DNA from: a virus
Length of the DNA stretch: 29,679 nt
Virus record (IMG/VR): IMGVR_UViG_3300032092_000171
Span: 1 to 29,679 of that record
Strand: one strand, 5' to 3'
Each line of letters starts with the position of its first letter. Position 1 is the stretch's first letter. Positions 1 to 29,679 of this stretch are shown here, piece after piece. A model generated the notes under the pieces. It worked only from the letters and a program-made list of their open reading frames with translations, was not told the DNA's origin and ran no database searches. The translations under genes and the position numbers were made by a program.

Positions 1-164
1 TGGTTCAAGGCTTCTTTTTGTTTATCGTGAAATTGTATCATCAGAATAAAGTTAGTTGGTTGGTTGTTTCACTTGGCAATTCATCACATAGCATCCGCAA
101 AATACCATCATATTTGCAGTGATCATTGTTATTACCAATCAAATAAACCAATCGATTCACACTT
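1..164. repeat. Terminal direct repeat, left copy
   Basis: These 164 bases are the same as 29516-29679 except at position 42 (C here, T at 29557). The repeat joins the window into a circle: the first 41 bases hold the N-terminal codons of the large terminase, whose full copy lies at the right end. The rest is the 3' end of the neighbouring unknown gene. It may be an assembly overlap of a circular or circularly permuted genome, or true terminal redundancy; the sequence alone does not decide. Confidence 0.95.
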
Positions 165-424
165 GCAAAATATGCTTCATCTTCTGTCTCATATCCGTTT
201 GAATGATTCAGCACTGGCTCACTCCATCCTTGATTCATTCCGAAAAAAGTTAATCCATACACCCAACGGTTATTTGTATTCTTAGCCCATTTAACTTGTG
301 CGGTAAATTTTTTAATGCATTTGAAAGTACATAACTTTTCATTCACACACACACCGTGTTCATTCCATTCAAAATCACTTTGAACATTCAAATCTTCATC
401 ATAGTACAATTCTTCTTCACTCAT
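41..424 (-). CDS. Hypothetical protein upstream of large terminase
   Basis: A 127-residue protein with an acidic N-terminus, an aromatic-rich middle (WVYGLTFFGMNQGW near residues 54-67) and two Cys in the C-terminal third. I do not recognise the family. It begins at an ATGA overlap with the gene at 1194-421 and ends so that its stop overlaps the terminase ATG by one base. It is therefore translationally coupled on both sides in the replication/packaging operon. Its 3' end is repeated at 29557-29679 with a TAA instead of a TGA stop. No signal peptide or membrane segment is visible. Confidence 0.8.
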   Translation of the reverse strand: MSEEELYYDEDLNVQSDFEWNEHGVCVNEKLCTFKCIKKFTAQVKWAKNTNNRWVYGLTFFGMNQGWSEPVLNHSNGYETEDEAYFASVNRLVYLIGNNNDHCKYDGILRMLCDELPSETTNQLTLF

Positions 425-1194
425 AACTTCTCAATTATTCGTTGTTGTAGTATATGACTATCCATAATATCCGCGTAAAGATGGCGCATTATTCCTTGAC
501 GAACATCGTGTTCAAAGTCCGACTTTTCTTTTGACTTCATCCGAGTAATTGCAAAGTTCGATAAGTTCCTTTCGTTGGTGAGTTCCTGATACGATAAGAA
601 TCTAAACTTCTTCCAATCTTCATCCGACCACCATTCAACATTTAGAATGTTTCTCTTTTCCATCATCCGCATCATTGACGGCGCGAGTAAACTTACTTCA
701 ATTCTCTTTCCATCTTTCCAACGTTGGACATCGCTCAAAAACATCTCTTTAAAATCTACTGGCTCATCGTCTTGAGTTGTTGTGCCGATTACCAACTTTG
801 CTTTCTTTCGTTCAATATCCAAGTTCATTTGCATCTTGTAAATCTTATACGCGTTCAAGACATCACTTAAAAATTGAATTGACATTAGACCATAGTGTTC
901 CACGCGTTTCCAAGTTTGACCAACTGCATTTAGTTGAAACGCTAAACCAAGTTCGCCTATCGTAAAGAACCTGTAGAACTGTTGAGTTGTGTCATATAAC
1001 AACTGAGTTTCTTCACCTGAAGGTAGTTCTTTGATTCCGCTTATAACGATTCCTTTGGCGATTAAAGCCTTAAACATTGGCAATGTGCTGTCTTGGATTT
1101 GCGTTTGTTCAAGCGCGTGTAAATAGGCTTTCTCGTCAACTGTCAAGCCATTGTTGTAGGTCTGCCCTTTGTACTCTACCAAGTTTTGATTCAT
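421..1194 (-). CDS. Hypothetical protein, possible replication accessory factor
   Basis: A 257-residue soluble protein of unknown family, mostly helical in appearance. Residues about 40-120 form a hydrophobic helical stretch, followed by a charged C-terminal half with a WWSDEDWKKF segment near residue 188. Its position directly after the DnaA domain IV protein and the PPT-motif protein suggests a role in replication initiation or helicase loading. That is inference from context only. It overlaps the preceding gene by 59 bp. The ATG at 1194 is kept because residues 1-25 look coding and the next Met is at residue 40. Confidence 0.75.
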   Translation of the reverse strand: MNQNLVEYKGQTYNNGLTVDEKAYLHALEQTQIQDSTLPMFKALIAKGIVISGIKELPSGEETQLLYDTTQQFYRFFTIGELGLAFQLNAVGQTWKRVEHYGLMSIQFLSDVLNAYKIYKMQMNLDIERKKAKLVIGTTTQDDEPVDFKEMFLSDVQRWKDGKRIEVSLLAPSMMRMMEKRNILNVEWWSDEDWKKFRFLSYQELTNERNLSNFAITRMKSKEKSDFEHDVRQGIMRHLYADIMDSHILQQRIIEKL

Positions 1195-1513
1195 AGTTAT
1201 TGTTTTTAGTTGTTACAAATTCGTGAAGTTTCCAAGCGGATCTCATAGCCGCCTTCCAGTCCTTCATTTTTTTCTTGCCATAGTACCAATTCGTGTTAGT
1301 GTAATGGCTAATAAATACCTCTGCAAAGTTAAGCGCATCATCAGAACACGCAGACGGAATGCGTTCCAAAAAGTATTCCGCCACTTCCTCCATCGTCGGC
1401 GGAGAAAATGATGTTCTCGGTGTCTTGCACTTCGATAAGGTCAACTGCTCTTCGAGTAATTGTACTCTTAAGGTCAAGGATTTTAACGCTTGTTCTAATT
1501 GTTCGTTGTTCAT
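1136..1513 (-). CDS. Phage replication-type protein with PPT/W-GK-MKDWKAA domain
   Basis: A 125-residue protein. A short coiled coil (residues 1-28) is followed by a domain with FSPPTMEEVAEYFLER (about 36-51) and NWYYGKKKMKDWKAAMRSAW (about 74-93). This motif pair is familiar from the C-termini of phage replication and primase-like proteins, where it is a small helical module; its exact activity is not established here. It starts at ATG 1513, where TTTAAATGA supplies stop codons for both alternative frames of the upstream gene. The first 173 bp lie inside the annotated end of the DnaA-like gene. Confidence 0.8.
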   Translation of the reverse strand: MNNEQLEQALKSLTLRVQLLEEQLTLSKCKTPRTSFSPPTMEEVAEYFLERIPSACSDDALNFAEVFISHYTNTNWYYGKKKMKDWKAAMRSAWKLHEFVTTKNNNYESKLGRVQRADLQQWLDS

Positions 1514-1964
1514 TTAAACGTTGTTTTAAAGTTACACAGTCATATTCTTTATCCAGCAACAGCATTGCTTCGTCAATATAGGCTCGGTAAATAGCATCCA
1601 CTTGGTAAAGGTCAACCATTTTCTTAACTGCGTGAAGTATTGTTGCGTGGTCTTTACCTCCTATTAACTGACCTATTTTTGAAAGTGAATAGTTTGTCCC
1701 TGCATAAATTAAAAGTGTCGCAATATAACGTGCATCGATTATAAATCGTTCACGTGACCGAGAAAAAAACTGCTTACGTGTGACATCGTGAGTTCTGCAA
1801 ACCATATCAATTACCTTATCTTCAAAAGAATATACAAGGTTTTCTTCCTTCTCAATAATCATCCTTTGTAACTCCTTCGCGTTTTCATTGGTGAACACGT
1901 TAAGAAACTCTCGGTAGTTCTTAATCCTGTAACGGTCAAGAAATTGTATTAAAGAATTACTCAT
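1341..1964 (-). CDS. DnaA domain IV-like replication initiator
   Basis: A 207-residue protein. Residues about 48-135 match DnaA domain IV, the DNA-binding domain that reads DnaA boxes. The signature GGKDHATILHA is at 102-112, preceded by an ARYIATLLIY helix. The AAA+ ATPase domain of full DnaA is absent, so it probably binds the phage origin or competes with or recruits host DnaA (inference). Residues after about 150 are odd: the last 57 codons lie entirely inside the next gene in another frame and look non-native (Gly-rich, no family resemblance). A TTTAAAA slippery heptamer at 1530-1524 would, after a -1 shift, end the protein four codons later at the TGA overlapping the next ATG. Confidence 0.88.
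   Translation of the reverse strand: MSNSLIQFLDRYRIKNYREFLNVFTNENAKELQRMIIEKEENLVYSFEDKVIDMVCRTHDVTRKQFFSRSRERFIIDARYIATLLIYAGTNYSLSKIGQLIGGKDHATILHAVKKMVDLYQVDAIYRAYIDEAMLLLDKEYDCVTLKQRLNEQRTIRTSVKILDLKSTITRRAVDLIEVQDTENIIFSADDGGSGGILFGTHSVCVF
1524..1530 (-). promoter_or_regulatory. Slippery heptamer T TTA AAA at end of DnaA-like gene
   Basis: In the zero frame of the DnaA-like gene, codons 145-147 read ACT TTA AAA, giving the canonical X XXY YYZ pattern with X=T, Y=A, Z=A. A -1 shift would read ACA ACG TTT AAA TGA and stop exactly at the ATGA overlap with the next gene. The pattern fits programmed frameshifting. It could equally be coincidence next to a natural or sequencing indel. Confidence 0.4.
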
Positions 1965-2190
1965 CTCCTTCGTTTTTAATTGTTTTCTTTTCGCTTTCCA
2001 AAATTAGTTCTACAATTTCCTTTGAACTGATGCCAGTATACTTACTGATTTTAGTAATATCGCACACGTGCATCAGCATCGGATAACGTGTCCATTTTTG
2101 CGCCTGTGGATAACTGATGTTCATTGCTTTCGCAAGGCTCGGTGTAGTACCGAACCAAGCGAAAACAAAAAGTTCCCATTTACTTTTCAT
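1957..2190 (-). CDS. Small helix-turn-helix protein
   Basis: A 77-residue protein. Residues 18-63 look like a compact HTH: SLAKAMNISYPQAQKW as helix-turn-recognition helix, then KISKYTGISSKEIVELIL. The pattern resembles short Cro/C1-type DNA-binding proteins of phages, so it may regulate the divergent promoters or assist replication. No activity can be assigned from sequence. It overlaps the DnaA-like gene by 8 bp and the small gene before it by 11 bp, which suggests translational coupling. Confidence 0.75.
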   Translation of the reverse strand: MKSKWELFVFAWFGTTPSLAKAMNISYPQAQKWTRYPMLMHVCDITKISKYTGISSKEIVELILESEKKTIKNEGDE

Positions 2191-2311
2191 CGTTTAACTT
2201 ATCAATTAGGTTAATGATTGGGTTAAATAGTTCCGCTATATGCGGATCATAAGAGTGCAACTGCTGTTGTGTTAAAGTACACTTCAAAACTTGTTCTAAT
2301 TTGTTGTTCAT
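2180..2311 (-). CDS. Short hypothetical protein (43 aa)
   Basis: This 43-codon frame opens with ATGAACAACAAA, the same A-rich start context as other genes of this arm, and ends 11 bp inside the HTH gene. The product begins MNNKLEQVLK, similar to the first residues of the protein at 1513-1136 (MNNEQLEQALK), and ends in an amphipathic helix. Without it, 2191-2346 would be the only gap in a tightly packed stretch. Function unknown. Confidence 0.6.
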   Translation of the reverse strand: MNNKLEQVLKCTLTQQQLHSYDPHIAELFNPIINLIDKLNDEK

Positions 2312-2346
2312 AATAATGGTTTTAAAATTTTAATTGTTTCGTGCAT

Positions 2347-2799
2347 TCAAAATGGAAGGTCGTTCGCATCCATCTTCGCGTTTGAATTTGCGCTATCTTT
2401 CGCATCATCCGTTAAACCAACTCCAGTCAAAAGATATTTTTCGAATAATTGAGCAACCTCAATAACTTTAGCTGGGTTCTCGGAATGGTTCATATCAACC
2501 GAAGCCTTTAACGCTACTGCACGTGCGATAGATTCTTCTTTGTCCTTTGAGTTATTCGCTTGGTAGTTGCTACCTGTTGAACTTGGAGTGAAAGAACGTT
2601 GTTCCTGTACCCACTTAATTTTGTGACCTCTACCACTTGGAGTGATTTCGTAGTTCTTTGAGTCACCAACCGCGAAGGGTGGCTGTTGGGATTTGCTGAA
2701 GACCGTTCCTGTGTCTCCATTCTCCATTGTAACTTCGAATTTAAACATGTCGTTCCATGTCCCCGCGCCTTGCACGTGTGTGATTTTTGATGTAGCCAT
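2347..2799 (-). CDS. Single-stranded DNA-binding protein-like
   Basis: A 150-residue protein. Residues about 1-65 have the alternating beta pattern of an OB fold (MFKFEVTMENGDTGTVF, then the YEITPSGRGHKIKWV strand). Residues 86-126 form a helical segment. The C-terminus is acidic and ends DANDLPF, the tip by which bacterial SSBs recruit replication and repair partners. The likely role is coating ssDNA and recruiting host replication proteins, in line with the DnaA domain IV gene in the same operon. It is shorter than host SSB (about 170-180 aa) and lacks obvious SSB core motifs, so it is probably a distinct phage SSB family. Confidence 0.72.
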   Translation of the reverse strand: MATSKITHVQGAGTWNDMFKFEVTMENGDTGTVFSKSQQPPFAVGDSKNYEITPSGRGHKIKWVQEQRSFTPSSTGSNYQANNSKDKEESIARAVALKASVDMNHSENPAKVIEVAQLFEKYLLTGVGLTDDAKDSANSNAKMDANDLPF

Positions 2800-2808
2800 C
2801 TTTTTTAT

Positions 2809-3048
2809 TTATTTGATTGTTAAATTGTTTTCTGTATCGGTTGAGCCTATTGCCCAAAGTTCGTCTTTAATTATTGGATGTTCTTTTGCGCATTCGTTTA
2901 TGCAATTTAAACACCAAGATTCAGTATCTTCAATAGATATCCAAACTGCATAAAGTTCATCTTCGTATTTCAATTCATTACACTTTTGGCAACGTTCCCC
3001 ATCAAAGATAGATGTTGGATAATCGGGTGGGTTAATTCTATCGTACAT
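2809..3048 (-). CDS. Small putative zinc-ribbon protein
   Basis: A 79-residue protein with two CxxC pairs, CQKC (residues 20-23) and CLNC (46-49), plus one further Cys. The spacing suits a single zinc ribbon. The rest is acidic, with a possible protein-interaction surface around DELYAVWISIEDTESW. Function unknown. Its start overlaps the end of the preceding small gene by 11 bp. Confidence 0.7.
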   Translation of the reverse strand: MYDRINPPDYPTSIFDGERCQKCNELKYEDELYAVWISIEDTESWCLNCINECAKEHPIIKDELWAIGSTDTENNLTIK

Positions 3049-3196
3049 AGGTGCGCTCGGTTAAAAGGTCTTCCATTCGTTCAAGGGGACTACGCGGTAC
3101 ACTATTCGCGATATGCTGCGCCAGTGCGTTGTAATCAAGTTGTTCAGTTGGGTAACTTGAAGATTGTACGCAAATATATTTTCTTGGGTAATTCAT
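3038..3196 (-). CDS. Short hypothetical protein (52 aa)
   Basis: A 52-codon frame starting MNYPRKYICVQ and ending 11 bp inside the zinc-ribbon-like gene. It starts in an ATGA overlap with the stop of the preceding 56-codon gene, so the three genes form a coupled chain. Its central part is polar with a short amphipathic helix. No family recognised. Confidence 0.6.
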   Translation of the reverse strand: MNYPRKYICVQSSSYPTEQLDYNALAQHIANSVPRSPLERMEDLLTERTYVR

Positions 3197-3363
3197 AAGT
3201 TTCTATGTTTTGGAAAATATACTAATTCAAGAGTTTCTTTTAAAGATTCTTTGGAAAATACACTTCCTCTGTATCCTTCACAATACTCAACTGCTGCTCT
3301 TTGTAAGATTGCTAATTGTTCACCTGTCAATTCTACAATCCAATATTTTTCGTTCTTTTCCAT
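3193..3363 (-). CDS. Short hypothetical protein (56 aa)
   Basis: A 56-codon frame. The product starts MEKNEKYWIVELTGEQL and looks like a small alpha/beta protein with good coding character. It begins two bases after the stop of the gene at 3578-3366, and its TGA overlaps the next ATG. No family recognised. Confidence 0.68.
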   Translation of the reverse strand: MEKNEKYWIVELTGEQLAILQRAAVEYCEGYRGSVFSKESLKETLELVYFPKHRNL

Positions 3364-3365
3364 AA

Positions 3366-3578
3366 TTAAGCAATTTCAAAGATATAAATTTCACTTCTAA
3401 AAGGTGAAGTTGCAGGAACTTCCAAATCGTAGGCATAACCGAAACCATCTTGGTCTTCGTTATAGGTTAAATCCATTTCATCCGCGTGGCGGTGAACTGA
3501 TTGATTAGCGAGTTCTAATGTTGGAAAGTCAAATACTTTTGCTTGAGTTCCTGATTCGTGAATGATTACTTGATACAT
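3366..3578 (-). CDS. Hypothetical protein (70 aa)
   Basis: A 70-residue acidic protein starting with a beta strand (MYQVIIHESG). It contains a His-rich helix (SVHRHADEM, near 27-35) and an aromatic stretch (GFGYAYDLEV). No known domain is visible. It is the second gene of the leftward operon, 27 bp after the first. Confidence 0.68.
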   Translation of the reverse strand: MYQVIIHESGTQAKVFDFPTLELANQSVHRHADEMDLTYNEDQDGFGYAYDLEVPATSPFRSEIYIFEIA

Positions 3579-3605
3579 ATTTGTTGTTTTTAAGTTGTTT
3601 ATTAA

Positions 3606-3884
3606 TTACGAATTTAATGCTTCTTCATATGATTCAAAGAAATTTTCTTCACCATCCATAAAAGAAATAGTTATATATTCTACTTTTCGACCTAACATTG
3701 AACATATAGAAACACCATTTTCCAATGCTATATAAGTATAACCAGAATTTGGATTAAAACCAATTTCCATTATATACTCACCTCTACAATAATCAGCATA
3801 AGCTTTAAAACAATTAGATAAACCATATGCTTCGCAAGAAGCTATTGATTCAGATAAACCATTTAATGTAATTGAATTTTTCAT
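3606..3884 (-). CDS. Hypothetical protein, first gene of leftward operon
   Basis: A 92-residue protein with five Cys, three of them in SCEAYGLSNCFKAYADYC (residues 16-33), and a beta-rich second half. No family recognised. It is the promoter-proximal gene of the minus arm: ATG at 3884 lies about 25 nt downstream of the predicted start site of the promoter at 3942-3913. Being first fits an early takeover protein, but that is inference. The gene is more AT-rich than the replication genes after it. Confidence 0.65.
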   Translation of the reverse strand: MKNSITLNGLSESIASCEAYGLSNCFKAYADYCRGEYIMEIGFNPNSGYTYIALENGVSICSMLGRKVEYITISFMDGEENFFESYEEALNS

Positions 3885-4033
3885 TTGTTCTTTGTTTTTA
3901 AGTTTGATGTGACAAATATATAACTGTTTTTTTAATTCTAAAGCTTTTTTTTTGTTAAAAATAAAATATTTTTAGTTTTCCTTTATTTTACAATACTTTC
4001 CAAAGATGAAAAAATCTACTTTTATATCGATTT
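3885..4033. promoter_or_regulatory. Divergent intergenic region between the two arms
   Basis: A 149-bp, very AT-rich region between the outward-facing operons, with long T and A runs (for example 3949-3958). The leftward promoter is clear. On the plus strand the best -7 candidate is TACTTTTA (4017-4024), one base off TAnnTTTG and 9 bp before the ATG at 4034, with no good -33 element. A regulator such as the small HTH protein or the sigma-like factor could act here (inference). Confidence 0.6.
3913..3942 (-). promoter_or_regulatory. Leftward Bacteroidetes-type promoter
   Basis: On the minus strand a perfect -7 octamer TATATTTG (3920-3913) matches TAnnTTTG. It is preceded after 17 bp by a TTTAG (3942-3938) close to the -33 TTTG. 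Transcription would begin about 3909 and give a 25-nt leader before the ATG at 3884. This would be the main promoter of the whole minus arm. Confidence 0.6.
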
Positions 4034-4429
4034 ATGAAGCAAAAGATAGTTAATTCATTAAAACCACGTGCTAAAAAACCTTATTCAGGTGAAGCAGGAG
4101 TACAAATTGCAGTGATTCAGTACCTAAAAATGGCTTATCCTAATGCTATTTATTGTGCTTCAGCAGGTGGAATGTTTACTTCGATGAAACAAGCCATAAA
4201 AATGAAGGCGACTGGGTATGTTAAAGGATTTCCAGACCTTCAGATATGCGAACCAAACGAAAAGTATCACGGTTTATTTATCGAATTAAAGACCGAGAAA
4301 GGCGTAGTGAGTAAGGAACAAAAGGAATGGATCAAACAACTAAACAAAAGGGGTTATTATGCGTCTATATGTAAAGGATTTGACGAGGCGCAAAAAGTAA
4401 TTGATGGTTATTTCGCAGGAACAATATAA
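4034..4429 (+). CDS. VRR-NUC domain nuclease
   Basis: A 131-residue PD-(D/E)xK nuclease of the VRR-NUC family. Key residues: E20, the GFPDL motif with D68, the FIELKTEKG strand with E84 and K86, and Q96 in the following helix (KEQKEWI). VRR-NUC enzymes in phages act as structure-specific endonucleases, often resolving Holliday junctions or branched DNA before packaging. The length is typical of stand-alone phage members. First gene of the rightward arm; its end overlaps the sigma-like gene by 26 bp. Confidence 0.88.
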   Translation: MKQKIVNSLKPRAKKPYSGEAGVQIAVIQYLKMAYPNAIYCASAGGMFTSMKQAIKMKATGYVKGFPDLQICEPNEKYHGLFIELKTEKGVVSKEQKEWIKQLNKRGYYASICKGFDEAQKVIDGYFAGTI

Positions 4430-4898
4430 TAAATACCGCATTTTTGCGAGGAATATAACCGCATCACAATTTGAGGGGGATGAACTTTTACACTCTACAC
4501 TTTTAAACATCCTCGAAACTGACACTTCCAAGATTAACGATATTGATTCTTATGTAATTTGTTCTCTTAAGTGGGAATACATAAGACCACGTACCCGATA
4601 TAAGAAGTTAATTGGTGACTTCCAAGCGAATTGGACTGACCTTGAGCCGCATCAATTCGAAGTTGAACTAAACAACAACCGCGAAACGTGGATAGGTTCA
4701 CGACTAACTAATGAGCAACTTGACATATTAATGAGTCGCTTACCTTTCTTTGAACGCGAGGTATTCAATCTATACGTTATGAATGGTTTTAGTTACCGAG
4801 AGTTATCCAATGAAACTGGCATTCCGGTATCTTATTTATACGACACGGTCAAACGTGCCAAAGAAGAAATAAAAAAATGTATTAAGTATGACGAATAA
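4404..4898 (+). CDS. Sigma-70-like RNA polymerase sigma factor
   Basis: A 164-residue protein with ECF-like size. Residues 1-65 resemble a degenerate region 2 (DELLHSTLLNILE, then SYVICSLKWEYI). Residues 104-160 are a region 4 HTH: LDILMSRLPFFEREVFNLYVMNGFSYRELSNETGIPVSYLYDTVKRAKEEI in sequence order, where the last two helices would bind the -33 element. It may redirect host RNA polymerase to phage genes, or be a late activator. ATG 4404 is preferred to the TTG one codon earlier. It overlaps both neighbours (26 bp and 11 bp). Confidence 0.78.
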   Translation: MVISQEQYNKYRIFARNITASQFEGDELLHSTLLNILETDTSKINDIDSYVICSLKWEYIRPRTRYKKLIGDFQANWTDLEPHQFEVELNNNRETWIGSRLTNEQLDILMSRLPFFEREVFNLYVMNGFSYRELSNETGIPVSYLYDTVKRAKEEIKKCIKYDE

Positions 4899-5391
4899 AG
4901 AGATGTTCGAATATCGGATGGGGATTTGTAAAGCCTGTGCAATCTTTAACCACACAACCCGAACTTGTGGAACTGCGTTATCCAAACTCAACCCATTTAA
5001 CGAATGGCAGGAGATGAACGGAGTTAAGTTTAAGCCTTGTGGGTGTTTTATGGATGTTAAGGCTCGTATGGCACTCCAAGAATGTCCTGCCAAGATGTGG
5101 ACTGCACAAACTGACAATGATACGATTGAAGAAGCAAAGGAGTTGATTGCAACTATTAAGAAGTCGGGAGTAGTTACAGGTGAACAGAGATCCATTCTCG
5201 GCAAGTTAAAAGCAATAATAAACGGAGACACAAAGCCTATTAAATTGCGCCATTGTATTGGATGCGTAACGAAGATAGTTGATGAATTAACGCACCAACT
5301 TAAGCGCGAGGATTCCGAGTTGTTATTAGATACAAATGAAGTTGAACAACCACAACCAAAAAAACGTGGAAGAAAACGAAGAACTCAATGA
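4888..5391 (+). CDS. Cys-rich putative zinc-binding protein with basic tail
   Basis: A 167-residue protein. The N-terminal third has seven Cys, including CKAC (14-17), an isolated C27, CGC (51-53) and C66, forming one or two zinc sites. Residues 78-115 are helical, CIGC follows near 122-125, and the C-terminus is a basic KKRGRKRR tail similar to an AT-hook. Proteins with this Cys pattern occur in many Bacteroidetes phages without known function. DNA or RNA binding is plausible. It starts inside the end of the sigma-like gene and its stop overlaps the ATG of the next gene (ATGA). Confidence 0.75.
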   Translation: MTNKEMFEYRMGICKACAIFNHTTRTCGTALSKLNPFNEWQEMNGVKFKPCGCFMDVKARMALQECPAKMWTAQTDNDTIEEAKELIATIKKSGVVTGEQRSILGKLKAIINGDTKPIKLRHCIGCVTKIVDELTHQLKREDSELLLDTNEVEQPQPKKRGRKRRTQ

Positions 5392-5567
5392 GCCTGCTAC
5401 ATTTCTTTTTTATGTCGTATTTAGTGACCGTATTACTACATATTGGATTCTTCCTGACGCTAATGCGTTATCACTCCATTCGTTTCACAACTGAGAATAT
5501 AATAGGAATGCTATTCACATCTCTAACCTTTCCGTTATGGTGGTTTGAGTTGTTGAAGAATCGTTAA
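5388..5567 (+). CDS. Small membrane protein (59 aa, two TM segments)
   Basis: A 59-codon gene starting in an ATGA overlap with the previous stop. Two hydrophobic segments are visible, about residues 8-26 and 38-52. The linker is positively charged (RYHSIRF) and the C-terminus basic (LLKNR). Candidates are a pinholin-like, superinfection-exclusion or membrane-takeover protein; nothing in the sequence chooses among them. It is the last gene before the non-coding block. Confidence 0.7.
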   Translation: MSLLHFFFMSYLVTVLLHIGFFLTLMRYHSIRFTTENIIGMLFTSLTFPLWWFELLKNR

Positions 5568-5676
5568 TAAGTATTAAGTAAACTTATTATATTTCATTAT
5601 ATTTTTATGCCGTTGAGAGTATTGAAATATTTCCCCTTTCATTTTAACTCTCAACAAAGTTATAATGATTGGGGAA

Positions 5677-5707
5677 TTTTCTTTTAATGGCGGTGTAAAT
5701 ACGTTTG
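5677..5707 (+). promoter_or_regulatory. Putative promoter of the non-coding RNA
   Basis: TACGTTTG at 5700-5707 is a perfect TAnnTTTG -7 element. TTTTC at 5677-5681, 18 bp upstream, approximates the -33 TTTG. Transcription would start near 5712, at the left edge of the GC-rich structured segment. Confidence 0.5.
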
Positions 5708-5711
5708 GTTA

Positions 5712-5885
5712 AAAGGAATACGCGTTACAAAGGGATGATTGCACAGCGCAACGGTAGCATAAAGGGTAAAGCCGTAAGACAATCACGAGAGCCGATTATC
5801 TCGTTAAAGTAGTACCCAGACTAATTGTCATCGGTGACAAATTAGGACTTGAAAGCGAGGAACTCATTCGACTGAATGATTTTTT
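5712..5885 (+). ncRNA. Candidate structured non-coding RNA (~174 nt)
   Basis: Pairings seen directly: TGATTG 5736-5741 with CAATCA 5780-5785; ACGG 5751-5754 with CCGT 5772-5775; CGAGA 5786-5790 with TCTCG 5799-5803; GGGTA 5764-5768 with TACCC 5813-5817, a competing or pseudoknotted pairing; CTAATTGTCA 5821-5830 with TGACAAATTAG 5835-5845 around a TCGG loop; and a final TCATTC/GAATGA hairpin followed by six T. It does not match tRNA (no T-arm), tmRNA, group I intron or hammerhead features that I can recognise. It may regulate phage or host genes, or be a packaging or anti-defence RNA; no function is assigned. Confidence 0.5.
5864..5885 (+). terminator. Terminator-like hairpin of the ncRNA
   Basis: Six-bp stem TCATTC (5864-5869) / GAATGA (5874-5879) with a GACT loop, followed by T6 (5880-5885). 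The stem is short and AT-rich, so termination may be partial. Its position at the end of the structured segment supports a discrete transcript. Confidence 0.45.
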
Positions 5886-5966
5886 AATGCTTAGAGAGTG
5901 AATGACAACTAACTATAAAACGTTGGTAGGATATTCTCATTCTCTTTATGCTCAGAATCTATTCTC

Positions 5967-5993
5967 TTGAATAATTATTATATACTATATTTG
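5967..5993 (+). promoter_or_regulatory. Promoter abutting the MazG-like gene
   Basis: TTG (5967-5969), 16 bp, then TATATTTG (5986-5993), a full match to the Bacteroidetes -33/-7 pair. Only five bases separate the -7 octamer from the ATG at 5999, so transcription would start within a few bases of the start codon and give an essentially leaderless mRNA. Confidence 0.65.
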
Positions 5994-5998
5994 TTAAT

Positions 5999-6358
5999 AT
6001 GAAAAAACAAATTTATCAAGTTAAAGAATTTAGAACTGCGTTTGGTTTATCTAACAACGTTCATGACTGCGATAAGGAACTTCATCAAGCACTGGTTACT
6101 GAAGAGATAGAAGAAATGATCCAAGCCAACAATCACGTTGAAATAGCAGACGCGATTATAGACCAAATGTATTTACTCATTGGCTATGCTTGTAACCTTC
6201 AAATTGAGGACAAATTAGAGGCACTATTCGATGAAGTACACCGTTCTAATATGAGCAAACTTGATAAAGAAGGAAAGCCAATTTACCGTGCTGATGGCAA
6301 GGTTATGAAAAGTGAATTGTATTTTAAACCAAATTTAAAAAATATCTTAACTAAATAA
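5999..6358 (+). CDS. MazG-like nucleotide pyrophosphohydrolase
   Basis: A 119-residue all-alpha NTP pyrophosphohydrolase of the MazG/PRA-PH-like type. The metal-binding helices carry ExxE (E35-E39 cluster) and ExxD (E48, D51, with D55). The C-terminal HRSNMSKLDKEGKPIYRADGK segment (81-101) is the typical phage version. Such enzymes hydrolyse (d)NTPs or ppGpp-like nucleotides; in phages they are thought to clear modified nucleotides or dampen the host stringent response. It is first in the AT-rich cassette and is followed after 2 bp by the ParB-like gene. Confidence 0.82.
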   Translation: MKKQIYQVKEFRTAFGLSNNVHDCDKELHQALVTEEIEEMIQANNHVEIADAIIDQMYLLIGYACNLQIEDKLEALFDEVHRSNMSKLDKEGKPIYRADGKVMKSELYFKPNLKNILTK

Positions 6359-6360
6359 AT

Positions 6361-6891
6361 ATGCAAAAAATAGCTAAAATTGAATACGTTCCAATATGGA
6401 AAATAAAAAACAATCCGAATAACCCGCGTCTTGTTAAAGATGACAAGTTTAAAAAATTAGTTAAATCAATAAAAGATTTTCCTGATATGTTAGATAAAAG
6501 ACCTATTATTGTCAATCAAGATTTAATTGTTCTTGGTGGTAATATGAGATTAAAAGCTTGTAATGAGGCAGGATTAAAAGAAGTTCCTATTATTGTAACT
6601 GATTGGAATGAAGAACAACAAAAACAATTTATAATAAAAGACAATCTTGGATATGGTGAATGGGATTGGGATATGATTGCTAATGAATGGGATGTAGAAG
6701 AAATTACAGAATGGGGTTTAGATTTACCAGACTTTCAAAAAGAAGTAAAATTAGATGATGCCGATGATTTATCTTCAGAAATTAAATCTTTATATAGAAT
6801 AGAAATAATTTGTTCAGATGAAGAACATCAAGAAAACACTTATAATAAACTAATTGAACAAGGACACGAATGCCGACTTTTGACATTATAA
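6361..6891 (+). CDS. ParB/Srx-like nuclease-domain protein
   Basis: A 176-residue protein. The ParB N-terminal fold spans residues 6-95: VPIWKIKNNPNNPR, KFKKLVKSIKDF, then VLGGNMRLKA with the phosphate-binding GGNMR at 59-63. It is followed by the DNLGYGEWDWDMIANEWD helix (94-111) usual in phage members. There is no HTH DNA-binding domain, so it is not a partition ParB. Stand-alone members bind or hydrolyse nucleotides and often sit beside DNA-modifying genes. The C-terminal YRIEIICSDEEHQ segment (about 146-158) ends in CRLLTL. It overlaps the ABC/GNAT gene by 22 bp, which indicates coupled expression and a joint function. Confidence 0.85.
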   Translation: MQKIAKIEYVPIWKIKNNPNNPRLVKDDKFKKLVKSIKDFPDMLDKRPIIVNQDLIVLGGNMRLKACNEAGLKEVPIIVTDWNEEQQKQFIIKDNLGYGEWDWDMIANEWDVEEITEWGLDLPDFQKEVKLDDADDLSSEIKSLYRIEIICSDEEHQENTYNKLIEQGHECRLLTL

Positions 6892-7946
6892 AAGAAGTAA
6901 AGCCATCAAAAACATTTAGAGTGGCTTCAGTGATTGGTAAATTTGATTTACAATCGGAAAATGTAGTTGAACATTTCAAAGGTGATATTGATATACCAAA
7001 TGAATGGCAAATAGGTTTAATAGTAGGCAAAAGCGGAACTGGTAAAACTACAATAGCAAAACAATTATTTGAAGATGCTTATATAACAACTTATGATTAT
7101 TCAGCAGAAACTGTTTTGGATGATATGCCAAAAGAATGTAGTGTTGAACAAATTACTTCTGCTTTTAATTCAGTAGGGTTTTCAAGTCCACCCAGTTGGT
7201 TAAAACCATATTCAGTATTAAGTAATGGACAAAAAATGAGAGTTGATTTAGCTCGTGCTATTTTAGAAAAGAATGAATTGTTTGTATTTGATGAGTTTAC
7301 AAGTGTTGTAGATAGAAACGTGGCTCAAATAGGATCATTTGCAATGCAGAAAGCAATACGTAAAACTAAAAAGAAATTTATAGCGGTTACTTGCCATTTT
7401 GATGTTCAAGATTGGCTGCTACCCGATTGGGTATTTAATACAGACACGATGACCTTTCAAAGTTTTGAAGGGCAAAAAAAAAATAGACCAGAAATTAAAT
7501 TTGAAATATACCAAACAACAGATAAGTCAATTTGGAAAATGTTTGCTAAACACCATTATTTGAGTCATTCGCATAATAACGCAGCAAATGTTTTTATTGC
7601 AACTGTTAATGATGAAGTAGCAGGTTTTCTTAGTGTATTGCCTTTTCCTCATCCAATAGTTAAAAAAGTTAAAAGGGTTCATAGATTAGTTATTTTACCA
7701 GATTATCAAGGTGCAGGAATAGGAATTAAATTTTTAAATGAAATAGGATTAATATATAAAAAAGAAAAATTTAGGTATAGAATAACAACAAGTTCTCCAA
7801 GTTTAGTATATGCTTTAAAAAAATCAAATGAATGGGCTTGTATAGATTTTTCAAGAAAAAAACAAAGTAGATTAAATTTAATGAATACTAAAATAAGTTC
7901 TAATCATTCGGCTAATAGAATAACTGCCTCATTTGAAATGAGATAA
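6870..7946 (+). CDS. ABC-type ATPase fused to GNAT acyltransferase (Mom-like)
   Basis: A 358-residue two-domain protein. The ABC ATPase (about 35-200) has Walker A GKSGTGKTT (53-61), signature LSNGQ (117-121), Walker B LFVFDE (137-142) and H-loop H176. The GNAT domain (about 210-358) has KHHYLS (227-232) and the acyl-CoA loop region RLVILPDYQGAGIG (272-285). This architecture matches COG2401, ABC-type ATPase fused to a predicted acetyltransferase. The HHY motif recalls the catalytic His-Tyr of phage Mu Mom, a GNAT-fold enzyme that modifies adenine in DNA. I infer a DNA hypermodification or nucleic-acid acylation role together with the ParB-like protein. There are no membrane segments, so it is not a transporter. 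Very AT-rich (15 G/C in 7681-7740). Confidence 0.85.
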   Translation: MPTFDIIKEVKPSKTFRVASVIGKFDLQSENVVEHFKGDIDIPNEWQIGLIVGKSGTGKTTIAKQLFEDAYITTYDYSAETVLDDMPKECSVEQITSAFNSVGFSSPPSWLKPYSVLSNGQKMRVDLARAILEKNELFVFDEFTSVVDRNVAQIGSFAMQKAIRKTKKKFIAVTCHFDVQDWLLPDWVFNTDTMTFQSFEGQKKNRPEIKFEIYQTTDKSIWKMFAKHHYLSHSHNNAANVFIATVNDEVAGFLSVLPFPHPIVKKVKRVHRLVILPDYQGAGIGIKFLNEIGLIYKKEKFRYRITTSSPSLVYALKKSNEWACIDFSRKKQSRLNLMNTKISSNHSANRITASFEMR

Positions 7947-7964
7947 ACAGGTTAAAAACAGGTT

Positions 7965-8327
7965 ATGAGTAAATTTCCAAACGAAAAAACACAATTTAAA
8001 AAAGGTAAGTCGGGTAACCCAAAAGGGCGACCTAAAAAATATGTATCTTTGCTTAAAGAAGAAGGTTACAAATTATCAGAGGTTAATGATACTATTCAGG
8101 CAATGATGGCAATGAATATGGATGAACTTAAATTGGTTTGGGATAATCCAGATGCTACGGTATTGGAAAAAACTATTGCCAACGCAATGCGAAAAAGTAT
8201 TGAGAAAGGTTCGCTATATTCGATTGAAACTTTATTAAGCAGGGTTTACGGTAACCCGAAACAAATGACCGAATTAACAGGTAAAGACGGAGACCCAGTA
8301 CAAATTATTATATCTGATAAGTTATGA
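7965..8327 (+). CDS. Putative terminase small subunit (DUF5681-like)
   Basis: A 120-residue protein. The N-terminal FKKGKSGNPKGRPKK (11-25) is the basic DUF5681-type motif. It is followed by a possible HTH (KLSEVNDTIQAMMAM) and a helical region ending SRVYGNPKQMTELTGKDG (92-109). This layout is common in phage small terminases, which recognise packaging sites. It lies on the arm opposite the large terminase, far from it along the map, which is unusual. Its stop overlaps the next ATG (ATGA). Confidence 0.6.
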   Translation: MSKFPNEKTQFKKGKSGNPKGRPKKYVSLLKEEGYKLSEVNDTIQAMMAMNMDELKLVWDNPDATVLEKTIANAMRKSIEKGSLYSIETLLSRVYGNPKQMTELTGKDGDPVQIIISDKL

Positions 8328-8548
8328 TTAGTAAAGAAGAAATAGAAGTTAAAGATGCCAAACGAATTGTAATGGCTGATATTGATTTATCAAATCATAT
8401 TTATTACAGTTGTATAATAGATGGCAATATATTAAGGTATGCAACTGATGGATTTTGGCATCCGCATATTACTTTAGAACAATGGATTGAATTTGCCAAA
8501 TCAAAATATATAATGTCAAAAATTTTAGAAGATGAAAGCAGTTATTGA
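8324..8548 (+). CDS. Hypothetical protein (74 aa)
   Basis: A 74-residue protein with no recognised domain. It has a charged N-terminus and two aromatic stretches (HIYYSCIIDGNILRY and FWHPHITLEQWIEF). It starts in the ATGA overlap with the putative small terminase and overlaps the next gene by 17 bp. It belongs to the AT-rich segment. Confidence 0.65.
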   Translation: MISKEEIEVKDAKRIVMADIDLSNHIYYSCIIDGNILRYATDGFWHPHITLEQWIEFAKSKYIMSKILEDESSY

Positions 8549-8762
8549 GTTTGACTTGAATGATTCTATTGATATACAAGCCCACAAAAGGTTTATGTCG
8601 ATTGATTCGGTTTATTACGTGCTATGGCAGTTTACCGAAGAAATGCGAAGACAGGTAAAGTACAACACACAAAACTACAATGATGACCAATTAGAGGCAA
8701 TCGAGAAACTACGTGAGACATTTAATGAGTTACTAATAAATAACCAAATAACACTTGATTAA
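8532..8762 (+). CDS. Conserved phage protein of unknown function (76 aa)
   Basis: A 76-residue protein starting MKAVIEFDLND and continuing with a long helix (YVLWQFTEEMRRQVKY). This small family, with an N-terminal beta strand and a WxxxEEMRRxxKY helix, recurs in many phages, usually near packaging or early structural genes. Its function is unknown to me. From here GC returns to the higher level of the structural genes. Its stop overlaps the next ATG by one base (TAATG). Confidence 0.72.
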   Translation: MKAVIEFDLNDSIDIQAHKRFMSIDSVYYVLWQFTEEMRRQVKYNTQNYNDDQLEAIEKLRETFNELLINNQITLD

Positions 8763-8929
8763 TGGAAGAACAACGCGAACAACAAATGCACCATACTTAC
8801 CGCTTATGCGTAATGTTTGGTATGTGGCTACAACAACCTGCACAAAGAAAGAGGTTAGCCAAAGGATCAATGACTGACTTGTTTCAGGAATGGATTGAGT
8901 TAATTAGTAATCAGTTGGGAGATGAGTAA
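8762..8929 (+). CDS. Short hypothetical protein (55 aa)
   Basis: A 55-codon gene fitting exactly between its neighbours: one-base overlap (TAATG) with the previous stop and 8-bp overlap with the next gene. The product starts MEEQREQQMHHTY and forms a helical segment with FGMWLQQPAQRKRL and a LFQEWIELI helix. No family recognised. Without it 8763-8921 would be empty. Confidence 0.65.
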   Translation: MEEQREQQMHHTYRLCVMFGMWLQQPAQRKRLAKGSMTDLFQEWIELISNQLGDE

Positions 8930-9503
8930 AGTAAAACTTACCCTTGACTATTCGACCATTACGGTTAAGCAATACGTTGACTTCTTAACCAACGAAGGTA
9001 ATGAGATTGGTCAGGTGTCCGCTATTATGGGACAACCGAAGGACTACGTTAGGCAACTATCACCCGAAGATATAACGAAGGTGATTGATGCGTTCAAATC
9101 GGTTATTGAAAATCCTTTAGCAGCACACAAGCACAAATGGAATAAGTACGGTTTTGTTCCCGACATTAACAAGATTTCTTTTGGTGAATGGTTGGATTTA
9201 GAAAGCAATTGCAAGGACTTTCCAAAGAACCTTAATAAGATACTTGCTATTCTTTACCGACCTATTGAATCAGAGATTGGTTCAAAGTACAAAATAGAGC
9301 CATACAGCTCAGACCATTTAAACAATGCGAAGGTATTTGATGAGATGCCTTTAGCAATCGCAAACGGTGCGCTTGTTTTTTTTTCGAATATCGAAAACGA
9401 ATTGTTGAATCGTTCCCTCGAGTATTTAGATACAACGATGATAACGGAGATGGAGAAAGCGATTCAGATGATGAAGGAAGCGGTGGAGCAACCAACGACT
9501 TAA
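8922..9503 (+). CDS. Tail assembly chaperone-like protein, short form
   Basis: A 193-residue zero-frame product. The middle has KISFGEWLDLES (about 84-95) and a LAILYRPI segment (109-116), a pattern I associate with structural or assembly-chaperone proteins of Bacteroidetes phages. The C-terminal helix (ITEMEKAIQMMKEAVEQ) reads as a natural end. At codons 152-155 the T9 run allows a -1 shift that replaces the last 39 residues with a 92-residue alternative. The pair resembles the G/GT arrangement of siphophage tail chaperones. The tape measure is about 7.6 kb downstream rather than adjacent, so the functional name is tentative. Confidence 0.7.
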   Translation: MSKVKLTLDYSTITVKQYVDFLTNEGNEIGQVSAIMGQPKDYVRQLSPEDITKVIDAFKSVIENPLAAHKHKWNKYGFVPDINKISFGEWLDLESNCKDFPKNLNKILAILYRPIESEIGSKYKIEPYSSDHLNNAKVFDEMPLAIANGALVFFSNIENELLNRSLEYLDTTMITEMEKAIQMMKEAVEQPTT

Positions 9504-9661
9504 GCGAACGATACGGATGGTTTCACGTTATCGAAGAATTAGCAGACAGGGATGTCACTAAATTTGATACAATAACCGAAACTCAAGCCAGTACAATCTT
9601 CGCGCACCTATCGTATCGAATAGATTATTTTTCTTTTCAAAAACAACTCCTAAAAAAGTAA
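8922..9661 (+). CDS. Tail assembly chaperone-like protein, -1 frameshift long form (246 aa)
   Basis: Join of 8922-9383 with 9383-9661. After GTT TTT TTT the ribosome would slip back one base and read TTC GAA TAT. The -1 frame runs 92 codons to TAA at 9659-9661: a basic patch (EYRKRIVESFPRVFRY), an acidic Asp/Ser/Gly linker, then a globular segment (ERYGWFHVIEELADRD and IFAHLSYRIDYFSFQKQ). This frame has no ATG, GTG or TTG codon, so it can only be expressed by frameshifting. It fills the otherwise empty 9504-9661. Confidence 0.7.
9375..9386 (+). promoter_or_regulatory. Programmed -1 frameshift site (T9 run)
   Basis: Zero-frame codons are GTT TTT TTT TCG, with nine consecutive T at 9376-9384. 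Both P- and A-site tRNAs for TTT can re-pair after a one-base backward slip. The shift connects to a long open frame lacking any start codon. A homopolymer sequencing error is the alternative, but both downstream frames read as plausible protein. Confidence 0.7.
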
Positions 9662-9682
9662 CTATTTGCGTCTTTGATATAT

Positions 9683-10156
9683 ATGGCAACAGCATCTTCA
9701 CTCTATACCTATAACGTAGTCGTTAGCAAGTTTCAGCAATTCGCTGAACAACACGCGTTAATTAGAAGGTTCACACACGGACAAATCGCACAAGCGGACT
9801 TGGAGAAAGAGACCGAATATCCCTGGATGCACGTAACCCCAACAGGAATAAGTTTCGATAAAGGTCAACTTTCGTACACGTTTGATGTGTTCTTTGCTGA
9901 CCTTCCACGCGATAAAGACGAAAAGACCGAGTATCAAAAACAAGCGATAAGTGATTGTATCTTGTTAGCTTCCGACTTTGTTAATATGCTTGAGTTAGGT
10001 CACCTATTCGATGAATCGGTAGTATTGACTACACCAATAAGCGGAAGTCCTTTTGTTGAGGAGTTTAGCCACGTTTTAACGGGTGTTCAGTTATCCATTG
10101 AATTAGCGGTTGACTATTTGTGGGATGCGTGTGATATACCTTATATCGGCGACTAA
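9683..10156 (+). CDS. Tail completion/terminator-like protein
   Basis: A 157-residue protein. It starts with a helix (SSLYTYNVVVSKFQQFAEQHALI), then beta segments (WMHVTPTGISFDKGQLSYTFDVFFADLP). The region around 85-110 is helical (KQAISDCILLASDFVNMLEL) and is followed by a C-terminal beta sheet. This resembles tail terminator or completion proteins of siphophages, which cap the tail tube and join it to the head. ATG 9683 is preferred; a TTG at 9674 would add three residues. One-base overlap (TAATG) with the fibre gene. Confidence 0.55.
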   Translation: MATASSLYTYNVVVSKFQQFAEQHALIRRFTHGQIAQADLEKETEYPWMHVTPTGISFDKGQLSYTFDVFFADLPRDKDEKTEYQKQAISDCILLASDFVNMLELGHLFDESVVLTTPISGSPFVEEFSHVLTGVQLSIELAVDYLWDACDIPYIGD

Positions 10157-11421
10157 TGGCAAAGAAGGTACAATATACAACTAACCAACCAAGTGCCTCA
10201 ACTGATTACTTGGCAGCAGATAACACTTGGAAACCCTACTCGGGCGGTTCGGGTGGTGGTGGCATTCCTCACGGATCTACAAGCGGAACTGATACCTACA
10301 CCACAACCATAAGCGGAGTTACTTCATTAAGTGATGGAGATGCGTTCTTAATTCGTTTCGTTACTGGCAACACTACAGGTTGCACGTTAAACATCAATTC
10401 ACTTGGTGCAAAAACGTTATATCGTAATAACGATGGCGCGTTGATAGGTGGCGACATTGTAGATGGTGCTGAAATGTTGTGCGTTTATAACTCAACAACT
10501 GATGCATTCCAAGCCATAGGAACTGCGCCAAATACTTTGTTGTCATATGTAACAAATGCAGAAGCCACAACCATAACCAAAGGTCAAGCGGTTTACGCAT
10601 TCGGTGGTCAAGGAGACCGTCTTAAAGTTAAGTTGGCAAGTAATACAACAGATGCGACTTCAGCTCAAACAATAGGTGTTGTCTTATCAACTTCGATAGG
10701 TGCAAATCAAAAGGGTTTAATTATAATGCAAGGTCAAATTGATGGATTGAGTTTATTCCCTACTTCAACTTGGGCTGATGGAGATGCGGTGTACTTGGGT
10801 GCAACTGCAGGTTCATTCAGTAAAACCAAACCATTAGCACCAAATCACCTTGTTTATCTTGGCTTTGTTACAACCGCAAGTAATGGTAGTGCAGGTCGAA
10901 TGTATGTTAGGGTGCAGAATGGTTATGAGTTAAATGAGATTCACGATGTTTCATTATCTTCACCTACCAATGGTCAAGTATTGACTTATAACTCAACGAG
11001 TGATTTATGGGTTAATCAGTCGATTCCTGCTACAACTCAATTATGGAATTTTCAGTTAGCCAATACCATAGCCACATCAGCTACTACTTGGATAGGTGTT
11101 GGTGTTACAGGTGGAACAAACGAAAGCACAGCAACGGTTATAATGCCATTTGCCTGTACTTTGTCCGATATGTACACAATGCACTATAACACAACACAAC
11201 CCGCTACAGGTAGCCAAGTATTCACGGTTCGAAAGAATGGAGTTGATACGGCTTTAGCTATTACGATTTCAGCAGGTAGTGTACCAACTACAACACCATA
11301 TTCTAATACTGCTAACTCGGTAACATTTGCCGCAGGTGATAAGTTATCAATACGCAGGGTGAACAATGCTACTGCTACAGGTGGCGCAGTTAACGGTTTG
11401 TCTTTTAAACTAACCATATGA
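10156..11421 (+). CDS. Putative tail fibre / receptor-binding structural protein
   Basis: A 421-residue Ser/Thr/Gly-rich beta protein without hydrophobic core helices. After an N-terminal YTTNQPSASTDYLAADNTWKP segment comes a Gly-rich linker (30-36). Two beta domains follow, then DVSLSSPTNGQVLTYNSTSDLWVN (about 265-288), the short fibre module seen in many tail fibres. The last about 130 residues look like a jelly-roll head (LWNFQLANTIATSATTWIGVG through SFKLTI), likely the receptor-binding part. Low lysine and high Thr/Asn fit a secreted or virion-surface protein. Confidence 0.7.
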   Translation: MAKKVQYTTNQPSASTDYLAADNTWKPYSGGSGGGGIPHGSTSGTDTYTTTISGVTSLSDGDAFLIRFVTGNTTGCTLNINSLGAKTLYRNNDGALIGGDIVDGAEMLCVYNSTTDAFQAIGTAPNTLLSYVTNAEATTITKGQAVYAFGGQGDRLKVKLASNTTDATSAQTIGVVLSTSIGANQKGLIIMQGQIDGLSLFPTSTWADGDAVYLGATAGSFSKTKPLAPNHLVYLGFVTTASNGSAGRMYVRVQNGYELNEIHDVSLSSPTNGQVLTYNSTSDLWVNQSIPATTQLWNFQLANTIATSATTWIGVGVTGGTNESTATVIMPFACTLSDMYTMHYNTTQPATGSQVFTVRKNGVDTALAITISAGSVPTTTPYSNTANSVTFAAGDKLSIRRVNNATATGGAVNGLSFKLTI

Positions 11422-11615
11422 GATACGTAATAAAAGAACTTGATGAAGGTGTGACAATGATTCACGTGTTAGAACAAAACGTATTCTTTGCGTGGGATGA
11501 AAGTATTGAATATGATTCATTTCGCGTTGCACTAAATACCAAAGGGATAGATGCCTTTGTTGATTTGCTTATACAGGATACTAACACCGCTTATTTAAAC
11601 TTCATCAATGGCTAA
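11418..11615 (+). CDS. Hypothetical protein (65 aa)
   Basis: A 65-residue acidic protein beginning in an ATGA overlap with the fibre stop and overlapping the neck gene by 8 bp. It has a beta-rich first half (MRYVIKELDEGVTMIHVLEQNVFFAW) and a helical second half. Function unknown; as it sits between fibre and neck genes it may be a small virion or assembly protein. Confidence 0.65.
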   Translation: MRYVIKELDEGVTMIHVLEQNVFFAWDESIEYDSFRVALNTKGIDAFVDLLIQDTNTAYLNFING

Positions 11616-12135
11616 TAGTCCTTTAAATGATTTAATCAATCAGTTCGGTGCTGACGTTGTCGAAAAGGCAATGCAGAATCTCGGTGCATATCGTACCGTT
11701 AAAGGAAAGAAACGTAGAGCGGTTGCGAGTGATACATTAAGAAGGTCACTTGCATATTATTATAATGCAAAGCAAGGTAAGTTAGAGTTTTTCGCCAAAG
11801 GTAAAGCGAGTAATTACGCTGATGTAGTTGAGCAAGGAAGGAGAGCAGGTGCAAAAAGACCACCGATTCAAGCAATTATTCAATGGATGAAAATAAAGCC
11901 TATTCGGGTTCGTTCTTTGGATGGCAAGATAGTTAAGCAAACACCCGAAAGAATCGAAGCTGCTGCGTTCAATATTGCACGTGCTATAGGTCGTAGAGGT
12001 ATACCACCGCTATTCTATTGGCGCGATGCGGTTAATGAATTGGTTGATGTTTACGAGCCACAATTCGCAGAGGCTTTAGGTAAAGAAATTAAAATTGTAA
12101 TTGAAGATAACCTTCAAAAGAAAATAAAAGTATGA
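11608..12135 (+). CDS. HK97 gp10-like neck / virion morphogenesis protein
   Basis: A 175-residue basic protein. Characteristic parts are YADVVEQGRRAGAKRPPIQAIIQWMKIKP (about 70-98) and the late ARAIGRRGIPPLFYWRDAV segment (126-144), seen in the HK97 gp10-like family of head-tail joining proteins. The N-terminal half is helical with KGKKRRAV. It probably sits at the neck, connecting portal or connector to the tail tube. It overlaps the next gene by 4 bp. Confidence 0.72.
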   Translation: MANSPLNDLINQFGADVVEKAMQNLGAYRTVKGKKRRAVASDTLRRSLAYYYNAKQGKLEFFAKGKASNYADVVEQGRRAGAKRPPIQAIIQWMKIKPIRVRSLDGKIVKQTPERIEAAAFNIARAIGRRGIPPLFYWRDAVNELVDVYEPQFAEALGKEIKIVIEDNLQKKIKV

Positions 12136-13970
12136 TAACGACAAAGATTACAGGACTATCTGCTCAAGGATCTACCGAGTTGACAGGTCTTGCATATTCA
12201 AATAATGATGTAGCAGTAACGATGTCATCGGATAACGTGACTGAAGATGGTTTTAAGTACATATTTAACGTGGGTGATTTGGCTACAGGAAACCAATATA
12301 AGTTCTACGTTTCACCAAATGCCGCGTTGAATGGTATTTTTAACTGCAAAACGATATTTAATCAGTTGACATCTACTCCGATGGTTTATAATACAACTGA
12401 TGTATTGGTTCATATTAGCGCACCGCTTAACTCGGATGCGTTAAACGTTAATAGATTTAGAGTTCAATGTTTTGAAGGATGGAATATTGCGGGTGTATTT
12501 ACCGAAGATGAAACTAATACGGTGCAATATGATTTAATGGTTGTATATGGTAGCGGTAAGCAAAACTTTATCGTTATGGGTACAAATGACACCAAGCCAT
12601 TAGCATTATCACAAGCTTACGATAATACACTTGGGTTTAATGATGGGTTAGTATCACAAGCAATTAACTTGCCTTCTAACCTACAAAATCCACTTGTAAA
12701 CTGGCAAAAGATTTCACGTTCAAATGTAGCAGGTCAAGAAGATAGTGCCTATAGAATTTTATCATTTATTGCAGATGATGGAACTTATATAAATAGCAAT
12801 TACCCAACGTTATCAATTACCGATTTTGAAATTGATTTCTACGATGAGAGTGGAACGAGTTTAGCAAGTATTGACATTCCATTTACGTTAGGAGCAGGTG
12901 AGTTGTATCATTTACCAACGGGATTAAAGAACCTTGTTGATGGTGGATATATTGACCAAACAACTGCGGATAATACAGTCTTTTGGGTTATTGCAGGTGT
13001 TGGTGAAGATGGGGATGTTACCGCACGTTATGGTTACTACATCGAAAGTGATTGTAAATACAATCCAGTTCATTTGTATTGGTTAAATCAGATGGGCGGT
13101 TGGGATAGTTATTCTTTCATTAAGAAAAACGAAAGGTCTATTGAAGTAGAAAAGAAACGATACAAGCAGTATTTAGGTGACTACAATAATGCGACAACGG
13201 ACAATCCCTTTTCAACTGAAGCATTTTCAAGGTCACTAACTGAACGTGAACCAATAGTAAAAACGTTTTTGAACTTAAATTCAAATTGGTTAACTGAAAG
13301 TGAGTTCAAGTATATGCGTGATTTGTTCCGTTCAAAATCGGTTTGGATGGTTGATGATAACGTAGATGGTTACTCGGTTGTGCCTGTTGTAGTTGAGGAC
13401 AATAACTACCTAATGCGTAGAGAAAGAAACTCACGCAAGTATAACCAAACATTGCGCCTACAAATTGCCAACGATAACGAAACATTAAATATTGAGAATA
13501 CACCTTTCCCAATTCCAGCACCTGTAGCTTGTAGTTATTATACAACTTTTGGTTTAATTACAGGTTCTTCTCCGTTGTCTTTGGGTGCAAACTTTGGTAA
13601 TGCTGCAAACATCGTAGTAACTAACTCTTCAAGTGGTCGTTATATTTTGGTGAGTGTTCTCAATGCGTTGTCTGAAACACCAACGGCAGGCGAGACCTAC
13701 TACGTGCGCGTAGATTATACCTTTAATTGTCCATCTAACTTTGTTAGTGCAGGAAGAATCGCACTTGGTGACCAATTAACAGGTGGTGGCTCAACTACAA
13801 GTTTAAATGGATTGCAAACGTTTGGAACTCCAATAATCGCGACAGGTGTATGGGGTACTCATACAACAACTTCAAACAACTACTTTAGATTAACACTTCC
13901 AACTTGGACAGGTGGCGCAACGGTTAGCGGTAATATTTATGTAACGGTTGGTTTTGGTAATTGTCCCTAA
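12132..13970 (+). CDS. Distal-tail-type structural protein
   Basis: A 612-residue beta-rich protein. The region HLYWLNQMGGWDSYSFIKKNERSIEVEKKRY (about 313-343) is a hallmark of a tail protein family of Bacteroidetes phages. That family occupies the place of the distal tail protein between tube and hub. Residues about 360-450 continue the conserved core (FLNLNSNWLTESEFKYMRDLFRSKSVWM). The last about 145 residues (from VACSYYTTFGLITGSSPLSLG) form a separate beta domain, possibly carbohydrate-binding. It precedes the hub gene after 9 bp. Confidence 0.68.
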   Translation: MITTKITGLSAQGSTELTGLAYSNNDVAVTMSSDNVTEDGFKYIFNVGDLATGNQYKFYVSPNAALNGIFNCKTIFNQLTSTPMVYNTTDVLVHISAPLNSDALNVNRFRVQCFEGWNIAGVFTEDETNTVQYDLMVVYGSGKQNFIVMGTNDTKPLALSQAYDNTLGFNDGLVSQAINLPSNLQNPLVNWQKISRSNVAGQEDSAYRILSFIADDGTYINSNYPTLSITDFEIDFYDESGTSLASIDIPFTLGAGELYHLPTGLKNLVDGGYIDQTTADNTVFWVIAGVGEDGDVTARYGYYIESDCKYNPVHLYWLNQMGGWDSYSFIKKNERSIEVEKKRYKQYLGDYNNATTDNPFSTEAFSRSLTEREPIVKTFLNLNSNWLTESEFKYMRDLFRSKSVWMVDDNVDGYSVVPVVVEDNNYLMRRERNSRKYNQTLRLQIANDNETLNIENTPFPIPAPVACSYYTTFGLITGSSPLSLGANFGNAANIVVTNSSSGRYILVSVLNALSETPTAGETYYVRVDYTFNCPSNFVSAGRIALGDQLTGGGSTTSLNGLQTFGTPIIATGVWGTHTTTSNNYFRLTLPTWTGGATVSGNIYVTVGFGNCP

Positions 13971-13979
13971 TAACAACAA

Positions 13980-16952
13980 ATGGAAACAGCACTTATAATT
14001 TATAGTCAAGGCGACAATGTACCAACATTAGTTGACCTTTATGAAAACGAGACGATTGCACTTCAGTTCAACTTTAGTGACATCAAAGATTTAAAACCAC
14101 GTGGATCATACTCGCGAACCTTTCGCATTCCTGCAACTCAAACGAACGGTAAGATATTCGGGTTCATACAAGAGAATACGTATCAATTTGCATCGTTTAA
14201 TCCAAAGCGAAAACTAAACGCGATTATCACGGTTGACACTATTCCAATCTTGGAGGGTAACTGCCAATTCAAGGCTTGTTATACAAGTAATGGCGAGGTG
14301 AGTGAATATGAGATTGTGTTCTTTGGCAACGTGGTGGACTTCTTTAAGAACATTGGAGATAATGATTTCAAAGGTTATATTTCAACACAACTCCAAACCG
14401 ATTACAATTATACTGTAGAATATGACAGTATCTCAACCTTCAACGCTGAAACGGATATTTACTTAAGCTTAACCGATAGAGGGCAAAATTGGGTAGGTAA
14501 CGTAGATGATGCTAACTCGCGTTGTATTAACTCCACAAATAAAAACGTAGCAGCAAAGGCAGGTGAATTAACTCCATTCGTTTCTGCTCGGTATATCTTC
14601 AACAAGATTATTGATTTAAGCGGTTTTCAACTTGGTAGCAATTCGGGTACGTTAACTGATGAACTTGACTTTATGTATATTCCGTGGACAAGTGAAGCGG
14701 GACAAATACAACAAGGTGGTGGTAATCCCGAAACGGCGAAGTTTAAGTTAAGCGGATATTCACCATATGAAACTTTTGTAGTGGGTGACTTTGCTAATGA
14801 GACAATCAATGGCTTTACAAACTCGGTGTATCATTTGCCAACTTTGAATATCACAAGCGATCCAGGTTCAAACATTACAGGCAACGTATACACCGCGCCA
14901 TTTAGCGGTAATTACAAATTCAATATGTTTGTTACCGCGCAAGTGGATGCTGAAACTTTAGCAGAAATCAAATTGAGATTTGTCAAAACTGATTTACTTG
15001 GAAACAAGACATTCATTAACTCAACGGGTGGTTTAGATTTCAGTTGGTTCGATAATGAAGGAAACGACATTTTTTATATTAACGAAGATAGGCTTGGAAG
15101 TAACCAAACATCGAATGTGTTTCTTGAAGCAGGCGAAACGATTGAGGCGGTATTTGTACAATTAGAACCACAATGGACTTACTGGACAGGATTTACAGGA
15201 ACATTCACCATTAAGAGCGTTGTAGTTGAAGCCAACGAGATAACAAAGCCATTGTATGGAAACGTAATTGATTGGAGTGCTAATGCGCCTATAATGAAAT
15301 GTAGCGAATTTATGGATTCGCTTTTCAAGATGTACAACTTGGTGGTTATTCCTAACAAGGTGAACCAAAAAGAAATTGACTTTATACCATTCACTGAGTA
15401 CATCAGTCAAGGTGTTAGTAAAGATTGGACTCCATTGTTAGATATTAGTAAGGACATTACACTAACTGCTACAACCGATTATCAAGCGCGAAAGAACACT
15501 TGGACTTATAAAGAAAGTTCTGACTTATTCAATATGCTTTATAATACGCAAGGTAGTCGCGTTTATGGAAGGCTCGAATTAGTAGACCCACAAAACGACT
15601 TTGCAACGGATGAACAAAATATTGAGTTGTATTTTGGTTCAACTCCAATAGTACCTATTAAGGCTACATCGTATGCCATCCCTAAATTCGTAAACGACCA
15701 GTATCAATATAGCGCACCAAACCCGCGTATCTTGTATAAGACAGGAGAAACGATGAACTTCAACGTGTACAATGACACAACTACGGGAGTTAACCAAGTT
15801 ACCGCTTATATGTTTAGCCACTATTCAGATTTCTTACCCGATATTACAAGTAGAGATTTGAACTTTGGACAAGAAACACCACTTTGCGAGGTGAGTTCAA
15901 TTCCATACAAGACATTATACGCGCGTTATTGGAACGAATATATCGAGAACATTTATGCACCTGATGCGCGTGTATTAGAAGCTTTCTTTTCGCTTGAATT
16001 TGCGGACATTTACAACTTTAATTTTAACGATAAGATATTCATTAAAGATTCATATTGGAGAATCCTCTCAATTAGTGATTATGTAGTTGGCACACAAGAC
16101 ACGGTAAAGGTGACTTTGATTAAGCAAGTTACTGCTGAACCAGATTGTCTTTTAAGACCATCTTCAATTAATTCATCGGGTGCTGTTGTTTTTGTTGATG
16201 CTGATGATAACCCTGAAATCGCTACACAAATTTGTTGTGAGGTCTATAATTATAATTGGATTGATGGCGGATGTTATGCGTTTTCTTATGATTCAGATGG
16301 AACAGGTAAACCAAAAAGCGCACAATTAAACACTGATAAGATATTAGCCAACCCACCACAAGAAAATAAATCGGGGTTAGTTGTAACGGATAACAACTTT
16401 GTTGGTTTCGGTAATGACAATTCGATAGTGTTAGGTAGTGGCAATAGATTAGATAGCGGTTTAGATTCGGTCTTTGTAATGGGTTACAACTCCAATGTGT
16501 TGAATGGCGGTGCTACAATCGGTAGCGCGGGTTCATATTCGGGTGAGATGCAAAATGGATTGATTCCTGTATGGGGTAAAGGTGACTTTACCAACGATAC
16601 GACATCAATTACTTTGGCGGCTTATGGTTCGACTTATATCAATATGCCTGATGACTCGGTTTGGTTGGTTAAGTTGCGTTTAATGGTTGGTCAAGTGGGT
16701 GCGTTAATTGATGCATCGGTTAGCGGTGAGTATAATTTACACATTGCCCAAAGCGGTGGTACTATAAGCCTTAAAAACGTGACCACAATAGACGAAACAC
16801 CTATTGATATAGATGGCAACTTTGTTATAGATTTAGATGTGGTAGGTAGTACATTTGCAATACTTGTCTTATTAGACAACGCAACATCTTATCCGTACAA
16901 TTCAATAAACATTAGCGGTCAATTAACTTACACACAATATCACTATGAATAA
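13980..16952 (+). CDS. Tail hub / baseplate protein with C-terminal fibre-like domain
   Basis: A 990-residue protein. The N-terminal 150 residues (LQFNFSDIKDLKPRGSYSRTFRIPAT near 29-54) match the start of a tail protein family common in Bacteroidetes phages, taken as the baseplate hub (gp44/gp27-like). Residues about 480-730 form the rest of the body. After a Cys-containing stretch, a head-like repeat resembling YadA-type trimer heads appears around 795-840 (VGFGNDNSIVLGSGN, then SVFVMGYNSNV). A final jelly-roll-like domain runs to TQYHYE. This end probably projects from the tail tip and may contact the host. Confidence 0.68.
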   Translation: METALIIYSQGDNVPTLVDLYENETIALQFNFSDIKDLKPRGSYSRTFRIPATQTNGKIFGFIQENTYQFASFNPKRKLNAIITVDTIPILEGNCQFKACYTSNGEVSEYEIVFFGNVVDFFKNIGDNDFKGYISTQLQTDYNYTVEYDSISTFNAETDIYLSLTDRGQNWVGNVDDANSRCINSTNKNVAAKAGELTPFVSARYIFNKIIDLSGFQLGSNSGTLTDELDFMYIPWTSEAGQIQQGGGNPETAKFKLSGYSPYETFVVGDFANETINGFTNSVYHLPTLNITSDPGSNITGNVYTAPFSGNYKFNMFVTAQVDAETLAEIKLRFVKTDLLGNKTFINSTGGLDFSWFDNEGNDIFYINEDRLGSNQTSNVFLEAGETIEAVFVQLEPQWTYWTGFTGTFTIKSVVVEANEITKPLYGNVIDWSANAPIMKCSEFMDSLFKMYNLVVIPNKVNQKEIDFIPFTEYISQGVSKDWTPLLDISKDITLTATTDYQARKNTWTYKESSDLFNMLYNTQGSRVYGRLELVDPQNDFATDEQNIELYFGSTPIVPIKATSYAIPKFVNDQYQYSAPNPRILYKTGETMNFNVYNDTTTGVNQVTAYMFSHYSDFLPDITSRDLNFGQETPLCEVSSIPYKTLYARYWNEYIENIYAPDARVLEAFFSLEFADIYNFNFNDKIFIKDSYWRILSISDYVVGTQDTVKVTLIKQVTAEPDCLLRPSSINSSGAVVFVDADDNPEIATQICCEVYNYNWIDGGCYAFSYDSDGTGKPKSAQLNTDKILANPPQENKSGLVVTDNNFVGFGNDNSIVLGSGNRLDSGLDSVFVMGYNSNVLNGGATIGSAGSYSGEMQNGLIPVWGKGDFTNDTTSITLAAYGSTYINMPDDSVWLVKLRLMVGQVGALIDASVSGEYNLHIAQSGGTISLKNVTTIDETPIDIDGNFVIDLDVVGSTFAILVLLDNATSYPYNSINISGQLTYTQYHYE

Positions 16953-17121
16953 CCCACACGACACGTTTAAAAACATCAAAGAAATGTTGAAGCACGGAAT
17001 AGGTAAAGACCTTCCGAGCAAAGAAAATAAGTTGTCAATTTTTACAACTAACCTCATAAATTTCGTCATTTCTGCGTCTTTAATTATAGGCATTATTTAC
17101 CTCATTAAATCATTGTTCTAA
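16945..17121 (+). CDS. Small single-TM protein upstream of tape measure (58 aa)
   Basis: A 58-codon gene that starts 8 bp before the hub stop and ends immediately before the tape-measure ATG. The N-terminal half is polar and basic. Residues about 37-55 form one hydrophobic segment (LINFVISASLIIGIIYLI). Its position suggests a role in tail assembly or in membrane penetration by the tail, but no homologue is recognised. Confidence 0.68.
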   Translation: MNNPHDTFKNIKEMLKHGIGKDLPSKENKLSIFTTNLINFVISASLIIGIIYLIKSLF

Positions 17122-18840
17122 ATGGCTACACAAAAGACAGTTGTTGAAATTGATATACAAGGAACGGAGAAGGTTGAATCCATGCGTTCTCAAATGCGTA
17201 GATTACGCGAAGAGTTAGCGCAATTACCTGAAGGTACTGATGAATTCAAAAAAGTTCAAAGGCAATTAGCAGAATTAAAGGACAAAGTTGACGACCTTAA
17301 TATGTCGGTCAATACGTTAGCGGGTGACCCATTAGAAAGACTAAATAATTCATTTAGTTCAGTTGGTAGTTCATTAATGTCTTTAGATTTTGGTGCTGCT
17401 ATTATTGGGCTTAATGGTATGTCATCCGCTATTAAGGAAATCAAATTTAAAGATGTAGCGAATGGTGTTAAGAGTATAGGTGGAGCGTTTGCTAATGTTG
17501 GAAAAGCATTACTGACAAATCCTATATTCTTGGTAGCGGCAGCATTGGCTTTGATAATAATGAACTTTGAGAAGATTATCAAGTTGTTTCCTTCAATGGA
17601 AAAAGGCCTTACTGGTATTTCAGAAGCAGAAAGAGAAGCGGCAACTGCTGCACAAGAAAGAGCTGAAGCGAGTGATAAGGCTTACAAAAGCATTGATCAA
17701 CAAAGTAATATTTTAAAATTACAAGGAAAGACCGAAAGAGAAATCCTTGATATAAAATTAAAACAACTTTCAATAACGATTAGAGATAGAAAAGCACAAC
17801 TTGTTATTCAACAAGAACAGGCAAAAGTTCAAATCGAAACTGCTGAAAGAAATAGAAAAATACTTGAAGGTACAATAGCGTGGATATTAGGGCCTTTAAA
17901 TTTAATGCTTGGAACTGTTGACTTAATAGGAAAGGCATTTGGAAAAGAATGGGATTTAAGAAATAAATTGAACGCTTCTATAGCGGGTACAATGCTCGAT
18001 CCTGAAGAAACAAAAGCTGAATTAGAAGCAACAATTGAGCAGAATAAAGATGCTATAGCCACAATGGAGAATGATTACGCAGGTCTTCAATTATCCATAA
18101 AAGCTATGGATGCAAAAAAACAAGAAGAAGATAGAAGCTCACAAGTAAAAAAAGAAAGGGAAACAACTAAATTTGAATTAGAAAGTTTAGCATCACGGGA
18201 AGCGCAAAAATTAGAAGTTTCAAAACAAGCGGGACTTTCATTAAATAAAATATCAGAAGATTTAGCTAAAAGTAGAGCAGCAACACAACTTTTAATAGAC
18301 CAAGAAAATCAAAAGAGAAGACTTGAAGGTGAACAAGCATTTCAAGAAGCAAAGTATAGAATTGCAGCAGATGCTATAGGTGGTTTAATGGATTTGAATA
18401 GCGCGTTAGTTGATAGCGGAATAGTTGACGCAAAGAAAGGATTTGAGATAGCAAAAACTTTGGGTATTGCACAAGCTACAATATCAACTATTGAAGGTAC
18501 TCAAAACGCATTTACAACTGCTCAAGCCAGTCCTATAACAACTGTATTTCCTGCATATCCATTTATTCAGGCGGGTATTGCGGCGGCAGCAGGTATTGCA
18601 CGTATTGCATCAATTAGAGCGCAACAATTTAACGGAGGTGGAAACGCACCAAAGCCAAGCGGTAACGGTGGGGGTAGTTCAATGGGTGGTTCATCTTCAG
18701 CTCCTGCTGTTGACTTATCTTTCTTGAATGTAAATGGTAATAAAGCACAACCTATTCAAACCTACGTATTAGCGACTAACGTAAGTAGCGCACAAGAAGC
18801 GGAACAAAAAATAAAAGACCAATCAAAAATCATAAAATAA
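17122..18840 (+). CDS. Tape measure protein
   Basis: A 572-residue protein, short for the family. An N-terminal coiled coil (10-65) precedes a hydrophobic segment (about 124-150, LLTNPIFLVAAALALIIMNF). A long charged helical region rich in Lys, Glu and Gln (180-430) follows, then an Ala/Gly-rich hydrophobic stretch (AYPFIQAGIAAAAGIARIASIRAQQF, about 475-500) and a Gly/Ser linker. This is the usual layout of proteins that set tail length. At roughly 0.15 nm per residue it predicts a tail near 85 nm (inference). Its stop overlaps the protease ATG by one base. Confidence 0.85.
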   Translation: MATQKTVVEIDIQGTEKVESMRSQMRRLREELAQLPEGTDEFKKVQRQLAELKDKVDDLNMSVNTLAGDPLERLNNSFSSVGSSLMSLDFGAAIIGLNGMSSAIKEIKFKDVANGVKSIGGAFANVGKALLTNPIFLVAAALALIIMNFEKIIKLFPSMEKGLTGISEAEREAATAAQERAEASDKAYKSIDQQSNILKLQGKTEREILDIKLKQLSITIRDRKAQLVIQQEQAKVQIETAERNRKILEGTIAWILGPLNLMLGTVDLIGKAFGKEWDLRNKLNASIAGTMLDPEETKAELEATIEQNKDAIATMENDYAGLQLSIKAMDAKKQEEDRSSQVKKERETTKFELESLASREAQKLEVSKQAGLSLNKISEDLAKSRAATQLLIDQENQKRRLEGEQAFQEAKYRIAADAIGGLMDLNSALVDSGIVDAKKGFEIAKTLGIAQATISTIEGTQNAFTTAQASPITTVFPAYPFIQAGIAAAAGIARIASIRAQQFNGGGNAPKPSGNGGGSSMGGSSSAPAVDLSFLNVNGNKAQPIQTYVLATNVSSAQEAEQKIKDQSKIIK

Positions 18841-19427
18841 TGGAAGAAGTAAAAGTAATCGAATACACAATAGATGACAGTGGTTATCTTGGAGTAAATG
18901 CAATCTCATTAGTTGAGAATCCTGCTATCGAAGTTGACTTCGTGGCATTGTCTAAAACGCAAGTTAAACAAGCCGCAATTGAAGAAGGTGAGCGCAAGAT
19001 GTTGTATGGTGCGGTAATGATTCCCGACCAACTTATCTACCGCGTTAATGGTGCGGGTGAGGCTTACTATTGTAAATACTCAAAGGATACTATTAACAAG
19101 ATAGCACAAGAGTATTTAAAACGCAATATGCACCACAATAGTAACCTTGAGCATCAAGTGCCAGTTGCAGGTTGTGTTGTAGTTGAATCGTGGATTAAAG
19201 AAGGCGAACACGACAAAAGCCAAAACTTTGGTTTCTCCTTTCCGGATGGAACGTGGTGCATAGGAATGAAAGTAGATAACGATGAGGTGTGGAGTGATAT
19301 CAAACAAGGTAGTGTTAAAGGGTTTTCTCTTGAAGGGTTCTTTACCGAGATGAGTGAAGAGTATTTAGCCGAGCAAGAGATTGAGAAAATTATGAAGGCA
19401 CTTAATGATGAGTTAAGCGCGTTGTAA
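18840..19427 (+). CDS. XkdF-like prohead serine protease
   Basis: A 195-residue protein with the XkdF-type pattern: YGAVMIPDQLIYR (56-68), NLEHQVPVAGCVVVESWI with H105, and GTWCIGMKVDNDEVWSDIKQGSVKGFSLEG (137-166) with S163 as the likely nucleophile. It would cleave scaffold and capsid precursors during head maturation. Usual length for the family. It directly precedes the scaffold-like and major capsid genes and is separated from them by a terminator, so protease and capsid levels can differ. Confidence 0.85.
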   Translation: MEEVKVIEYTIDDSGYLGVNAISLVENPAIEVDFVALSKTQVKQAAIEEGERKMLYGAVMIPDQLIYRVNGAGEAYYCKYSKDTINKIAQEYLKRNMHHNSNLEHQVPVAGCVVVESWIKEGEHDKSQNFGFSFPDGTWCIGMKVDNDEVWSDIKQGSVKGFSLEGFFTEMSEEYLAEQEIEKIMKALNDELSAL

Positions 19428-19467
19428 TAGATTACACCAGTGCAGGTGTATTGTTTACCCGACAAAC

Positions 19468-19496
19468 AAAGAAGCCCCTCGTTAGGGGCTTTCTTC
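19468..19496 (+). terminator. Intrinsic terminator after the protease gene
   Basis: Stem AGCCCC (19473-19478) / GGGGCT (19485-19490) with a TCGTTA loop, extended by an A-rich left arm and T-rich right arm (TTTCTT). Strong GC core followed by T. It lies between the low-abundance protease and the scaffold and capsid genes. Confidence 0.75.
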
Positions 19497-19609
19497 GTTG
19501 AACTTAAAAACAATTAGAAAAATGAACAAACATTACCCGAATGGGATGACACAAAAGTAAAAACAAATTTGAGTTTATGCGTCTATTATACAAAGTAATT
19601 ATCAACACT

Positions 19610-20209
19610 ATGAGTAAAGTTAACGAAATCGTTTCCAAGTACGCAGAAAAACTAAAGTCCTTCGGGATTAGTTTGTCAGCAGTTGAGGAAGCGGTAGAGC
19701 AAAAACAAATGGCTATGGCTGTACTCGCTGATGGTACTGAAGTCTATTCACCAGATGCTGAATTCGGTATTGGTTCTGAAATCTTTGTTATGGATGCAGA
19801 AGGTAACCCTACACCTGCTCCCGATGGAGAACACGAAACCGCCGAAGGTAAAATCTTGGTTGTAGTAGAAGGCAAAATCAGCGAAGTAAAAGAAAAGCCC
19901 GAAGAAGAAGAACCAAAGGTTGAGATTGAAATCGAAGAAGTTGAGCAATCATCTTTCGATGGAGTTTCACGCGAAGAGTTCGAGAACACTATCAGCAAAT
20001 TAATCGAAGGCTTTGAAGCCAAGATTAACGCGTTGACTGCTGAAAAGCAAAACCTATCTGCAACGATTGAGAAAATGTCTAAAGCACCTGCTACCGAGTC
20101 GGTGAAGAAGGCTTCTCCAGTTGCACAAAAACAAAGCGCAGAACCTACACCATTCAGAGCAATGGACGCACGTTCACGCGCATATCAAATAATCAATTCT
20201 AAAAAATAA
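19610..20209 (+). CDS. Capsid scaffold-like protein
   Basis: A 199-residue acidic protein. It begins with a helix (NEIVSKYAEKLKSFGI), followed by a small beta barrel-like segment (ADGTEVYSPDAEFGIGSEIFV, about 35-55). Then come a Glu/Lys-rich linker (about 93-113), a coiled coil (REEFENTISKLIEGFEAKINALTAEKQNLSATIEKM) and a basic tail. This architecture and position between protease and major capsid fit a scaffold or capsid-assembly protein removed by the protease. ATG 19610 is preferred over the ATG at 19577, whose 11 extra residues look non-coding. Confidence 0.68.
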   Translation: MSKVNEIVSKYAEKLKSFGISLSAVEEAVEQKQMAMAVLADGTEVYSPDAEFGIGSEIFVMDAEGNPTPAPDGEHETAEGKILVVVEGKISEVKEKPEEEEPKVEIEIEEVEQSSFDGVSREEFENTISKLIEGFEAKINALTAEKQNLSATIEKMSKAPATESVKKASPVAQKQSAEPTPFRAMDARSRAYQIINSKK

Positions 20210-20214
20210 AAAAA

Positions 20215-21123
20215 ATGGCTATTAGTATTACAAGTACATACGCAGGTGAATTAGCATTACCATACATTCACGCTGCTTTGTTGAGTGGTGACACTCTTGC
20301 AAAAGGTTACGTTACATTGAAAGAGGGAGTTAAGTATAAGGCAGTTCTTAAGAAATTGTCAAGTGCTAACTTGGTTCAGGCTTTCTCTTGTGATTTCGCA
20401 GATCCAACTGATTTGACTTTGACTGAAGCAGTTTTGACTGTAACAGATTTGAAAGTTAACTTGGAAGTTTGTAAATCAGAGTTCGCAAAGGATTGGGAAG
20501 CTGCTGCTACAGGTCGTGGATTCATCAACGATGTAGTTCCTGCTAACTTCACTGATTTCTTGATTGGTTACGCTGCTGCTAATGTTGCTCAAAACATCGA
20601 GTTCACAATTTGGCAAGGTGATACTGCAGGTACTTATACTGCATTTGATGGTTTCGAAAAGAAATTGAAGGCTGCTTTGTCTGGTTCTGCTGACCAAACT
20701 TGGGGTGCTACAATGACTGCTTCAACTATCATTGCTAACTTGACTGCTTTGGTTGCTGCTTTGCCTGCTGCATTGATTGGTGCGCCATCAGTTAAAATCT
20801 ATATGAACCGTTACACTGCTCAAATGTATAAGCAAGCAATCGCTGCTTTGGGTTATGCTTTCGAGTACAACGCGTTCAAAGAGTTTAATATGCAATTCGA
20901 TGGATATGATATCTATGTATGTCCAGGAATGACAAACGGAACTGTAGTTATCGCAGAGCCTAACAACTTGGTTGTTGGTGTTGATGCTAACTCTGACTTT
21001 GCTGAAGTTAAAGTTGTAGATATGTCTTTGACTGATGCTTCTGACTTGGTTCGTATGGCTATGAAATTCCGTATCGGAGTTCAAATCGGCTTCACAAGTG
21101 ATTGTGTAATCGGACACAACTAA
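20215..21123 (+). CDS. Major capsid protein
   Basis: A 302-residue protein, taken as an HK97-fold major capsid protein from its place after protease and scaffold, its length, and the C-terminal AMKFRIGVQIGFTSDCVIG segment typical of Bacteroidetes phage capsids. The start context is strongly A-rich (AAAAAATAAAAAAATG), suited to high expression without Shine-Dalgarno. Codon use differs from neighbours: Leu is mostly TTG and Ala mostly GCT, as expected for the most abundant virion protein. A strong terminator follows. Confidence 0.82.
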   Translation: MAISITSTYAGELALPYIHAALLSGDTLAKGYVTLKEGVKYKAVLKKLSSANLVQAFSCDFADPTDLTLTEAVLTVTDLKVNLEVCKSEFAKDWEAAATGRGFINDVVPANFTDFLIGYAAANVAQNIEFTIWQGDTAGTYTAFDGFEKKLKAALSGSADQTWGATMTASTIIANLTALVAALPAALIGAPSVKIYMNRYTAQMYKQAIAALGYAFEYNAFKEFNMQFDGYDIYVCPGMTNGTVVIAEPNNLVVGVDANSDFAEVKVVDMSLTDASDLVRMAMKFRIGVQIGFTSDCVIGHN

Positions 21124-21136
21124 TTAAACACAAGTA

Positions 21137-21167
21137 AAAAGGTAGGGGAATAAGTCCCCTGCCTTTT
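21137..21167 (+). terminator. Intrinsic terminator after the major capsid gene
   Basis: Thirteen-bp stem AAAAGGTAGGGGA / TCCCCTGCCTTTT with one T-G wobble and an ATAAG loop; the A/T ends make it bidirectional. It would limit read-through from capsid into tail genes. Confidence 0.8.
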
Positions 21168-21200
21168 ATTGTAAATAATAACAACTAAAATTATAATAAT

Positions 21201-21752
21201 ATGGCTTGTGAATTAACCGCAGGATTTGCATTAGATTGCAAAGAGGGTGTAGGTGGTATTAAGGCTATCTATATACAAAGTCTATCAGAATTCTATGATG
21301 GTGGACAAGTTAGTATTGATGCTGGCTCTCAAGAAATTGATGCATTACCAACTGCAACCATTTATCAATATGTATTGCCTAAGCATACAGGAAACTTTAC
21401 CGAAGAAGTACAAAGTTCAGTTGAAAACGGAACTATTTTCTACACTCAAACAGTAACCGCAACTTTCTTTAAGTTGACTGCTGTACGTAGAAAGCAACTT
21501 GAATTAGTTGCAAAGAATCGTCTTGTTGTATTTGTACAAGATAACAACAACAACATTTGGATGGTTGGTAAGGTTGATGGCGCAGAAGTTACTGCCGCTT
21601 CGACTTCTACAGGTACTGCAAAAGGTGACCTTAACGGTTACACAATTACATTCACTGCTGAAGAGGCTAATAAAGCTTATCGTTTGGAATCTTATTCATC
21701 AATTCCATTTGATAACTTTCAGTCAATTACAGTAGGTATCGGAAGTATTTAA
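21201..21752 (+). CDS. Major tail tube protein
   Basis: A 183-residue beta-rich protein. Recognisable segments are CKEGVGGIKAIYIQSLSEF (13-31), a long beta region (FTEEVQSSVENGTIFYTQTVTATFFKL) and AKGDLNGYTITFTAEEANKAYRL (about 140-162), as in tail tube proteins of Bacteroidetes siphophages. Size and place near the capsid gene agree. The start is preceded by an AT-rich leader (TTATAATAAT) and lies 33 bp after the terminator; no clear TAnnTTTG promoter is visible. Confidence 0.72.
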   Translation: MACELTAGFALDCKEGVGGIKAIYIQSLSEFYDGGQVSIDAGSQEIDALPTATIYQYVLPKHTGNFTEEVQSSVENGTIFYTQTVTATFFKLTAVRRKQLELVAKNRLVVFVQDNNNNIWMVGKVDGAEVTAASTSTGTAKGDLNGYTITFTAEEANKAYRLESYSSIPFDNFQSITVGIGSI

Positions 21753-21754
21753 TT

Positions 21755-21762
21755 TATATTTG
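21755..21762 (+). promoter_or_regulatory. Candidate -7 element TATATTTG before gene 21771
   Basis: The same octamer as in the other promoters lies 8 bp before the ATG at 21771. No TTG -33 element is seen at the usual distance, so this could be a weak or sigma-factor-dependent promoter, or chance in AT-rich DNA. Confidence 0.35.
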
Positions 21763-21770
21763 TTTAAAGG

Positions 21771-22178
21771 ATGAATTACCTTCAAACGAATACCGCATCT
21801 CAAACTCTCCTCTTAAGTTTAAAAGAGGGGAGTTTGTTATTTGATACAACGTATACGGATTATCTTTTGATGATTCAAAACGAAATTACTTTAGAAACAT
21901 TTTATGTTATACCTGCTCAAATCAGCGAGAACGATAGGGTTACGACTTTGGCAATTAGTACAAATGACGATGATCCAACTAATGGTTCTATTCTTGTTAC
22001 TAATGGTGGGCGTTATAACTTCATTATATACGGTCAAAATTCAGATACTAATCTTGACCCACAAAACGCGGTTGTGGTTGGTGAGATTAAAAGAGGTTTC
22101 ATCCAAATGGAAACTTTGGTAAATTACTACGACCAACCAAACATAATTATTCCAAGTGATATTGAGTACAATGGATAA
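21771..22178 (+). CDS. Conserved phage structural protein (135 aa)
   Basis: A 135-residue beta-rich protein. It begins TNTASQTLLLSLKEGSLLF and continues with a pattern of strands (DYLLMIQNEITLETFYVIPA, then GRYNFIIYGQN). Proteins of this shape lie near tail-tube and portal genes in many Bacteroidetes phages and are probably minor head or tail components. The first codons encode a strong RNA hairpin (21801-21836). It overlaps the portal gene by 8 bp. Confidence 0.62.
   Translation: MNYLQTNTASQTLLLSLKEGSLLFDTTYTDYLLMIQNEITLETFYVIPAQISENDRVTTLAISTNDDDPTNGSILVTNGGRYNFIIYGQNSDTNLDPQNAVVVGEIKRGFIQMETLVNYYDQPNIIIPSDIEYNG
21801..21836 (+). promoter_or_regulatory. Coding-embedded 14-bp hairpin
   Basis: CAAACTCTCCTCTT (21801-21814) pairs with AAGAGGGGAGTTTG (21823-21836), 14 bp with one T-G wobble and an 8-nt loop. 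It starts 30 bases into the gene. There is no T-run directly after it, so it is more likely to affect translation or mRNA stability than to terminate. Confidence 0.5.
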
Positions 22179-24309
22179 AACAAAATCAATCGTTGACAGG
22201 TTTAGTGCAACTCAAGTAGAGTTAGCAAAGTACGTTAAAATAGAGCCTATCGAATTTGAGGATAGAAAGGGGTGGGTGGCTTATGGCGAAGGAAACCACT
22301 TCCCGCAATACTTGATTGAATTATATAATACTTCACCGGTACACGGTGCGCTCGTAAATAGTATCTCGTTTATGATTGCAGGAAAAGAATTTACTGCTGC
22401 ATCACAAGTGACATTACGCGAGATTCAACGATTGAAGTTAGACAAGGTCTTGCATTCAACAGCACTTGATTTAAAGTTGCACGGTGGATTCTATTGGGAA
22501 GTAATTTGGTCAATGGACAGAAGCACCATTGCTCAAATAAACCACTTGCCATACGAGAACTGCCGATTGGCTTGTTCCGATGATAACGATGATGTGACTG
22601 GTGTTTGGTATTCACGTGATTGGTCCGATACACGTAAAAAGAAAAACAATCCTCACTATATACCATTCTTTGACATAAATACCAAAGAGGAAAACCCGAA
22701 ACAAGTGATGTTCCAACATTCGATGATGGTAGGTAGTGAGTATTACCCGAAGCCTGATTACATTGGATCAATCAACTGGATTGAGTTAACAAGACAAATT
22801 GGAGAATACCACGTAAATAATATTTTAAATGGTTTCTTTCCTTCGTTAATTGCATCATTTAACAACGGAATACCTACGTTAGAAGAGCAAAGAATGATTA
22901 AACAGCAACTGCAATTAAGCATTCAAGGTGCTGAAAACGCAGGAAAGGTGTTGACATTCTTCAATGAGGAACGTGACAGAGGTGTAGAATTTACCGCTTT
23001 CCCTATTTCGGATAGTGATAAGCAATACGAGTTCTTAAGTACCGAGAGTACAAACCAAATTTTGATTGCTCACCGCGTTACTTCACCGCTTCTTTTTGGT
23101 ATTCGTGATGGTGGTGGATTGGGTTCAAATACCGATGAATTGAAAACATCAATGTATTTGTTTACCAAACAAGTTATTGAGCCTTTCCAACGTATTATCT
23201 GCGATGGAGTAGATGAGATATTGAGAGCCATTGCAGTTCCGCAAGGGGTTAAGATTGCACCGAATGATTTATTTGTTCCCGAACAAACAACCGAAGCACC
23301 TGTAACGCAGTCAACTGAAAAAAAAAAAGTTAAGTGCGAACACGAAGCAGTTTCTCAAAAGTTTGAGAGCTACGCACCAACCAATGAAATGGCAGCAGAA
23401 GCCGAACTTGGATTAAAGTGGCGCGAAGAGTACGGAAGAGGTGGAACGGAAGTAGGTGTTGCACGTGCGAGAGATATAAGCAACAAAAGAAATTTATCTT
23501 TGGATACAATTCAAAGAATGAATAGTTACTTTTCACGACACGAAGTAGACAAACAAGCGAAAGGTTGGAATCAAGGCGAAGAGGGTTTTCCGAGTGCTGG
23601 TCGTGTGGCTTGGCAACTTTGGGGAGGCGATGCAGGTCGTGATTGGGCAAAAAGAATTTTAGAACGTGTTGAGCAATCAACCCACGTTTGCCAATCAAGT
23701 GTTGACGATTTCACCGATGAAGAAGGAAAGCAATTTTTAAAACATCTTGCCGAATGTGGTGAGTTGATTGATTTAAATGAGTGGGAACTTGTTGAAGAGT
23801 GTGAGGTTGGCGATTACGATACTGAAGAAAACTTTACCAAAGTAAACCAAGCACTTGATTCATATGCTGACCCTGACCAAAAGAGCAAACTTGATGCAGG
23901 ACTTTACAAAGTGCGTTATAGATATTCAACTTGGATAAGTCAAAATTCGCGTGAGTTTTGTCGTGAAATGGTACGACTTTCGAAAGGTGGCATTGTTTGG
24001 AGATACGAGGATATTCAAGATATGAGTTCATCGGGTGTAAATGGTCAATTTGCTGAAAGAGGTAGAACAACTTATAATATCTTCCGTTATAAAGGCGGTG
24101 TTAATTGTCATCATTTTTGGATGAGAGCAATTTATAAACGCAAAAGAGAAGGTGGTAAATTCTTACCAAACGAAGGGATGGATAACGAAGTAAAGATTGC
24201 GGTTAGAAAAGCGGAAGCTGAAGGATTTTCACCACTTGATACAACGGTAGGTTATCAAGATGCAAAGAGACCAATGAAGGACTTTCCAAATGGCGGTAGA
24301 ATAAACTAA
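22171..24309 (+). CDS. Portal protein with two extra C-terminal domains
   Basis: A 712-residue protein. Residues 1-380 read as a portal: GWVAYGEGNHFPQYLIELYN, SPVHGALVNSISFMIAG, VIWSMDRSTIAQINHLPYENCR, then the RVTSPLLFGIRDGGGLGSNTDEL wing. Residues about 405-500 hold a separate conserved phage domain (KWREEYGRGGTEVGVARARD, then PSAGRVAWQLWGGDAGRDWA). Residues about 553-690 hold a third (NSREFCREMVR, then YKGGVNCHHFWMRAIYKR). The plain portal would be about 400 aa, so this is a fusion. ATG 22171 is preferred over GTG 22156. Confidence 0.78.
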   Translation: MDKTKSIVDRFSATQVELAKYVKIEPIEFEDRKGWVAYGEGNHFPQYLIELYNTSPVHGALVNSISFMIAGKEFTAASQVTLREIQRLKLDKVLHSTALDLKLHGGFYWEVIWSMDRSTIAQINHLPYENCRLACSDDNDDVTGVWYSRDWSDTRKKKNNPHYIPFFDINTKEENPKQVMFQHSMMVGSEYYPKPDYIGSINWIELTRQIGEYHVNNILNGFFPSLIASFNNGIPTLEEQRMIKQQLQLSIQGAENAGKVLTFFNEERDRGVEFTAFPISDSDKQYEFLSTESTNQILIAHRVTSPLLFGIRDGGGLGSNTDELKTSMYLFTKQVIEPFQRIICDGVDEILRAIAVPQGVKIAPNDLFVPEQTTEAPVTQSTEKKKVKCEHEAVSQKFESYAPTNEMAAEAELGLKWREEYGRGGTEVGVARARDISNKRNLSLDTIQRMNSYFSRHEVDKQAKGWNQGEEGFPSAGRVAWQLWGGDAGRDWAKRILERVEQSTHVCQSSVDDFTDEEGKQFLKHLAECGELIDLNEWELVEECEVGDYDTEENFTKVNQALDSYADPDQKSKLDAGLYKVRYRYSTWISQNSREFCREMVRLSKGGIVWRYEDIQDMSSSGVNGQFAERGRTTYNIFRYKGGVNCHHFWMRAIYKRKREGGKFLPNEGMDNEVKIAVRKAEAEGFSPLDTTVGYQDAKRPMKDFPNGGRIN

Positions 24310-24323
24310 AAAAATTGTAAATT

Positions 24324-24899
24324 ATGGCAATCCCACAAGAAATACTTTTGATAAACGAGGAGTTATTGAAGAAATACACTCCTTTAACTGATGCAGTTGA
24401 CCCAAACTTAATTCGACCTTGCATTTATGTAGCGCAGGATATGTACTTGCAGAACTTTTTGGGTACTAACTTAACCAACAAATTGAAGGATGATGTCGCT
24501 AATGGTACACTTGCTGACCAGTACGAAACATTATTGAATGATTACGTGATTAAATTGCTTATTTGGTGGGTAATGGTAGAACTTTACCCATCGTTATTGT
24601 ACAAACACGACAATGGTAACTTGGTTTCAAGACAAAGCGAAGACACAACTCCTGTAACTAAAGGTGAAATGGAATCGTTGAAAGAGAAAGCGCGTGAGAA
24701 TGCGAGGTTCTACACCAAGCGAATGGTTGATTATTTGCGTTTTAATACAAATCTTTTCCCTGAATATACTAACAATACGGATAACAATATCTTCCCCGAT
24801 ATGAACCCGTATGGAAAGAGTAACTTTTTGATTTCGGATAGTTATAAAACACAACGTCATAAATGGTCAATTCAAAACTTCCTACCTCCTACGTACTAA
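24324..24899 (+). CDS. Head-tail connector-like protein (DUF6712-like)
   Basis: A 191-residue helical protein directly after the portal, as is usual for connector subunits that dock under it. The first half has IRPCIYVAQDMYLQNFLGTNL and NDYVIKLLIWWVMVELYPSLLYK, the second KEKARENARFYTKRMVDYL. The pattern resembles the DUF6712-type family of Bacteroidetes phages. It overlaps the following 35-codon frame by 37 bp. Confidence 0.68.
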   Translation: MAIPQEILLINEELLKKYTPLTDAVDPNLIRPCIYVAQDMYLQNFLGTNLTNKLKDDVANGTLADQYETLLNDYVIKLLIWWVMVELYPSLLYKHDNGNLVSRQSEDTTPVTKGEMESLKEKARENARFYTKRMVDYLRFNTNLFPEYTNNTDNNIFPDMNPYGKSNFLISDSYKTQRHKWSIQNFLPPTY

Positions 24900-24970
24900 A
24901 GCGAGAGCAGTACGAGAAAATGTTAAAGGTTTATCTTAAAAAACAACAAGCTAAAGTAAAAAAAAGTTGA
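24863..24970 (+). CDS. Very short basic protein (35 aa)
   Basis: A 35-codon frame starting ATGGTCAATTC inside the connector gene and ending in a TTGA overlap with the holin's TTG start. The product is strongly basic (VLKREQYEKMLKVYLKKQQAKVKKS at its end). Exact fit between neighbours and start-stop coupling favour a real gene, but the size makes this uncertain. It could also exist only to couple holin translation. Confidence 0.5.
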   Translation: MVNSKLPTSYVLKREQYEKMLKVYLKKQQAKVKKS

Positions 24971-25392
24971 AAGAGTTATTGTTTTTGAAAGGCAAGTTCT
25001 GGTTATTAGCAAGTCTCGCTGTATTCTTACCAATCAAAGAGCTGATGTTAACCATTGGCTTTTTGGTTGCTGCCGATATGGTTGTAGGTATTTGGAAGGC
25101 ATTGAAGTTGAAACAACGTATTCGTTCACGCAGGATGAGTGATACTATCACGAAACTTTTATTGTATCAAATTGCAATAATGAGCGGATTCTTAATTGAA
25201 TCTTTTATCATTGCTGAACTTATACCGATTACTAAATTGGTTGCTACCGTTATCGCAGTAATCGAATTTAAGTCAATCATTGAATCGATTGAATCGGTTA
25301 CTGGCAAAGACCTTTGGAGTAGAATTAAAACTATTATAGGTAGAAAAAGCGAAGATATAACCGATGCAATGACCGATGGAAAAGATAAGTAA
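24967..25392 (+). CDS. Holin (phage_holin_4 / toxin-secretion holin type)
   Basis: A 141-residue membrane protein. Hydrophobic segments lie at about 10-24 (FWLLASLAVFLPI), 27-42 (LMLTIGFLVAADMVVGIW), 64-80 (LLLYQIAIMSGFLIESF) and 83-98 (ELIPITKLVATVIAVIEF). The motif ADMVVGIWKALK followed by a basic stretch and a charged C-terminus is typical of the phage_holin_4 family. It forms membrane lesions that time lysis and release the endolysin encoded next. The only suitable start is TTG at 24967; the first in-frame ATG would remove a membrane segment. It overlaps the endolysin gene by 17 bp. Confidence 0.82.
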   Translation: MKELLFLKGKFWLLASLAVFLPIKELMLTIGFLVAADMVVGIWKALKLKQRIRSRRMSDTITKLLLYQIAIMSGFLIESFIIAELIPITKLVATVIAVIEFKSIIESIESVTGKDLWSRIKTIIGRKSEDITDAMTDGKDK

Positions 25393-25837
25393 ATATGTGA
25401 CCTATGCCGAAGTCACAAAGAGCAATCAAGCGACTGCGTTAAAGTTGGCTAACATTCCAAATGCGGAACAATTAAATAACTTACGTTTGGTATGTACTAA
25501 AATCTTTGACCCACTACGCGAACACTTTGGAAAGCCTATCGGTATAAGTAGTGGCTTTAGGTCAGTTGAACTAAATAGCAAAATTGGGGGTTCTAAATCA
25601 TCACAACATTGTCAAGGAAAGGCACTTGATATAGATGGAGATATCTTCGGTGGTATAAGTAACAAATTAATTTTTGAATATATTAGAAAAAGTTGTACTT
25701 TCGACCAACTCATTTGGGAGTTTGGAAGTGAGAACGCACCTGATTGGGTACACGTAAGCTACAATGAAGGGAACAACAGGAAGCAGGTTTTACGTGCGGT
25801 TAAAATTGGCGGCAAAACTGTTTACCAACCCTTCTAA
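25376..25837 (+). CDS. Endolysin, peptidase M15 family
   Basis: A 153-residue zinc peptidase of the M15 (D-Ala-D-Ala carboxypeptidase / L,D-endopeptidase) type. Active-site motifs: SGFRS (59-63), SSQHCQGKALDID with zinc ligands H78 and D85, and WVHVSY with H126. It would cut peptidoglycan stem peptides. There is no signal peptide, so export depends on the holin. Length is typical of single-domain phage M15 lysins. It starts inside the holin gene and is followed by the phosphoesterase gene after 2 bp. Confidence 0.88.
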   Translation: MEKISKYVTYAEVTKSNQATALKLANIPNAEQLNNLRLVCTKIFDPLREHFGKPIGISSGFRSVELNSKIGGSKSSQHCQGKALDIDGDIFGGISNKLIFEYIRKSCTFDQLIWEFGSENAPDWVHVSYNEGNNRKQVLRAVKIGGKTVYQPF

Positions 25838-25839
25838 AT

Positions 25840-26826
25840 ATGGCTCAAGAATCACCAAAAACAAAGTTAGCGCGTGAAGTTCGCGCGAAGTTTCCAAACA
25901 CACCAACGTTGACACTTGCAAAGAAGTTAAGCAAAGAACATTTTGAAACTTTTTTAGGTGTTGAGGATGCGCGTGATACGTTACGCAGGATAGAAGGTAA
26001 AAATGGTAATATACCAAAAGATAAATCTTTGGTAATGGAAAAAGAAAGACCAAAGAACCCATTTAAGTTACCAAAGTCATATGCAAAAGGTCGCAAACAT
26101 ATTGATATAAAAGGCAAAAAGATTTTGATATTGTCCGATGTTCACATTCCATATCACGACATTGATGCGTTATCAGTTGCCATTGAAACAGGATTGAGCG
26201 AAGGAGTGGACACAGTTATTTTAAATGGTGACGCATTAGATTGTCATATGATAAGTGACTTTGTTAAAGATCCAAAGAAACGCAAATTCAAGGATGAATT
26301 ATACGCAATGCGAACCTTCGTTTATGAACTTCGTCAAACATTTCCAAATGCAGAGATAATTTATAAAGAAGGTAACCACGAAGAAAGGTATTGGAGATAT
26401 ATGAGGGTTAAAGCACCTGAACTATTCGACATTGACGCATTCGATTTCGCTTCACTTTGCCACTTGGATAAGTACGACATCAAATGGATTGAGGGAAAGA
26501 ACAAGATTAACATAGGTGGGTTGTCTTTATTTCACGGTCACGAGTTCGGTAAGCAATTCTTACCTTCAGTAAACGTAGCGCGTGGGTTGTTTTTAAAGAC
26601 CAAAGCAAATGCGATGTGTGGACACCATCACCAAACCGCAGAGCATACCGAAAGAGATGTAAACGGAAAGGTAATAACTTGTTGGGGTGTGGGTTGCTTA
26701 AGTGAGTTAAGTCCCGATTATAACCCATATTCAAAATACAATCACGGATTCGCAATTATAACAAGAGGCAATGGAAAAGAATTTCACGTTAAAAATTATC
26801 GCGTTAATGACGGTCGCATTTATTAG
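25840..26826 (+). CDS. Calcineurin-like metallophosphoesterase
   Basis: A 328-residue protein. Metal-binding motifs appear in order: DVH (D100, H102), NGD (D131), GNHE (N179, H180), HGHE (H232, H234) and GHHH (H262-264). The N-terminal 55 residues (VRAKFPNTPTLTLAKKLSKEHFETF) are a small helical domain found with phage members. The substrate is unknown: nucleic acid ends, cyclic nucleotides and 2'-5' linked or capped nucleotides are all possible for this superfamily. It is unusual that it lies inside the lysis module, between endolysin and spanin genes. It overlaps the next gene by 56 bp. Confidence 0.8.
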   Translation: MAQESPKTKLAREVRAKFPNTPTLTLAKKLSKEHFETFLGVEDARDTLRRIEGKNGNIPKDKSLVMEKERPKNPFKLPKSYAKGRKHIDIKGKKILILSDVHIPYHDIDALSVAIETGLSEGVDTVILNGDALDCHMISDFVKDPKKRKFKDELYAMRTFVYELRQTFPNAEIIYKEGNHEERYWRYMRVKAPELFDIDAFDFASLCHLDKYDIKWIEGKNKINIGGLSLFHGHEFGKQFLPSVNVARGLFLKTKANAMCGHHHQTAEHTERDVNGKVITCWGVGCLSELSPDYNPYSKYNHGFAIITRGNGKEFHVKNYRVNDGRIY

Positions 26827-27070
26827 CGGTCTGTTCATTTGCCGAAGTTGTAATAAACCACAAATCCAAACCATTAGCCACAACGACACAATCGTAGTAT
26901 TAAAAGCGCGTGTTGATACGTTGGAAGTGGAACGTATCAAAACCAAAACTATTTATGAAAAACAAATTGATACTATTTATTTGCTTGACAGCATTGCCAT
27001 TGATAGCGCATACACAAAAGCAATCAACAGACTTCAGGAACTCGAAAGAACTGGATTCTTTAAGCATTGA
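26771..27070 (+). CDS. Inner-membrane spanin-like protein
   Basis: A 99-residue protein with one N-terminal membrane segment (about 7-25, LKIIALMTVAFISGLFICR) followed by a periplasmic helical region (IVVLKARVDTLEVERIKTKTIYEKQID) likely to form a coiled coil. This is the Rz-type layout of an i-spanin. Its 3' half overlaps, in another frame, the next gene, as in Rz/Rz1 pairs. The start at 26771 is inside the phosphoesterase gene; a shorter start would truncate the membrane segment. Confidence 0.62.
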   Translation: MEKNFTLKIIALMTVAFISGLFICRSCNKPQIQTISHNDTIVVLKARVDTLEVERIKTKTIYEKQIDTIYLLDSIAIDSAYTKAINRLQELERTGFFKH

Positions 27071-27326
27071 ACGTAGGCTTGTTGTATTAGGTGTCAAATC
27101 ACTTGACTATTACGTTCATTTAAACGACATCAATAGTCGTATTATCCGTACACAAAGTGATGTTATTGTCTATAATGAGGGATATATAAAACAATTAGAG
27201 GGATTAAATAAGGGATTAAACGAGGGATTAAATGAGGAATTAAATAGAAAAAAAAAGTGGCGAAAAGCCACTCTTTTAATTGGTAGTATTTATGTCTTGA
27301 CTGCTACAATTATTTATATTTTATGA
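26955..27326 (+). CDS. Exported spanin-partner-like protein with C-terminal TM
   Basis: A 123-residue protein from ATG 26955: a signal peptide (MKNKLILFICLTALPLIAHT), a helical middle with repeated GLN-x-GLNEGLNEELN, a basic KKKWRK and a C-terminal membrane segment (ATLLIGSIYVLTATIIYIL). It overlaps the i-spanin-like gene out of frame by 116 bp, as Rz1 genes do. There is no lipobox Cys, so it is not a typical o-spanin; the C-terminal anchor could take its place. The earlier in-frame ATG at 26910 would spoil the signal peptide. Last gene of the rightward arm; its end overlaps the converging gene by 6 bp. Confidence 0.58.
   Translation: MKNKLILFICLTALPLIAHTQKQSTDFRNSKELDSLSIERRLVVLGVKSLDYYVHLNDINSRIIRTQSDVIVYNEGYIKQLEGLNKGLNEGLNEELNRKKKWRKATLLIGSIYVLTATIIYIL
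27201..27248 (+). repeat. Four tandem 12-bp repeats in the spanin-partner gene
   Basis: Units GGATTAAATAAG (27201-27212), GGATTAAACGAG (27213-27224), GGATTAAATGAG (27225-27236) and the diverged GAATTAAATAGA (27237-27248). As 12 is a multiple of three, unit gain or loss changes the protein by four residues (GLNx) without a frameshift. Copy number could therefore set the length of the periplasmic helix. Confidence 0.85.
27248..27278. terminator. Coding-embedded bidirectional terminator at the arm junction
   Basis: A-run, then AGTGGC (27256-27261), loop GAAAA, GCCACT (27267-27272) and CTTTTA. The A- and T-tracts allow termination of transcripts from both strands, as expected where the two arms converge. 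It lies inside the last 80 bases of the rightward gene and about 50 bp after the end of the leftward one. Confidence 0.7.
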
Positions 27327-27545
27327 TGGGTATAATTTGTTCAGTTCATTTAATCTGTTAATTGATAAAATTAATTCGTTCATATCAGATTTCCATTTTG
27401 GATCAATTAAACATTTGGCATCATTAATTAATCGCCATTTCGCTGCGCTTAAAAATCCTTTACCTTTTTTGCTTAATTTCATTGATGGTATTGATACATA
27501 TTCACAACGAATAGCCATCAATAAAAGTTCATTTTGTTTATTCAT
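27321..27545 (-). CDS. Hypothetical protein, last gene of leftward arm (74 aa)
   Basis: A 74-residue basic protein starting MNKQNELLLMAIRCEY, with a long C-terminal amphipathic helix (ELILSINRLNELNKLY). No domain recognised. It is kept over a frame of the same size on the opposite strand because it is collinear with the leftward operon, 4 bp after the previous stop, and has a polar composition. Confidence 0.62.
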   Translation of the reverse strand: MNKQNELLLMAIRCEYVSIPSMKLSKKGKGFLSAAKWRLINDAKCLIDPKWKSDMNELILSINRLNELNKLYPS

Positions 27546-27549
27546 TTTT

Positions 27550-27762
27550 TTACTTTTTTAAGTTCATAATTCTTTTTAAATAGATAGCCATATCAAGTGC
27601 TTCCTCATACGCGTGGTGTAGCCATTCTTTCTCGGATAGATTCGCCTTGTCTACAGTTGTTCCGTACTTCGCCCTTCCCATTTTCTCACGTGATATAAGG
27701 TCTGTGATGACTTCTTTATATACATCGCTTTGGCAGTTGTCAAAATCGTGTGTTATATTCAT
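27550..27762 (-). CDS. Small MazG-like / dNTP pyrophosphohydrolase-type protein
   Basis: A 70-residue protein. The segment REKMGRAKYGTTVDKANLSEKEWLHHAYEEALDMAIYLKR (25-64, given in sequence order) has the KYG, W-HHAYEEALD pattern of small phage all-alpha NTP pyrophosphohydrolase-like proteins, with E53, E54 and D57 as possible metal ligands. At this size it would need to dimerise to form the active four-helix site. It would complement the larger MazG-like protein at 5999. It overlaps the upstream gene by 4 bp. Confidence 0.65.
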   Translation of the reverse strand: MNITHDFDNCQSDVYKEVITDLISREKMGRAKYGTTVDKANLSEKEWLHHAYEEALDMAIYLKRIMNLKK

Positions 27763-28106
27763 TCTATTTCAATTTTAGGTTGGTTTTCTTTTGCATCTTG
27801 TATCAACTTAATCAGTTCGGGTAGCATCCAATAGCCATACGTTGCCATTTCATATGTGAAATCATCAAGGTGTTTTGTGATGTCTGGTAATGTAGCTCCA
27901 TCGGTTTCCCATAGCGCAGTGATTGTCTTTCCGTGTTCACGTTGGATGGACTCATTTAACCGCTTCATCAACATCTTTGTTTGGTGATTATAGAACCATT
28001 TAATCGGTTCGCATTCATCACTCGCGTAAAGTGTAGCCTGTGTCCACATTAACAGGTTGAGAACCTTAATTTTTTCAAGGTCACTCTTTGATAGTTTGTT
28101 GTTCAT
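27759..28106 (-). CDS. Hypothetical protein (115 aa)
   Basis: A 115-residue helical protein (KIKVLNLLMWTQATLYASDE, IKWFYNHQTKMLMKRL, then FTYEMATYGYWMLPELIKLIQDA). Proteins like this occur beside terminase genes in Bacteroidetes phages without known function. It starts with ATGAACAACAAAC in an ATGA overlap with the preceding 49-codon gene and overlaps the MazG-like gene by 4 bp. Confidence 0.7.
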   Translation of the reverse strand: MNNKLSKSDLEKIKVLNLLMWTQATLYASDECEPIKWFYNHQTKMLMKRLNESIQREHGKTITALWETDGATLPDITKHLDDFTYEMATYGYWMLPELIKLIQDAKENQPKIEIE

Positions 28107-28252
28107 AGTTCGTGTTCAATTTCTTGTTTCAAAAGTTCTAAGGCATATCTTGCACCTTCGATAAACGCGAAGTAACGCGAGTTGTCCATTTGTTCACCGT
28201 TGTACATCGCATACATTTCGGCTTTCATTTTAATTAGTTCATTCATTTTCAT
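28103..28252 (-). CDS. Short hypothetical protein (49 aa)
   Basis: A 49-codon gene starting ATGAAAATGAATG. The product is Met-rich in its first 22 residues (MKMNELIKMKAEMYAMYNG) and helical after that. It directly follows the promoter at 28291-28258 and ends in an ATGA overlap with the next gene. No family recognised. Confidence 0.65.
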   Translation of the reverse strand: MKMNELIKMKAEMYAMYNGEQMDNSRYFAFIEGARYALELLKQEIEHEL

Positions 28253-28257
28253 AGTTG

Positions 28258-28291
28258 CAAATATAATTAAGCGAAGGCATATTTTCCAAAA
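28258..28291 (-). promoter_or_regulatory. Leftward promoter overlapping the 3' end of the terminase gene
   Basis: On the minus strand TTTTG (28291-28287), 21 bp, then TATATTTG (28265-28258). Five bases separate the octamer from the ATG at 28252, the same spacing as at 5999, so the transcript would be leaderless. It would express the five small genes independently of the terminase. Confidence 0.6.
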
Positions 28292-29556
28292 TTCTTTTTT
28301 AATTCATAAAACGAGCGCATCATTATTGCATCAGCAAAGTCGGGAGACATTCCAAATCTCTTTTTCAAATCTTCTTTGTTGGTCACTCTTAACTTTTGGT
28401 CGCTATCCAGTTTCTCGCGCCTTATCATCTCTAACTCTTTAACGATTGTATCTTTGTGCTGTGAGTTAAAAGTGATTGAGTTGTTGGTAATCAATTCACC
28501 AAGTTTAAAGTAACAATCGGATTTCAAGTTAAGGTAGTTTTCACGAACCGATTTAGATCCGTTAAGAAACCCTTTGCACTTCAAGAAGTCAACCGCACCA
28601 CCACCGATTCCATCTTCATCCACCAAGACATTTGAGAGTAACACACCATTGCTTTGAGCCATTTGTCGAATCGTGTCAACAACTTCGTTTATTGGCTTGT
28701 GTTTTAACACAACAAACTTTTCCGCGTGTAGTCCATCCCATAACACGATGACAGTTCTATCGTCACCCATTCGCGCAATATCCGCAGTTATATACTTGGT
28801 TGTGTTCTTTTGTTGTGGTTCACGGAAACACCTCAACAAATCATCGTAGTGGTAAAGCCTATCTTGTGTCTCGTCATAGTCCCAATCACCATCTAAAAGC
28901 CTTTTGCGGTCAATCTCGGGTAGCATTCGCAAGTTTTCTAAATACACTGGCGAGATATGTGGGTTATCCGTTGGCAAGGCTTGTATGAACTCCCTATCTT
29001 GTCTTAAAGTTCCATTACGTTTAGCATCGTAGAACTCGTTATAAAGCCATCCTTTGTGTGGGTTGCAGGTTAGCAATCCTTTTGGCTTGTCGTTTATAAG
29101 TTTGTAACGCACACGCGAAGCGAGAATAGCAATACACTTTTCGCTCACCTCACCTGCCTCGTCAACGAAGTAGTCTGTTATCTCTAACGAACCGAATCTT
29201 TGAAACTCGGGGTCACTTGGCATATCCGCCAAATCCATCAATATCGTTTGACTTCCATTGAACCAATTTATTACATGGTCTTGACCGTTGTAGGTAAAAT
29301 GTTTTCCTGCAATTAATCCATAGTTAGCGCACAACTCAAAGAAGGTAGCCATTGTAGACAATCGCAACTTCTTTAATTCAGCACGACCAATTAAACCGCG
29401 TGTTCCTGCGTACTTTAACCGTCTCTTTATTTGCCAATCGCAACCAAGAAAACTTTTTCCGCTTCCTGCAGAACCGCCATAAAGAACCTGCCACTTATCC
29501 GAATCAATGGACAAGTGGTTCAAGGCTTCTTTTTGTTTATCGTGAAATTGTATCAT
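28267..29556 (-). CDS. terL: Terminase large subunit (ATPase/nuclease)
   Basis: A 429-residue DNA packaging motor. The ATPase domain has Walker A GGSAGSGKS (27-35), Walker B DYFVDEA (128-134) and the coupling segment LLTCNP (161-166). The RNase H-like nuclease domain has D259 (ITADIAR), D313/D315 (VDEDGIGGG) and D406/D409 (SPDFADA). All catalytic residues seem present and the length is usual. It translocates DNA into the prohead and cuts concatemers. The ATG at 29556 overlaps the stop of the small gene before it by one base. The first 14 codons are repeated at 41-1. The putative small subunit is on the other arm. Confidence 0.93.
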   Translation of the reverse strand: MIQFHDKQKEALNHLSIDSDKWQVLYGGSAGSGKSFLGCDWQIKRRLKYAGTRGLIGRAELKKLRLSTMATFFELCANYGLIAGKHFTYNGQDHVINWFNGSQTILMDLADMPSDPEFQRFGSLEITDYFVDEAGEVSEKCIAILASRVRYKLINDKPKGLLTCNPHKGWLYNEFYDAKRNGTLRQDREFIQALPTDNPHISPVYLENLRMLPEIDRKRLLDGDWDYDETQDRLYHYDDLLRCFREPQQKNTTKYITADIARMGDDRTVIVLWDGLHAEKFVVLKHKPINEVVDTIRQMAQSNGVLLSNVLVDEDGIGGGAVDFLKCKGFLNGSKSVRENYLNLKSDCYFKLGELITNNSITFNSQHKDTIVKELEMIRREKLDSDQKLRVTNKEDLKKRFGMSPDFADAIMMRSFYELKKNFGKYAFA

Positions 29557-29679
29557 TAGAATAAAGTTAGTTGGTTGGTTGTTTCACTTGGCAATTCATC
29601 ACATAGCATCCGCAAAATACCATCATATTTGCAGTGATCATTGTTATTACCAATCAAATAAACCAATCGATTCACACTT
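29516..29679. repeat. Terminal direct repeat, right copy
   Basis: Second copy of the first 164 bases, with T at 29557 where the left copy has C at 42. The difference changes the stop codon of the small gene upstream of the terminase from TGA (left copy) to TAA (right copy). Both stops overlap the terminase ATG by one base, so both versions are functional. Removing one copy gives a 29,515-bp circle. Confidence 0.95.

Follow-up and report, generated by a model that had tools for sequence, protein, structure and literature searches.

A ParB/ABC-GNAT gene pair in an exchangeable phage slot that holds DNA-modifying enzymes in sister phages

A ParB-like gene and a gene for an ABC ATPase fused to a predicted GNAT acyltransferase domain form an inherited unit in a 29,679-base virus record (IMGVR_UViG_3300032092_000171, positions 1-29,679; hereafter the window). 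They lie in a slot that is isofunctional, holding DNA-modifying enzymes in sister phages. Because this slot is occupied in related phages by a DNA methyltransferase, Mom, TET/JBP with a glycosyltransferase, or ABC-GNAT, DNA modification is strongly supported as the role of the pair. The context thus favors the function first suggested for this pair, though not the suggested kinship with Mom beyond a shared His-Tyr. We consider it likely that the pair is a phage DNA-modification unit, in which ParB would recruit the enzyme and ATP would gate a putative acylation of a base amine in the phage DNA. The relevant features of the window are these:

5999-6358: MazG-like gene, a window open reading frame (ORF) upstream of parB
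6361-6891, + strand: ParB-like ORF, 176 amino acids (Pfam PF02195, E 3.7e-9)
6361-6738, + strand: ParB_N (ParB/Srx-type) domain, the constant half of ParB (Pfam PF02195)
6778-6888, + strand: ParB C-terminal tail, about residues 140-176 (tail HMM, stand-alone ORFs, structural model)
6870-6891, + strand: 22-bp overlap of parB and the ABC-GNAT gene, sequence ATGCCGACTTTTGACATTATAA
6870-7946, + strand: ABC-GNAT ORF, 358 amino acids (Pfam ABC_tran, 3e-10; Acetyltransf_7, 6e-7)
6870-7470, + strand: ABC ATPase domain (Pfam ABC_tran; invariance in 145 sequences)
7476-7943, + strand: predicted GNAT acyltransferase domain (Pfam, model, fold search, invariance)
6739-7997, + strand: exchangeable modification cassette, ParB tail plus ABC-GNAT (DNA alignment with sister contig L220)
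7965-8327, + strand: DUF5681 gene, conserved right border of the slot (Pfam PF18932; anchor of the slot census)

The gene pair and its relatives

The second protein of the pair had been read as a complete ABC ATPase fused to a GNAT domain, and both Pfam and an alignment of 145 relatives agree. Walker A lies at residues ~53-60, the signature (LSxG) at 117-121, Walker B at D141-E142, and the H-loop at H176. These motifs and the GNAT CoA motif, Q280-G-x-G283, are invariant or nearly so across the 145 aligned relatives, with zero variation at G53, G56, G58, K59, S118, G120, D141, E142, and H176 of the ATPase and at W222, F225, H229, Y230, R272, and W322 of the GNAT domain. The active-site motifs of both domains are therefore intact in the window enzyme. 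The HHY motif pointed out in the GNAT part survives as H229-Y230, which is invariant, while its first residue varies among the relatives as H, F, or Y. A protein family whose function is not assigned in PHROG, phrog_11143, matches ABC-GNAT over approximately its full length (E 1.4e-101). Neither the matches listed for the unit nor the tally of adjacent bacterial genes includes a membrane domain or permease family. PADLOC recognized the ParB only as a component of a type II methyltransferase model and gave only weak generic ATPase matches to the ABC domain.

The 22-bp overlap reported for the two genes is seen in the sequence and probably reflects translational coupling. In a survey of its recurrence, the pair was found as a unit in every assessable IMG/VR relative: all 79 with room upstream have a ParB gene with an overlap of exactly 22 bp, which excludes chance as the source of the pairing. 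The overlap is 22, 19, or 4 bp in phages of Lactococcus, Streptococcus, Oenococcus, Pasteurella, Leptospira, Arthrobacter, and Gordonia; P335, MismyG, and many bacterial loci have the same 22 bp. Among the best 80 of 438 bacterial loci, most have ParB just upstream, often with the 22-bp overlap. The degree of fusion varies, from several Firmicutes phages in which ABC and GNAT are separate genes to two loci (L146 and L180) in which ParB, tail, ABC, and GNAT are fused as one frame. The pair is close to terminase genes in P335, MismyG, Pmp13, and LE3. In Streptococcus phage MismyG, an ASCH-domain gene (L082:5117-5485) adjoins the split ABC and GNAT genes, and ASCH also occurs beside two bacterial copies.

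The DNA-modification reading of ABC-GNAT is a published prediction and is not new. As related in PMC7824862, Iyer et al. (2013) predicted an uncharacterized acyl modification of a DNA base as the activity of a GNAT linked to an ABC ATPase, and the window protein resembles that predicted ABC-ATPase/GNAT DNA-acylation system (PHROG 11143) in its two fused domains and in all motifs. The passage on ABC-GNAT in PMC7824862 makes no mention of ParB, a partner tail, a swap slot, or a formyltransferase. It names QAX98348.1 as the predicted GNAT/ABC-ATPase protein, given as from Tenacibaculum phage pT24, and the window protein matches QAX98348.1 with 34.5% identity over 88% (tblastn, E 3e-50). We found QAX98348.1 (L095:3851-5029) in the record of Aeromonas phage AsFcp_2, not in that of pT24; the two phages each encode a relative of the window protein.

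Exchange of modules before DUF5681

To the right of the pair lies the DUF5681 gene, which served as the anchor of a slot census; the content before it was read in 80 viral-contig loci. In this census, which like the samples of relatives is a top-80 list ranked by similarity, partly redundant rather than random, with module labels assigned by homology, the slot held ParB fused to an N6/N4 DNA methyltransferase in 22 loci, ParB with Mom in 15 (plus 3 more with an incomplete Mom at the contig edge), combinations of TET/JBP and/or TET-associated glycosyltransferase (TAGT) in 9, ABC-GNAT in 1, and ParB with a lone glycosyltransferase in 1. Another 24 loci have a short ParB, together a single cluster at 80% identity, and the two of these that were examined have a methyltransferase and unknown genes upstream. 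The remainder were cut or unclassified.

The exchange can be followed at the DNA level. Sister contig L220 carries a ParB-methyltransferase in place of ABC-GNAT; its identity to the window is 93% over 6535-6738, disappears entirely over 6739-7997, and resumes to the right of the swap, at 91% over 7998-8325 and 88% over 8761-10950. By BLASTN, the shared block ends at 6722-6759 in L220 and in seven other contigs (L221, L222, L224, L226, L228, L229, and L234). The cassette at 6739-7997 is replaced in related phages by a methyltransferase, Mom, or TET/glycosyltransferase. Since the breakpoint lies inside parB, the last ~50 residues of ParB move with the module. The ParB_N segment to its left (6361-6738) has 73 to 93% DNA identity with phages carrying other modifiers, and ParB proteins that are ~90% identical serve different modules. 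The ParB tree requires at least 28 module changes, and its smallest strongly supported clade containing the window has one partner each of the ABC-GNAT, Mom, and methyltransferase kinds.

The base composition of the region is consistent with its description as an AT-rich block. The G/C counts first given for it are exact (15 in 7681-7740 and 28 in 9001-9060), and 5999-7946 has 29.8% GC versus 36.8% and 35.7% in the flanks. No other stretch of equal length in the window is as poor in GC as the swapped segment, 6739-7997 (1.26 kb). The idea that the block was acquired as a unit stands for the ParB tail plus ABC-GNAT (6739-7997) and fails for the MazG-like gene, which had been counted as a member. 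A MazG gene is upstream of none of 69 ABC-GNAT relatives, and L225 shares ABC-GNAT but not MazG, which together rule out MazG as part of the unit. From these comparisons, the MazG-like gene at 5999-6358 appears to be an independent insertion.

Mom and ABC-GNAT in Mu-like phages

A second, independent swap occurs in Porphyromonas phages. In phages whose tail proteins are 84% and 95% identical, the last genes, at one position, are either Mom, 33% identical to that of Mu, or ABC-GNAT with a formyltransferase. Mom is found in contigs L216 and L218 and ABC-GNAT in L217. In a set of Mu-like loci anchored on a Pseudomonas relative, Portal_Mu was found in 24 of 28 tested records, three of them the Porphyromonas contigs. 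The Mu transposase family DDE_2 proved too weak as a marker of Mu-like phages, and Portal_Mu served instead. In the Mu-like set, ABC-GNAT is often the final gene on the contig, where mom sits in Mu. Mu-like prophages of this kind usually have a DNA-modification function encoded by one of their final ORFs (PMC7761591), and an acetyltransferase has been described in a region where other variants of a phage hold DNA methyltransferases (PMC7468147).

A partner tail on ParB

The constant half of ParB has sequence relatives in the PDB among ParB/Noc/Spo0J chains (E 1e-14). The other end of the protein follows the enzyme. A tail profile (HMM) built from seven phage ParBs matches the partner ParBs of ABC-GNAT in 79/79, 70/70, 21/22, and 1/1 cases (171/172), and it matches none of 147 ParBs beside other modules. 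The last ~35 residues of ParB thus appear, by profile matching, to be a module-specific domain of ABC-GNAT, which is a new observation. In the Mu-like set, 69 of 82 loci have the tail as a free ORF of ~50 residues immediately ahead of ABC-GNAT, without ParB_N and mostly with a 4-bp overlap. No such ORF was found in 36 Mom loci of Mu-like phages or in 159 other control loci.

Tail residues E154 and Q157 are invariant. In the ParB model, a compact ParB_N is followed by a poorly ordered linker and then by a confident helix (154-166) between unpaired extended stretches. Because a weak linker followed by a confident helix is what would be expected of a docking element, the model suggests that the tail is a partner or docking element of ABC-GNAT. 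A 42-residue gene of Porphyromonas phage phage008a_KCOM2797 (L090:3867-3995), labeled "acr candidate," resembles the stand-alone ABC-GNAT partner domain, and the anti-CRISPR label is probably wrong.

The GNAT domain and Mom

The model of the GNAT domain shows a clean GNAT fold (pLDDT 87.3, pTM 0.81). Among the fold-search matches listed, the closest solved structures are generic and N-terminal acetyltransferases, e.g., RimI and Naa50, and the Mom structure 8bv8 is not among them. A GNAT profile had no match among the sequences of solved structures, PF25680 (Mom) is not among the 25 best Pfam matches of the window protein, and profile comparison of the GNAT domain with Mom is not significant (hhalign probability 1.4 to 13%). 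Neither pairwise BLASTP nor profile comparison, run in two rounds, gave significant support, and we rejected homology to Mom.

The domain shares some traits with Mom of phage Mu (PF25680). Both have the GNAT fold, and both have an invariant His-Tyr at the equivalent position (H48-Y49 in Mu) and an Arg later in the chain. They use the same genomic slot, and Mom, too, is often preceded by a ParB gene (77 of 79 Mom loci). HYS is invariant in 10 Mom proteins. The suggestion that HHY recalls Mom therefore keeps its His-Tyr, common to both, but not its wider sense, given the low hhalign probabilities and the generic GNATs as nearest folds. Mom also differs in having no ABC domain and in the canonical CoA motif, QGxG, which the window GNAT keeps. 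By these sequence tests, the window GNAT seems to stand outside the Mom family, yet it occupies Mom's genomic place. An outcome foreseen as adverse to DNA acylation, a GNAT domain aligning only with protein or small-molecule acetyltransferases, is roughly what the fold and sequence comparisons gave, and we count both the nearest folds and the nonsignificant similarity to Mom against DNA acylation. Among the Mom genes of L299-L378, ParB is directly upstream in 77 of 79, with a 22-bp overlap in 69; the sequence of this overlap is not the one seen in the ABC-GNAT pair.

Accessory genes

Where there is room after ABC-GNAT, a Formyl_trans_N gene follows it in 33 of 59 Mu-like-set loci, and one is also found in Gordonia phage BiggityBass. 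In four phages of different hosts, the formyltransferase is directly after ABC-GNAT (L092:5107-5724, L091:1823-2473, L090:5122-5595, and L100:3653-4186). Aspartate 1-decarboxylase (PanD) follows ABC-GNAT in Rhodococcus phage Jace (L089:5074-5499) and in 6 of 37 Jace-set loci; the relatives of Jace with the gene just after ABC-GNAT are L459, L472, L473, L474, L476, and L479. These neighbors hint at the chemistry of ABC-GNAT. Both are absent at the window pair, and Pfam and PHROG searches recognized no gene for a TET, a hydroxymethylase, or a 5hmU kinase beside it.

Proposed mechanism and alternatives

We infer a mechanism with DNA as the substrate, an acyl group as the addition, an exocyclic amine as its site, and roles for both the tail and ATP. 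ParB_N would serve as a general adaptor, delivering the enzyme to phage DNA, and the ParB tail, or the stand-alone tail peptide in Mu-like phages, would bind and position ABC-GNAT. ATP-driven closure of the ABC dimer could then grip the DNA and expose a base, and the GNAT domain, with H229-Y230 and R272 in its active site, would move an acyl group from acyl-CoA to the exocyclic amine. Because no base-activating enzyme (hydroxymethylase or 5hmU kinase) was found adjacent, the acyl group probably goes to N6 of A, N4 of C, or N2 of G. Modification would precede packaging and shield the phage DNA from restriction. In some subclades, the formyltransferase or aspartate decarboxylase may process the added group further or supply the donor. 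A broader generalization is possible, and we offer it tentatively: ParB_N would be a general phage adaptor into which recombination within parB plugs modifiers of unrelated chemistry, with ABC-GNAT needing its own ~35-residue partner, as ParB tail or free peptide, for a base acylation undescribed in any organism and finished by a formyltransferase in some phages.

The GNAT domain could instead acetylate a protein while the ABC domain senses DNA; the acceptor might be ParB itself, the RNA polymerase of the host, or a protein of packaging or of the capsid. This would fit the nearest solved folds of the GNAT domain, which are protein N-terminal and small-molecule acetyltransferases (RimI, Naa50), and there is precedent in that RNA polymerase is acetylated by phage GNATs, among them Rac of the phiKMV-like phages (PMC7824862). 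However, sister phages fill the slot with DNA-base modifiers of several chemistries beside the same ParB partner, and we regard protein acetylation as unlikely. The enzyme might also act late in a hypermodification pathway, acylating an amino group on a base already modified by other enzymes or by the host. Phages with acetylated hypermodified thymidines are known, and the formyltransferase and PanD neighbors of some subclades would suit such a step, but none of the TET, hydroxymethylase, or 5hmU kinase genes was recognized beside the window pair, and we regard this as quite improbable.

A toxin-antitoxin or superinfection-exclusion module, with the GNAT as a translation toxin and the ParB tail as its antitoxin, is very improbable. 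GNAT toxins that acetylate aminoacyl-tRNA are described in PMC9177977, and such modules typically have a small partner gene immediately upstream. Against this, the partner here is ParB_N plus the tail, or the tail alone, with no ribbon-helix-helix or other known antitoxin gene adjacent; the gene neighbors terminase genes or, in Mu-like phages, lies at the right end; and it is replaced by Mom or DNA methyltransferases.

A ParB-fed DNA-modification unit has parallels. ParB-fused phage DNA methyltransferases (phrog_498; N6_N4_Mtase, PF01555) occupy the same slot with a ParB_N up to ~90% identical, but the methyltransferase is fused in place of the tail and ABC-GNAT, and it transfers methyl from SAM rather than acyl from CoA. 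A ParB-superfamily protein is also beside a DNA-modifying enzyme in DpdB with TGT and DndB with Dnd (PMC12839542), and one adjoins TET/JBP in phage Tonitrus (PMC11955845). These systems differ in chemistry, and the passages describing them mention neither ABC-GNAT nor a tail domain.

The function of the ABC-GNAT family has been a prediction since 2013, and the slot swaps make it directly testable. Sister phages provide natural controls, i.e., near-identical genomes that differ in Mom, methyltransferase, or ABC-GNAT, and family members are found in cultured phages (P335, Oenococcus, Gordonia, Leptospira LE3/LE4, and Pseudoalteromonas SL25). If the proposed function is true, it would add a new DNA-acylation chemistry and show that phage DNA modification follows a general adaptor logic, and unknown genes in the DUF5681 slot would be flagged as further modifiers. 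Two proteins without a Pfam match (L261:2456-3217 and L261:3815-4555) lie beside a methyltransferase and a short ParB in that slot and are candidates for new DNA-modification enzymes. Elsewhere in the window, 1341-1964 on the - strand encodes a phage protein that carries the C-terminal DNA-binding domain of DnaA (PF08299, E 2.5e-17).
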